DNA from: Thermoplasmata archaeon
GTDB lineage: Archaea > Thermoplasmatota > Thermoplasmata > Lutacidiplasmatales > UBA184
Direction: 5' to 3'
NCBI GenBank assembly: GCA_022750435.1
Contig: JAKIVS010000013.1
Coordinates: 1 to 52,161 of the forward strand
DNA: 52,161 bases
Made by a program: the position numbers and the translations under genes. Positions 1-52,161 of this stretch are shown one piece after another (within the stretch, counting starts at the first letter, position 1; the number at the start of each line of letters is the position of its first letter). Below the pieces are notes generated by a model. That model had not been told where the DNA came from. It was given only the letters and a program-made list of their open reading frames with translations, and searched no databases.

Positions 1-888
1 CAGCTGAACGCCTTCCTCCAGGAGGAGGAGAGCATGCTGAAGCGGATGGTCGAGCAGGTCAAGAAGTCCGGCGCGAACGTCGTCTTCTGCCAGAAGGGGA
101 TCGACGACCTCGCCCAGCACTACCTCGCCAAGGAAGGGATCTACGGCGTCCGCCGCGTCAAGAAGTCCGACATGGAGAAGCTCGCGAAGGCGACCGGGGC
201 GAACATCGTCTCGAAGGTCAGCGAGCTCACCACCGACGACGTCGGCAAGGCGGGCAAGGTCGAGGAGCGCAAGATCGGGGAGGACTCCCTCACGTTCGTC
301 ACGGGCTGCACGAATGCGAAGGCCGTCTCGATCCTGATGCGCGGCGGCACCGAGCACGTGCTCGATGAGGTCGAGCGCTCGCTCGACGACGCGCTCAACG
401 TGGTCGCGGTGGCGGTCGAGGACGGCCGGATCGTCTACGGCGGCGGCGCGTCCGCGAGCGAGCTCGCGATGCACCTCCGCGACGAGGCGGCGAAGATCGG
501 CGGCCGCGAGCAGCTCTCCTTCGAGAGCTTCGCGGAGGCGCTCGAGGCGGTTCCCCGCACGCTGGCGGAGAACGCGGGCCTCGACCCGATCGACATCCTC
601 ATCGAGCTGCGGAAGTCCCACAAGTCCGGCCAGAAGCACGCGGGCGTCAACGTCCACGCGGGCAAGGTCGACGACATGATGGCGCTCCACGTGATCGAGC
701 CGATCCGCGTCGGACGCCAGGCGATCCAGTCGGCGACCGACGCTGCGGTGATGATCCTGCGGATCGACGACGTCATCGCGTCCAAGTCGAACCCTGCCCC
801 GGCCGGCGGTGCCGGGGGCCCCGGCGGCGGCATGGGCGGTATGGGTGGCATGGGCGGAATGGGCGGCGGCGACTTCGGCGAGGACTAG
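1..888 (+). CDS. ths: Thermosome (group II chaperonin) subunit, 3' part
   Basis: The frame is open from base 1, so the N-terminal part of the protein lies outside the window; 295 codons remain before TAG. It encodes the C-terminal part of a CCT/thermosome subunit, the ATP-driven cytosolic folding chamber of archaea. Seen: the end of the apical domain, then the return into the equatorial domain with [30 protein letters not shown] and [18 protein letters not shown], which match the family's conserved C-terminal blocks, and the Gly/Met-rich tail with repeated GGMGGMGG ending in DFGED that is typical of thermosome subunits. An in-frame ATG at 34 is internal, not the start. The downstream gene is convergent, with a strong hairpin in between. 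Alpha or beta subunit type cannot be decided from this fragment. Confidence 0.95.
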
Positions 889-925
889 ACGCTCAACGCT
901 CCCGTCGGACCGAACCCCTTCTCCC

Positions 926-950
926 GCTCCCGAGGCGACGCCTCGGGGGC
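926..950. terminator. GC-rich hairpin between convergent genes
   Basis: Stem CCCGAGGC (929-936), loop GAC, stem GCCTCGGG (940-947), extendable on each side to about 11 bp with one G-T pair. It sits in the 66-nt gap between the convergent thermosome and rdgB ends, so it could stabilise both 3' ends. No T-run follows, so calling it a terminator is inference. Confidence 0.4.
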
Positions 951-954
951 GGGG

Positions 955-1512
955 TCATACTTTGGAATTCAGCGCGGCGATCTTCCGGGCGAGGGCGCGC
1001 ATGGCGCGCCCACGGTGGGAGATCCGGTCCTTCTCCGGACCGGAGATCTCGGCGAAGGTGCGGTCGGAGCCCTCCGGGAAGAAGATCGGATCGTACCCGA
1101 ACCCGCCGGTCCCCTGGCGTCGGGAGGAGATCGTCCCGTGGACCTCCCCGACCGTGAGGAGCGTCGTCCTCCCCTTCCGGAATCCGGCGACCGTCCGAAA
1201 CGTGGCGCCGCGGGGCCGGTTCGCGAGCAGCCGCAAGACCCCGTCCAATCCGATGGTGTCGTAGGCAAATCGGGAGTAGACGCCCGGGAACCCCTTCGCG
1301 TCCTCCAGGAACAGTCCCGAATCCTCCACCACGACGCCGACCCCGGGTTTCGCCGCGGCGGCGAGCTTCGCTTCCACGACCTCCTCGAGGCGGTCGCATT
1401 GGGGTTCGGGGATGGAGCGACGACTCCATGCCACGGGAATCTCGTACTCGGCGAAGATGCGGCGAACCTCCGCGACCTTGCTCGCGTTCGACGTCACGAA
1501 CGTGACGCGCAT
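955..1512 (-). CDS. rdgB: XTP/dITP diphosphatase (RdgB/HAM1 family)
   Basis: A 185-aa cytosolic house-cleaning enzyme that hydrolyses XTP, dITP and ITP to monophosphates and pyrophosphate, keeping deaminated purines out of nucleic acids. Seen: the N-terminal FVTSNASKVAEV (SxNxxK substrate motif), VVEDSGLFL, FPGVYSRFAYD, GGFGYDPIFFPEG and the C-terminal SHRGRAM, all in family order and at normal length. ATG at 1512 is preferred because MRVTFVTSNASK aligns with the usual start. A GTG at 1518 would add two residues and overlap the upstream stop as GTGA. It is translationally coupled to the nitroreductase gene upstream. Confidence 0.93.
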   Translation of the reverse strand: MRVTFVTSNASKVAEVRRIFAEYEIPVAWSRRSIPEPQCDRLEEVVEAKLAAAAKPGVGVVVEDSGLFLEDAKGFPGVYSRFAYDTIGLDGVLRLLANRPRGATFRTVAGFRKGRTTLLTVGEVHGTISSRRQGTGGFGYDPIFFPEGSDRTFAEISGPEKDRISHRGRAMRALARKIAALNSKV

Positions 1513-1514
1513 GG

Positions 1515-2045
1515 TCACCAGGCGAACTCGTTGTAGGCGATGATCTCGTCGGGGCTCTTGCGGCCCTCGGCGGTCTTCGCCTCCCCGTTCTCGGCCGGGT
1601 AGCCGACGGGGATGATCGCAATCGGATGGATCCCCTCCGGGACGCCGAGCACGGTGCGAACCTTGTCGGCGTGGAAGTCGACGATCCAGGAGGTGCCGAG
1701 CCCTTCGGACGTCGCTGCGAGCTGGAGGTGACCGATGGCGACCGCCACATCGAGGGGATAGGCGGAGATGTAGCCGCCGATGGTGACCGGAACATCCTCT
1801 TCCACCGAGAAGGCGACGACCGCGATCGGGGCCTCCGCGACGGGCTTCCCCTTCACGCAGGCCTGCGCCAGAAGCCGCTTGCGCTCATCATCCTGGACGA
1901 CGACGAACCGCCAGGGTTGGAGATTTCCCTGGGACGGAGCCAGGCGGGCCGCGGCGAGGACCGCCCGGACCTTTTCGGGGGGGATCGGACGCGGCTGAAA
2001 GTGGTGGCAGGGCCGGTAGGTGCGAATCGCCTCGTTGAGCTCCAT
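1515..2045 (-). CDS. Nitroreductase family FMN oxidoreductase
   Basis: About 176 aa. A flavin-dependent NAD(P)H oxidoreductase of the nitroreductase fold; the physiological substrate is unknown. Seen: start MELNEAIRTYRP (family pattern LxEAIxxRRSxRxF), AARLAPSQGNLQPWRFVVV (FMN phosphate and ring contacts), a central hydrophobic helix with AIGHLQLAATSEGLGTSW, and a C-terminal IPVGYPAE. ATG at 2045 fits the family start. A TTG at 2120 would add 25 residues and lies 28 nt from a TATA-like CTTTTTAA (2141-2148), but the extension has weaker G/C bias at third positions, so that AT-box more likely drives a transcript with a ~75-nt leader. The gene's TGA abuts rdgB, suggesting a two-gene operon. Confidence 0.88.
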   Translation of the reverse strand: MELNEAIRTYRPCHHFQPRPIPPEKVRAVLAAARLAPSQGNLQPWRFVVVQDDERKRLLAQACVKGKPVAEAPIAVVAFSVEEDVPVTIGGYISAYPLDVAVAIGHLQLAATSEGLGTSWIVDFHADKVRTVLGVPEGIHPIAIIPVGYPAENGEAKTAEGRKSPDEIIAYNEFAW

Positions 2046-2359
2046 GGCAGGGTCCGGCGAAAATTCCAGCTCGAAAATGTCCGCGGGGGTTATTCCCCGG
2101 AATCGGAACGGCGCATCCAAGGGAGCGAGAGTGGCCTGTGTTAAAAAGTGTTCCCTTAGCGACTCGCTCTTTCCGCCGAGGGACGGCGATCCCCCCCCTC
2201 GTGTCGCCCCTTCCCCCCGGGACGACGGCTCGATCCTTCGGCTGGCGGCTCGATCCTCCCGAGGGGGAGTGGGTCCGCCCTCCCGAACCCGACAGCCCGC
2301 GTGCGCACCGTTCGGGGCGACGTCAGCCGTCAAATAGATGTTTTACGGTGATGTAAGAC
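2046..2359. other. Intergenic region between divergent nitroreductase and vapB
   Basis: 314 nt with no convincing gene. It holds the TATA-like CTTTTTAA for the minus-strand gene (2141-2148), a GC-rich stretch with no protein-like frame, and near its right end the vapB promoter region with CAAATAGA (2331-2338) and a TTAC/GTAA inverted repeat (2343-2356). Confidence 0.6.
2331..2356 (+). promoter_or_regulatory. vapBC promoter and candidate operator
   Basis: An AT-rich box CAAATAGA begins exactly 29 nt before the vapB ATG, the spacing seen at many leaderless genes in this window. Between box and ATG lies TTAC (2343-2346), six bases, GTAA (2353-2356), a short inverted repeat placed where an AbrB-type antitoxin could bind to repress its own operon. 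The operator role is inference. Confidence 0.45.
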
Positions 2360-2578
2360 ATGGAGGAGGTCGAGGTCGTCGGACCCGTTCGGAGGATGGG
2401 GAATAGCCTCGCCGTGGTGATCCCCTCCAAGACGGCCAAGCGGGCGCATCTCGTCGAGGGGGTTCCGGTTCGCGTGCGTCTCTCGGTCGACGTCCCGCCT
2501 CCGTTCGGGCTGTTGAAGGGCATTGCCAAAGGGTCCTTCGACCGCCGGAGGGAGGGGGGATGGCGTGACCGCATCTAG
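2360..2578 (+). CDS. vapB: AbrB/MazE-fold antitoxin (VapB-like)
   Basis: 72 aa. The N-terminal half, VVGPVRRMGNSLAVVIPS, is the swapped-hairpin AbrB/MazE DNA-binding fold (pattern RxxGNSxxVxIPK); the basic C-terminal part, with GSFDRRREGGW, would wrap around the toxin. Expected role: DNA-binding antitoxin that neutralises the PIN RNase encoded next and represses the operon. It overlaps the toxin gene by 14 nt, which couples translation. The ATG lies 29 nt downstream of an AT box, so the mRNA is probably leaderless. Family assignment is good; the exact toxin-antitoxin pairing is inferred from adjacency. Confidence 0.8.
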   Translation: MEEVEVVGPVRRMGNSLAVVIPSKTAKRAHLVEGVPVRVRLSVDVPPPFGLLKGIAKGSFDRRREGGWRDRI

Positions 2579-2966
2579 GGTCCTGTTCGATACGTGGGCG
2601 TGGTGGGAGGTTCTCCGGGGAAGCCCGGAAGGCGCGGCGCTCCAACGCCGGTATCTGGACTCCGAGGGTACCGACGTCCTGACGGCGGCGATCAGCCTCG
2701 GGGAGATTTCCGCGAAGCTCTCCTCCGACGGGGCGGAGGAATCAATTCCCGCGACCATCAACAGCGTTCGCCGAGCGAGTGCCATCGTCGATCTCACGGG
2801 GGAGTTGGCCGTCGAGGCGGGGGTTCTGAGGACCCGACTCCGAAAGCGCTCCAAATCCGCGAGTCTCGCCGACGCGATCGTGCTGGCGACCGCGCGACAG
2901 AACGGGGCCCGGCTCATTTCCATCGACCGGGCGTTTGCGGGGGAACCGGACGTCTCGAGCCGCTGA
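2565..2966 (+). CDS. vapC: PIN-domain ribonuclease toxin (VapC-like)
   Basis: 133 aa from a GTG at 2565. PIN-domain toxins are Mg-dependent endoribonucleases that cleave tRNA or rRNA when released from the antitoxin. The acidic active site is intact: Asp9 in LFDTWAWWEVL, Glu in SLGEISAKL, Asp in SLADAIVLATA and Asp in LISIDRAF. The GTG start places FDT at the usual distance from the N-terminus; an in-frame ATG at 2523 would add 14 unlike residues and overlap vapB further. Target RNA cannot be read from the sequence. Confidence 0.85.
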   Translation: MTASRVLFDTWAWWEVLRGSPEGAALQRRYLDSEGTDVLTAAISLGEISAKLSSDGAEESIPATINSVRRASAIVDLTGELAVEAGVLRTRLRKRSKSASLADAIVLATARQNGARLISIDRAFAGEPDVSSR

Positions 2967-3109
2967 GGGGCCGGCGCTGGCCGCGACGGGGAAAATGCGG
3001 AACTTTCGGCGGCGATTCGACCGAGCTCGAAAGCTAGCCGGCTCGCGGCCCGACCCCTCCGTGCGATGCGTTGGTCCCCCACACGGCCCGTCGTCCGGGC
3101 GGAGTCACG

Positions 3110-3218
3110 CTTATGCGCGTTCTGGAATGCTCGGCGTGCGGAGTATGTCACCCACGATGCACCGTGCGGGATTCGTCGTCGCGGACGGGCAGGGCCATGG
3201 ACGGAAGGGGGACGCATG
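3110..3218 (+). promoter_or_regulatory. Leader of the ABC exporter genes with a possible short leader ORF
   Basis: A TATA-like CTTATGC starts at 3110, predicting transcription from about 3135-3140. An ATG at 3146 opens a 24-codon frame whose TGA (3217-3219) overlaps the exporter ATG (3216) as ATGA. The short frame has no recognisable motif. It may be a coupling leader peptide or chance. Confidence 0.3.
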
Positions 3219-4163
3219 ACGGCGCCCTCCGTCGAGGCCCGCGGCCTCACCAAGCAGTTCGGTTCCTTTGTGGCCCTGAACGACCTCGACCTGAAGCTCG
3301 ACGGGGCGAAGTGCGTCGGGTTCCTCGGACCCAACGGCGCCGGTAAGACGACGACGCTCAAGATGCTGACCGACATGATCTTCCCAACGAAGGGCGAGTG
3401 CTTCCTCGACGGGATTTCGGTCCAGCAGAATCGAAAGAAGGCCCTCGAGACGTGCGGGGTGCTGATCGAGTCACCCGAGATCTACCCCTCCCTCACGCCC
3501 TACCAGGCGCTGGAGATGGTCTCCGACCTTCGCGACATGCCGGTCGCGGAGCAGAAAATCCGGATCCCCGCCGCCCTCGAGGAGGTCAAGATGGGCGAGT
3601 GGGCGGACAAGAAGGTCGGGAAGTTCTCGAAGGGAATGAAGCAGCGAATCAACATCGCCGCGGCCCTGGTGCACGACCCCCAGATCCTCCTCCTGGACGA
3701 ACCCGCCACGGGACTCGACCCGCGTGGAATGGCGGAGGTCCGCGACATCGTCCGGGGCCTCAAGAAGCGCAACCGCCTGATCTTCATGAGCAGCCACATT
3801 CTCCCCGAGGTCACCGACGTCTGCGACGAGGTCGCCCTCATCAACAAGGGTCAGCTCCTGTTCTACGACACTCTCGACAATGTCACGGCCCGCTTCTCCC
3901 ATGGACAGACCTCCGTCGATGTCTCGTTCGCGAAGCCGGTCCCCGAGGCAATCCTCGGGAACCAGATCCAGAACCTTCCCTCCCTCACCCGGACCGAGAG
4001 ACTCGACGCCCGGCGGCTCCGGCTCTACCTGACGGGGGGCCCGGCGGAGCAAGCCCAGACCCTGAAGTCCCTCGTGGCCCTCGACCTCGACCTCGTGGGA
4101 TTCCAGGAATCCAAGAGCGCGCTCGAGGAAGTCTACCTGAGCCAGATCGCGCGGGGGGACTAG
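3216..4163 (+). CDS. ABC-2 type exporter, ATP-binding subunit
   Basis: 315 aa. A cytosolic ATPase that would power the membrane partner encoded next. Seen: Walker A GPNGAGKTT with Lys44, signature FSKGMKQR (the degenerate LSGGQ usual in the NatA/drug-exporter branch), Walker B ILLLDEPATGLD and the switch His in MSSHILPEV. A C-terminal ~80-residue extension follows the core, as in CcmA/NatA-like proteins. ATG at 3216 is preceded by GGAAGGGGG, a Shine-Dalgarno-like purine run; the frame is open far upstream but without family similarity. The permease gene starts 4 nt after its stop. Cargo (drug, lipid, ion) is unknown. Confidence 0.92.
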   Translation: MTAPSVEARGLTKQFGSFVALNDLDLKLDGAKCVGFLGPNGAGKTTTLKMLTDMIFPTKGECFLDGISVQQNRKKALETCGVLIESPEIYPSLTPYQALEMVSDLRDMPVAEQKIRIPAALEEVKMGEWADKKVGKFSKGMKQRINIAAALVHDPQILLLDEPATGLDPRGMAEVRDIVRGLKKRNRLIFMSSHILPEVTDVCDEVALINKGQLLFYDTLDNVTARFSHGQTSVDVSFAKPVPEAILGNQIQNLPSLTRTERLDARRLRLYLTGGPAEQAQTLKSLVALDLDLVGFQESKSALEEVYLSQIARGD

Positions 4164-4167
4164 ACCG

Positions 4168-5058
4168 ATGGAAGGAATGGCCACGGCCACCGCAACTCCC
4201 GGAGCCGACCTCCCCCTCGAACGGCGGATCTCCCCCCACAGCACCGTCCAGGTCCTCCGGCTCGCCCGGTACCAGCTCCGGGACTACCTGCTCTCGCGGC
4301 GGTTCGTCTTGATGCTGACGATCGTCGCCATCCTCGGCGTGATCATCACCGCCGTGGTCGGCTACTATCGGCCGGCCAGCCTACTCGGCTCGTCGAACCT
4401 GTTTTACTCGGACATCTGGGCCGGCGGGATCACGGTCGTCATCGTCTTCGCTGGGGTGATCTTCGGTGGCGATGCGATCGCCGGCGAATTCCAGAACAAG
4501 ACCGGGTACTTCCTGATGGGCCTCCCCGTCCGGCGCGCGACCGTCTACGCCGGCAAGTTCATCGCGGCGTTCGTCAGCTCGCTGGTGGCCGTACTCGCGT
4601 TCGCCGCCTTCCTGCTCGGCAACGGGGCGTATTACTTCGGGACCGGAGCGTTCACCGGCGCGTTCGCGGAGTCGCTGGCCCTCGCGATCGTCTACATGCT
4701 CGCGCTGCTGGGGGCGACGTTCCTGTTCAGCTCGATGTTCAAGACGAGCACCTACGCCGTGCTCGTCGTGGCCGTGCTGTTCATCTTCGGATTTACCATC
4801 CTGCAGGATCTCGTCAGCGGACTCGTCAAGATCGAGCCGTGGTTCATCATCTCGTACGCCTCGGGCGTGATCGGCTATCCGTTCCTTCCGATGCTGCCCG
4901 CCCACATCACCCAGATGGCGGTTGGCCGCGGGGGGATGGGCCCGACCTTGACCACGTACTCGCCGACCTACGCCGAGGGCGTGGCGATCATGCTCGGCTA
5001 CTTCGTCGTGACGGCGATCCTCGGGCTCCTCCTGTTCGAGCGGGAAGAGTTCTCCTAG
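4168..5058 (+). CDS. ABC-2 type exporter, permease subunit
   Basis: 296 aa with about six membrane segments: residues roughly 44-65 (LMLTIVAILGVIITAVVGYY), 88-107, 130-152 (FVSSLVAVLAFAAFLLG), 172-192, 198-215 and a last one, ILGLLLFEREEF, at the C-terminus. The cytosolic loop GEFQNKTGYFLMGLPVRRATVYAGKF is cut here to its core GLPVRRATVYAGKF, the characteristic ABC-2 coupling element. It follows the ATPase gene by 4 nt, forming a two-gene exporter operon. Its last 71 nt overlap the 3' end of the opposite-strand GNAT gene. Substrate not determinable. Confidence 0.9.
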   Translation: MEGMATATATPGADLPLERRISPHSTVQVLRLARYQLRDYLLSRRFVLMLTIVAILGVIITAVVGYYRPASLLGSSNLFYSDIWAGGITVVIVFAGVIFGGDAIAGEFQNKTGYFLMGLPVRRATVYAGKFIAAFVSSLVAVLAFAAFLLGNGAYYFGTGAFTGAFAESLALAIVYMLALLGATFLFSSMFKTSTYAVLVVAVLFIFGFTILQDLVSGLVKIEPWFIISYASGVIGYPFLPMLPAHITQMAVGRGGMGPTLTTYSPTYAEGVAIMLGYFVVTAILGLLLFEREEFS

Positions 5059-5542
5059 GCCGTCGACGCGGTCTCGGGACCCGGGAGTCCCGCGGGGTGC
5101 GGCGTCCTCGACCGGTCGATCGGTCGAGCTGGTAGACGAACATCCGGTCCGCCGGGGTCTCGGTTACCGCGCCAGTGGATCGGTAGAGTCCGACGGCGGG
5201 ATCGTTGGATGGATCCGTGAAGACGAAGATCTCCTCGAAGTTCCGCCGTCGGCTGTAGGCGACAAGCCACCGAACCAGCTCGGCCCCGATCCCGCGCCGT
5301 CGGAACCCCGCATCCACCTCGATCTCGTAGAGGAACATCTGCTTCCGTGCGGACTTCAGCTGACCCAGTTCCGTCCCCCGAAGGAATCCGACGATCGCGC
5401 CTTCCTCCTCCGCGACCAGGAAGACGTTGCGCTCGTCCCGAAGGTACTTTCGCACCGCCGTGGGGTCGGGAGGCTCGTCGAGCAGGTTCGCTGCTCGGAC
5501 GACCTCTCCGAGGTCGGACGGACCGAGTCGCCGCACGGTCAT
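4988..5542 (-). CDS. GNAT acetyltransferase, aminoglycoside AAC(3)-I-like
   Basis: About 184 aa. Transfers acetyl from acetyl-CoA to an amine. Seen: MTVRRLGPSDLGEVV start, FLVAEEEGAIVGFLRG, YEIEVDAGFRRRGIGAELV (acetyl-CoA pyrophosphate loop RRxGxG/A), then VFTDPSNDPAVGLYRSTGA, which resembles the ADxGDDPAVxLYxKLG block of AAC(3)-I gentamicin acetyltransferases. The GNAT fold ends near MFVYQLDRS; the remaining ~40 residues are Arg/Pro-rich and lie opposite the permease gene, so the tail may be a non-functional run-on. ATG 5542 is chosen; an upstream ATG at 5566 is possible. The substrate need not be an antibiotic. Confidence 0.8.
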   Translation of the reverse strand: MTVRRLGPSDLGEVVRAANLLDEPPDPTAVRKYLRDERNVFLVAEEEGAIVGFLRGTELGQLKSARKQMFLYEIEVDAGFRRRGIGAELVRWLVAYSRRRNFEEIFVFTDPSNDPAVGLYRSTGAVTETPADRMFVYQLDRSTGRGRRTPRDSRVPRPRRRPRRTLPARTGGARGSPSRRSSRA

Positions 5543-5641
5543 GCCCGTCCAGTTCCGACGCGGCATTTGAAGCCGACGAGACCGGAGGGAGAGCGCGAGC
5601 CCCGAGCCATCCCCGGCGGGCCCCCGACGATAGATATCGAA

Positions 5642-5664
5642 TATATCCGGCCGCGGTTTATGAA
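5642..5664 (+). promoter_or_regulatory. AT-rich promoter of the kelch surface protein gene
   Basis: Two TATA-like elements occur in an otherwise GC-rich gap: TATATC at 5642-5647 and GTTTATGAA at 5656-5664; the latter begins 33 nt before ATG 5689. The gap between the divergent GNAT and kelch genes is about 146 nt, so the first box may also serve the minus strand. Confidence 0.5.
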
Positions 5665-5688
5665 CGGCCCGCCGTTGCTTGGCAGCCG

Positions 5689-8262
5689 ATGACGGGACGA
5701 CGGCCCAGCCCCAACCTCGGTCGAAACTTCGGACGAACCAGCCCCACCACGCTCGGAGGGACCCGGGCGACCCAGACCTCCACGCTCCGGCGGCCCGGGG
5801 GCCGCTCCTCGGCCCTCTGGAGCCTCGCCGTGGTGCTCGGACTTCTCGTCTCGGGAGCCGTCACGACCATCGCAGGGTCGGGAGCCGCCCTCGCGAGTGG
5901 CCCCTCCTCGCCTGGTGCGACGGCCACGGTCGGGAATGCCCTCCTGGTGCAAGCGCACGCCTCCGCGTCCCGAGGCAACGGGCCCGGGGCCGCGGCGCTC
6001 CCGGCTTCGCCGGCCGGCCCTTCGACCGGCCCGAACGAGACCATGGGGATGGCGATGACCTACGACGCGGCCGACGGGTACGTCCTCGCCGTCTCGCTCA
6101 ACGCGAGCTCGGGCCTCAACAACTCGACCTACGGACCGAACGAGATGACCTGGAAGTTTGCGGCCGGCAACTGGAGCTTGATCGCAACGACCGGTCAGGT
6201 CCCGGCCACGCTCGGACCCGGATTGGTCTACGATGTCCGCGACGGCTATGTCCTGCTGTACGGCGGCCGGCTCATGGCCACGCTGCCCGCTCCCCTCACG
6301 AACCAGACCTGGAGCTATCTCGGCGGCACGTGGACCAACCTGAGCCGGAACGGCACGACGGTCCCAACGGCCGTCGACCTGCCCAACCTCGTCTTCGACG
6401 CGTACGACGACTACGTGCTCCTGTACGACGAGTTCGGTCTCTCGGCGAGCCCGAACGGCTCGCTCTGGACCACCTGGTCGTACGCGGCCGGCAACTGGAC
6501 GAACTTGACAGCGACCGCGGGACCCGCGCCCCCGTCGTTCTTTGGGTCGATGGCGTACGACGCGCGGGACCAGTGCGTGCTCTACTTCGGCGGCGAGACG
6601 CTCTCCGACGAGCTCACCAACGCGACCTGGACGTTCCACGGCGGCGCGTGGACCAACGTGACTTCGTCCGTCGTCAACGCCCCGTCCGGGCGGATCGCCT
6701 TCGGCCTGACCTACGACACCGTTCGCCACGAGGTCCTCCTCTATGGGGGGCTCGTCCAGCTCTACGTGTCCAACCTCAGCGAGTACGGGACCGACACGTG
6801 GTCGTACGCGAACGGCACCTGGACCCTTCTGAGCACCAACGGCTCGGTCTACAATCCGCAGGGATGGAACCCGCCCCAGCTCGACATGGTCTACGACCCG
6901 GCGGACAACGAGACCGTGCTGTTCGGTGCCAACCTCACGGCAAGCAGTCCGACCGCCGTGACGTGGACGTTCTCGAGTTCGACGTGGACGGTCGCGGCGC
7001 CCGCCTTCGTCCCGACGGGCCACGTCACCGACACCGACCGTGCGGTTACGCTCGAGGTCACCCAGTCGGTGAACGCGGGGGGTCTCTCGTATGCGTACAG
7101 CGGGCTCCCGCCCGGTTGTCTCTCCCAGGACGTGGCGTCCCTGCCGTGTGCGCCGACGTCGGTGGGCACGTTCCACGTGCAGGTCACGATCGACGGCGAC
7201 GGCGGATTCGCGGCGACCGCCGCGACGACCCTCGTGGTCCACGCGGCGCCGGCGATCCTCGGCTTCGCGCCGTCGGCCTCCACCGGAGAGGTCGGTCTCC
7301 CGTTGGGATTCACCGTCACCGCCGTGAACGGAACGGGACCGCTCGTGTACGGCTACTCGAACCTCCCACCGGGTTGCCGGTCATCGGATGCGGCCTCGCT
7401 GGGGTGCATCCCGACCTCGGCGGGCGTCTATCCCGTCACCGCGACGGTCACCGACACGCTCGGCGTCATCGTCGTGGCGGACTCCCTGCTCACCGTCGTG
7501 CCGAGCCTCGCGATCACGAGCGTGGTCGCGGAGCACAGCGCAATCGACCTCGGGCAGGCTCTGGCGCTCGCCACGAGCGTGAACGGGGGGTACGGACCCG
7601 TGGGGTACGCGTACTTCGGGCTCCCGAGCGGGTGCTCGAGCGTGGATCTCGGCAACCTGTCGTGCCAGCCGAGCACCCTCGGTCGGTTCCCGGTCCAGGT
7701 CTCGGCCCTCGATTCCCTCGGGGGGCGCGCCGCGGGCACGGCCACCGTGGTAGTGAACGCGCTGCCCACGGTTGCCTCGTTCGTACCGTCGAGCAGTTCG
7801 GTCCCCGCGGGGGGCCCGGTCCAGCTGACGACGACCGTCTCCGGGGGGACCGCCCCCTTCCAATACCAGTTTAGCGGTCTGCCGTCCGGATGCGCGTGGA
7901 ACGGCGGGGCCGTGGTGAACTGCGCGGGCACCCCGAACGGTCGCTTCACCGTCGGCGTCGAGGTGACCGATGCGACGGGAGCGACGACGAACGGTTCCAC
8001 GACCTTCCTCGTCGGTCCGGCGACTGGAGTCGGCCCCGTCGCCCCCGGCAGCTCGGGCGGCCTCGGGTCGGCGTTCTGGTGGGGATTGGCCGTGGGTGCG
8101 GTCCTCGTCGGGGTCGCCGCGATCGTCGGCGGGAACCGTCTTCGCCTCGCCCGGCAGGGCGAGCACATCGTCCAGAACCTTCGCGAATCCGAGGCTCTCC
8201 CGATGGGGGCCTCTCTGGGCGACGATTCGACCGAGACGCCCGGCCCGGGTCGATCGACCTAA
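5689..8262 (+). CDS. Kelch-propeller surface protein with cysteine-paired Ig-like repeats
   Basis: 857 aa, predicted to be anchored in the membrane and exposed outside. N-terminal hydrophobic segment about 41-62 (LWSLAVVLGLLVSGAV), then six kelch-like repeats, each with a core like LVYDVRDGYVLLYGGR, MAYDARDQCVLYFGGE or LTYDTVRHEVLLYGGL and a TWSY/TWTF...WTN strand, giving a beta propeller. Four Ig-like repeats follow, each carrying the paired-Cys pattern GLPPGC...SL.C.PTS.G, then a C-terminal membrane helix (WWGLAVGAVLVGVAAIVGG) and a short basic tail. Many N-x-S/T sequons suggest N-glycosylation. ATG 5689 is chosen because the longer open frame upstream runs through the GNAT gene. Probable adhesin or glycan-binding surface protein; ligand unknown. 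Confidence 0.85.
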   Translation: MTGRRPSPNLGRNFGRTSPTTLGGTRATQTSTLRRPGGRSSALWSLAVVLGLLVSGAVTTIAGSGAALASGPSSPGATATVGNALLVQAHASASRGNGPGAAALPASPAGPSTGPNETMGMAMTYDAADGYVLAVSLNASSGLNNSTYGPNEMTWKFAAGNWSLIATTGQVPATLGPGLVYDVRDGYVLLYGGRLMATLPAPLTNQTWSYLGGTWTNLSRNGTTVPTAVDLPNLVFDAYDDYVLLYDEFGLSASPNGSLWTTWSYAAGNWTNLTATAGPAPPSFFGSMAYDARDQCVLYFGGETLSDELTNATWTFHGGAWTNVTSSVVNAPSGRIAFGLTYDTVRHEVLLYGGLVQLYVSNLSEYGTDTWSYANGTWTLLSTNGSVYNPQGWNPPQLDMVYDPADNETVLFGANLTASSPTAVTWTFSSSTWTVAAPAFVPTGHVTDTDRAVTLEVTQSVNAGGLSYAYSGLPPGCLSQDVASLPCAPTSVGTFHVQVTIDGDGGFAATAATTLVVHAAPAILGFAPSASTGEVGLPLGFTVTAVNGTGPLVYGYSNLPPGCRSSDAASLGCIPTSAGVYPVTATVTDTLGVIVVADSLLTVVPSLAITSVVAEHSAIDLGQALALATSVNGGYGPVGYAYFGLPSGCSSVDLGNLSCQPSTLGRFPVQVSALDSLGGRAAGTATVVVNALPTVASFVPSSSSVPAGGPVQLTTTVSGGTAPFQYQFSGLPSGCAWNGGAVVNCAGTPNGRFTVGVEVTDATGATTNGSTTFLVGPATGVGPVAPGSSGGLGSAFWWGLAVGAVLVGVAAIVGGNRLRLARQGEHIVQNLRESEALPMGASLGDDSTETPGPGRST

Positions 8263-8353
8263 CGGGGAATCCGCGCGGAGGGTCCCGACCGGGAGGGAGG
8301 AGGATTCGAACCGGCACCGGCCGACGGCGCGTCTTCTCGGAGGGCGCGCCGCC

Positions 8354-8947
8354 GTGAATTCCGTCGACTTCCTGCTGGGCCTCTCCCTGGGGTTGGCCCT
8401 CGCAGCCGCCGTCTACGGGTTGCTGTGGTGGATGGGACGCCCAGCGCGGGGACCGGGGTTCGTCCCACCCACCCATCGGTCCACCTCCGGGGCTCCACCG
8501 CCAACTCCCGTGTCCGATTCCCCGGAGCCCGAGCCGCAAATGGCCCCCGCGGGGGCGGATCCGCCGGCGGAGTCCCCCCACGCGGCCACCGGCACCGCCT
8601 CGGCCCCACGTTCCGGCCCGAGCGGGGGTCGGAACCCGGCGGCCGACGAGACCCTCCGGCTGTCGCAACGGCTCATCCTGCATGTGTACGCCCAGGGAAT
8701 CCGGCCGTCGGGCGAGGTGGCGCCCCTCGCGCTGTGCCAGGCCGGCATGGTGGAGGCCCTCGGAATCCCCCAGGCCGGCCTCGCCGCCGTCCTTCGGCGA
8801 CTCGAGGCCGCCGGAATCCTGCTCGCGGAGCGGAGCCACGTCCAGGGCCGAGACCGGCGCTTGAAGGTCTACCGCCTCTCGGAACGCGGGCTCGTGCTGG
8901 CCCGGGAGCTGCGGACCCGATCGTCCCGCCGTCGCGCCGCCCGCTAA
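8354..8947 (+). CDS. Membrane-tethered winged-helix protein
   Basis: 197 aa from a GTG at 8354. One N-terminal membrane helix (about residues 4-26, VDFLLGLSLGLALAAAVYGL), a Pro/Ser-rich linker to ~residue 95, then a winged-helix domain: LSQRLILHVYAQG, a recognition-helix region GIPQAGLAAVLRRLEAAGIL and a wing RDRRLKVYRLSERG, as in MarR/ArsR-like regulators. Expected to place a DNA-binding domain at the inner membrane face. It follows the kelch gene by 91 nt with no clear promoter in the gap, so co-transcription is likely and a regulatory link to the surface protein is plausible. An upstream in-frame ATG at 7970 lies inside the kelch gene and is rejected. Target genes are unknown. Confidence 0.75.
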   Translation: MNSVDFLLGLSLGLALAAAVYGLLWWMGRPARGPGFVPPTHRSTSGAPPPTPVSDSPEPEPQMAPAGADPPAESPHAATGTASAPRSGPSGGRNPAADETLRLSQRLILHVYAQGIRPSGEVAPLALCQAGMVEALGIPQAGLAAVLRRLEAAGILLAERSHVQGRDRRLKVYRLSERGLVLARELRTRSSRRRAAR

Positions 8948-9061
8948 CCCCGACGCCGCCCGATGGGGCAATTCTCCGGAGCAGAACTTCCGTCCATCGA
9001 CCGGGCCAAGAGTTGATAGGTCTCGGAGGCTCGGCCTCGAAGGAGACGCCCGAACAGACCC

Positions 9062-11047
9062 ATGAACGGCGGTGGTGCCGACGAACCCCGTGTTCCCCGA
9101 TTTTCCATCCGCTACATGGACCTCACCGCGGACCCCGCCACCAAGTTCTACGACTACGCCACCGGAACCTGGCGACGGGAGAACCCGACCCCCGCCGACA
9201 AGGCCGTCTGGGGGGCGGGCGCCGAGCTCGTCGACCGGAACTACCGTTTGATCCGCCAAATCCTCGAATCGGCGGCCGAGGATGCGACGGCATCGACGGC
9301 CTCGCCGCGCCGCCAGGTCGGCGACCTCTACGCGTCGGCCCTCGACATCGACCGACGCAACGCCCTCGGGCTCCGTCCCGTCCAGCCGCTCCTCGACCGT
9401 GTCGGCCGGGCCACCCACCCCGCCGACCTCGTTCCTCTCCTGGCCGAGCTGCACGACGCGGGGGTCTACGCCCTCTTCCAGCCGTTCGCCTATCCCGACC
9501 GAAATCGGAGCTCGGTCTACGCGTTCTACCTCTACCAAGGCGGGCTGAGCCTTCCCGATCGGGAGTACTACGTGGCGGACAGCTTCTCCGCGCAGCGCGA
9601 GGCGTTTCGAAGTCACGTCGGACGGATCTTCCGACTTGCCGGCGTCGGCGAGTCCGACGCGGACGTCGCCGCCGCGACGGTCCTGGCGATCGAGACCGAC
9701 CTCGCCAAAGCCAGCCGAAGCGCGACGGATCTCCGGGACGACACGAAGAACCACCATCCGTTCCCCGTGGACGAGCTCGCGACTCGGTTCCCCGGGATTG
9801 CCTGGGCGGACTATCTACCGGCCCGACGGGCGGACGTCGCCGGCTACATCGTCCTCGGGCAGCCGGAGTTCTTCGAGGAAGTCGGCCGGCTCCTCGCCTC
9901 CCGTCCGGTGGCCGACTGGCGGATGTACTTCCGGTGGCACGTCCTGCACGAGAACGCTCCGTACCTGTCGGCGGGATTCGAGACCGAGAACTTCGATTTC
10001 TTCCACCACTCGCTGCAGGGACAGACGCAGCCGGAACCCGACTGGAAGCGCGCCGCGCTGACCATCGACCAGCAGCTCGGTGAGGCGCTCGGTCGCCTCT
10101 ACGTGGAACGCCACTTCCCCCCCGAGGCGCGGGCCCGGATGGCCGACCTCGTGGCCGACCTCTGCGCCGTGTTCCGGGGTCGGTTGGCCGGGGTCGACTG
10201 GATGACCGAGCCAACCCGAATCAAGGCCCTGGCCAAGTTCGACCGATTCACCGCGAAGATCGGACACCCGGACCGGTACCGGGACTACTCGACCGTCGAC
10301 ATCCGACGGGACGAATACGCGGCGAACCGTTTGCGGGCCACGGCGTTCGAGATCCGGCGCCAGATGGCCCGGGTCGGCGGACCCGTCGACCGATCGGAAT
10401 GGGAGATGACCCCGCCGACGGTCAACGCGTACTTCTCCCCCACGCAGAACGAGATCGTCTTCCCGGCCGGAATCCTCCAGCCCCCGTTCTTCGATTTCAC
10501 GATGGACGACGCGGTGAACTACGGAGCGATCGGCGCGGTCATCGGTCATGAGATCACCCACGGATACGACGACCAAGGGCGGCGGTTCGACGCCGACGGA
10601 AACCTCGTCGACTGGTGGAGCGATGCCGATGCCAAGGAATTCGAGGCGCGGGCGAAGCACGTCGTGGACGAGTACAACGGCCTCGAAGCCCTCCCGGGCG
10701 TGTTCGTCAACGGCGAGCTCACCCTCGGCGAGAACATCGCCGACTTCGGTGGAGTCAGCCTGGCCTACGAGGCCCTCCAGCGTCGGCTCGCGCGGAGCGG
10801 CGCCTCGCGGGCACCGATCGATGGGTTGACCCCGGAACAGCGATTCTTCGTCTCCTGGGCGCAGGTCTGGCGGCAAAACTGCCGCGAAGCCGAGCGGCGG
10901 CGCCGCCTCACGATGGACCCCCACTCGCCCGGCGAGTTCCGCGCGGTGGCGCCACTGCGATCGCTCCCCGAGTTCGCCGCGGCGTTTCCGCCCCCCGGAC
11001 CCTTGTCCGGGGAACCTGTGGACAATTCTCGGACCCGGATCTGGTGA
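9062..11047 (+). CDS. M13 family (neprilysin-like) zinc metallopeptidase, cytosolic
   Basis: 661 aa, full length for the family's ectodomain. Hydrolyses oligopeptides using Zn. Seen: N-terminal DPATKFYDYATGTW, the substrate-strand VNAYFSPTQNEIVFPAGIL, the zinc site HEITH (His496, Glu497, His500) in GHEITHGYDDQG, the third ligand Glu557 in GENIADFGG, and the terminal DPHSPGEFRAVAPL with the family's conserved HSPxxFR. There is no signal peptide or membrane helix, unlike most animal M13 enzymes, so it should act on cytosolic peptides, for example after the proteasome. ATG 9062 is the first sensible start; TTGATAGG at 9013-9020 may be its TATA box. Confidence 0.93.
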   Translation: MNGGGADEPRVPRFSIRYMDLTADPATKFYDYATGTWRRENPTPADKAVWGAGAELVDRNYRLIRQILESAAEDATASTASPRRQVGDLYASALDIDRRNALGLRPVQPLLDRVGRATHPADLVPLLAELHDAGVYALFQPFAYPDRNRSSVYAFYLYQGGLSLPDREYYVADSFSAQREAFRSHVGRIFRLAGVGESDADVAAATVLAIETDLAKASRSATDLRDDTKNHHPFPVDELATRFPGIAWADYLPARRADVAGYIVLGQPEFFEEVGRLLASRPVADWRMYFRWHVLHENAPYLSAGFETENFDFFHHSLQGQTQPEPDWKRAALTIDQQLGEALGRLYVERHFPPEARARMADLVADLCAVFRGRLAGVDWMTEPTRIKALAKFDRFTAKIGHPDRYRDYSTVDIRRDEYAANRLRATAFEIRRQMARVGGPVDRSEWEMTPPTVNAYFSPTQNEIVFPAGILQPPFFDFTMDDAVNYGAIGAVIGHEITHGYDDQGRRFDADGNLVDWWSDADAKEFEARAKHVVDEYNGLEALPGVFVNGELTLGENIADFGGVSLAYEALQRRLARSGASRAPIDGLTPEQRFFVSWAQVWRQNCREAERRRRLTMDPHSPGEFRAVAPLRSLPEFAAAFPPPGPLSGEPVDNSRTRIW

Positions 11048-11138
11048 CCGAGCGCGGTCTGGCGGAGCGCCAGCCGAGTTCGGAGGGGCCTCGAGCGGTG
11101 GCCACCAACCTCCACGGGCTTCGTTTGTGCACTAATGA

Positions 11139-11146
11139 TTAAATAT
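11139..11146 (+). promoter_or_regulatory. TATA box of the smc-scpA-scpB operon
   Basis: TTAAATAT stands out in GC-rich surroundings. The start codon is 97 nt away, so with transcription ~25 nt after the box the mRNA would carry a leader of about 70 nt ending in GGGAGGAGAC (11219-11228), a Shine-Dalgarno-like run before ATG 11236. Most other genes here look leaderless. Confidence 0.55.
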
Positions 11147-11235
11147 GGCTGACAGGGTGGTCGAATTCCGCCGACATCTGTCTGACAAACAGGGCCGTTG
11201 GCGCGGGCATCCGGCACAGGGAGGAGACGCCACCG

Positions 11236-14200
11236 ATGTACCTGAAGCGTCTCAAAGTTCGCAACTTCAAGTCCTTCGCCGGTGCGACCGAAATCCCCTT
11301 CCAACCGGGATTCACCGGGGTGGCCGGCCCCAACGGGATGGGCAAGTCGAACATTTCGGACGCGATCCTGTTCGTCCTCGGCCCGACGAGCTCGAAGGCG
11401 CTTCGCGCGGATCGATTGACGCATCTCTTCTTCAACGGCGGCTCCTCGAAGAAGCCCGCGACCGAGTGCGAGGTCTCCCTTGTCTTCGACAACAAGGACC
11501 GGCTGATCCCGGTCGAAACCGACGACGTCGAGCTCACCCGATACGTCAAGCTCGCGCCGAGCGACGCGAACGGATACTACTCGTACTTCTACGTCAACGG
11601 ACGGCGGTCGACCCAGACGGAGATGGACTCGCTCCTCTCCCATGCGCGACTCTCCGGGGACGGGTACAATCTCGTCCAGCAAGGGGACGTCAATCGGATC
11701 GTGAGCATGGGCACGGTGCCGCGACGTGGCCTCGTGGAACGACTCGCGGGCATCTCCCAGTACGACGAGGAGCTCCAACGGGCCGACGGGAAGCGCGCTG
11801 AGCTCGAGACCAACCTCGGCCAGATTAACGCCCTCCTGACCGAGATCAAGAGCCACCTGACGGCCCTCGAGTCCCAGCGACTCCAGGCGATCCAGTACAA
11901 GCAACTCCAGGACGAGCGGAAGAGTGCGGAGGCACGCTTCGCTCGTGCCGGCCACCGAATGATGCGCCAGGAGGTTGACACCTGCGCGAAGCACCTCGGC
12001 GACCTCCGGACGGAGCTCGAATCGACCCGGGTCGCCGCCCAGAAGCTCGAGGACGAGCGGGGCCACGTCTCGAAGGAGATCGAGCGCGTCGAGCAGGAGA
12101 TTGCCAAGCTCGGCGGGCCGGAAGCGGCCAAGTTCAAGACCGAGCTCGACGAACGCCGCATGGCGTTCGCGCGCCTCGACGAGAACGTCCGGGCCGCTCA
12201 GGTTGAGCTGGAGGCGCTCGCCGCCCAGTCGACCGACCTCTCGGGGAAACTGGAGGCGGACCGGAAGGAACTCGACGGTCTGAAGAAGAAGGAGAAGGCG
12301 GCCGCCGAGCGGTTCCGCGCCTCCGATGAGAAGCTCAAGGCGCAAGCGGGGGCCCTCCACGCCGCCACCGCGAGCGCGGATCCGTCCCACGGCAAGCTCG
12401 CCGGAACGCGCAAGGAGATCCTCCGCCTCGAGGCGGAGAACGAGAAGCGCCAGACGGCGTGGCAGTCCGCCGTCGAAACCCGGGAGGAAACGAATGGGCG
12501 TCTCGCCTCCGTCGAGCGCGAGGCGGCGCAGCTGGAGGACGACCAGCGAACTCGCGAGATCGAACTCAAGGACCTCGAGCTCAGGGTCAAGGAAACCCGA
12601 CCGAGCGGGTCCGGTGGCCGGGCGACCCCCGAACTCCAGAAGGAGTTCGTCCAGGTCAAGAACCGCGAATCGGCGGCTCAGAAGGAGGTCGACCAGGTCG
12701 CCCTCGAAGTCCTCGAACTCAACCGCCGGTACATGGCCCTCGACGCTCGCCTGAAAGCACGGTCCGACAGCGGCCGTGGCCCGGGCGCGCTCGCCGCGGT
12801 CGACTACCTCCTCTCCCAGCGCAATCTCGGCAAGATCGCCGGCATCCGCGGCACCGTCCAGGAGCTGGCGAGCTTCCGTCCCGAGCACTCCACCGCCCTC
12901 ACGATCGCCGCCGGGGCCCGCTTCCAGGCGATGGTCGTCGAGACCGACCAGGTCGCCGAGGAGTGCATCAAGCTCCTCCGGTCCGAGAAGCGCGGTCGGG
13001 CGACGTTCCTCCCGCTCAACAAGATGCTCCCGGGCCGCCCCCGGGGAAAGTCCCTCGTCGCGTCCCAGTCGGCGGGTTCGGCCGGGTTCGCGCTGGACCT
13101 GGTCAAGTTCGACGAGGAACTTCAGGGCGCCTTCTGGTACGTCTTCGGCGAGACCGTCGTCATGGACGACCTCGCGCACGCCCGCACCCAGATGGGCGGC
13201 GTTCGGCTCGTCACGCTCCAAGGAGAACTGATCGAGGCCACCGGTGCCATCTCGGGCGGCTACCTCGAGACCGGCGCGAACGCGCGGGGCGCCGACAACG
13301 CGTCGGAGCTGAAGCGGCTCGGCGACGAGCTTCGGGCGAAGGGGCAGGCCGAGGCCGACCTGCGCGCCGAACTCTCCAGCCTGAACGTCAAGGTCCGGTC
13401 CCTCGGTGAGGAACTCACGAAGCGGACCGCCGAGGCGAACGCTCACCAGTCCACCCGCTCGGTGCTCGACGCGGAGCTCACCGCCGCCCGCGACCGGCTC
13501 GGCGAGGTCAAGAAGCGCGTCGACGCGGCGCGATCCGCCCGCTCACAGGCCGAGGCAGACCTCGAGAAAGCCGTCCAACTGGTCGCGACCCGCGAGAATG
13601 CGGTCGTCGAGACGAAGGCCGCGCTCGCGCAGCATCAGCAGGAATACCTCGGGAACCTTCCCGAAGCCCTCTCCTCCAAGATCCGGTCCCTCCAGGAGGC
13701 GAACCAGGCCGCCAACGACGAGCGGCTCGCGGTGAGCCAGGAGCTCGAGGCGACGCGGGCGTCGATCGCCGCGGCCGAAACCGCGATGACCTCGCGGAAG
13801 TCCGAGCTGGAGACCCTCCACGCGACCCGCACGCAGAAGGAGAGCGCGGCCGAAGGCACGGTCACCCACCGCGACGAGGCGAAGGCGGCCCTCGAGACCC
13901 TCCGAGCGGTCGAGTCGAAACAGCTCGCCCGGGTGAAGGACCAGTCCGAGGAGAAGCGTCGACTCGACGCCCACCGGCTCGAACTCGTCGAGCAGGTCGC
14001 CCGCGCGCAGGAATCCCTCCGCACGAAGGCGACCCTCGTCGACCAGGAGCAGATCCGACTCGAGCAGGCCCAGCAGCGGCTCGCCGAGGCCGAGGCGGCC
14101 CTCAAGGAACTCCCCGAGGCCGATGCCGACGAGAAGCCGGTGACGGTCGAGGAACTCAAGCGCACGATCCAGACGGTCACCTCCCAGCTCGATTCGATGG

Positions 14201-14859
14201 GCTCCGTCAACCTCCGCGCGCTCGAGGAGTACGATGCGGAGAAGGTGCGTCTCGACGAGTTCCAAGGGGAGGTCAACCGCCTCTCGACCGAGAAGACGGA
14301 CCTGCTCGGGCTCGTCGGTGAGATCGAGAAGAAGAAGCGGGTGAAGCTCGTCGAGGTCGTCGCCTCCGTCGACGTCGGGTTCCGGCAGATCTACAGCGAG
14401 CTCTCCGGCGGAGGGATCGGGGAGATTGCGCTCGAGAACCCCGACGATCCGCTGGCGGGCGGCCTGCTGATCAAGGCGAGCCCCGTGGGGAAGAACATCC
14501 AGCGCCTCGAGCAGCTTTCGGGCGGCGAGAAGTCGCTCGCGAGCCTCGCGTTCGTCTTCGCGCTCCAGCGCCACGACCCGAGCCCGCTCTACGTGTTCGA
14601 CGAGGTCGACATGTCCCTCGACGGCGTCAACGCGGAGAACGTCGGGCGCCTGCTCCGGCGCAACGCCGAGCGCGCGCAGTTCATCGTCATCTCGCTTCGC
14701 AAGGTGACGCTGAAGTTCGCCCACCGGCTGTTCGGCGTTACGATGCACGGCGACGGCTGCTCGCGCGTCGTGGGCCTCAAGCTCGACGAGATCGTCGACG
14801 TGGACGAGAAGGACCGGGCGCCGGAAACGCTCGCGCCCCTCGCCCCGGGGGCCGCATGA
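11236..14859 (+). CDS. smc: Chromosome segregation ATPase Smc
   Basis: 1207 aa, normal Smc length. A homodimeric DNA-tethering and loop-extruding ATPase that works with the kleisin ScpA and with ScpB. Seen: start MYLKRLKVRNFKSFAG, Walker A GPNGMGKS (Lys37), a long coiled coil to ~residue 510, the hinge (about 525-680) with GIRGTVQELASF and AAGARFQAMVVETD, a second coiled coil, the signature LSGGEKSLASLAFVF (from ~1094) and Walker B VFDEVDMSLD (Asp1122, Glu1123). Its TGA overlaps the scpA ATG as ATGA, so translation is coupled. The first gene of a three-gene operon. Confidence 0.97.
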   Translation: MYLKRLKVRNFKSFAGATEIPFQPGFTGVAGPNGMGKSNISDAILFVLGPTSSKALRADRLTHLFFNGGSSKKPATECEVSLVFDNKDRLIPVETDDVELTRYVKLAPSDANGYYSYFYVNGRRSTQTEMDSLLSHARLSGDGYNLVQQGDVNRIVSMGTVPRRGLVERLAGISQYDEELQRADGKRAELETNLGQINALLTEIKSHLTALESQRLQAIQYKQLQDERKSAEARFARAGHRMMRQEVDTCAKHLGDLRTELESTRVAAQKLEDERGHVSKEIERVEQEIAKLGGPEAAKFKTELDERRMAFARLDENVRAAQVELEALAAQSTDLSGKLEADRKELDGLKKKEKAAAERFRASDEKLKAQAGALHAATASADPSHGKLAGTRKEILRLEAENEKRQTAWQSAVETREETNGRLASVEREAAQLEDDQRTREIELKDLELRVKETRPSGSGGRATPELQKEFVQVKNRESAAQKEVDQVALEVLELNRRYMALDARLKARSDSGRGPGALAAVDYLLSQRNLGKIAGIRGTVQELASFRPEHSTALTIAAGARFQAMVVETDQVAEECIKLLRSEKRGRATFLPLNKMLPGRPRGKSLVASQSAGSAGFALDLVKFDEELQGAFWYVFGETVVMDDLAHARTQMGGVRLVTLQGELIEATGAISGGYLETGANARGADNASELKRLGDELRAKGQAEADLRAELSSLNVKVRSLGEELTKRTAEANAHQSTRSVLDAELTAARDRLGEVKKRVDAARSARSQAEADLEKAVQLVATRENAVVETKAALAQHQQEYLGNLPEALSSKIRSLQEANQAANDERLAVSQELEATRASIAAAETAMTSRKSELETLHATRTQKESAAEGTVTHRDEAKAALETLRAVESKQLARVKDQSEEKRRLDAHRLELVEQVARAQESLRTKATLVDQEQIRLEQAQQRLAEAEAALKELPEADADEKPVTVEELKRTIQTVTSQLDSMGSVNLRALEEYDAEKVRLDEFQGEVNRLSTEKTDLLGLVGEIEKKKRVKLVEVVASVDVGFRQIYSELSGGGIGEIALENPDDPLAGGLLIKASPVGKNIQRLEQLSGGEKSLASLAFVFALQRHDPSPLYVFDEVDMSLDGVNAENVGRLLRRNAERAQFIVISLRKVTLKFAHRLFGVTMHGDGCSRVVGLKLDEIVDVDEKDRAPETLAPLAPGAA

Positions 14860-15821
14860 CGATCAGCGAGATGGCGGCGCAGGAGCTCGTCGAGACGGTT
14901 CCGCCGGTCCAGCGTGAGGCGGCCCAGCGGATGCTCGACTATCTGATCTTCCATCGGTCGCTCCTGGGGGAGTCCGACGCGACCCCCGCGCTCCTCGAGC
15001 GATATCTCTCCCTTGTCCGTGAGCTGAAGGACGGCGTCCACATCGTCATCGCGGATCCGTACCAGAAGGCGACCGCGATGCTCTTCGAGCTCGTGATGGA
15101 CGAGGCGTTTGACCCGTGGGAGATCGACCTCGCCCGGTTCACCGAGGGGTACCTCGAGCGGGTCCGCTCCGAGGGTGGCGTGGACTTCGCGGTGGCGGGG
15201 CGCCTGCTCTGCATGGCGTGGAACATCCTCTACCTCCAGTCGAAGGAGCTGCTCCAGAACCGCGCGCAGCCGCCCCCCGAAGCCGCTCTTGGCGACCCGT
15301 CGCTCGAACTTCCTCCCGACGACTCCTACTTTGGCGCCTTGGACACCCCCCAGGCCGTGGATGTGACGACCGCGGTGCTCGGCGGCACCCAGGAGCCCGC
15401 CCTCCTCCAGATGGTCCGCCATCCGGAGACCCGCCCCGTCAGCCTCCTCGAACTCGTCGGCGCGTTTGGCGATGCCGAGCAGGAGGCTCGCCGCTCCCTC
15501 CGGATCCAGGAACTCCGGGAGCGCCTCCGCGAGGAACAGCGCGCTCCCCCGGAAGTCCTCGTCCACGGGGACATTCCGGAGCGCGACCTCGCCGACGCCT
15601 GGGAGATCGCCCTCCGGCACGAACCGAGAGAGGAGTTCCCGTTCCTGGAGCTCTGGCGGGCGACCGAGGGCCGCGACCGGCTCGTCTCGGTGTTCCTGGC
15701 CGTTCTGTTCCTGGCCCGGGAAAAGGTCCTCGACCTCCAACAGGACGAATTGGCCGAGAGCCCGCTCCTCCTCGTCCGGACCGCCGACGTGCGTCCGGTG
15801 ATGGGCGCTCGGGAGGAATGA
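14856..15821 (+). CDS. scpA: Segregation and condensation protein A (kleisin)
   Basis: 321 aa. The kleisin that closes the Smc ring and binds ScpB. Seen: an N-terminal helical domain with FDPWEIDLARFTEGYLERV (the family's FDPWxIDLxxL block) and AGRLLCMAWNILYLQSKELL, an acidic variable middle, and a C-terminal winged-helix region with VFLAVLFLAREKVLDLQQ, the part that binds the Smc head. The N-terminus carries ~45 extra residues before the usual start of similarity. ATG overlaps the smc stop by 4 nt and scpB begins 4 nt after this stop. Confidence 0.93.
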   Translation: MTISEMAAQELVETVPPVQREAAQRMLDYLIFHRSLLGESDATPALLERYLSLVRELKDGVHIVIADPYQKATAMLFELVMDEAFDPWEIDLARFTEGYLERVRSEGGVDFAVAGRLLCMAWNILYLQSKELLQNRAQPPPEAALGDPSLELPPDDSYFGALDTPQAVDVTTAVLGGTQEPALLQMVRHPETRPVSLLELVGAFGDAEQEARRSLRIQELRERLREEQRAPPEVLVHGDIPERDLADAWEIALRHEPREEFPFLELWRATEGRDRLVSVFLAVLFLAREKVLDLQQDELAESPLLLVRTADVRPVMGAREE

Positions 15822-15824
15822 GCC

Positions 15825-16445
15825 GTGCCGGCGAAGGTCGACGCGCTCGAGCTCCGGCTGGAGGCCGTGCTGTTCGCCGCGGGCAAGCCGCTGTCCGTGA
15901 AGGAACTCACCGACGCGCTCGACGCGGGCGACTTCCGCCCGGTCCAGGTCGCCTTGAAGCGCCTCATCCGGACCTACGATGGCCGGCAGACCGCGCTCGA
16001 GGTCCGCCACGTCGGCGACCGTTACGCCTTGCAGTTGCGCCCGGAGTTCGTCGCGGGCGCTCACGCGGTGACGCCCGTCGACCTAGCCCCGCGGACGCTG
16101 AAGGCGCTCACGCTCATCGCCTACCACCAACCGATCCTCCAGAGCCTCCTCGTCAAGATGCTCGGCGAAGCTGCGTACGAGGAGGTCGAACGCCTCCGGG
16201 GGCTCGGCCTGATCCGGGCCGATCCGAAGGGCGCCTCCCTGGAACTCTGGACGACGAAGTCGTTCGCCGAGTACTTCGGGATCGCGTCGACGAAGCCGGA
16301 GGAGATCCGCCAGTTCCTCGAGACGAAGCTCGGGGTCACCCCGGCGACCCTCGCCGCACCCCTCCCGCCCGCGGAGAGCGAGAGCGCGGTCGATGAGGCG
16401 CCGCACCCGCCGGACGACACGCCCTCGGCGGCGGGTCCCGCGTAG
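15825..16445 (+). CDS. scpB: Segregation and condensation protein B
   Basis: 206 aa from a GTG. ScpB dimerises and binds the middle of ScpA in the Smc complex. Seen: tandem winged helices: LRLEAVLFAAGKPLSVKEL (the family's N-terminal block), VRHVGDRYALQLRPEF, then LKALTLIAYHQPILQSLL and VERLRGLGLIRADP. A Pro/Ala/Glu-rich tail of ~35 residues follows. GTG 15825 places LELRLEAVLFAAG at the expected distance from the N-terminus. It is the last gene of the operon; the convergent sedolisin gene ends 6 nt away. Confidence 0.93.
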   Translation: MPAKVDALELRLEAVLFAAGKPLSVKELTDALDAGDFRPVQVALKRLIRTYDGRQTALEVRHVGDRYALQLRPEFVAGAHAVTPVDLAPRTLKALTLIAYHQPILQSLLVKMLGEAAYEEVERLRGLGLIRADPKGASLELWTTKSFAEYFGIASTKPEEIRQFLETKLGVTPATLAAPLPPAESESAVDEAPHPPDDTPSAAGPA

Positions 16446-16451
16446 GGCCCG

Positions 16452-18845
16452 TTAGAACGCCCCGCAACCGGGGCACCGCACCGGTTCGGCGGGCCGCAGG
16501 GCTCCGCAGTACGGGCAGGCGAACGTGGCGGGAGGGTCGTGGGCCCCCCACCCGGGGGGCGGGGGAGCGTACGGACCGCTCCCGGGAGCCGAGGGCGGCA
16601 TCGGGTACGGGGACGCCGGCGGCGGGGCGGCCCCGCCGTACTGCACCGTCCCCGGCGGCGGAGCGCCGTACGCCCACGTGGGCACCTGGTATGGGCCGCT
16701 CGGTGGAGTCCGTCGCCGACGGGCGCGCTCGTCCCAGACGATGACGGCCACGAGGGTCAGCGCGAGGGTGATCCCGAGCGCCACGACGACGAAGGTGACG
16801 AGGGGGGTGGTCGGGGCCGGTGTGAACAGGCCGGGCGGGAGGCCCGGGGTCGGGCCGGAGTAGCTGAAGTTGCTCGCAATCACGGCGGCGAACGCCGGGA
16901 GGAACCTCACCGGGTCGATACCGCCCCACCCGGTGGCCGCGTCCCAGCCCAATCCCGCGGAGAACACAAAGTTCGACCCGTTCGTCACGTCGAGGAACGG
17001 GTTCGACGATTGGGGGGAGGCGTCGTAGTAGCCCGCCATCCGATACAGCGTCGGGTCGAGCCAACCGAAGCTGCGGTGGTCGACCGCCGACCACTCGGCG
17101 AGGAGACCGGCGAAGAACGGAGCGGCGATGCTGGTCCCCTCGAGGACCGTGAAGAACGAGCCGGTCGCGTTGTGCGCCACGTAGGCGACCGTGTCGTTCG
17201 CGGCGAACGCGACGTCGGGACCGGCCCGGCCGAGCATCGAGGCGCCCTGGACGCCCCCGGCGGAAGCGATCGCGGGTTGGGCCGCGGAGTCGAACTGCCA
17301 GTACGGCTCGGGGATCACGGTGCTGAGTCCCCCCTCCGACCCCTCGACGTGGCCGTACCCGCCGAGGTCGTCGTACCAGGCGGTCTGCGAGGCGAAGCCG
17401 GTGAAGTTGCTGTCGAATCCGTCCGGGAGGACGCCCCCGGTGTAGGTCCCCGTCGGTGTTCCGCCGAGAGCGAGGCTGACGCCGCCCACCGAGACCGTCC
17501 CGGAGCCGTTGAACGCCGCCGAGGCGGGCCACGTCGGCCACTGGCCCTGGAAGTGGCCGGAGACGTCGTTCGGCGCGTCTCCCTGGTCCCCCGAGGCGGC
17601 CACCACGGTGACCCCGATCGCGGCGGCGTGGGCGAGTTCGAGGTTCCAAAGCGAGTCGTTGAGGTCCGGAAGTCCGTAGGAGTTGGTGACGGAGGCGAGG
17701 TGGGCGCCGGTGTAGTTGTACGAGAGGGCGTCGGACAGCGCCTGCGCGAAGTCGTCGGCCACGGGGCCGAGCGGGGCGTTGCTCGACAGGTTCTGGAACA
17801 GTCCCGCCGAGAAGTAGAAGTTCGCGACCGTCGCCCCCGGAGCGGCGCTTCCCGCCATCTCGATGTCGAGGGAGTTCTCCGCTTCATCGAGAGAGTCGTC
17901 CTGGAGCGTCCCGTAGGCCCCCGGGGACGGGGGCGTGACGTTGGCGATCGTGACCGGGACGCCGAGGTACAACGGGACGGGCCAACTCGCCGGGAAGGTG
18001 TCGTTGAAGTAGTCGTGGATCTGGGCGGGGTCCCACGGCGGCAGGTCGACCTTCGCGGTGTCGTTGTAGCCGCTCATCAGGATCGTCGCCACGGCTTCGC
18101 CGGTGGCGTACGAGGCATTCGACCCGGCGCCGGTCCCGCCCGGAAACAGGCCGGCCTCCCCGTAGGCCTGGACGTAGTCGCTCCCGGTGAACCAGTCGAC
18201 CCCGGTCTCGTTGCCGTCGACCACGTAGGAGTTGAGCTCCGACCGGACGGGAGCCGACGGGGCCGGACGCAGCGCAAGGGTGGGGACGGTCGGGGACCGG
18301 GCCAGGCCCCCGATCCCGTACACCGAATTCGCGAGCGATGCGGGCAGCGTCGGCATCGTGGTCCAGGTCCAGTCGGCCCCGGCGGAGCTCGTCTGGCCCA
18401 TCAGGGTGGTGGCGAACGCCTCGCCCGCGGCCTGCGAGGACAGGGAGAAGCGGAGCGACAGCCGGTCGGGCGTCAGCGCGTAGCCCGCGGCACCGAACGT
18501 GGAAAAATACTGCTCGAGCGCGGTCACATTCGTCGAGGACGGAGCGTAGTCGTGCTCGAACTGCGATTCGGTGAGGTACTGGGAGGATCCCGACCGGGCC
18601 AAGGCGCCGTCTCGAGCGAAGAGGCCGGTTGCGTCCCGCGGTTCGAGGGAGACCGTCAGTTCGAGGCGCGCCTGGCTCGGCAGGGCGTGGGCGGCGAGGT
18701 TCGACACGAACATCGCCGCGTCGCTCGCGACGATCCGGCGAGGCGACGCGCCGGGCCCGGTCGGGAACGCGGGGGCGAAGGCGGGGAGCAGAAGCACCGC
18801 GCCGACGACGAGGACGACCCCGAACGCGACGGCGCCCGTACGCAC
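16452..18845 (-). CDS. Membrane-anchored sedolisin (S53) protease with C-terminal zinc ribbon
   Basis: 797 aa. Secreted acid serine-carboxyl peptidase. Domains: signal or anchor helix (about 5-25, AVAFGVVLVVGAVLLLPAF), pro-kumamolisin domain (~40-190, QYLTESQFEHDYAPS), S53 catalytic domain with Glu323 and Asp327 in EAENSLDIE (the E-x3-D pair), Asp420 in VAASGDQGD and Ser572 in EGTSIAAPFFAG, and a calcium-site-like GWDAATGWGGIDP. After the catalytic domain come a membrane helix (LVTFVVVALGITLALTLVAV), a long Pro/Gly/Tyr-rich stretch and a terminal zinc ribbon, CPYCGALRPAEPVRCPGCG, which should face the cytosol. The GTG at 18845 is chosen because a TATA-like AGTTATC begins 30 nt upstream; longer frames run into the HIT gene. 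Confidence 0.88.
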   Translation of the reverse strand: MRTGAVAFGVVLVVGAVLLLPAFAPAFPTGPGASPRRIVASDAAMFVSNLAAHALPSQARLELTVSLEPRDATGLFARDGALARSGSSQYLTESQFEHDYAPSSTNVTALEQYFSTFGAAGYALTPDRLSLRFSLSSQAAGEAFATTLMGQTSSAGADWTWTTMPTLPASLANSVYGIGGLARSPTVPTLALRPAPSAPVRSELNSYVVDGNETGVDWFTGSDYVQAYGEAGLFPGGTGAGSNASYATGEAVATILMSGYNDTAKVDLPPWDPAQIHDYFNDTFPASWPVPLYLGVPVTIANVTPPSPGAYGTLQDDSLDEAENSLDIEMAGSAAPGATVANFYFSAGLFQNLSSNAPLGPVADDFAQALSDALSYNYTGAHLASVTNSYGLPDLNDSLWNLELAHAAAIGVTVVAASGDQGDAPNDVSGHFQGQWPTWPASAAFNGSGTVSVGGVSLALGGTPTGTYTGGVLPDGFDSNFTGFASQTAWYDDLGGYGHVEGSEGGLSTVIPEPYWQFDSAAQPAIASAGGVQGASMLGRAGPDVAFAANDTVAYVAHNATGSFFTVLEGTSIAAPFFAGLLAEWSAVDHRSFGWLDPTLYRMAGYYDASPQSSNPFLDVTNGSNFVFSAGLGWDAATGWGGIDPVRFLPAFAAVIASNFSYSGPTPGLPPGLFTPAPTTPLVTFVVVALGITLALTLVAVIVWDERARRRRTPPSGPYQVPTWAYGAPPPGTVQYGGAAPPPASPYPMPPSAPGSGPYAPPPPGWGAHDPPATFACPYCGALRPAEPVRCPGCGAF

Positions 18846-18868
18846 GACCGAGCCACCCGGTCCGATGA

Positions 18869-18875
18869 GATAACT
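18869..18875 (-). promoter_or_regulatory. TATA-like box of the sedolisin gene
   Basis: Reading the minus strand, AGTTATC begins 30 nt before the GTG at 18845. The spacing matches other leaderless genes here and supports that start codon. Confidence 0.45.
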
Positions 18876-18903
18876 CCGGGCCGGGCGGCGCTCGCCGCGA
18901 AGC

Positions 18904-18910
18904 CTTAACT
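18904..18910 (+). promoter_or_regulatory. TATA-like box of the HIT-Memo operon
   Basis: CTTAACT begins 29 nt before the HIT gene ATG (18933), implying a leaderless transcript covering the HIT and Memo-family genes. Confidence 0.5.
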
Positions 18911-18932
18911 CCGAACCGGCGGTGCGCCGACG

Positions 18933-19361
18933 ATGGGGTCGGCCGCGCCCGCCGCGCCCTGCATCTTCTGCGAGATCGGTGCCCGTCGAGCCCCGGCCTA
19001 CGTCGTGTACGAGGACGCCACCACCATCGCCTTCCTCGACATTTTCCCGTTCACGAGGGGCCATCTCCTGGTGGTGCCGAAGCGCCATGTGGACCGGTTG
19101 GTCGACCTGGCTCCGTCCGAGTACGCGGGGTACATGGGCGCCCTCGCGCAATCGTGCCGCCAGGTCGAGCGGCTGACGAAGGACTACAACATCGGCCTCA
19201 ACCAGGGAAAGCTGGCCGGCCAGATCGTCTTCCACCTGCACTTCCACGTCATCCCCCGGTACGACGACGGAAATCCGTTCGGGCCGAGCCCGCGCCGGCC
19301 GTTGGCTGAGGGCGAGGGCGTAGGGGTTGTCCGCGACCTCGGTGGACCTCTTCGGCGATGA
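18933..19361 (+). CDS. HIT family nucleotide hydrolase/transferase
   Basis: 142 aa. Hydrolyses or transfers nucleoside phosphoramidates or dinucleoside polyphosphates. Seen: CIFCEIGARRAPAYVVYEDA (a CxxC zinc pair and the usual HIT start), AFLDIFPFTRGHLLVVPKRH and the histidine triad HLHFHVIPR, with GLNQGKLAGQIVFHLHFHV giving the preceding strand. ATG 18933 lies 29 nt after CTTAACT. Its TGA overlaps the next ATG as ATGA, so it is co-translated with the Memo-family protein. Physiological substrate unknown. Confidence 0.93.
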   Translation: MGSAAPAAPCIFCEIGARRAPAYVVYEDATTIAFLDIFPFTRGHLLVVPKRHVDRLVDLAPSEYAGYMGALAQSCRQVERLTKDYNIGLNQGKLAGQIVFHLHFHVIPRYDDGNPFGPSPRRPLAEGEGVGVVRDLGGPLRR

Positions 19362-20200
19362 CCGAACCGAGATCGCCCGTTGTCGCCGGTGCGTTCTACC
19401 CGGACGACGGGGCGGCGCTCGCGGCCGCGGTGGAGGCGAGCTTCCTCAGCCCCCGTGGGCCGGGCCGGCTCCCGACCCACAAGCGTGCCCCGTCCCGGTC
19501 GGTCCGCGCGATCGTCGTCCCTCACGCCGGGTACGTCTTCTCTGGTCCGATTGCCGCCCGCGCGTATGAGCGGGTCGCGGCCGACGCCCCGGCCCAGTCG
19601 ATTCTCGTGCTCGGCGTGGACCACTATGGACTGGGTCCCCTCGCCGCTCTGTCGGCTCGCCCGTGGCTGACCCCGCTCGGAACTGTCCCGAGTGACCCGG
19701 ACCTCGTCGAAGCGCTGACGAAGGGCCCGATCACGGTGGACGAGCGCGCCCACCGCCGCGAGCACTCCATCGAGGTCCAGCTCCCCTTCCTCCAGTACAC
19801 CGAGCCCGTGCCGGTCGTCGTCCCCCTCCAGATCCGGACGGAGTCGTTCGATACGCTGGCCGAAGTCGCGGAGGTGGTTCGCGAGGCCATTCGGGGAAGG
19901 GACGTTCTCCTCGTGGCCTCCACCGACTTTTCCCACTACATTCCGGCGGAGACGGCGAAGCGACTCGACGGCCTCGCCCTCGACCGAATCGTCGCCCGCG
20001 ATGCGAAGGGACTCTACGAGACCGTCCGGAGCCACGACATCTCGATGTGCGGTCTGGCTCCGACCACCGTGCTCCTCGCCGCCCTGAGCGAGGAACCGCT
20101 CACGGCGCGCTCGCTCGGCTGGGGCCACTCGGGCGAGGCGGAGCCGATGACCGACGTCGTCGGGTACGGCGCGGTCGTTCTCGAGAGCCCACTCCCTTAG
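19358..20200 (+). CDS. Memo family protein (AmmeMemoRadiSam system protein B)
   Basis: 280 aa. Related to human MEMO1 and extradiol-dioxygenase folds; its catalytic role in archaea is not established. Seen: VVAGAFYPDDGAALAAAV (family N-terminal block), VVPHAGYVFSGPIAARAY with a candidate metal His, HRREHSIEVQLPFLQY with the second His, STDFSHY and MCGLAPTTVLLAA with the conserved Cys, then GYGAVV at the end. Length is normal. It overlaps the HIT gene by 4 nt. The AMMECR1 and radical SAM partners often found with it are not in this window. Confidence 0.92.
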   Translation: MTEPRSPVVAGAFYPDDGAALAAAVEASFLSPRGPGRLPTHKRAPSRSVRAIVVPHAGYVFSGPIAARAYERVAADAPAQSILVLGVDHYGLGPLAALSARPWLTPLGTVPSDPDLVEALTKGPITVDERAHRREHSIEVQLPFLQYTEPVPVVVPLQIRTESFDTLAEVAEVVREAIRGRDVLLVASTDFSHYIPAETAKRLDGLALDRIVARDAKGLYETVRSHDISMCGLAPTTVLLAALSEEPLTARSLGWGHSGEAEPMTDVVGYGAVVLESPLP

Positions 20201-20224
20201 GCGGCCGATGCGGCCCGCGGCGCG

Positions 20225-22903
<2,679 letters not shown>

Positions 22904-23009
22904 GGTCGAAGAAGCGTCGGCGGGTTCAAGTCGTTGACTCCAAACCGGACCCGTTTGAGGGTCCGCGCCGGCCTAATGAGCGTCCGCGGCTCCCCCCGCC
23001 TCGGTCGCG

Positions 23010-23561
23010 ATGATCCTCAGCGACGCACGGATTCTCGAGCAGATCGAGAACGGCCAGATCGTCATCCGGCCGTACCGGCCCGAGTGCCTCGGCACCAACT
23101 CCTACGACGTCCACCTCGGACCCTATCTCTCCACCTACGTCGACGGCGCACTCGACTCGCGCAAGGCGAACAAGATCGAGGAGATCCGGATGCCCTCGAA
23201 GGGCTACGTGCTCGTCCCCGGTCAGCTCTACCTCGGGGTTACCGAGGAGTACACCGAGACCCACGGGTTCGTGCCGTTCCTGGAGGGGAAGTCGAGCGTC
23301 GGACGACTCGGCATCGACATCCACTCGACCGCGGGGAAGGGCGACGAAGGATTCTGCAACTACTGGACGCTCGAGATGAGCGTCAAGGTCCCGGTCCGGA
23401 TCTACCCGGGAATGCCCATCGGCCAGCTGATCTACTTCGAGATCTCGGGCCCGATCCTTCACGGGTATGACAAGAAGAAGAGCGCCAAGTACCGGACCGT
23501 CAGCCGGCACCCGACCCCGTCCCGGATGTACCTGAACTTCCCGCGGAAGGCCCGGAAGTAG
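23010..23561 (+). CDS. dcd: dCTP deaminase family protein
   Basis: 183 aa, the usual length. Converts dCTP to dUTP (some archaeal members are bifunctional dCTP deaminase/dUTPases). Seen: MILSDARILEQIENGQIVI, LGTNSYDVHLGPYLSTY, EGKSSVGRLGIDIHSTAG (nucleotide-binding RSSxGRLG-like loop, with Lys for Arg), EGFCNYWTLEMSV with the catalytic Glu, and YPGMPIGQLIYFE. The last 62 nt overlap the convergent leuS 3' end. CTAATGAG begins 37 nt upstream of the ATG, so the leader is very short. Confidence 0.93.
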   Translation: MILSDARILEQIENGQIVIRPYRPECLGTNSYDVHLGPYLSTYVDGALDSRKANKIEEIRMPSKGYVLVPGQLYLGVTEEYTETHGFVPFLEGKSSVGRLGIDIHSTAGKGDEGFCNYWTLEMSVKVPVRIYPGMPIGQLIYFEISGPILHGYDKKKSAKYRTVSRHPTPSRMYLNFPRKARK

Positions 23562-26454
23562 GCTTGGGGCCCTTGGCCCCGTAGAGGAAGAACGCCGGGC
23601 GGCCCGGTCGAGCGCGGTCCCGACGCTTCAGAGGGTCGAGTTCGCTGCCTTCTTCTTCCCGCGTGACGGCCACCGCGGAGAGGCCGTAGCGCCGGGCGAG
23701 GTACCCCTCGGCGCCCCGAAGGGTCCCGAGCTCGTGGACGGGGCGACTCGGTTCCGGTTCGTTCCGCACGGCGGTGACGATCCGTCCAACGTACTTCGCC
23801 ACCTCTCCCCGATACGCCGCCATCTCCGGGTGCTCCCCGGCCCGGGCGAGGACCGCGGGAATCGGAACGGCCTTCGGGTCGTGGGCCAACGCATCGCGGG
23901 TCCACCCCTCGACCGCGGCCTTCCATCCCGCCGCGACGAAGAACACGACGCCCTCGGGCGGCTCCCCGCGGTCGACCGCCATGCGAACGATGGGGCGCAG
24001 GTCCTCCTCGATCTGTTCGAGGTACGCTTCCGCCGCCATGGCGGCGTCGTCGCGGGCGAACTCCTCCGCGGTCGGGAACGGTTGGAGGCACACCAACCCG
24101 CGAAATCGCCCCGCCCCCAACTCCTCGGCGAGGTGGGGGGTGATCGGGCCGAGGAGGCGGACCGCCGCGAGAGCGACCTTCTGGAGGGCGGGGCCCGCGG
24201 TGCCTCCGCGGGACTGGTATCGGCGGATCAAGCCGGGCAGCCGGCCGTACACGAGTTCGGCCGCTCCGCGGAGCCGGAGGTCGTCGAACGCGCGGGAAAC
24301 GTCGGCGAGGAGCAGGTGGACCGCACCCGCCAGCCACCGGTCGAGTTCCGGAGGACCGCCACCGCCCTCGAGGAGCGAGTCTCGAAGGAGACGCTCCACG
24401 TCGTCGACGCGGGTGCGGGCGGCGTCGACCAGCTCGGGCGACCATTCAATGTCCTGCTCGGGGTTCGCCGCCTGGACGTAGAAGAGGCGGAGGGCATCGG
24501 CCCCCCACCGCTCGAGGGACTCGGGGATCGGGGGGACCGCGACCCCCTTCGAGCCGATGTCCTTCTTCGAGACCTTGTCGCCGGCCTTGTTCACGAGCCA
24601 CCAGTGGGCGAAGACGCCGCGGGGCTGGCGCTCGGGCGGGAGAAGGAGGGCGTGAGTGGCGAGGAACACCGGGAAGTGGACCCGTTTGTGCTCCTTTCCG
24701 CCGATGTTGAGGTCGAGGGGATACCAGTAGTCGACGGCCGACCGGACCTCGTTCTGGAGGGCCGGGGAGATTCCAGGCTCGCCGACGCCTCGGCCCAGGA
24801 GGACGTAGTCGAAGAACGCGTCCGTGAGCTGGTCGACGGCGACGCGGCCATCCGCGACGAACGGCCGGACGATGAAGTAGGCCGGATAGAACGTCGAGTC
24901 GGCGATCGGCTCGATCACCCAGCTCGGGTCGAACGGGAACGGCGTGCCGAGCCAACGTCCGCGCCGAGTGCACGGTCGGTCTTGGTACCAGTCGAGAATG
25001 GAGGGGAGCTCGCGCCCGTACTCCTCCGGAACGACCCGGAGGCGCTCGATCAGGGCACGGGTGCGCTCCTTCCACTCCCCCCAGCCGTACCGCAGGAACC
25101 ACTGGTCCGGCACGAGGCGGATGACCACGTCGTGGCCGTTCCGGCAAACGACCGGCTCGGAAAACTCGCGAAGGTCGAACGACTGCCCCGTGGACTGCAA
25201 CCGCTGCGCCACGGCCAGGCGCGCCTCCGAGACCGGTCGGCCTCCCTCGAGGTCAGGGCGCATTCGGCCCCGGACGAACTCGAGGCGGTACAATCGCTCG
25301 GTCGCGGCCTCGAGCGGCTCCCGGTCCGCGAGCCGCGTGGCCCCCGCCGCCCGGACGGCCCGCAGGGCGGGGACGCCGTCGCCGGCAAGGAGCTCTCGCT
25401 CGGACCCCGACAACATCTCGGGGGCGGGCAAGTCGACGACGGCCGTGATGTTCGGGAGGCGAGAACGGGTCGCTTCGTCGAGCTCCTGGACGGCCAACCA
25501 GTCCGCGGGCGCGTGGGCCGGGACCGACATGACGACCCCGGTCCCGCGCGCCGGGTCGACGAAGGTGCTGGCCAGAAGTGAAAGCTTCGCGCCGGTCACG
25601 GGCGCCAGGACGGAACGCCCGATCAACTCGGCGACGTCCACGACGTGGCCGACGTGGCCCCCGTGCTGGTCCACGAGCCGGTGGGCGGCCGGGGCCGAGA
25701 CGAGGTAGCTGGCCTCCCCGTGGTGCCAGACGGCGAGTCCGCCGCTCGGCGGGAGCCAGAGGTTGGTCGCGCCGTGCACGGTCTCGGGGCGCAACGTGGC
25801 CGCGAGGAGGATCCGACCGTCGTCCAGCGCGAAGGGGATCGTCGTGTAGACCACGGTCTCGGCCTCGCCTCCTCGCGAGAGGTCGGTCTCGGAGGCGTCG
25901 ACCGACACGGGGCCGCAGACGGGACAGACCGCCGCGTAGTGGGGACCCTGCCGGAGGGCTCCCGCCTCGTGGAGACGGTGAAACTGCCATCGGATGAACG
26001 CCTGATAGTCCGGATCGACGGTGGTGACGTACGCCCGCTCGTCGAGGAGCATTCCGAACGACCGGTAGACGTCGAGATACCGGCGTCCCAGGAACTGCGC
26101 GGCAGCGACGGGCTCCTCAAGCCCGCTCCATTCCTCGGGGGGGATCCCCTGCGTCTTCAGGGCCGCCACTGTGCGCGCCTCGCGCTCCCGAACCTTCTGG
26201 GCAAAGGTGACGGCCGGCAGCCCCGAGGCGTGGGTACCGGTCGGGAAGAAGACGGCTCGTCCGCGCATCCGGTGATACCGGTGGAGCGCGTCCGCGAGCG
26301 TCATCCCGCGGAGGTGACCGAGGTGGAGGAAGCCACTCGAGCCCGGGTAGGCGACGATCGCGTAGTACTTCTCCCGGGTCCCGTCGACCTTCGCCTCGGC
26401 GACGCGCGCCCGCGCCCACTCCGACTGCCACGCCCGGTCCCGGCCGCGCTCCAT
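23500..26454 (-). CDS. leuS: Leucyl-tRNA synthetase, archaeal type
   Basis: 984 aa. Charges tRNA-Leu. Seen: HIGH-type motif HLGH (44-47) in GFLHLGHLRGMTLADAL, YVTTVDPDYQAFIRWQFHRL, a zinc-finger-like CPVCGPVSVD, the editing-domain motif AATLRPETVHGATNLWLPP, GTGVVMSVPAHAPADW in the editing site and, in place of KMSKS, KVSKK (627-631). The C-terminal helical and tail domains follow. The last codons overlap dcd, but PGRPAFFLYG near the end looks like a genuine terminal strand. ATG 26454 lies 31 nt after CTAATA on the minus strand. Confidence 0.94.
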   Translation of the reverse strand: MERGRDRAWQSEWARARVAEAKVDGTREKYYAIVAYPGSSGFLHLGHLRGMTLADALHRYHRMRGRAVFFPTGTHASGLPAVTFAQKVREREARTVAALKTQGIPPEEWSGLEEPVAAAQFLGRRYLDVYRSFGMLLDERAYVTTVDPDYQAFIRWQFHRLHEAGALRQGPHYAAVCPVCGPVSVDASETDLSRGGEAETVVYTTIPFALDDGRILLAATLRPETVHGATNLWLPPSGGLAVWHHGEASYLVSAPAAHRLVDQHGGHVGHVVDVAELIGRSVLAPVTGAKLSLLASTFVDPARGTGVVMSVPAHAPADWLAVQELDEATRSRLPNITAVVDLPAPEMLSGSERELLAGDGVPALRAVRAAGATRLADREPLEAATERLYRLEFVRGRMRPDLEGGRPVSEARLAVAQRLQSTGQSFDLREFSEPVVCRNGHDVVIRLVPDQWFLRYGWGEWKERTRALIERLRVVPEEYGRELPSILDWYQDRPCTRRGRWLGTPFPFDPSWVIEPIADSTFYPAYFIVRPFVADGRVAVDQLTDAFFDYVLLGRGVGEPGISPALQNEVRSAVDYWYPLDLNIGGKEHKRVHFPVFLATHALLLPPERQPRGVFAHWWLVNKAGDKVSKKDIGSKGVAVPPIPESLERWGADALRLFYVQAANPEQDIEWSPELVDAARTRVDDVERLLRDSLLEGGGGPPELDRWLAGAVHLLLADVSRAFDDLRLRGAAELVYGRLPGLIRRYQSRGGTAGPALQKVALAAVRLLGPITPHLAEELGAGRFRGLVCLQPFPTAEEFARDDAAMAAEAYLEQIEEDLRPIVRMAVDRGEPPEGVVFFVAAGWKAAVEGWTRDALAHDPKAVPIPAVLARAGEHPEMAAYRGEVAKYVGRIVTAVRNEPEPSRPVHELGTLRGAEGYLARRYGLSAVAVTREEEGSELDPLKRRDRARPGRPAFFLYGAKGPKPTSGPSAGSSGTSGTGSGAG

Positions 26455-26479
26455 CGACGACCGTTCGAGCCGGAATCGG

Positions 26480-26530
26480 TATTAGACGGCGTCGGCGGAG
26501 GCGAGGTCCGTCGACGGCGGAGGCGCTAAA
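26480..26530. promoter_or_regulatory. Divergent leuS and queE promoters
   Basis: On the minus strand CTAATA begins at 26485, 31 nt from the leuS ATG. On the plus strand CTAAA begins at 26526, 29 nt from the queE ATG. Both imply leaderless transcripts; each gene has its own box in the 100-nt gap. Confidence 0.5.
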
Positions 26531-26554
26531 GGGGCGCCGCCGGTCGGCCGCGGG

Positions 26555-27184
26555 ATGCGGATCATCGAGATCTTCCACTCGGTCCAGGGGGAGGGTCCTT
26601 TCACCGGATTCCGCACCTCGTTCGTCCGGACCGCGACCTGCAATCTTCGGTGCGCCTGGTGCGACACGACCTACTCCTTCGGTCCCGGCAAGGAGCGCTC
26701 CCTCCCTTCGATCGTCCGAGAGGTCGCCACGCACCGAACCCGCCACGCGTGTCTGACCGGCGGCGAACCCCTGCTCCAGAAGGAGTCCCCCGAACTCCTT
26801 CGCCGACTCTCCGCGAAGGGAATGACGACGGTCGTGGAGACCGGCGGCTCCCTGGACGTGGCGCCCTACCTGGACATTCCGGGGGTCGTCCTCAGCGTCG
26901 ACGTGAAGTGTCCCTCCTCAAAGATGGAGAGCCGGAACCGCTGGGCCAACCTCCCCTTGCTGCGTCCGTCGGACGTGGTCAAGTTCGTGGTCGCCGACCG
27001 GAAGGATTACCGGTACGCGAAGCAGGTGCTCGGCCGGGAACCGATGCCGACGAACGTCGTCTTTCAACCCGTCTACGGCACGAACGGGGGTCGGATGGCC
27101 GACTGGGTCCTGGCCGACCGGCTGGACGTTCGGGTGATGGTCCAGGAGCACAAGGTCCTGTTCGGCGACACCCCCGGCCGATAG
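26555..27184 (+). CDS. queE: 7-carboxy-7-deazaguanine synthase (radical SAM)
   Basis: 209 aa. Converts 6-carboxytetrahydropterin to 7-carboxy-7-deazaguanine with SAM and a [4Fe-4S] cluster, an early step to archaeosine or queuosine. Seen: MRIIEIFHSVQGEG (the signature QueE start), the cluster motif C29-x3-C33-x2-C36 in TCNLRCAWCDTTYSFG, CLTGGEPLLQ (SAM-binding GGEP) and VETGGSLDVAPY. Short, cap-less radical SAM length as expected. Other pathway genes are not in the window. Confidence 0.94.
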   Translation: MRIIEIFHSVQGEGPFTGFRTSFVRTATCNLRCAWCDTTYSFGPGKERSLPSIVREVATHRTRHACLTGGEPLLQKESPELLRRLSAKGMTTVVETGGSLDVAPYLDIPGVVLSVDVKCPSSKMESRNRWANLPLLRPSDVVKFVVADRKDYRYAKQVLGREPMPTNVVFQPVYGTNGGRMADWVLADRLDVRVMVQEHKVLFGDTPGR

Positions 27185-27205
27185 CCGGTTCTCTCGCTCG
27201 ATTCG

Positions 27206-27213
27206 CTTATAGG
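27206..27213 (+). promoter_or_regulatory. TATA-like box of egsA
   Basis: CTTATAGG begins 33 nt before the egsA ATG (27239), in a 54-nt gap after queE; a short or absent leader is predicted. Confidence 0.5.
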
Positions 27214-27238
27214 CACCCCCCCTCCTCGTGCGGTCGCG

Positions 27239-28345
27239 ATGCCGAACGAGGCGCCGGCCCGCCCCTCGGTCATCGGTCTCACCTCCCCGTTCGGGAAGGC
27301 CCGGTCGATGGTCTTTCCCCGCAGCGTCCTCGCCGGTCACGGGGTGTTGAGCGAGCTCGGGTCGATGTGCCGCCAGTTCGATTTTCCGGACCGGGGCGCG
27401 GTCATCACGGGAACGACCACCGTCGGACTGGCGGGCAAGCGGGCCGTCGAGATCCTCAACGAATCCAAGTTCGATGTGGCCACGATCATCGCCCACGACG
27501 CGACGAGCGCGGAGGTCGAGCGGGTCCTCACCGAGGTCCGGGCGACCGAGGCGCGATTCCTGATTGCCGTTGGCGGCGGGAGCAAGATCGACATTGCCAA
27601 GGTTGCGGCGGCCCGGGCCCATCTCCCGTTCGTGAGCGTACCGACCTCCGCCGCACACGACGGAATCTCCTCCCCTCGGGCGTCTCTCCGCGATCCGGGC
27701 AAGGTCACGAGCGAGGCCGCGGTCGTCCCGATGGGGATCCTGGCCGATACTTCGGTCATTGTGCAGGCGCCGTTCCGCCTCCTCGCCTCCGGGTGCGCCG
27801 ACGTGATCTCGAACGTCACCGCCGTGCTCGATTGGAAGTTGGCGGCCCGGCTGCGCAACGAAGAGTTCTCCAGCAGCGCGGCGACCCTGGCGGAGTACGC
27901 GGCGCAAGAGATCACAGAACACGCGAACCTGATCAAGCCCAACCTCGAGGAATCCGCCTGGATTGCGATCCGGCCGATGATCGTCGCGGGACTCGCGATG
28001 AGCGTCGCGGGCTCGTCCCGTCCGTGCTCGGGGAGTGAGCATCTGTTCAGCCATGCGCTCGACCAGGCGGGGAAGCACCCGAGCCTCCACGGGGAGCAGT
28101 GCGGCGTCGGGGCGATCATGATGATGTATCTCCACGGGGGGGATTGGGAACGCATCCGGCGTGCCCTCCGCACCATCGGGGCGCCGATCACGGCGCAGGA
28201 GCTCGGGGTGAGCCCCGAGGACGTCGTCGAGGCCCTGGTGCAAGCGCACGCCATCCGCCCGGAACGGTACACCATCCTTGGGGACAACGGACTCAGCCGG
28301 GAAGCGGCGACACGGCTTGCCGGGGTCACCGGAGTCATCGGGTAG
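27239..28345 (+). CDS. egsA: sn-Glycerol-1-phosphate dehydrogenase
   Basis: 368 aa. Reduces dihydroxyacetone phosphate to sn-glycerol-1-phosphate, the stereospecific backbone of archaeal ether lipids. Seen: the NAD(P)-binding IAVGGGSKIDIAKVAA, VPTSAAHDGISSPRASL, the metal-site Asp in GCADVISNVTAVLDW and two His ligands in GSEHLFSHALD and HPSLHGEQCGVG. Family order and length are normal. It is followed after 3 nt by the UPF0179 gene, so the two are probably one transcript. A strong lineage marker: Bacteria use the sn-3 enzyme. Confidence 0.97.
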   Translation: MPNEAPARPSVIGLTSPFGKARSMVFPRSVLAGHGVLSELGSMCRQFDFPDRGAVITGTTTVGLAGKRAVEILNESKFDVATIIAHDATSAEVERVLTEVRATEARFLIAVGGGSKIDIAKVAAARAHLPFVSVPTSAAHDGISSPRASLRDPGKVTSEAAVVPMGILADTSVIVQAPFRLLASGCADVISNVTAVLDWKLAARLRNEEFSSSAATLAEYAAQEITEHANLIKPNLEESAWIAIRPMIVAGLAMSVAGSSRPCSGSEHLFSHALDQAGKHPSLHGEQCGVGAIMMMYLHGGDWERIRRALRTIGAPITAQELGVSPEDVVEALVQAHAIRPERYTILGDNGLSREAATRLAGVTGVIG

Positions 28346-28348
28346 GTC

Positions 28349-28777
28349 ATGTCGGACATCACGCTCCTCTCGCAGGCACAAGCCAAGGTCGGCTTCGAGT
28401 TCGTGTACGTCGGAGCCGCTCCGGTCTGCCGGACATGCCCCTACCGGCACGCGTGCCTCACGCTCGATCCGGGTCGGCGCTACTCGGTCACGCACGTTCG
28501 TCCGGTGACCCATCCTTGCGCCCTCCAGGAGACGAGCGCGGCCGTGGTGGAGGTCCAAGCCGTGGCGCGTGTGCTCGTCGTCGAGTCCCAGACGGCGGTG
28601 GTCGGAAGTTCCGTCGAAACCGGCCGCTATGGGTGCCGCCGGATGGACTGTGCGAATTGGGATATCTGCTCCGGCCCATCTCTTCCGGCCAAGCAGCGCT
28701 TCCGGATCGAGAAGGTTCATCCCGATGCGGCCGAGTGCCGCATCGGGCGAACTCTCAAGCGGGTCGAAGCCCTCTGA
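28349..28777 (+). CDS. UPF0179 family protein
   Basis: 142 aa. Uncharacterised archaeal family. Seen: ITLLSQAQAKVGFEFVYVG start, a first Cys cluster CRTCPYRHAC, VRPVTHPCAL, and a second Cys cluster CRRMDCANWDIC. The eight or more Cys residues in two groups suggest a zinc or iron-sulfur site. It starts 3 nt after egsA, so co-expression with ether-lipid synthesis is likely, but no function is established. Confidence 0.9.
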   Translation: MSDITLLSQAQAKVGFEFVYVGAAPVCRTCPYRHACLTLDPGRRYSVTHVRPVTHPCALQETSAAVVEVQAVARVLVVESQTAVVGSSVETGRYGCRRMDCANWDICSGPSLPAKQRFRIEKVHPDAAECRIGRTLKRVEAL

Positions 28778-28790
28778 GGTAACCGGTGGC

Positions 28791-28898
28791 GGGGCTGTGG
28801 GGTAGTTTCGGTGCCGGGGACGGACCCCGCACCGCTCTACTGGTCCATCCTTCGGGTTTTGGGAACCCGGGACCCCGATTCAAATTCGGGCAGCCCCA
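28791..28898 (+). tRNA. tRNA-Pro (anticodon TGG) with ~33-nt insertion in the D loop
   Basis: Acceptor stem GGGGCTG (28791-28797) pairs with CAGCCCC (28891-28897), discriminator A28898, no encoded CCA. Anticodon arm 28853-28869: stem CGGGT/ACCCG, loop TTTGGGA with anticodon TGG at 28860-28862 (Pro, G37). T arm 28874-28890: stem CCCGA/TCGGG, loop TTCAAAT. The gene is 108 nt. Removing about 33 nt from the D region (best 28809-28841) leaves a normal 75-nt tRNA with D loop AGTTT + GGTCCA, giving G18G19 and A21. The inserted segment folds as a hairpin, GGTGC-c-GGGG/CCCC-GCACC (28810-28833). An intron at a non-canonical position is the likeliest explanation; its exact borders are ambiguous because GGT occurs at both ends. 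Confidence 0.88.
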
Positions 28899-28925
28899 TC
28901 CCGTGGCCGATTCGAGTCCAACCCT

Positions 28926-28950
28926 TCGGGCGGACCTGTAGCCCGCCCGA
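28926..28950. other. Perfect 8-bp hairpin downstream of tRNA-Pro
   Basis: TCGGGCGG (28926-28933), nine-base loop, CCGCCCGA (28943-28950). It lies in the 188-nt gap between tRNA-Pro and the VOC gene. It may be a processing or termination structure or part of an unrecognised RNA; nothing else in that gap is identifiable. Confidence 0.35.
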
Positions 28951-29086
28951 CGCACGAGCGGATCCAAACCGCGGTGCGGAGCCAGCTCAGAGCGGCGCCT
29001 CGCGACGTGCCGGCGGATGGCGACTCCCTCCGGGCTCAGATTTCTGCCAGGCGAACCGCTGAAACCAAGGAAGGGATGGCGTCGGC

Positions 29087-29515
29087 ATGCCCGCGACAAC
29101 GAAGCTCGACCTGTTCGCAGGAATTCCGGTGACGCGCTTTGCGGAGGCACGGAAATGGTACGAGCGGCTCCTCGGTTCGCCCCCGGCGTTCCTTCCTCAC
29201 GACACCGAGGCGGTCTGGGAGTTGGCCGAGCATCGGTACGTCTACATCGTGGAACAGGCGGAGCACGCGGGCCACGCGCGACTCACGGTCTTCGTCGAGG
29301 ACCTCGATGCGCTCGTCGCCGAGGTCGCGGAACGTGGCCTGGAGGCCACGGAGAAGGAGTCCTACCCGAACGGAGTCCGAAAGACCACCTACCGCGACCC
29401 GGACGGGAACGAGATTGGGTTCGGGGGCCCTCCGACGCGAAGGAGCTCCCGGGAACCGGGGCGGGGCCGGGATTCGCCCGCACCCGTTCGGAAACGACGG
29501 CGGTCTGAGCCCTAG
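29087..29515 (+). CDS. VOC (glyoxalase/bleomycin-resistance fold) family protein
   Basis: 142 aa. Single-subunit VOC module, which normally dimerises to form a metal-binding active site; substrate unknown. Seen: FAGIPVTRFAEARKWYERLLG (family N-terminal block), AEHRYVYIVEQAEHAGHARLTVFV and the closing TTYRDPDGNEIGF with the conserved DPDGN and a Glu metal ligand. The last ~25 residues are Arg/Ser/Pro-rich and outside the fold. Purine-rich GGAAGGGA lies upstream of the ATG; no strong TATA box. Confidence 0.85.
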   Translation: MPATTKLDLFAGIPVTRFAEARKWYERLLGSPPAFLPHDTEAVWELAEHRYVYIVEQAEHAGHARLTVFVEDLDALVAEVAERGLEATEKESYPNGVRKTTYRDPDGNEIGFGGPPTRRSSREPGRGRDSPAPVRKRRRSEP

Positions 29516-29659
29516 ATTCGCCAACGGCAGCGTCTGTGGGATCGGCGGGGAGCGTCTTTTGGAAGCGTTCCGTGGTCCATGGGTCACCCTACAGACGAGT
29601 GCCGTGGCTTCTCACGCACTCCTAGCTCCCCTCCCCGTTCGACCGGTCGACGAAATCGC

Positions 29660-29667
29660 CTTTATCC
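29660..29667 (+). promoter_or_regulatory. TATA-like box of the GNAT gene at 29689
   Basis: CTTTATCC begins 29 nt before the GTG start at 29689, supporting both leaderless transcription and the GTG start. The rest of the 173-nt gap after the VOC gene shows nothing identifiable. Confidence 0.5.
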
Positions 29668-29688
29668 GGGGTCTTTAGGGGACCAAGT

Positions 29689-30498
29689 GTGACCTCCCGC
29701 CCCAAGTCCGGCGAATCCCAGCCGGAGAGCATCCCCCCCGAACTGATGCAGCGGTGTCACGAGAGCCTCTTTGAGTCTCAGCGGGGATTCGCACGCATTC
29801 TCCCAAACGGCCGGATCGAGGAGGAGCCCGGAGTCCTCAGGGTCGCCGGTGGGATTCCTCTCCCTGGCTTCAACACCGTATTCATTTCGCAACCACCCTC
29901 GGACGCAGCCGAGGTCATTGGACGCTCGGCCGCCTTCATGGCCCGCGCGGGAGTCTCCGCGTGGCGCCTGGTGGCCCTCCCCGGGACCGAGGCCGTGGTC
30001 GAGGCGGCGGCGCGTTCCGCGGGCCTCCGACCGGGGAAGGTGGTGCCGGGGATGATCCTGGCCCGGATACCGGCCCGTCCCCCGGCGCTACCCCCGAAGC
30101 TCAGAATTCGGCGAGCGACGACCCCCGCCCTGTGGGCCGCGATGGTGAAAGCGGGGTCGGTGGGCTTCGGAGGGGAGGCCCCGGAGGACACCGAGATCCA
30201 TTTTCCCTTCCGGCTGGCAACGGTCTTTCGGGGGTACGTGGGGTTCGTAGGGGGAGTGCCCGTTGCCACAAGTGTTGGCCTCTCGCACCGTGGAATTGGC
30301 AGCGCGTTCTTTGTGACCACCCTTCCGGATTCGAGGGGCCAGGGGTTCGGTACCGCGGTCACGTGGCAAGCGTTTGTGGACGCCGGTAAGGATGGTTGCC
30401 GCGTCGGCTATCTTCAGGCGACCGAGCTCGGGGGACCCGTGTACACCCGGATGGGCTTCCGGACGGCGGCCGCCTACCCGGAGTGGTGCACCTCCTAG
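29689..30498 (+). CDS. GNAT family N-acetyltransferase with N-terminal extension
   Basis: 269 aa. An N-terminal ~135-residue region, including GGIPLPGFNTVFIS and AFMARAGVSAWRLVAL, precedes a GNAT core. The core shows LRIRRATTPALWAAM, GYVGFVGGVPVATSV, FFVTTLPDSRGQGFGTAVTW with the acetyl-CoA loop RGQGFG, and GPVYTRMGFRTAAAY. Overall it resembles two-domain GNATs in which the first half is a degenerate acetyltransferase fold. Substrate unknown. The GTG start is preferred because of the 29-nt spacing to CTTTATCC. Confidence 0.82.
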   Translation: MTSRPKSGESQPESIPPELMQRCHESLFESQRGFARILPNGRIEEEPGVLRVAGGIPLPGFNTVFISQPPSDAAEVIGRSAAFMARAGVSAWRLVALPGTEAVVEAAARSAGLRPGKVVPGMILARIPARPPALPPKLRIRRATTPALWAAMVKAGSVGFGGEAPEDTEIHFPFRLATVFRGYVGFVGGVPVATSVGLSHRGIGSAFFVTTLPDSRGQGFGTAVTWQAFVDAGKDGCRVGYLQATELGGPVYTRMGFRTAAAYPEWCTS

Positions 30499-30706
30499 TC
30501 AAGACCCGGTCCGAGCGGGGCAACTGATTGAGGGCTCCTGCGGCCGTCCGAGGTGGCTGCTCCACTCTCCCGAGTTGCTGGGGTTCAACGCATCGGCAGC
30601 TCGGCGGCCACCGGCAGGACGAGCGACGCGGAACCGTGGACGCAGGGCCTCGAGTCCACCGGTTACCTTTCGGAACTCTGCTCCGGTGGGCCCCTCTCAA
30701 ACGAGG

Positions 30707-30713
30707 CTATGAG
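30707..30713 (+). promoter_or_regulatory. TATA-like box of the VOC gene at 30737
   Basis: CTATGAG begins 30 nt before ATG 30737. The remaining part of the 238-nt gap (30499-30706) shows no gene or structured element. Confidence 0.4.
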
Positions 30714-30736
30714 CTTGCTTTGCGCGTAGCTGACGG

Positions 30737-31165
30737 ATGATGGAGCCACGGATCTCTCTGGTCACCCTCGGAGTTCGAAGTCTGCGGCGGTCGGTGCGAT
30801 TCTACCGCGACGTCCTGGGATGGACGACCAACTACGCCGAGGGCGATCCGATCGCCTTCTACCAGCTGAATGGTATGGTCTTGGGGCTCTTCGGCCACGA
30901 GGCTCTTGCGAAGGATGCCCGGGTCAGTCCGCGCCGGCGTGGATTCCGCGGGGTCACTCTCGCCCACAATGTCCGAAGTCGTCGTGCCGTGGACGAGGTT
31001 TTTGTGCAAATTCGAAGGGGCGGCGGGACGATCGTCAAACCTCCCGAGGTTGCCGAGTGGGGAGGCTATAGCGGGTACTTTGCCGATCCGGACGGCCATC
31101 TGTGGGAAGTGGCCCACAACCCCGGGTGGAAACTCGACAAGCGCGGTGCCGTCGTTCTACCGTAG
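30737..31165 (+). CDS. VOC (glyoxalase fold) family protein
   Basis: 142 aa. Seen: ISLVTLGVRSLRRSVRFYRDVLGW (family start, here positions 6-29), PIAFYQLNGMVLGLFG, GVTLAHNVRSRRAVDEV and the terminal SGYFADPDGHLWEVAHNP, where DPDGHLWE carries a metal-ligand Glu. Closest in layout to lactoylglutathione-lyase-like proteins of unknown substrate. It is not closely similar to the VOC protein at 29087, so the two are not a recent duplication. ATG 30740 is an alternative start. Confidence 0.88.
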   Translation: MMEPRISLVTLGVRSLRRSVRFYRDVLGWTTNYAEGDPIAFYQLNGMVLGLFGHEALAKDARVSPRRRGFRGVTLAHNVRSRRAVDEVFVQIRRGGGTIVKPPEVAEWGGYSGYFADPDGHLWEVAHNPGWKLDKRGAVVLP

Positions 31166-31246
31166 CCATCGGCACTGCACACTTCGACGGCGGGGCGACG
31201 GACATCGTTATCCACCTCTGTTCAAAGGCGCGCCCCGAGGGACGCG

Positions 31247-31993
31247 ATGACAGAGCAGGACGAAGTGCTCGCCGCCGGATCCCCGAAGGCGGCGGGCGTT
31301 CACGCGGCCGACCTATTCTGCGAGGTGTGCGGCACGGAAACCGCCCATCGGATAGTCCACCTCGATGGCCCGGGCGGCAAGGTGGTCTCCGGCCTCGCGC
31401 GGTGCCGGATCTGTCGGACGACCCACCGGTTCCGCTCCGAAGCGGCCGGAACCCACGACGTCTTCGAGATCGCCTCCGACGGACCGAGCTCGATCCGTTC
31501 CACCCGATCCCTCCCGGCGACGGCCGTGGTCGAGGTGGGAGAGCTGCTGCCCGACCGTGACCCGCCAGCGCAGGTGCACAAGATCGACCGGATCGACGGT
31601 CGAACGGCGTCGGTGGCGAAGGCCCGGGAGATTCACACCGTTTGGGTGACGCCCGACGTCGGGGCCGTGGTGAAGATCTCCCTCGTCGAAGGGCGTCGAA
31701 CAACGGCCGCCAAACTCACGTTTCCCCCCGACACCGTTCTTTCGGTGGGCGGGTCGGTCGAGATCCAGGGCCGACCGTGGCGGATCGTCGCCCTGCGGGC
31801 GAACGGCGACACCTGGCGCGAACCCGAGGACGCCTTTCCGGCGCGGAACGTCGAACGGATCTACGCGCGGCGGACCGAGATCCCGCCCGAGGGGAGCAAG
31901 GACTGGAGCCGGTCGCGGGGCACTCCGGCGTCCCGCGCCAACTGGCTCTCTCGGTCGAGACGCTCCTTCTCCGGCCCTGGCGACAGCAGATAG
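31247..31993 (+). CDS. HVO_0476-type zinc finger protein
   Basis: 248 aa. N-terminal zinc ribbon with CEVCGTETAH and, after a strand, CRICRTTHRF, then a beta-rich region: VVEVGELLPDRD, VHKIDRIDGR, VTPDVGAVVKISLVEG and PWRIVALRANG, ending at VERIYARRTEI. This is the layout of an uncharacterised archaeal family. The last ~45 residues after the conserved part are Ser/Arg-rich and coincide with a 133-nt overlap with the convergent NEMF gene. Role unknown; a nucleic-acid or translation role is only a guess from the ribbon. Confidence 0.8.
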   Translation: MTEQDEVLAAGSPKAAGVHAADLFCEVCGTETAHRIVHLDGPGGKVVSGLARCRICRTTHRFRSEAAGTHDVFEIASDGPSSIRSTRSLPATAVVEVGELLPDRDPPAQVHKIDRIDGRTASVAKAREIHTVWVTPDVGAVVKISLVEGRRTTAAKLTFPPDTVLSVGGSVEIQGRPWRIVALRANGDTWREPEDAFPARNVERIYARRTEIPPEGSKDWSRSRGTPASRANWLSRSRRSFSGPGDSR

Positions 31994-33768
31994 AGCAGAG
32001 TTCCGCGCTTCTCCAGGGCCCGCGGCGGCGCCACATTCCAGAGTGTGTCGCCTCGGTCGGAGACCGTGCCGAGACCGAGCTCGGTCGGGAGGTCCTTGAA
32101 GATCTGTTTCGTCCCGTGGATCACCCACGCGCCCCGGGGGACGAACTCCCCGCTGGCGGCCGACTTCGAGACCTGGTCGGCCTCGACCGCGAACGCGGAC
32201 GCGCTGGCCAGACCGGCCCTCCAGGCCTTCGAGAACGCGATCGCCCATTGGGCGGCCTCGGCGATCGTGAGGTCCGTCCACGCGGGCTCGCCCGGGGCCG
32301 GGTGCTTGACGATGACGCTCGCCGCGCCGTGAATGTCCGCATGGACGTACCGATCCCCCGGATTGAGGTAGCGCCGGACCAGGAGGTCGTTGGTGGCGGC
32401 ATCGCGGCCGCCGATGACCAGGATCCCCTCCGAGCTGAAGAACCACCGATAGCGCTCGAACCAGTTCGGCGTACGTCGTCGGGCGGCCACCTCGGTGGTC
32501 GCCTTCGCCGAGACCTCCAGGAGAGCCGTGGCGCTTTGCGCGAGGCGCGCGTCGGAGTCGGCGAGGGCGGAGACCGCGCCGGCGAGCTTCGATTGGGCCC
32601 GCTTGGCTTCCTCGTAGAGGCCCTGGGCCGACGACCGCACGGTGCGGCCCCGTGGGATCTGGATGGCGACGTCCTCCAGGGTCACCGTGACTTCGACGCC
32701 CGGATCGGCGGCGGTCGCCGGGGAGGCGAGCTGTTCCTCGACCTCGGGATAGTGGGCCAGGAGCAGGTCCGCTTGCCGATTCAATCCGGCCGCCTGGGCT
32801 CGGAGATCCTCGACGGCCTTCTCCTGCTGCTCGCGCTGCCGACGCCACTCGCCGAGTTGATTCGCCGCGGCCGCATCGACCACCGACACCCGTTCCACCC
32901 GGGCATCGAAGTACCGATGCGCCGCTTCGGAGAACGTCGGGAACGCCTCGACCGACGAGTCGGTCTGTCCGGCCAGACGGCGAGACTCGAACGGGGTCAC
33001 GTCGACCTGGCTCCCCCCGATGGAGTAGACGTACCCTTTCGGCCGGTCGCCCACCTCCTCTAGGAGGTCGAGGAGGCTCCGGTGGACCAGTGGCGCGAAC
33101 TCGTCGGCTTCCGACACCGCGGGGGATTCCCCCGGCCACGCTGTCCGAGTCAGGACCTCCTCGGCCACCGGGCCGCCGAGGCCGAGTCTCGCCGCCAGCG
33201 TGCTGGCGCGGTCGGTTCGCGAGGCGCGCAAGATGGCCTCGATCCCTCCGACGTCGAGCACGAATGGGTCGACGCGCGCGGGAGGACGCGTGTACGGGGC
33301 GCCGACTCGGACGGCCCGGTGGGCCCAGGTCTTGGGATGGGCCACGACCGCCAGTTTGCCCCCCCGCGCGACGAGGAGGTTCCCCGAACCGAACAGTTCC
33401 GCGGCGAACTGGATCGCCCCGTCGGCGTCGCCCCGGGTGAACTCCATCTCGAGGTACCGCTCGCCCCCGGGCTCCGAGACGGAGACGAGCGCCGCCCCGG
33501 CGAGGACCCGGCGGAGCTCCTTCGCGAGCGGCGTCAGGTCCTCGTCGTGTTCCGCGAGGGTCTCGATCACCGCGGCGTACTGGCCCGGTCGGACCAGGAG
33601 GGACCGCTTGCCGACACCCGCGGCCCGGAGGGTCAGGGCAATTCGCCCCGGCCCGACGTCGAATGTCTTGTCGACGTGGGCACGGCCCAGCGAACGCAGT
33701 TCGCGAACGACGGCGAGGGTATCGACCGAGGTGAATCGGTCCTTGCCCGCGACGACGGAAGCGGCCAT
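31861..33768 (-). CDS. rqcH: NEMF/RqcH (NFACT) ribosome quality control protein
   Basis: 635 aa from ATG 33768. Binds stalled large ribosomal subunits with peptidyl-tRNA and helps clear them, with alanine tailing in related proteins. Domains: NFACT-N (RFTSVDTLAVVRELRSL start, FTRGDADGAIQF, ELFGSGNLLVA), a long coiled coil around 290-410 (LGEWRRQREQQEKAVEDL) and NFACT-R with WFERYRWFFSSEGILVIGG, DRYVHADIHGAASV and GAWVIHGTKQIF. Where bacterial RqcH has Asp-Arg this protein has Glu-Arg (GGERYLEM). ATG 33768 follows GAGGAGGAT, a Shine-Dalgarno-like run; an ATG at 33801 lies too close to the TATA box. Its 3' end overlaps the HVO_0476-type gene. Confidence 0.92.
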   Translation of the reverse strand: MAASVVAGKDRFTSVDTLAVVRELRSLGRAHVDKTFDVGPGRIALTLRAAGVGKRSLLVRPGQYAAVIETLAEHDEDLTPLAKELRRVLAGAALVSVSEPGGERYLEMEFTRGDADGAIQFAAELFGSGNLLVARGGKLAVVAHPKTWAHRAVRVGAPYTRPPARVDPFVLDVGGIEAILRASRTDRASTLAARLGLGGPVAEEVLTRTAWPGESPAVSEADEFAPLVHRSLLDLLEEVGDRPKGYVYSIGGSQVDVTPFESRRLAGQTDSSVEAFPTFSEAAHRYFDARVERVSVVDAAAANQLGEWRRQREQQEKAVEDLRAQAAGLNRQADLLLAHYPEVEEQLASPATAADPGVEVTVTLEDVAIQIPRGRTVRSSAQGLYEEAKRAQSKLAGAVSALADSDARLAQSATALLEVSAKATTEVAARRRTPNWFERYRWFFSSEGILVIGGRDAATNDLLVRRYLNPGDRYVHADIHGAASVIVKHPAPGEPAWTDLTIAEAAQWAIAFSKAWRAGLASASAFAVEADQVSKSAASGEFVPRGAWVIHGTKQIFKDLPTELGLGTVSDRGDTLWNVAPPRALEKRGTLLYLLSPGPEKERLDRESQLARDAGVPRDRLQSLLPSGGISVRRA

Positions 33769-33803
33769 CCAATCCTCCTCGGACCCGCGACTGGGCGTCA
33801 TCC

Positions 33804-33810
33804 ATTAAGG
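33804..33810. promoter_or_regulatory. Shared TATA-like box for divergent NEMF and acyl-CoA dehydrogenase genes
   Basis: ATTAAGG on the plus strand begins 29 nt before GTG 33833; on the minus strand CTTAAT begins 41 nt before ATG 33768. It is the only AT-rich element in the gap, so one near-palindromic box appears to serve both directions. Confidence 0.5.
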
Positions 33811-33832
33811 CTTCGCGAACGTGGACGCGCCC

Positions 33833-34951
33833 GTGCCCGACGTCGGCGTCACGGACATCGAGGCCTGGCGAGCCCGGGCGCACGCCTACGCCGAGGAGTT
33901 TGTCCGGCCGGCCGCGGAGGCGATCGACCGCGACGATGCGCTCCCGGATTCGATCGTCCACGGTCTCCGGGGACCCGGATTCTTCGGACTCGGGGTGCCC
34001 GCCTCCTGGGGAGGGTCCGGCGGCGACACGCGGACGGTCGCTGCGGTTTTGGAGGAACTCTCCGCGGCGAGCGCCGCCGTCGGGGTACTCCTCTCCGTCC
34101 ACCTCTCGGTGTGCACCCACCCCATCCTGCTCCACGGAACCGACGCACAACGGGAGCGGCTGGTTCGGCCCCTCGCCTCCGGCCGGGCGCTCGGCGCCTT
34201 CGCCTTGACGGAGCCTGGCGTCGGCTCCGATGCCGCGCACATCTCGACCCGGTACTCCCGAACTCCGTCCGGGTTCCTCCTCAACGGCTCCAAGATGTTC
34301 ATCACGAACGGGGCCCGCGCCGACGTTGTCCTCGCCTTCGCCACCCGGGACGCAGCGGCGGGAGCCCACGGAGTCTCGGCCTTCGTGGTCGAGAAGGGAA
34401 CCCGCGGCGTCGGCACCGCACAGAAGCTCGAGAAGCTCGGGCTACGAGGGAGCGAGACGAACGAGCTCGTCTTCCAGGACGCGTTGGTCCCCGAGGAGAA
34501 CCTGCTCGGCCCCGAGGGAGAGGGACTGAAGCTCGCCCTCTCCGCCCTGACCGCGGGCCGGGTCGGCATTGCCGCCTGCGCGCTCGGCGTCGCGCGTTCG
34601 GCGTTCGATGCCCTCCAGGCCGCGGCCGTTGCCGAGCCCACGGACGGTCGTCGGTCGGCCGTCGCGGGAGCCTTCACGACGTTGTCGGCCGCACGGGCCC
34701 TCGTGGAGAAGGCGGCGGCCGAGAAGGATGCGGGGCGGCCGTACGTCGAGGCGGCCTCGGTCGCCAAGTTGTTTGCGAGCCGCGCGGCCGTCGAGATCGC
34801 CAGCACGGCGGTCGACGTCGCCGGCCCGGCGGGAGTGCGCCGCGGGGCCGCGCCGGAGCGTCTTTTGCGCGACGCCCGCGTCTTTCCGATCGTGGAAGGG
34901 ACCACCGAGATCCAACAGTTGATCCTGGGCCGGACGCTCGTCGGGCGTTGA
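33833..34951 (+). CDS. Acyl-CoA dehydrogenase
   Basis: 372 aa. FAD enzyme introducing a 2,3 double bond into acyl-CoA. Seen: GFFGLGVPASWGGSGGDT, ALTEPGVGSDAAHIST (FAD/acyl-CoA loop), NGSKMFITNGARAD, ALTAGRVGIAACALGVAR and the C-terminal FPIVEGTTEIQQLILGR carrying the likely catalytic Glu. GTG 33833 lies 29 nt after the ATTAAGG box; GTG 33821 (four residues longer) is the alternative. No thiolase, hydratase or electron-transfer flavoprotein gene lies near, so the substrate (straight-chain, branched or aromatic acyl-CoA) is open. Confidence 0.94.
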   Translation: MPDVGVTDIEAWRARAHAYAEEFVRPAAEAIDRDDALPDSIVHGLRGPGFFGLGVPASWGGSGGDTRTVAAVLEELSAASAAVGVLLSVHLSVCTHPILLHGTDAQRERLVRPLASGRALGAFALTEPGVGSDAAHISTRYSRTPSGFLLNGSKMFITNGARADVVLAFATRDAAAGAHGVSAFVVEKGTRGVGTAQKLEKLGLRGSETNELVFQDALVPEENLLGPEGEGLKLALSALTAGRVGIAACALGVARSAFDALQAAAVAEPTDGRRSAVAGAFTTLSAARALVEKAAAEKDAGRPYVEAASVAKLFASRAAVEIASTAVDVAGPAGVRRGAAPERLLRDARVFPIVEGTTEIQQLILGRTLVGR

Positions 34952-35003
34952 CCGTTCGATCGCCGCTCAAGCGCTTTCTCCTCGTTGGCGTAGCGAGCCC
35001 GCC

Positions 35004-37274
35004 GTGACCGCCGAACCGTCGGAGGCGAGGGTCCCGATCGACTCGCTCCCGATCCCTCCGGAGATCCGGGCGATCCTGGAGGCCGACGGGATCACCTCGT
35101 TGTATCCCCCGCAGGCCGAAGCGCTGGTCCCCGCGCTCGCCGGGATGAGCCTGGTGCTCGCCGCCCCGACGGCGAGCGGGAAGTCGCTCGTCGCGTACCT
35201 CGCCCTCCTGCGCGCGGCCCGCGCCGGCCGGACCGGCCTGTACCTCGTCCCGCTCCGCGCCCTCGCCCAGGAGAAGTATGACGAACTCAAGGCCTTCGAG
35301 ACCCTCGGGTTCAAAGTCGGTCTCTCGATTGGGGATTTTGACATTTCCAACCCGGCCCTCGACCGACTCGACATTCTTGTCGCGACCAGCGAGAAAGCAG
35401 ACGGGTTGCTCCGGAAGCGGGCCCCCTGGCTGGAACGACTGGGGACCGTGGTCGCGGACGAGGTCCACCTCATGCGGGACCCCGACCGGGGGCCGACGCT
35501 CGAGGTGAGCCTGACTCGGCTGCGCCGCCTGATCCCCGACCTTCAGGTGGTGGCCCTCTCCGCCACGGTCGGCAACTCCTCGGAGATCGCCGACTGGCTG
35601 AAGGCGCGCCACATTGCGAGCGAGTTCCGGCCCGTGCCGTTGAAGAACGGAGTCTACCACGACGGACGGATCTTGTTCACGGACCTGAGCATCCAGGACG
35701 TCCCGGGACCCGGCGATGCGCTTCCACGATTGGTGCGGGACGTGATCCGCGGGGGCGGGCAGGCCCTGGTCTTCGTCAACACGCGACGCTCGAGCGAGCA
35801 GACCGCGCAGGCGCTCGGTCCGACCGTCCGGGCCGCCCTGACCGCGGGGGAGCGGGCGGCCGCGCGCGCGGCGGCGGACGAGCTCGGCGGCGTCGCCGAG
35901 GAGGACACGGAGGGGATCCGTCGACTCTCCCATCTCCTTCCCGACGGCGTCGCGTTCCACAACGCCTCCCTGACGAATCCGGAGCGCCGTGTGGTCGAGA
36001 AGGCGTTCCGCGACCGGGTCCTGAAAGCGCTCGTCGCCACGCCGACCCTCGCCGCGGGCATCAACCTCCCCGCGCGGAGGGTGATCGTCCGGGACACGAC
36101 CCGGTACGACGACCACCTCGGGGTCCAGGCGCCGATCTCCGCGATGGAGGTCCAACAGATGTGCGGTCGCGCCGGCCGACCGCGCTTCGACACCGCGGGC
36201 GAGGCCATCCTCCTCGCCCGGAGCCCCGAGGAGGCGGAACGGTTCCTCGACGACTACCTCTCCGCGCCGCCCGAACGGGTCCAGTCCCGCCTCGCCGCGG
36301 AGCCCGCGCTGCGCATGCACCTCCTCGCGCTCGTCGCGAGCGGCCAGGTCTCCAGCGAGAAGGAGCTCGAGGCGTTCTTCGCCGCGACGTTCTTCGGCCA
36401 CACCGTCGCGCTCCGGGAGATGGCCGTCGTCGTCGAGAACGTCCGGCGGTTCCTCGAACAGCACGAGTTCCTGGAGCCGGTCGCCGAGCTCCGGGCCACC
36501 GGGTTCGGCGTGCTCACGAGCGAGCTGTACCTCGATCCGATGAGCGCCATCGTGCTCCGGCAGGCGCTCGAGCGCTCACCGATCAACCCGTCGCCGTTCG
36601 CCCTTCTGGCGGCCGTCGCGGCGACGCCCGACCTCCCCCCGATGTTCCTGCGCCGCGGCGAGGAGGCCGAGATGCTCGCGCGGTTCACCGACAGCGAGCC
36701 CGAGCTCCTGATCAAGCCCGAGGAGGAGCCGCTTCGGCTCGACTTCGAGCTGTTCCTCGCGACGCTCAAGACCGCGAGCGTTCTCGAAGCGTGGGTCAAC
36801 GAGACCCCGCTCGTCGAGCTCACGGAACGGTTTGGGATCGGCGCCGGGGACGTCCGGGCCAAGGTCGAGGACGCCGACTGGCTGCTGTTCGGAGCGAGCC
36901 GCCTCGCCGTCCGCTTCCAACGGCGAGCGAGCCGGTCGATCGACGAGCTGTCGCTCCGCGTTCGCTACGGAGTCAACGAGGACCTGCTCGACCTCGTCCG
37001 TCTCCGCGGGGTGGGACGAGTCCGAGGGCGCGCGTTGTTCCGCGGAGGGTTTGCCGACCGGGAGGCGCTGAAGGGGGCGAGCGTCGACCGGCTCGAGACG
37101 TTGCTCAAGTCTCGCCCGCTCGCGAAGGCGATCCACGCGGAGGTGTCGGGGGGACGACGTCGCCCGGCTGAGCCCGAGGTCGCTACCCCGACCCCCACGC
37201 CGGCCGCGACGCCCCCGCCCGCGAAACGGCGGAGCGGCCCGCGGCGCCTGGACGAGTTTGGTCCGGCCCCGTGA
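35004..37274 (+). CDS. hel308: Hel308/Ski2-like superfamily 2 helicase
   Basis: 756 aa. ATP-dependent 3'-5' DNA helicase expected to act at stalled replication forks. Seen: Q-like TSLYPPQAEAL, Walker A APTASGKS, YLVPLRALAQEKYDEL (Ia), ADEVHLM (DEVH box), ALSATVGN (III), VFVNTRRSSEQTA (IV), ATPTLAAGINLPARRVI (V) and QMCGRAGRPRFDTAG (VI), then a winged helix, a ratchet-like helical domain and a terminal HhH region (LVRLRGVGRVRGRALF). The last ~35 residues are Ala/Pro-rich and overlap the Orc-like gene on the other strand by 92 nt. Confidence 0.93.
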   Translation: MTAEPSEARVPIDSLPIPPEIRAILEADGITSLYPPQAEALVPALAGMSLVLAAPTASGKSLVAYLALLRAARAGRTGLYLVPLRALAQEKYDELKAFETLGFKVGLSIGDFDISNPALDRLDILVATSEKADGLLRKRAPWLERLGTVVADEVHLMRDPDRGPTLEVSLTRLRRLIPDLQVVALSATVGNSSEIADWLKARHIASEFRPVPLKNGVYHDGRILFTDLSIQDVPGPGDALPRLVRDVIRGGGQALVFVNTRRSSEQTAQALGPTVRAALTAGERAAARAAADELGGVAEEDTEGIRRLSHLLPDGVAFHNASLTNPERRVVEKAFRDRVLKALVATPTLAAGINLPARRVIVRDTTRYDDHLGVQAPISAMEVQQMCGRAGRPRFDTAGEAILLARSPEEAERFLDDYLSAPPERVQSRLAAEPALRMHLLALVASGQVSSEKELEAFFAATFFGHTVALREMAVVVENVRRFLEQHEFLEPVAELRATGFGVLTSELYLDPMSAIVLRQALERSPINPSPFALLAAVAATPDLPPMFLRRGEEAEMLARFTDSEPELLIKPEEEPLRLDFELFLATLKTASVLEAWVNETPLVELTERFGIGAGDVRAKVEDADWLLFGASRLAVRFQRRASRSIDELSLRVRYGVNEDLLDLVRLRGVGRVRGRALFRGGFADREALKGASVDRLETLLKSRPLAKAIHAEVSGGRRRPAEPEVATPTPTPAATPPPAKRRSGPRRLDEFGPAP

Positions 37275-38352
37275 ACGTGTAGTACGGGATGGGGCCGATC
37301 AGCTCGATCGTCGAGCGGGTCCCTCCGGAACCGCCGGGCCGCACGTCCCGCCGGATCACCCCGGCCGCCTGCAATCGGACCATGCGACGCCAGAGGGTCG
37401 TGGCCGGCAGGGGACGGGAGCCTTCCTGCGCCGCGAGGCGCTCCTCCCACGCCCGAATCTCCCCGAGGGTGGTAGGATGACCGCGAGTGGCCCGCTCGAG
37501 CGCGGCCAGGATCCGGGGCTCGACCGGAACGTGGGTGGAGCCCCCAAGAGGGACGGCTCCGGCGAGACGAAGGGTCGGCGCGCCGAGGAGCTCGCGCCGT
37601 AGGAGGTCGAGCGCGCGACCGATTCCACGCTCCTCCCGGAGGGTGCGCGAGACGAGGCGGTCCACCAAGTCCGCGGGCGCCGGGCGACCCAGCGCCCGCG
37701 CGGCCCGGTCCGTCACGGCGGCGCGGATGGTCGCCGGGTCGGGGAGGGGAAGCTCGACCCGAGACTCCTTGCGGAGTCCCACGCGCTCGAGGCGGGACCA
37801 CGAGGCTTCGGCGTCGACCCGGCCCGCGACGATCGTCCAGAGGGTCGGAGGTGTTTCCACGCCTTCGGGAAGGAACCGCGTCGGTGCGAGAAGGGCCCGC
37901 AGGATCGGCCGCAGGTCCGGGGCACCAGCGCCAATATCGTCGAGGACGACGACCGCCGGTCGGCCGTCCCGGGCGAGGCGTCGGAGGAATCCGGCAAGGA
38001 TCTCGGCGACAGGGAACCCGCGCGGCTCGAATCCGCTGTCGAGTCCCTGCAGAAGTCGGGAGGCGACTCCGTGCACTCCCGTCTCTTCGGCCACACGGAC
38101 CCGCACGAGGGCGGGCGGGACCGTTCGCGCCTCTCGCTGGATCGCCTCGAGCAGTCGTCGGGCGGCGAGACGCGCCACCGCACTCGTGCCGGAGCCCGAC
38201 GGTCCCACGATGGTGGCGACCCAGGGCGGAGCCCGCGATGGGTACGGGTCCCCGAGGCGCTCGGAGAGGGCGGCGAGTTCGGCGGCGCGGCCCGAGAGGA
38301 CCGGGGGAAGCCAATCGGGGGTCAGGACCGAGGGGTAGGGCGTCGCGTACAC
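37183..38352 (-). CDS. Orc1/Cdc6-like AAA+ protein with degenerate Walker A
   Basis: 389 aa from a GTG. Layout of an archaeal replication initiator: N-terminal VLTPDWLPPVLSGRAAELAAL (family pattern xLxxDYxPxxLxxRxxE), an AAA+ core and a C-terminal winged helix (LWRRMVRLQAAGVIRRDV). The P-loop reads GPSGSGTS (50-57): Thr56 stands where Lys is essential for ATP binding. Walker B is VVVLDDIG (Asp138, Asp139 instead of Asp-Glu), and the sensor-1 strand WTIVAGRV lacks the usual Asn. It is therefore probably a non-hydrolysing paralogue, maybe partnering an active Orc1 elsewhere. The GTG lies about 27 nt after CTTATAAT. The 3' end overlaps hel308. Confidence 0.8.
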   Translation of the reverse strand: MYATPYPSVLTPDWLPPVLSGRAAELAALSERLGDPYPSRAPPWVATIVGPSGSGTSAVARLAARRLLEAIQREARTVPPALVRVRVAEETGVHGVASRLLQGLDSGFEPRGFPVAEILAGFLRRLARDGRPAVVVLDDIGAGAPDLRPILRALLAPTRFLPEGVETPPTLWTIVAGRVDAEASWSRLERVGLRKESRVELPLPDPATIRAAVTDRAARALGRPAPADLVDRLVSRTLREERGIGRALDLLRRELLGAPTLRLAGAVPLGGSTHVPVEPRILAALERATRGHPTTLGEIRAWEERLAAQEGSRPLPATTLWRRMVRLQAAGVIRRDVRPGGSGGTRSTIELIGPIPYYTFTGPDQTRPGAAGRSAVSRAGASRPAWGSG

Positions 38353-38358
38353 GAAACC

Positions 38359-38388
38359 AAGAAAACTTAGAATTATAAGAAACCTTAG
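38359..38388. repeat. AT-rich direct repeats around the Orc-like gene promoter
   Basis: AAGAAAACTTAG (38359-38370) and AAGAAACCTTAG (38377-38388) are 12-mers with one mismatch at 18-nt spacing. Between and overlapping them lies the minus-strand TATA box CTTATAAT (38379-38372). This is the most AT-rich stretch noticed in the window. It could be an autoregulatory operator or part of a replication origin. Confidence 0.55.
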
Positions 38389-38415
38389 TTTGGCACCGTT
38401 CGCCGCCGGAAAACC

Positions 38416-38420
38416 CTAAG
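38416..38420 (+). promoter_or_regulatory. TATA-like box of mscS
   Basis: CTAAG begins exactly 29 nt before the mscS ATG at 38445; leaderless transcription is likely. Confidence 0.4.
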
Positions 38421-38444
38421 CCCGAGCCGTCGTCCGGCGTTTCG

Positions 38445-39347
38445 ATGGCCCCTGGGGAGCCGCCCGCGCCCGACCTGAAGCTCGGTTCGCGGCTGATCGC
38501 CGTCATTCTCGCCAGCATCGGGGCGTACGCCCTCCTGGCCCTCGTCGGCCACTTCGTCTCGGTCCTGACGCCGTTCGACCAGGAGGCGCTCCAGGCCGTC
38601 GCGATCCTGGTGGTCGGGTATTTCGCGGCCCGCCTGTTCGGCTCGGCAATCCGCACCTACCTGCAGTACGTCGGGAACCTCACCCACGGCACCGCCGTCC
38701 GGTTCCTGGTCAACATCGTCGTCGCGATGATCGTGGTGGCGGCGCTGCTCCACGTGTTCAACGTCTCGCTCTCGAACCTCCTCCTTTCGAGCGCCTTCGC
38801 CGGCATCGTCATCGGCCTCGCGGCGCAGACGGTCCTGGCCAACGTCTTCGCCGGTCTCTTGATCATCCTCTCCACGCCGTTCCGGGTCGGCGACCGGATC
38901 GGGGTCATTTCGGCGAACTACGGCGCCTTCGCACCGTCGTACCCGCACGAGGTGTCGTACCCGACCTACTCGGGGACGGTCCGCGCCATCGGTCTCATCT
39001 ACACCGACATGCGCCTCGACAACGGCCGCATCGCGAAAATCCCGAACCAAGTCCTCCTCACGGCCCTGGTCCTGAACCTCAGCCATCCGTCGCCCCGGGG
39101 GTACCGGATCCGACTCACCTTCGACCAGAAGGTCCCGGTCAAACGGCTCGAGGACGCCCTCGCGGAGTACGTGAAGATCCACGCCCCGATCCCCGGCTAT
39201 CCCGAACCTCACGTCGAAGTCGCGGACATCGGCCCGACCACGTGGGACGGGGTCGTCGTGCTGTGGTCGAACGAAGCGACCGAAGAGCCGATCCGGAACG
39301 ACGTTCTCCGCCGGGTTCTTCCGAAGGTCGTCGCGCCGCCCGCGTGA
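38445..39347 (+). CDS. mscS: Small-conductance mechanosensitive channel (MscS family)
   Basis: 300 aa. Opens under membrane tension to release solutes after hypo-osmotic shock. Seen: three membrane helices (about 19-42 [19 protein letters not shown]; 52-72; 84-108 [19 protein letters not shown]) then the pore helix with [19 protein letters not shown] and [17 protein letters not shown], the family signature, and a cytosolic beta/alpha-beta domain with [16 protein letters not shown] ~15-residue insertion ([16 protein letters not shown]) sits in the beta domain. Length is typical of the short MscS branch. Confidence 0.94.
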
Positions 39348-39400
39348 CGGCGCTCGCGTTAAAGCCCGCCTCGACTCGCGGGCCTCCGGAGCGCTCCCCG

Positions 39401-40513
39401 ATGGTGAAAGTCACCCTGATTCCCGGCGACGGGATCGGTCCGGAGGTCACGAACGCCGCCCGCCTGGTGACGACCGCCACCGGCGTCGACATCGAGTGGG
39501 AGGTTGTCGAGGCGGGCGAGAAGGCGATCCAGGCGAGCGGGTCCCCGCTCCCGGACAACGTGCTCGATTCGATCCGTCGCAACCGCCTCGCCCTGAAGGG
39601 CCCCATCACGACGCCCATCGGCGGGGGATTCCGCTCCGTCAACGTCGCGCTCCGCCAGCAGCTCGACCTGTACGCCTCCGTGCGGCCCGCCCGGGCGATC
39701 GCCGGAGAGGGGACCCGGTTCCCCGAGACGGACCTGATTGTCGTCCGCGAGGCGACGGAGGGACTCTACTCCGGCGTCGAACACTGGGTCGACCGCGAGC
39801 ACAGCGCCGCCGAGACGGTGAACGTGATCACCCGGAAGGCGTCCGACCGGATCGTCCGGTTCGCCTTCGAGCTCGCGAAGCGCGAGAAGCGCCGGAAGGT
39901 CACGGCGGTGCACAAGGCGAACATCATGAAGACGACCGGGGCGCTGTTCCAGACGGCGTTCCGGGAGATGGCCGCCAAGTACCCGGAGATCCCCTCCGAG
40001 GAGCGGCTCGTCGACAACATGGCGATGCAGCTCGTCAAGCGCCCCAGCGAGTACGACGTGATCGTCACCACCAACTTGTTCGGCGACATCCTCTCGGACC
40101 TGTGCGCCGGTCTCGCCGGCGGCCTCGGCATCGCCCCGGGCGCCCTGTATGGCGAGTCGATCGCGGTGTTCGAGCCGGTCCATGGCTCGGCGCCGAAGTA
40201 CGCCGGCCAGGACAAGGCGAATCCCGTCGCCGAGATCCTCTGCCTCGAGCTCCTGCTCCGACACCTCGGGAAGACCGAGGCCGCCGAACGGGTGTACCGC
40301 GCCGTCTGGCAGACGATCGCCGAGAAGAAGGTCGTCACCTACGACCTCGCGCTCCCCGGATACACCAACCGACCGGTCGCCCCGTCGACCTGTTCGGCGA
40401 TGGCGAAGGAGATCGCCCGCAAGGTCCCGCTCGTCGACCTCCGCGCGCCACGACCGGCCCCGTCGGCGAGCGGGACGTGGGGCGCGCCGGACCCGAGCCT
40501 GGAGGGCGCGTGA
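39401..40513 (+). CDS. icd: Isocitrate dehydrogenase
   Basis: 370 aa. Oxidative decarboxylation of isocitrate to 2-oxoglutarate in the TCA cycle. Seen: [16 protein letters not shown], the substrate loop with Ser79, Asn81 and Arg85 in [11 protein letters not shown] (Ser-x-Asn marks isocitrate rather than isopropylmalate), [32 protein letters not shown] and [15 protein letters not shown]. The Lys-Tyr in APKYAG is the pair that contacts the 2'-phosphate in NADP enzymes, so NADP preference is likely, although overall it also resembles NAD-type enzymes. ATG 39401 is the clear family start; the frame is open further upstream. TTAAAG at 39359 may be its promoter. Confidence 0.92.
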
Positions 40514-40526
40514 ACCGCCGGACCGG

Positions 40527-42671
40527 ATGCGGGCGAGACTCGGCGTGAGGACGGACCGGATCGTCCGGCGCGCCCTCCCGGGGGCCGTCGGAGTCGTCGT
40601 CCTCGTGCTCCTGATTCCGGGGCTCCCCGGGAGTTCCGCTGTCCCCGCCGCCCCGACCCCCCATCCCCCCGGAGTCGGGACCATCGCCGCGGCGAACGCC
40701 GCCGGGCCCCGTCCGGCGAGCGGCGCCGCATACGGCCCGACGGGAAGCTGGGCGACGTACCTCGGGTCGCCCGAGCATACCGGGGCGAACCTCCTCGAAC
40801 CGACCATCTCGGCCTCGAATGTCTCCAACCTGAGCGAGCTCTGGGAGGTCGCGACGAACGGGAGCGTCCTGAGCGCGCCCATCGTGGTCGGCAACAGCGT
40901 CTACTTCGGCACGTGGGAAGGAAACGAGGTCGCGGCGAACCGGACGACGGGCGCGATCGAGTGGTCGACGTATCTCGGGAGCGACCCCAGCTGCTTTTCC
41001 CCCGGCATCGACTCGACACCGACGTACGACAACGGGACCCTGTACCTCGGCGCCCCCAACGGCTCGTGGGACGCGCTCAACGCCTCCCGCGGGACCCTCG
41101 ACTGGTCGTACCCGGTCGGCAACACCTCCGACGGGTACTACGACTGGTCGAGCGCCGAGGTGTTCCGCCAATCGCTCTACATCGGGATCGCGAGCTGCAA
41201 CGACCACCCCCAGGTGCGCGGAGGGGTCCTCGAGCTGAACCTCTCGGGATCGCCGTCGTTGAACCACAGCTGGTACACCGTTGCCCCGGGCGCGATCGGC
41301 TCATCGGTCTGGGCCACCCCGACCGTCGACCCGGCCGCGGACATCCTGTGGGTCGCGACCGGAAACGACAACGGGACCGACCAACCGTACGCCGAGTCGG
41401 TCGTGGCGCTGAACGCGTCGACGCTCGGATTCCTCGGCTCCTGGCAGGTTCCGGGAGTGGTGGGGGACGATTCCGACTTCGGCTCGACCCCGACCCTCGC
41501 GGAGACCCCGACCGGGGTTCCCATCGTCGTGTCGACGAACAAGGACCACGTCACCTACGCGTTCGACCGGGACAATGTCACGGCGTCCGGATGGTCCCCG
41601 ATTTGGACCCAGTACACCGGGGGCGGGGTCCCCAGCGGTGCCTTCGACGGCACCCGTCTCTTTTTTGCCGGTGCGCGCGGCTCCTCGCCGGGAACGCTGA
41701 TGGAGCTCGACCCATCGAATGGGACCATCGTCTGGCAGACCCCGCTCGCCGGGCAGCCGCTCGGGGCGATCAGCTACGCCAACGGCCTGGTCTTTGTCGG
41801 CGGCGGGCATTCGGAGTACGCGGTCGACGCCCAGAACGGCACGATCCTCTGGCGCTTCTCTCCTCCCGACAACGAGTCGGTGGTCGGGGAGGCGGTCGTC
41901 CTCGACGGTCGGGTCTACGTGCCCACGGGGGACCTCCCCGGCGAGAGCGGCCACCTCTACGCCTTCGGGGTCCCGCTCGGCGTCGCGATCTCCTCCGCCG
42001 CCCCCGGTCCCGCGACCCCCTGGGTGGGGTCGTTCCGGGCGGCCCCCTCGGGCGGATCACCGCCCTACCGCGTCGTGTGGTCGTTCGACAACGCGACCGG
42101 ACCCGGCGTTCCTGGCCCCACGGTGAACCACACGTTCGAGACCCCCGGGGTCCATGTGGTCGTCGCCCGCGTCACCGACTCCGCCGGCGCGACGTACTCC
42201 GGGTTCGAGACGTTCTCGATCGCCCTCGCGCCGCTCGACGTCACGGCGAACGCCACCGTGGGGGCGTGCTCGACGTCGGGACTTCCGCGGAACGTCACCT
42301 TTGCGGCATCGGCCGGCGGCGGATGGCCGGCGTACACGTATTCGTGGACCTTCCCCGGAGGGTCGACCGCTACCGGCCCGCGGGCCGGGCACGCGTATAC
42401 CGCGAGCCCCTACACGGCCGTCCTCGTCGTACTGGACCACGCGAACGAGTCGGTCGTCGAAACCGTCGGGCCCGGCCCGACGACGCTCGCGAACTGTTCC
42501 ACGAGCGTTTCCCCCGGCAGTGCGTCGCTGGGGTCGGGCCTCTGGGAGAACCGAACGTTCTGGGAGGGGGTCGGCGCGGGCGCGGTGGCCGTCGCCGCGC
42601 TCGGGGCGGCCATCTGGGCGGGGACCCGGTGGCGGGGCGCCCGGACGCCCCGCACTCCCCCAGAACCGTAG
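40527..42671 (+). CDS. PQQ-type beta-propeller surface protein with PKD domains (copy 1)
   Basis: 714 aa. Signal or anchor helix (about 16-32, ALPGAVGVVVLVLLIP), then a beta propeller of PQQ-like blades with WATYLGSPEHTG at its start, TLYLGAPNGSWDALNAS, VATGNDNGTDQPYAESVV, ALNASTLGFLGSWQV and VVSTNKDHVTYAFDR, then two PKD/Ig-like domains (VVWSFDNATGPG; YSWTFPGGSTATG) and a C-terminal membrane helix (GVGAGAVAVAALGAAIWAG) with a short basic tail. Dense N-x-S/T sequons suggest N-glycosylation. ATG 40527 is chosen; GTG 40545 is possible. It is 13 nt after icd and paralogous to the gene at 42979. Enzymatic use of PQQ is not implied. Confidence 0.85.
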   Translation: MRARLGVRTDRIVRRALPGAVGVVVLVLLIPGLPGSSAVPAAPTPHPPGVGTIAAANAAGPRPASGAAYGPTGSWATYLGSPEHTGANLLEPTISASNVSNLSELWEVATNGSVLSAPIVVGNSVYFGTWEGNEVAANRTTGAIEWSTYLGSDPSCFSPGIDSTPTYDNGTLYLGAPNGSWDALNASRGTLDWSYPVGNTSDGYYDWSSAEVFRQSLYIGIASCNDHPQVRGGVLELNLSGSPSLNHSWYTVAPGAIGSSVWATPTVDPAADILWVATGNDNGTDQPYAESVVALNASTLGFLGSWQVPGVVGDDSDFGSTPTLAETPTGVPIVVSTNKDHVTYAFDRDNVTASGWSPIWTQYTGGGVPSGAFDGTRLFFAGARGSSPGTLMELDPSNGTIVWQTPLAGQPLGAISYANGLVFVGGGHSEYAVDAQNGTILWRFSPPDNESVVGEAVVLDGRVYVPTGDLPGESGHLYAFGVPLGVAISSAAPGPATPWVGSFRAAPSGGSPPYRVVWSFDNATGPGVPGPTVNHTFETPGVHVVVARVTDSAGATYSGFETFSIALAPLDVTANATVGACSTSGLPRNVTFAASAGGGWPAYTYSWTFPGGSTATGPRAGHAYTASPYTAVLVVLDHANESVVETVGPGPTTLANCSTSVSPGSASLGSGLWENRTFWEGVGAGAVAVAALGAAIWAGTRWRGARTPRTPPEP

Positions 42672-42978
42672 GGCCGACCCACGTCCGCAACGGTCCGTTC
42701 CCGTCGACGTCGAACAGATTCGGTGGCGGACGGAACTCGAGGTCGCCGTTCGTCCCCAACAGGAGGGCCGAGGAGTCGGGAAGAAGCTCGTCTCGGACGA
42801 CCTCGCGCTGCCAGGATACCGGGAACTTTCGGTCGCCTCGGCGGATCTCTCGACCCGGTTCCCGCCTCCTCCGGCGGCGGACGTCGGCGGCACCTTGGAG
42901 CCGGGCCACGACGCGTGGTGCTCTCCCCCGTCGCCCCGCCCCGGTCGGTTTCATCCCGCCTGGTGACCTGCCCCCTCC
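42672..42978. other. Gap between the two PQQ/PKD paralogues
   Basis: 307 nt without an assignable gene. Both strands read as coding-like: plus-frame VGKKLVSDDLALPGYREL and minus-frame DSSALLLGTNGDLEF each have strong G/C bias at third positions, but neither has a start codon at a sensible place. It may be a remnant of a third copy or chance. No TATA-like box precedes the second gene. Confidence 0.4.
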
Positions 42979-45561
42979 GTGCGGCCGCGCCCGTCCCTGG
43001 CCCTTCTCGTCGGCCTGGCCGTCGTTCTCGTGGCGACCGGCCCCCTGAGCGGCGCTCCCTCTCACCCGGCACCTCCAACTCCCTCCGGGGTGCGGGCGGG
43101 CACCTCCTGGGCCCCGGCGCCCGCCGTCGATCGGCTGCCGTCGGGGCAGGTGAACTGGGCAACGTACCTGGGCTCGCCCGAACACACCGGCGACAACCCG
43201 CTCGAGCGGGCCATCGCGCCGTCCAACGTCTCGAACCTGACCCCGGAGTTCACGTTCGAGGACAACGGAAGTGACCTGAGCGCTCCGATCGTCGTGAACG
43301 GGACCCTCTACTTCGGCTCCTGGGCGGGGTACGAGTACGCGATCAATGCGGCGAACGGATCCCAGATCTGGGACTCCTACCTCGGCAACGACCCCGACTG
43401 CTACGTGGGCGGGATCGAATCGACGCCCTCGTACTCCAACGGGACCCTCTACCTCGGAGCGCCGAACGGGAGTTGGGACGCCCTGAACGCCTCCAACGGG
43501 TCGCTCGACTGGTCGTACTTCCTCGCCAATTCCAGCATCGGCAACTTCGACTGGGCCAGCGCGGAGATGTACGGCCATTCGCTGTACATCGGCGAGGCGA
43601 GCTGCGAGGACGCCCCGCTCGTCTCCGGTCGGCTCGTCCAGGTCAACCTCACGGGGAACCACACGGCGAATCATACGTGGAATGCGGCGCCCGGCGTCCT
43701 CGGCACGACGATCTGGACCACCGCCACGGTCGACCCGGCCACCGACACCCTCTGGTCCACGACGGGGAACGACAACGGGATCGCCCAGACGTACGCCCAG
43801 TCGGTGGTCGCACTGAACGCCTCGACCCTGACCGTCGAGGGATTCTGGCAGGTCCCGAACGTTGTCGGCGAGGACGAGGATTTCGGCTCGACCGCGACCC
43901 TGGTGACTCCGGCCCACGGGCCGCCGCTGATCGTGTCGACGAACAAGAACGGTGTCACGTACGCGTTCAACCGGAGCAACGTGACCGACACCGGGTGGGG
44001 ACCCGCCTGGGCCGACACCACGGGAGGCGGCTGGTCGAGCGCGGCGTACGACGGGACCAACCTCTACGTCGCCGGCGCGGCACCGAGCGACTCCGGGACC
44101 CTCTTCGCCATCGACCCGTCGAACGGGTCGATCGTCTGGCAGACGGCGCTCCCGAGCGGGTACCCGTACGCGGCGGTGACCGTCGCGAACGGCCTCGTCT
44201 ACGTGGGCGCCTACGGCACCGAGTATGCCATCGACGCGACGTACGGAACGATCCTGTGGAGCGTCAACGTTCCCGTCGGGAACGACGTCTACGGGGAGGC
44301 CGTCGTCGCGGACGGCCGACTCTACGTTCCGAGCGGGGCGCCCAGCCAGGCCGCCGGCGAGATCCAAGCGTTCGGACTGCCGATGGCCGCGTTCGGGAAC
44401 GGCTCCCTGCCGAACGCCTCGAACCCGCAGGTCGCGCAGTTCTGCGCCAACGTGACCGGGGGAATGGCGCCGTTCACCTTCGACTGGACGTTCGACGACA
44501 ATGGGACCGCCGTTGGTCCCTGCGTCGAGCACACGTTCCAATTCGCTGGGATCCACGTCGGCAACGTCTCGGTCCGTGACGCGGCGGGCGAGCTCGAGTT
44601 CGTCGATGTCCAGGTGACGACGACCGGACCTGCGCCGGTGTTCCATGTGGGAATCCGGCCCTCGGCGCTCGCGGGGGAGGCGCCGCTGCGGATCTGGTGC
44701 AACGCGACCGAAGTCAACGGAACCGGTCCTACGTTCACCTGGAACTGGAGCTTCGGCGACGGGACGTACGGGACCGGAGCGTCCGTCTCCCATACGTATG
44801 AGGCAGGCGGCACTTTCCACATCGACCTCAACGCCACGGACGCCGTCGGCCACGACGCGACGGCCGCCGAGGTCGCGAACATCCTTCCGCCGCTGGCCAC
44901 CACCGTCGGCGGAGGCCCGCTCTCGGGCACCATCCCCCTGACGACCGACTTCTCCGCTTCCCCCTCGGGGGGCCTCGCGCCATACACGGTCTCGTGGTCG
45001 TTTGGCGACGGTTCCACCCCGACCCTCGGCAATTCGGCCTCGCACACGTACGAAGCCACCGGTAACTTCACCGCGAACGCGACGATTACCGACGCCCTCG
45101 GGTTCGTGACGGGCGGTTCGGTGGTCGTCGAGGCGACGTCGGCCCCACCGGGCTCCACGGGGATGCCGCTGGTCGCGCACCCGACCTCCACTCTGCTCGC
45201 AAGAGCCTGCAATCCGGCCACGGCCCAGCTCGAGTTCTCGGCCAACGCCTCGGGCGGCGTGGCACCGCTGAGCGAGCGCTGGACGTTCGGGGACGGCTCC
45301 GCCGACGGGACGGGCGCCATCGTCGTCCACTCCTATGCAGCGGGGATCCGGTACAACGCGAGCGTCACGATCGACGACTCGAACGGCTCCTCCCTGAGCC
45401 TCCCGATCCCGGTCTACGCGACGCCGGCGAATTGTTCCTCAACCGTCGCGGCCGCGGGGATCCCGGCGGAAACGCTCGAGATCGTGGGAATTGTCGCAGT
45501 GGCGGCCATCGTCGTGCTCACCATCGTCCTGCTCTTCCGGCGTCGCCAGCAGAAACCGTAG
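42979..45561 (+). CDS. PQQ-type beta-propeller surface protein with PKD domains (copy 2)
   Basis: 860 aa from a GTG. Signal peptide about 6-24 (SLALLVGLAVVLVATGPL), propeller blades parallel to those of copy 1 (NWATYLGSPEHTG, YLGAPNGSWDALNAS, STTGNDNGIAQTYAQSVV, VSTNKNGVTYAFNRSN), then four PKD-like domains with cores FDWTFDDNG, NWSFGDGTYGTG, SWSFGDGSTPTLG and RWTFGDGSADGTG, and a C-terminal membrane helix (IVGIVAVAAIVVLTIVLLF) followed by RRRQQKP. Two more PKD units than copy 1 account for the extra length. Many glycosylation sequons. It follows copy 1 on the same strand, indicating tandem duplication and later divergence. Probably a stalked cell-surface protein; ligand unknown. Confidence 0.87.
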   Translation: MRPRPSLALLVGLAVVLVATGPLSGAPSHPAPPTPSGVRAGTSWAPAPAVDRLPSGQVNWATYLGSPEHTGDNPLERAIAPSNVSNLTPEFTFEDNGSDLSAPIVVNGTLYFGSWAGYEYAINAANGSQIWDSYLGNDPDCYVGGIESTPSYSNGTLYLGAPNGSWDALNASNGSLDWSYFLANSSIGNFDWASAEMYGHSLYIGEASCEDAPLVSGRLVQVNLTGNHTANHTWNAAPGVLGTTIWTTATVDPATDTLWSTTGNDNGIAQTYAQSVVALNASTLTVEGFWQVPNVVGEDEDFGSTATLVTPAHGPPLIVSTNKNGVTYAFNRSNVTDTGWGPAWADTTGGGWSSAAYDGTNLYVAGAAPSDSGTLFAIDPSNGSIVWQTALPSGYPYAAVTVANGLVYVGAYGTEYAIDATYGTILWSVNVPVGNDVYGEAVVADGRLYVPSGAPSQAAGEIQAFGLPMAAFGNGSLPNASNPQVAQFCANVTGGMAPFTFDWTFDDNGTAVGPCVEHTFQFAGIHVGNVSVRDAAGELEFVDVQVTTTGPAPVFHVGIRPSALAGEAPLRIWCNATEVNGTGPTFTWNWSFGDGTYGTGASVSHTYEAGGTFHIDLNATDAVGHDATAAEVANILPPLATTVGGGPLSGTIPLTTDFSASPSGGLAPYTVSWSFGDGSTPTLGNSASHTYEATGNFTANATITDALGFVTGGSVVVEATSAPPGSTGMPLVAHPTSTLLARACNPATAQLEFSANASGGVAPLSERWTFGDGSADGTGAIVVHSYAAGIRYNASVTIDDSNGSSLSLPIPVYATPANCSSTVAAAGIPAETLEIVGIVAVAAIVVLTIVLLFRRRQQKP

Positions 45562-45579
45562 GTCGGCGGCCCCCGCGAA

Positions 45580-45990
45580 CTACTCGCCGAGCACCTTCAC
45601 TACGACCCGCTTGCGCCGTCGTCCGTCGAACTCGGCGTAGAACACCTGCTCCCACGGTCCGAGGTCGAGGTCGCCGTTCGTCACCGGGAGGATCACCTGG
45701 TGGCCGAGGAGGAGATTCTTCAGGTGGGCATTGCCGTTCGACTCGCCCGTCCGATGGTGGGCGTAGTCGCCGGCGGGCGCGAGCGTCTCGGCCCACCGCT
45801 CGATATCGGCGATGAGACCCGGCTCGTCGTCGTTGACGTACACGGCGGCGGTGATGTGCATCGCGGAGACGAGCACAAATCCCTCGCGCACGCCGCTCGT
45901 GCGGACGACCTCCCGGACCCGGTCGGTGATCCGGACGAACGCGTGCTCGGTCTTGGTCTCGAACCAGAGGTACTCGGTGGCAGTCGGCAT
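45580..45990 (-). CDS. YjbQ/UPF0047 family protein
   Basis: 136 aa, the usual size. Members complement thiamine-phosphate synthase mutants, but the native role is unclear. Seen: [21 protein letters not shown] with the conserved His and acidic cluster, [29 protein letters not shown] with two conserved His and [19 protein letters not shown], matching the family's blocks in order. Start ATG at 45990. It is convergent with the PQQ/PKD gene (18-nt gap) and divergent from the small membrane protein gene, with which it may share a TATA box. Confidence 0.93.
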
Positions 45991-46020
45991 CGAACAGGGG
46001 AACGCGCCTCCGTCGTCAAG

Positions 46021-46026
46021 TTTATC
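46021..46026. promoter_or_regulatory. Shared TATA-like box for divergent yjbQ-like and membrane protein genes
   Basis: TTTATC on the plus strand begins 35 nt before ATG 46056; its complement GATAAA begins 36 nt before the minus-strand ATG 45990. No other AT-rich box occurs in the 65-nt gap. Confidence 0.45.
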
Positions 46027-46055
46027 GCCCTCGCCCCGCCGTATTCCTCGTCGGA

Positions 46056-46610
46056 ATGGCCGACCCCCGCCCCGTCCGGATCGCTCGCCGGGCGGCCCCC
46101 GGGCGCCGCTCCAGCGACGACGACGGCGACCGGCGGTTCTGGGACTCCGAGGCCGGCGGGTCGGGTACGTTCGAGGGGAACGAGGCGGGGACGGGCCGCG
46201 GGGTCCGCCTGTTCGCCGTCTTCGGGATCGCGCTCCTGGCGATCTACCTCGTGTTCCTCGGACTCGCGGCCACCTCCCCCTCTCCGGGGGTCTCTGGGAA
46301 CTGGACCGTCTACGCCCTCCTGACCGTCCTCACGCTCGGGCTCGGAGCGGTGGGAGCGGCGGTCACGCTCCTGCGCGCCCCGAGCGGAGTGTCGTTCGCG
46401 CCGGAGTTCCTGATCGTCTCCGAGCGACTCGGTCGACGGCGGCGCTGGCCGCTCCCCCCGCAGCTCCGACTCCACGTCCTCCAGCGGTATCCGCGGGGAC
46501 TGTTCGGGGGCGAGGCGACGGAGCTAGTCGAACTCTCCGACGGGAAGGGCCAGCGCTCGGCCTATCTCGTGGGCCGGGGCTTCTTCGATCGGCTCGAACC
46601 GCCCTCGTAG
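46056..46610 (+). CDS. Small two-helix membrane protein, unknown function
   Basis: 184 aa. Not recognised. A charged, Gly-rich N-terminal region of ~50 residues ([16 protein letters not shown]), then two membrane helices (about 52-72 [20 protein letters not shown]; 84-106 [21 protein letters not shown]) and a cytosolic domain with [20 protein letters not shown] and a strand-rich end ([18 protein letters not shown]) that could be a PH-like fold of the kind found in small archaeal membrane proteins. The convergent H1-like gene ends 10 nt away. Codon use matches neighbours. Confidence 0.7.
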
Positions 46611-46620
46611 GGCGTCCGGC

Positions 46621-47067
46621 TCATTCCAGGAGATCTTCGAGCTCGCTCGCAACGAGCGTGAGCAGCTGGTCGAGGGACCGGTTCTTCAGCTCGGTGATCT
46701 GCCCGGCATCGGTCTCCAGGCGGGCGGTGAACTCCTCCCCGTCGCGGAGGAACGAGAGCGAAAGGAGGTGGCGCCGCCCGTCCCCGCGCAGCGGGATCGA
46801 GGTGGACGCCTCGGGCTCGGCGGGCTTCTTCGCGGAGGACTTCGCCGGCGCCTTCGCGGGTGCCTTCGCCGGCGCCTTCGCGGCGGGCTTCGCCGGGGAC
46901 TTCGGCGCCGGCTTCGGCGCCGGCTTCGCCGCCGCCTTCGCGACCGGCTTCGGGGCGGGCTTCTTCGAGCCCTTCGAGGCGGGCGCGGACTTCTTGGCGG
47001 GCGACGGCCGGGACGTCGGCTTCGCCTTCGCGGCGCGTGCCCGTGCCGGCTTCGGCTTCGACCCCAA
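46621..47067 (-). CDS. Protein with histone-H1-like Lys/Ala/Pro tail and a C-terminal domain
   Basis: 148 aa from a TTG; no ATG or GTG lies upstream in frame before the AT-rich promoter. Residues 1-90 are almost only Lys, Ala, Pro, Ser and Arg with repeats of the type KAPAK and PKPAPK, like the tails of eukaryotic H1 and bacterial Hc1/AlgP-like proteins that bind DNA or RNA. Residues ~93-148 form a compact acidic domain: RRHLLSLSFLRDGEEFTARL and LDQLLTLVASELEDLLE. An AT-rich promoter with AAATAAATAGG lies at about 47101-47112. Predicted nucleic-acid compaction or a chromatin role is inference; the C-terminal domain is not recognised. Confidence 0.7.
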   Translation of the reverse strand: MGSKPKPARARAAKAKPTSRPSPAKKSAPASKGSKKPAPKPVAKAAAKPAPKPAPKSPAKPAAKAPAKAPAKAPAKSSAKKPAEPEASTSIPLRGDGRRHLLSLSFLRDGEEFTARLETDAGQITELKNRSLDQLLTLVASELEDLLE

Positions 47068-47100
47068 CGGAGAAGACCTCGGTCGGGCGCCACCGACCCC

Positions 47101-47116
47101 CCCTATTTATTTCTAT
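47101..47116. promoter_or_regulatory. AT-rich promoter between the H1-like and membrane protein genes
   Basis: CCCTATTTATTTCTATGG, reading AAATAAATAGG on the minus strand, about 35-45 nt before the TTG start of the H1-like gene. The divergent gene at 47223 is over 100 nt away and may instead use GATAATC (47161). Confidence 0.45.
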
Positions 47117-47222
47117 GGCACTCCACGGCCGCCGGCGCGGTTCGACCGGTCCGGCGCGAAGATAATCTGGCGCGCCTCGCTCCGACGGACCCGGAGCCAC
47201 CTTCCCGGCCCGTCGGATCGGT

Positions 47223-48968
47223 ATGGAACGCGCGGACCTCGCCTGGCTCGGGTCGGGGATCCTCCTCGTCGTCTTCGTCGCGCTCGACCCGTTGCTCGCC
47301 TTCCCGGTGTTCGGAAGCGACACGGGCGAGTACTACACGCTCACGAGTACTCTCCTCGGCTCGGGTCATCTCCCCACGACGGCGGCGTACGCCGGCTGGG
47401 GGTTCGCTTATTCCGCGTTCCCGGGACTCTTCGAGCTGTCGGCGGCGACGGCCGGGGCCACGGGCGCCCCGGTCCTCACCGCCCTCCAGCTGGTGGGGCC
47501 CCTCGTCGCGGCCCTTGCGATCGTCCCCCTATTCCTCCTGTTCCGCCGGATGTTCCCCAACGACACCGTCGCGATCCTCGGCGCCGTGCTCGGCTCGCTG
47601 TTCATGCCGAGGATCTACTCCGTGGCGCACCCCGCCCCGCTCGCCCTCGGAGAGGCGCTCGGGATCGCCGCGCTCTGGATGCTGATGGAGAGTCGGAAGG
47701 ACGCGCGCTGGTACCTCCCCCTCGGACTCACCGGCGCGGCGCTCGTCATCACGCACCATCTCTCGAGCTACTTCTTCGTCGTCGGAGCCCTCGGACTCAT
47801 CGTCCTCACGGAGCTCGTCTGGCCGGGCCGCTGGAGCCGTCGGTTCCCGGTGATCGAGCTCGGCTTCCTCGCAGCGTTCTTGGGGGGCGCCTTCGCCTAC
47901 TGGTTCGACTACGCCGGGTCGTTCAGCCAGATTGTCGGCGGTGGAGTTGGGGGGATCCCGCTCTCCCTCCCCCTCGTCGAGGCCGCGACCGTCGGTGGCT
48001 TCCTCGTCCTCGGAGTCCTGATCTGGGTCCGTCGTGGGTTCTCGCGGCCCCGGAACCGGCGAATCAAGTTCCCCAGCGACCGCTCCGTGCTTCGGGACGC
48101 GGCCATCCTGCTGATCGGAATTTACGGCGGGCTCGGTTTGCTCCTCATCCATCCCCTTCCGGGCAGCACGCAGACGACGACCTTCGGCGCACTGGTGTTC
48201 TTCACCCCGCTGCTGCTCCTCATCGTCGCGACGTCCGGGTCCCGGCGACTCCTCGCCTTCGCGCGCGACGGTCCCCTCGCCCTGACCTGGATCGCCGCGA
48301 TTGGCCTCTCCGCCATGTTCGCCCTCTCGCTCGGTGTCTCCAACCCGAACCTCAGCGAGGCGATCTCCCCCGTCCGCCACGCGGAGTACCTCGTCCTACC
48401 ACTGGGTCTCATCGTCGCCGTCTGCTTAGGGCGGCTGGTCGGCCTCGGTCTCGACCGGCACGGCCGCCCGGCGGCGATCGCGCTCGGGCTCGGCGTCGTG
48501 GTGTTCGTCGGCGCGAACGCCGCGATCGCCTACCCTCCCCCCGCCGATTTCGGTGGATTCCAGGAGGGACTCACGAACGGCGACGCTGCCGTTTGGATGT
48601 GGACGGGAATCGCCATTCCTCACGCCGCCGTCGTGGCCAGCGACCACCGCGTCAGCTCGATGGTCTTCGGTTTCGACGGGAATGCGGCCACGTGGGACTC
48701 CACGCCCGCGCTGTTCACGGGGTCGAATTGGTCGAACGCGCGCGCCGAGTTGGTCTCGAGCCTCGCCCCGCACGCCCTGCGACCGGTCTCGGCGGTCATC
48801 GTGGACGGCACGATGCGCAGCGACGGGGTCGCCCTCGACCCGAGTCAATTGGCCGCTCCCCTGAGCGCCAACGCGTCCGCCTGGCTGAATGGGCCACCAT
48901 TCATCGCCCTCTACGAGAACGGTGGGACGACCGTCTACTGGGTCGACCTGTCGGCCGGGCCGCCCTGA
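47223..48968 (+). CDS. Polytopic membrane protein, glycosyltransferase-C-like
   Basis: 581 aa with about 12 membrane helices (for example LAWLGSGILLVVFVAL at the N-terminus, LAFPVFGSDTGEYY in the first outer loop, ALGLIVLTELVW, AAILLIGIYGGLGLLL, YLVLPLGLIVAVCLG). The first loop's GSDTGEYYT resembles the acidic Asp-containing loop of GT-C glycosyltransferases that use lipid-linked sugars, and the C-terminal ~120 residues form a soluble outer domain with several N-x-S/T sites. A role in glycosylating the abundant surface proteins is plausible but inferred. It overlaps the convergent mptE by 34 nt. Confidence 0.65.
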   Translation: MERADLAWLGSGILLVVFVALDPLLAFPVFGSDTGEYYTLTSTLLGSGHLPTTAAYAGWGFAYSAFPGLFELSAATAGATGAPVLTALQLVGPLVAALAIVPLFLLFRRMFPNDTVAILGAVLGSLFMPRIYSVAHPAPLALGEALGIAALWMLMESRKDARWYLPLGLTGAALVITHHLSSYFFVVGALGLIVLTELVWPGRWSRRFPVIELGFLAAFLGGAFAYWFDYAGSFSQIVGGGVGGIPLSLPLVEAATVGGFLVLGVLIWVRRGFSRPRNRRIKFPSDRSVLRDAAILLIGIYGGLGLLLIHPLPGSTQTTTFGALVFFTPLLLLIVATSGSRRLLAFARDGPLALTWIAAIGLSAMFALSLGVSNPNLSEAISPVRHAEYLVLPLGLIVAVCLGRLVGLGLDRHGRPAAIALGLGVVVFVGANAAIAYPPPADFGGFQEGLTNGDAAVWMWTGIAIPHAAVVASDHRVSSMVFGFDGNAATWDSTPALFTGSNWSNARAELVSSLAPHALRPVSAVIVDGTMRSDGVALDPSQLAAPLSANASAWLNGPPFIALYENGGTTVYWVDLSAGPP

Positions 48969-49678
48969 AACGGCCGCAAGGTCCCGTCGCGCCGCCAGGT
49001 GAGGATGGGCGTCCGGCTGCTTTGGGCGAGCCACGCCACCGCGTCTCGCGCGAACCCCAGCTTCCGAATCTTTCGTTCGCGCTGCACGACGTCGGCTTCC
49101 TCCGTTCGCTCGAAGTCGAAACCCCAGAGGAGGACGCGCGTGGCTCCCGCCGCCTCGGCGAGGTACGTCGCCCGGTCGCCGTCGGTGAACCCTCCGACGT
49201 CCATCAGCTCGGGCGTCGGCGGGCCCGACCACGACCCCGCCAACGGGCCGGAGAACTCCGGGACCCACTGAACGAGCGCCGGCACGTTGTCGCCGTGGGC
49301 GTGAACAACGACAAGAGTGCCCCGGGCGTTCGCCGTCACCTCGGAGGCGACGGGACCGTCGAGGTCGGTCACGATCAGGTCCGGAACGATTCCCGCGGCG
49401 AGGCATCGCTCCGCCGCTCCGTCCGCGGCGAGCACGACTCGGGGCAACGGCGAGGGAGGGAGGAGGTGGAGGGGCGGCGCACCCGCACCCGGACCGAGAC
49501 CGACGACGACCGCTTCGCGTCCTTCGATCCGGACGCGGCAGCGCGGAAGGGGACTCTGCAGGGCTTCCGGAGGCAGGAGCCCGCGAAGTCGCGCGGCGGC
49601 GTCCCGCTCGCGGTCGAGCGAGAACCCGAAGGCGCGCGCGATGTCGCGGTACCGAGGTGCCCAGAGCCCGTACTCCAT
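48935..49678 (-). CDS. mptE: 6-Hydroxymethyl-7,8-dihydropterin pyrophosphokinase, MptE-like
   Basis: 247 aa. Archaeal MptE transfers pyrophosphate from ATP to 6-hydroxymethyl-dihydropterin on the way to tetrahydromethanopterin or folate. Seen: VVVGLGPGAGAPPLHL (nucleotide-binding Gly-rich loop), LAADGAAERCLAAGIVPDLI, VTDLDGPV, VVVHAHGDNVPALVQW, VGGFTDGDRATYLAEAAGA and LLWGFDFERT, in the order of the DUF115/MptE family. It is divergent from ftsZ and probably shares its TATA box. The C-terminal end overlaps the membrane protein gene. Confidence 0.85.
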   Translation of the reverse strand: MEYGLWAPRYRDIARAFGFSLDRERDAAARLRGLLPPEALQSPLPRCRVRIEGREAVVVGLGPGAGAPPLHLLPPSPLPRVVLAADGAAERCLAAGIVPDLIVTDLDGPVASEVTANARGTLVVVHAHGDNVPALVQWVPEFSGPLAGSWSGPPTPELMDVGGFTDGDRATYLAEAAGATRVLLWGFDFERTEEADVVQRERKIRKLGFARDAVAWLAQSSRTPILTWRRDGTLRPFQGGPADRSTQ

Positions 49679-49716
49679 CGACGTCCGCCTCAGTCCAGCC
49701 CTCGCAACGAGAACCC

Positions 49717-49724
49717 TTTATAAT
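49717..49724. promoter_or_regulatory. Shared TATA box of ftsZ and mptE
   Basis: TTTATAAT, set inside near-palindromic CCC...GGG, is the strongest TATA box in the window. It begins 43 nt before the ftsZ ATG (49760), predicting a ~15-nt leader that contains GAGGAAGG (49748-49755). On the minus strand ATTATAAA begins 46 nt before the mptE ATG (49678). Confidence 0.6.
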
Positions 49725-49759
49725 GGGACCATTGCTCGCCACCGCCGAGGAAGGCCCAA

Positions 49760-50884
49760 ATGCGACCGCTCGCGCAGGAGATTCTTGCGCACTTGCCGAA
49801 CGACTCGAAGCGGACCTCCGAGAATCGCCCCCCACCGTCGAACGACGACGCCGAACTTGAGGCCGTTCTCGCGTCGCTGAAGACCAACATCAAGGTCGTG
49901 GGATGCGGCGGCGGCGGGTGCAACACGATCAACCGCCTCGCCGAGGAGGGACTCTCCGGCGCCGACATGATCGCGTGCAATACCGACGCGCAACACCTTC
50001 TCGCCATTCACGCTCCGAAGAAGATTCTCCTCGGCCGGCGCCTCACCCGCGGACTCGGGGCCGGCGCGCTTCCCCAGGTCGGCGAGCAGGCGGCCCACGA
50101 GGCCGAGGACGAGCTGAAGAAGGCGCTCGCGGACTCGGACATGGTGTTCATCACGCTCGGCCTCGGCGGCGGCACGGGCACCGGTTCGGCGCCCGTCGTT
50201 GCCCAGATGGCGAAGGACGCGAACGGCGGCAACCCCCTCACGATCGCCGTCTGCACGCTTCCCTTTGCGTCCGAGGGACTCGTCCGCACCGAGAATGCGA
50301 TGTGGGGCCTCGAGCGGTTGCGCACGTCGATCGACACCGTCATCACGATTCCCAACGACCGCCTCCTGGAGCTCGTTCCGCGCCTCCCGATCCAGACCGC
50401 GTTCAAGGTCGCGGACTCGGTGCTGGCGCGCGCGATCCGGGGCATCACCGAGATCATCACGCGCCCGGGGCTCGTCAACCTCGACTTCAACGATCTCCGG
50501 ACGATCATGAAGGGCGGAGGCGTCGCCCTGATCGGCATCGGGGAATCCGAGAGCGAGAACCGCGCCGAAGACGCCGTCCTCGAGGCGATCAACTCCCCGC
50601 TCCTCCACGTCGACATCGGCGGGGCGACGGGGGCCCTCATCAACGTCACCGGCGGCCCGGACATGACCGTCAGCGAGGCCCAGAAGGCGGCCGAGGTCGT
50701 CCAGAAGACGATCTCGCCGACGGCGCGGATCATCTGGGGCGCCGCCGTCGACCCGACGATGCAAAGCACGATCCGCGTGATGCTGGTGGTCACCGGAGTT
50801 AAATCCCCCCAGATTTTCGCGGGCCCCTCGGCGGGCGGTCCGCCGGCTCGGCGCACCGGGCCGGAGTTGGACGTCGTCCGCTAG
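49760..50884 (+). CDS. ftsZ: Cell division GTPase FtsZ
   Basis: 374 aa. Tubulin-like GTPase forming the division ring. Seen: [17 protein letters not shown] (first GTP loop), [13 protein letters not shown], the tubulin signature [42 protein letters not shown], the synergy (T7) region with [11 protein letters not shown] and ALIGIGESE. An N-terminal ~45-residue charged extension precedes the GTPase domain. The C-terminal tail is short and Pro/Arg-rich. secE follows after 7 nt and spt5 after that, a cluster known in many euryarchaea. Confidence 0.97.
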
Positions 50885-50891
50885 GGTAGCA

Positions 50892-51143
50892 ATGGCGTTC
50901 CTCGACCGCGCCCGCAAGGTGCAGGACAACTTTGACGGCCGTCTCCGGGGCGTCGGCCACGGCAAGTTCGGCCGCGTCCTCCGGATGGCGCGGAAGCCGG
51001 CCGTCGACGAGTACGTCCGGGTCCTCGAGGTGACGTGGATCGGCGCCGTGCTGATCGGCGCGATCGGGTTCTCGATTTACATCTTCTTCACGCAGATCGG
51101 ACCGTGGCTCTGGGCGACTTACTTCTCGAACCTGGGCATCTAG
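50892..51143 (+). CDS. secE: Preprotein translocase subunit SecE (Sec61 gamma)
   Basis: 83 aa. Clamp subunit of the SecYE channel. Seen: an amphipathic N-terminal helix with KPAVDEYVRVLEVTWIGAV (the family pattern KPxxxEYxxxxK) and a single membrane helix about 53-72 (AVLIGAIGFSIYIFFTQIG). A ~30-residue basic N-terminal extension is present. It lies between ftsZ and spt5, 7 and 10 nt from its neighbours, so one transcript is expected. Confidence 0.92.
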   Translation: MAFLDRARKVQDNFDGRLRGVGHGKFGRVLRMARKPAVDEYVRVLEVTWIGAVLIGAIGFSIYIFFTQIGPWLWATYFSNLGI

Positions 51144-51153
51144 GGGAGTCCCG

Positions 51154-52158
51154 ATGAGCGGCAACTCCAACGACGAAGGCATCGGTCTCCTCACGGGCGA
51201 GGAAGCGGCCCGGCCGGCGGCGCCGAAGACGGTCGTTCCGGCGCACGAGCCCGCCGTCGCCGCCCCCGCGGCGCCGGTCGCTCCGGCCCCGAAGAAGGAG
51301 ATCGCGGGGCTGCTCTCACTCAAACCTGCGGACGACACCGTCCGTGAGGTCACCGCGGGCACCGTCACGACGCTGAGCGCGGTGCTGACCAACGCCCATC
51401 CGGAACCCGGCTCCATCGCCGTGGCGGTCGAGATCGCCTACACGTCGACCTACCCGGGGGAGGGGGCCGAATGGCCCGTCCACTGGCTCCCGCCGGGGAA
51501 GAGGCATTTCATCGAGCTCGTGGCGAAGAAGGAGAAGACCGTCGTGTCCCTCGCGCCGGGCGCCTCCGCGCCTTTCGCGTTCCAGGTCACGGCCCCCGTC
51601 GGAGTGCGTTACGGCGACCGGGTCGAGATCCGGTTGATGGCGCACTGGGAAGGGGAAACCGAACACGGCACGACGCTCACGCTCTCCTGCCGGGCCCGCC
51701 AGGCGGTCCTCGCCATCAAGACGGCGCGCGGCTACGAGCGCGAGGTCGCCGACACGCTGCTCGCCCGGACCGAGGAGAAGGCCGACGTGGTGTTCGCCTT
51801 GCTCGTTCCCGCCGCGCTCCGCGGCTACGTCTTCGCCGAAGGGATGAGCTTCGAGGGAGTTCGGGAGATGCTCCACGGCGTCCGGAAGGCCCGGGGCCTC
51901 GTCGCGGGCGAGACGACCCTCAAGGAAGTCGAACCGCTGCTGCTCCCGCGCATCACCGTCGAAGGATTCGTCGAGGGCGCTATCGTGGAGCTGATCGCCG
52001 GCCCGTTCAAGGGCGAGAAGGCGCGCGTCAAGAAGATCGACCAGGCGAAGGAAGAGATCACCGTGGAGTTGATCGAGGCCGTCGTCCCGATCCCCGTCAC
52101 GATCCGCGGCGACCACGTCCGGATGCTGGAGAAGGGAGGCGGAAAGAGTGGCGGATGA
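51154..52158 (+). CDS. spt5: Transcription elongation factor Spt5 with N-terminal Ig-like domain
   Basis: 334 aa, about twice the usual archaeal Spt5. The C-terminal half is standard: NGN domain (~184-270; AVLAIKTARGYEREVADTLL, RGYVFAEG, VRKARGLVAGE) and KOW domain (~276-328; GAIVELIAGPFKGEKARVKK), which bind the RNA polymerase clamp and the ribosome. Residues 1-50 are a disordered Ala/Pro stretch. Residues ~52-182 form a beta-rich module with VTTLSAVLTNAHPEPGSIAV, VVSLAPGASAPFAFQVTAP and RVEIRLMAHWEG, resembling NEW3-type Ig-like folds. Its role in the transcription complex is unknown. It follows secE by 10 nt and overlaps the next gene. Confidence 0.9.
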   Translation: MSGNSNDEGIGLLTGEEAARPAAPKTVVPAHEPAVAAPAAPVAPAPKKEIAGLLSLKPADDTVREVTAGTVTTLSAVLTNAHPEPGSIAVAVEIAYTSTYPGEGAEWPVHWLPPGKRHFIELVAKKEKTVVSLAPGASAPFAFQVTAPVGVRYGDRVEIRLMAHWEGETEHGTTLTLSCRARQAVLAIKTARGYEREVADTLLARTEEKADVVFALLVPAALRGYVFAEGMSFEGVREMLHGVRKARGLVAGETTLKEVEPLLLPRITVEGFVEGAIVELIAGPFKGEKARVKKIDQAKEEITVELIEAVVPIPVTIRGDHVRMLEKGGGKSGG

Positions 52159-52161
52159 AGT
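52148..52161 (+). CDS. Start of next gene, possibly ribosomal protein L11
   Basis: GTG GCG GAT GAA GT gives M-A-D-E-V, compatible with the short N-terminus of archaeal L11, and rpl11 commonly follows spt5 in archaea. An ATG at 52155 overlapping the spt5 stop as ATGA is the alternative start. Only 14 nt are present, so the call rests on gene order. Confidence 0.3.

Follow-up and report, generated by a model that had tools for sequence, protein, structure and literature searches.

A conserved, probable non-canonical D-loop intron in the tRNA-Pro(UGG) gene of Ca. Lutacidiplasmatales, and other interrupted tRNA genes of the same archaeal genome

The window analyzed here, a stretch of 52,161 nt, belongs to a genome (1.92 Mb, 84% complete) of a soil-dwelling member of Ca. 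Lutacidiplasmatales within the Thermoplasmatota, a placement that fits the euryarchaeal lineage, in the broad sense, presumed in a preliminary description of the same DNA. At positions 28791-28898 of the forward strand lies a tRNA-Pro(UGG) gene of 108 nt that carries a 33-nt hairpin insert in its D loop. In gene coordinates (1 = 28791), the acceptor arm (GGGGCTG/CAGCCCC), the anticodon stem (CGGGT/ACCCG) and the T stem (CCCGA/TCGGG) are all fully paired, the anticodon loop reads TTTGGGA with the anticodon TGG, and the surplus length is confined to the interval G15-G18; the sequence thus bears out the first account of the gene, including its length, its insert and its paired arms. The insert had also been described as a hairpin, a claim confirmed both by the fold of the 108-nt RNA, which beats 200 of 200 shuffles (z -3.3), and by pairing across relatives.

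The stop codon of a UPF0179 gene (28349-28777, PF03684) lies 13 nt upstream of the tRNA gene, and in many relatives a DNA match extends into this gene. Another neighbor, at 26555-27184, encodes a radical SAM protein (PF04055) that we take to resemble QueE and that would then serve archaeosine at tRNA position 15; this position falls within the central helix (H) of the Pro-UGG pre-tRNA. Rfam matches on the stretch were all sub-threshold (VA RNA on the minus strand, P36) and were judged to be due to chance. The gene and its predicted parts, all on the forward strand, are as follows.

28791-28898, forward strand: tRNA-Pro(UGG) gene of 108 nt, interrupted in the D loop (arms, fold, orthologs, and ARAGORN after excision).
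28791-28807, forward strand: 5' exon, nt 1-17, with the acceptor strand and U8 to U17 (placed by the cut that yields the isoacceptor NUU).
28802-28805, forward strand: GTAG, the 5' exon strand of the central 4-bp helix H (Pro and Arg-GCG comparison).
28806-28808, forward strand: 5' bulge TT^T, with the predicted cut at 28807^28808 (best hairpin frame).
28808-28840, forward strand: predicted intron, 33 nt (ortholog comparison and ARAGORN).
28809-28834, forward strand: intron hairpin h', pairing 28809-28814 with 28829-28834, and an inner helix pairing 28816-28819 with 28825-28828.
28835-28838, forward strand: CTCT, the intron strand of H in the 3-4-3 register, 3/4 pairs.
28837-28840, forward strand: CTAC, the intron strand of H in an alternative register, 4/4 pairs.
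28839-28841, forward strand: 3' bulge AC^T, with the predicted cut at 28840^28841 (A-N-T pattern among relatives).
28841-28898, forward strand: 3' exon, beginning with U-G18-G19 and followed by the anticodon arm, T arm, acceptor strand and discriminator A73.

ARAGORN called no tRNA on the unspliced gene, which the Rfam tRNA model also missed, both on the 52,161-nt stretch and on the whole genome. Once the 33 nt are taken out, ARAGORN calls a tRNA-Pro(tgg), so that excision yields a canonical tRNA with the right anticodon. This spliced sequence is identical to natural intronless genes of the same order at 71 of 75 positions (G064) and 68 of 75 positions (G038). ViennaRNA assigns the spliced RNA a best fold of -35.3 kcal/mol versus -29.2 kcal/mol for the cloverleaf; the best fold of the natural intronless gene of G064 is not the cloverleaf either.

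Alignment of related tRNA-Pro(TGG) genes, a check put forward in the preliminary description, uncovered both intron-bearing and intronless orthologs and identified the insert as an intron. The 3' exon of Pro-UGG was searched against 106 genomes of the order (threshold E <= 1e-10) and found one match each in 89, all of which were read. A complete intron-bearing gene is present in 81 genomes, distributed as 68 of genus g1, five of g29, four of g28, three of g26 and one of g27, and the intron is visible in two further genomes where the gene is broken at a contig end (G004, g1; G077, g28, contig C144). One contig (G096, C17) breaks off right where the 3' exon starts, at its first base, and is uninformative on the intron. 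Five genomes of the order have an intronless gene: four of genus g24 in the same family (G061, G063, G064, G065) and one from another family (G038). Intronless genes were also found outside the order but within the class (G045, G057). The single g27 case (G073) comes from a genome rated 7% contaminated and may derive from a foreign contig. Among the 17 genomes without a match, nine were searched again and the remaining eight are all g1. Six of the nine yielded Pro-GGG or Pro-CGG loci only (G062, G066, G069, G071, G079, G085) and three yielded no locus (G037, G039, G072); the UGG gene is absent or too diverged in these nine genomes, which enter no count. A short extra Pro match in G071 was rejected as not being a tRNA.

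Across the 81 complete genes, the body of the tRNA outside the junction (72 nt) has a mean pairwise identity of 97.9% (minimum 90.3%), compared with 67-68% for the intron arms and 39% for the 30 nt upstream of the gene. The insert drifts in sequence and in length, spanning 33-39 nt when its three junction letters are included, and the hairpin is kept even though its sequence diverges. Selection on the tRNA is strong, and that on the insert much weaker except for its shape and junction letters. Since intronless orthologs occur in the family, the order and the class, excision restores the D loop, and the insert evolves fast against a near-frozen body, the reading of the insert as a non-canonical intron, already advanced in the preliminary description, is supported as clearly the best one.

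The geometry of the junction was examined on 79 distinct genes. The best hairpin frame begins 3 nt past GTAG and stops 7 nt before the conserved GG. In this frame the six outer hairpin pairs hold in 424 of 474 cells, versus 345 +/- 7 (maximum 365) in 2000 trials that exchange arms between genes, uncorrected for relatedness, and 373 of 474 in the best slid frame. The seven bases before GG comprise the 4-base strand opposite GTAG and a bulge A-N-T, of which A and T are invariant in 79/79. If each bulge is cut behind its second base, the exons give GUAG-NUU-GG, the D loop of isoacceptors and intronless relatives, in 77/79 genes (the exceptions being G007 and G017), and a cut one base later leaves NUU in only 20/79. 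The excision first proposed, 28809-28841, is therefore right as to the mature 75-nt tRNA and misplaced as to the cut, since the relatives favor 28808-28840, one base off; because of a shared U, both cuts yield an identical mature RNA. The alternative excision of 28813-28845 was discarded, as it would delete 28842-28845 (GGTC), exon bases in every ortholog read. The helix originally drawn between TAGT and ACTG gives way to one between GTAG (28802-28805) and either CTCT (28835-28838) or CTAC (28837-28840).

In the 3-4-3 register (two 3-nt bulges flanking the 4-bp helix), whose spacing is that of the best frame, H has 4/4 pairs in five of the 79 distinct genes (three g26, one g27 and one g28), 3/4 in 69 and 2/4 in five. 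Directly past the 3' bulge, the adjacent exon helix h of the canonical hBHBh' form is absent from the gene at 28791-28898 (1/4 pairs), which is thus outside that form. With H imperfect in most genes and h absent, the junction is a relaxed bulge-helix-bulge (BHB), HBh'-like and within the HBh'/BHL class, rather than a canonical one: it has a central and an intron helix, a bulge on one side and an open loop on the other. Most genes of g1, g28 and g29 have CTCT opposite GTAG (3/4 pairs) and, shifted by two bases, a CTAC that pairs fully. The intron could be cut in a slipped register in which H is GTAG/CTAC, TGGG/TCCA forms an outer helix and the 3' site lies in a bulge TGG, making the junction a bulge-helix-loop and not a 3-4-3 BHB. 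ViennaRNA prefers this arrangement in g1, g28 and g29 (mean P 0.61-0.85 vs 0.00-0.11), H reaches 4/4 pairs in 66/79 distinct genes, and two g1 genomes (G086, G120) have altered a base used by the 3-4-3 register alone. Yet the slipped register has at most 2/4 pairs in g26, g27 and the 46 distinct inserts of the tRNA-Arg(GCG) gene described below, cutting TGG behind its second base would deprive the tRNA of one of G18-G19, and the A-N-T bulge, invariant in 79/79, is the same in nine T-loop introns of the host. ViennaRNA favors the 3-4-3 register in g26 and g27, with the first intron pair in g26 at P 0.00. The slipped register is hence a possible but rather unlikely reading, and the 3-4-3 register is favored because it is the only one that fits both g26 and the Arg gene.

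The tRNA-Arg(GCG) gene of the host (L340, contig C23 of G000, about 5478-5583) has a D-loop intron at the same site and with the same junction letters as Pro-UGG. An Arg query matched 100 of the 106 genomes of the order, some in other Arg genes only, and 50 loci of 49 genomes (30 among the matches listed and 20 picked for genus coverage) were read as a sample. An insert is present at the D-loop site in 50/50 of these loci, throughout the family and also in G038. Its 46 distinct versions have H at 4/4 pairs in 44 and 3/4 in two, and the hairpin is paired in 249 of 276 cells vs 189 +/- 6 with swapped arms. The intron is absent from this site in 13/13 genomes read from the class outside the order, and also in two genomes of the order, G037 (L418, C32) and G039 (L395, C16), whose Arg-GCG genes have an insert near the anticodon instead. 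Some Arg-GCG genes are identical between genomes (G073:C133 and G066:C18; the second copy of G061, on C80, and the gene of G072:C42; G104 and G102), suggesting contaminated bins, and G073 and G104 are rated 7-8% contaminated; single-genome claims from these bins are weak for this reason.

As G038 and g24 have the Arg-GCG intron but lack the Pro one, the Arg-GCG intron is probably the older of the two. The Pro-UGG intron may be a copy transferred from Arg-GCG, a transfer made possible by the fact that both 5' exons end in TGTGGGGTAG. A recent exchange between the two genes was considered and rejected, the likeness of Pro and Arg introns being 14.46 within genomes and 14.43 between genomes (36 genomes).

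Interrupted tRNA genes are widespread in the host genome, where 38 tRNA genes were identified (26 Rfam-model hits and 12 others). Twelve have non-canonical introns: Pro-UGG, Arg-GCG, initiator Met and nine with an intron in the T loop. ARAGORN returned the expected full-length tRNA after excision in 12/12 of these cases, having returned nothing before excision in 8/12 and a wrongly bounded gene in 4/12. The T-loop introns lie at 59/60 of Asn-GUU, Gly-UCC, Arg-UCU, Arg-UCG, Ala-GGC, Ser-GCU, Ser-GGA, Glu-CUC and Gln-CUG. The additional loci are:

G000, loci L024, L025, L026, L313, L314, L316, L396, L398 and L400: the nine T-loop loci, all outside the window and listed as Arg-TCT, Gly-TCC, Asn-GTT, Ala-GGC, Ser-GCT, Glu-CTC, Ser-GGA, Gln-CTG and Arg-TCG, introns of 28-34 nt.
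G000:C15:90020-90330, minus strand (L397): initiator tRNA-Met, whose 32-nt intron sits at a different, later site of the D loop.

The junctions of the nine T-loop introns have h at 4/4 pairs throughout and H at 4/4 in three and 3/4 in six, and their bulge is A-N-T in 9/9; several of them have few pairs or none in the intron helix beside the bulge (2 in Asn and Ser-GCU, 0 in Gly-UCC). The initiator Met junction, CAGG AA^A ... CCUG AA^A, has two 3-nt bulges, H at 4/4 and no h, and h is in fact lacking in all three D-loop introns. Four other host genes have introns at 37/38: elongator Met, Tyr and Leu-UAA, detected by ARAGORN, and Trp, recognized by eye. The tRNA-Trp intron (L399, G000:C6:41900-42250) is long, like those known to harbor a C/D box RNA. 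T-loop introns recur in 12/12 suspected loci read in three relatives. G037 and G038 have them in Ala-CGC, Arg-CCG and Ser-UGA. By eye, G038, from another family of the order, also has a tRNA-Thr(TGT) with a D-loop insert and a tRNA-Arg(TCT) with both D-loop and T-loop inserts (L407, L408). The same tRNA search in G238, a genome of the class, gave 48 hits and zero truncated ones, a result at the level of hits and not of individual sequences.

The class of the splicing endonuclease, another point raised in the preliminary description, could be assigned. The host EndA is a single ORF of 353 aa with two PF01974 domains, residues 63-335 of which match 1r0v and 2gjw, and no further PF01974 hit was found in the host genome. 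With two tandem endonuclease units in one chain and no second subunit gene, the enzyme is by its sequence of the homodimeric α′2 type, the sole one found. Its C-terminal unit carries the Tyr, His and Lys that we take to form the catalytic site. An extra loop of the CSL/ASL type before the LSL helix is absent: the host protein has the same length there as A. fulgidus 1r0v, and the insertion is seen in 3p1y, presumably a loop-bearing chimera. At the place of this broad-specificity loop, the only one examined, an insertion was found in 0/41 aligned EndAs.

PF01974 matches occur in 96 of the 106 genomes of the order (two hits in 91, one in four and three in one, G010), and are absent from ten, nine rated 59-78% complete and one (G110) rated 94%. 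On a tree of EndA (41 rows, quick method), genus g24 branches first in the family, and a single change accounts for the intron state of 31 labeled rows, on a topology with long outgroup branches and several weak inner ones. As one state change suffices, a single gain of the Pro-UGG intron within the family, later than the branching of g24, is probable.

A second, unrecognized endonuclease might nonetheless excise the insert, since α′2 enzymes are called narrow in reviews (PMC6379350, PMC12397907). The two PF01974 hits of 91/106 genomes are, however, the count expected from one two-domain ORF (a placement seen for part of the pairs), and the twelve non-canonical introns of the host pair 3 or 4 of 4 positions in H and have EndA-like bulges, which makes an additional enzyme very unlikely.

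We are highly confident that the insert represents a real archaeal tRNA intron in a non-canonical place, the D loop, presumably processed by the α′2 EndA. In the pre-tRNA, the GTAG of the 5' exon would pair with the 3' end of the intron, so that each junction has a 3-nt bulge and the intron hairpin lies further out, with the intron set between nt 17 and the U preceding G18. In each bulge EndA would cut past the second nucleotide, the exons would be joined by a ligase that is presumably RtcB, and the product would be a normal 75-nt tRNA-Pro(UGG) with G18-G19. The gene and its insert, their conservation, the paired hairpin arms and the intronless genes among relatives, and the type of EndA encoded are seen directly in the sequences; splicing of Pro-UGG, its cut positions, ligation and the role of EndA are what we infer from them. 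Alternatively, the mature tRNA might keep the insert as an expansion segment that lengthens its D arm, a reading that the stable hairpin, conserved as a structure, would suit; this is extremely improbable given that intronless orthologs in the family and order have a near-identical body, that the junction letters restore the intronless D loop, that the insert drifts in sequence and length, and that Arg-GCG has a like insert.

That the gene is a pseudogene standing beside another, functional tRNA-Pro(UGG) is scarcely credible, even though ARAGORN and the Rfam tRNA model missed it and the host genome is just 84% complete, for no second UGG gene was found in that genome while CCA codons are used (5/148 Pro codons in five genes of the stretch), the 89 matching genomes have one match apiece, and the body is 97.9% identical in 81 genomes against 39% upstream. 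Examination of the other tRNA-Pro genes of the host, also envisaged in the preliminary description, showed that its Pro-CGG and Pro-GGG genes are both intronless.

The Pro-UGG insert is hence a conserved non-canonical intron, and its interest lies in its company: twelve such introns together with a loop-less α′2 enzyme. Several reviews link non-canonical introns to (αβ)2, ε2 or loop-bearing enzymes (PMC4033280, PMC4090602, PMC6379350, PMC12397907), and because they confine α′2 enzymes to canonical introns, the lineage constitutes a natural test of that rule, to which Lutacidiplasmatales, a large order with numerous sequenced genomes, is an apparent exception that could be tested in vitro. The simplest resolution is that α′2 enzymes limit junction geometry and not position, as the nine T-loop introns are near-canonical at their junctions; Pro-UGG strains this resolution most, because D-loop introns lack the outer helix and its central helix is imperfect as well. 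The most far-reaching interpretation, towards which we lean with some reserve, is that a whole order of Thermoplasmatota bears a load of non-canonical introns like that of Crenarchaeota (12 of 38 tRNA genes in the host) while keeping a loop-less α′2 EndA, so that enzyme class would not decide intron position and would constrain only a junction geometry that is loosened at the Pro-UGG D-loop site, the Pro intron perhaps being a copy of that in Arg-GCG by way of TGTGGGGTAG. The junctions at this one site grade from perfect ones in Arg-GCG and g26 Pro to imperfect ones in g1 Pro, a series that, with a gain that fits one event, offers good material on the origin and drift of introns. On the practical side, tRNA finders without intron models miss or truncate such genes.

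Published accounts of the enzymes are largely restrictive. The α4 and α2 EndA of Euryarchaeota are described as cutting canonical BHB only (PMC4033280), or a strict BHB at the canonical position (PMC4090602, section 7), and the α′2 form without loop as strict (PMC12397907). The enzymes of T. acidophilum and A. fulgidus are called narrow, and A. fulgidus EndA is reported to excise a BHL intron at 37/38 when offered full-length pre-tRNA (PMC6379350). Non-canonical introns are said to occur chiefly in Crenarchaeota and Thaumarchaeota; euryarchaeal as well as crenarchaeal sequences served to train one tRNAscan-SE intron model (PMC8450103). In the paper on Lutacidiplasmatales (PMC9287336), tRNAs were found by tRNAscan-SE in archaeal mode, and the word "intron" is absent from its main text. 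Among titles and abstract openings, with most subscription papers and the tRNA databases outside this scope, we found no literature on non-canonical introns in Lutacidiplasmatales, and excerpts of PMC4033280, PMC6379350 and PMC8450103 name no genome of Thermoplasmatota or with a loop-less α′2 enzyme that has such an intron set.

Together with that training set, a published list of tRNA genes with several introns in Methanopyrus kandleri and Methanothermobacter thermautotrophicus (PMC4033280) shows that non-canonical introns as such have precedents among Euryarchaeota, although M. kandleri has an (αβ)2 enzyme, unlike the α′2 of our host. Among archaea, non-canonical tRNA introns are best known from Crenarchaeota, Nanoarchaeota and Thaumarchaeota, where they are likewise short, lie in the D, anticodon and T arms and have BHB-like junctions (PMC4090602, PMC8450103). 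Sites 59/60 and 20/21 are among the positions listed in PMC4090602, in a list that ends with "etc." and does not itself include 17/17a. These three groups are credited with α2β2 enzymes, whereas the host, a member of Thermoplasmatota, has α′2. ARMAN, with its ε2 enzyme, likewise has introns at various positions outside Crenarchaeota, but that enzyme has three units and an ARMAN-specific loop, unlike that of the host (PMC12397907, PMC4033280). The homodimeric EndA of Ferroplasma and Archaeoglobus are granted cleavage of BHL substrates (PMC8707768, PMC6379350), in A. fulgidus at 37/38, whereas the site in the host is in the D loop. Korarchaeum cryptofilum, called in 2014 the sole archaeon with an α2 enzyme and non-canonical introns, combines a homodimeric EndA with such introns as the host does, the specific loop being present in the K. 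cryptofilum enzyme only (PMC4033280).
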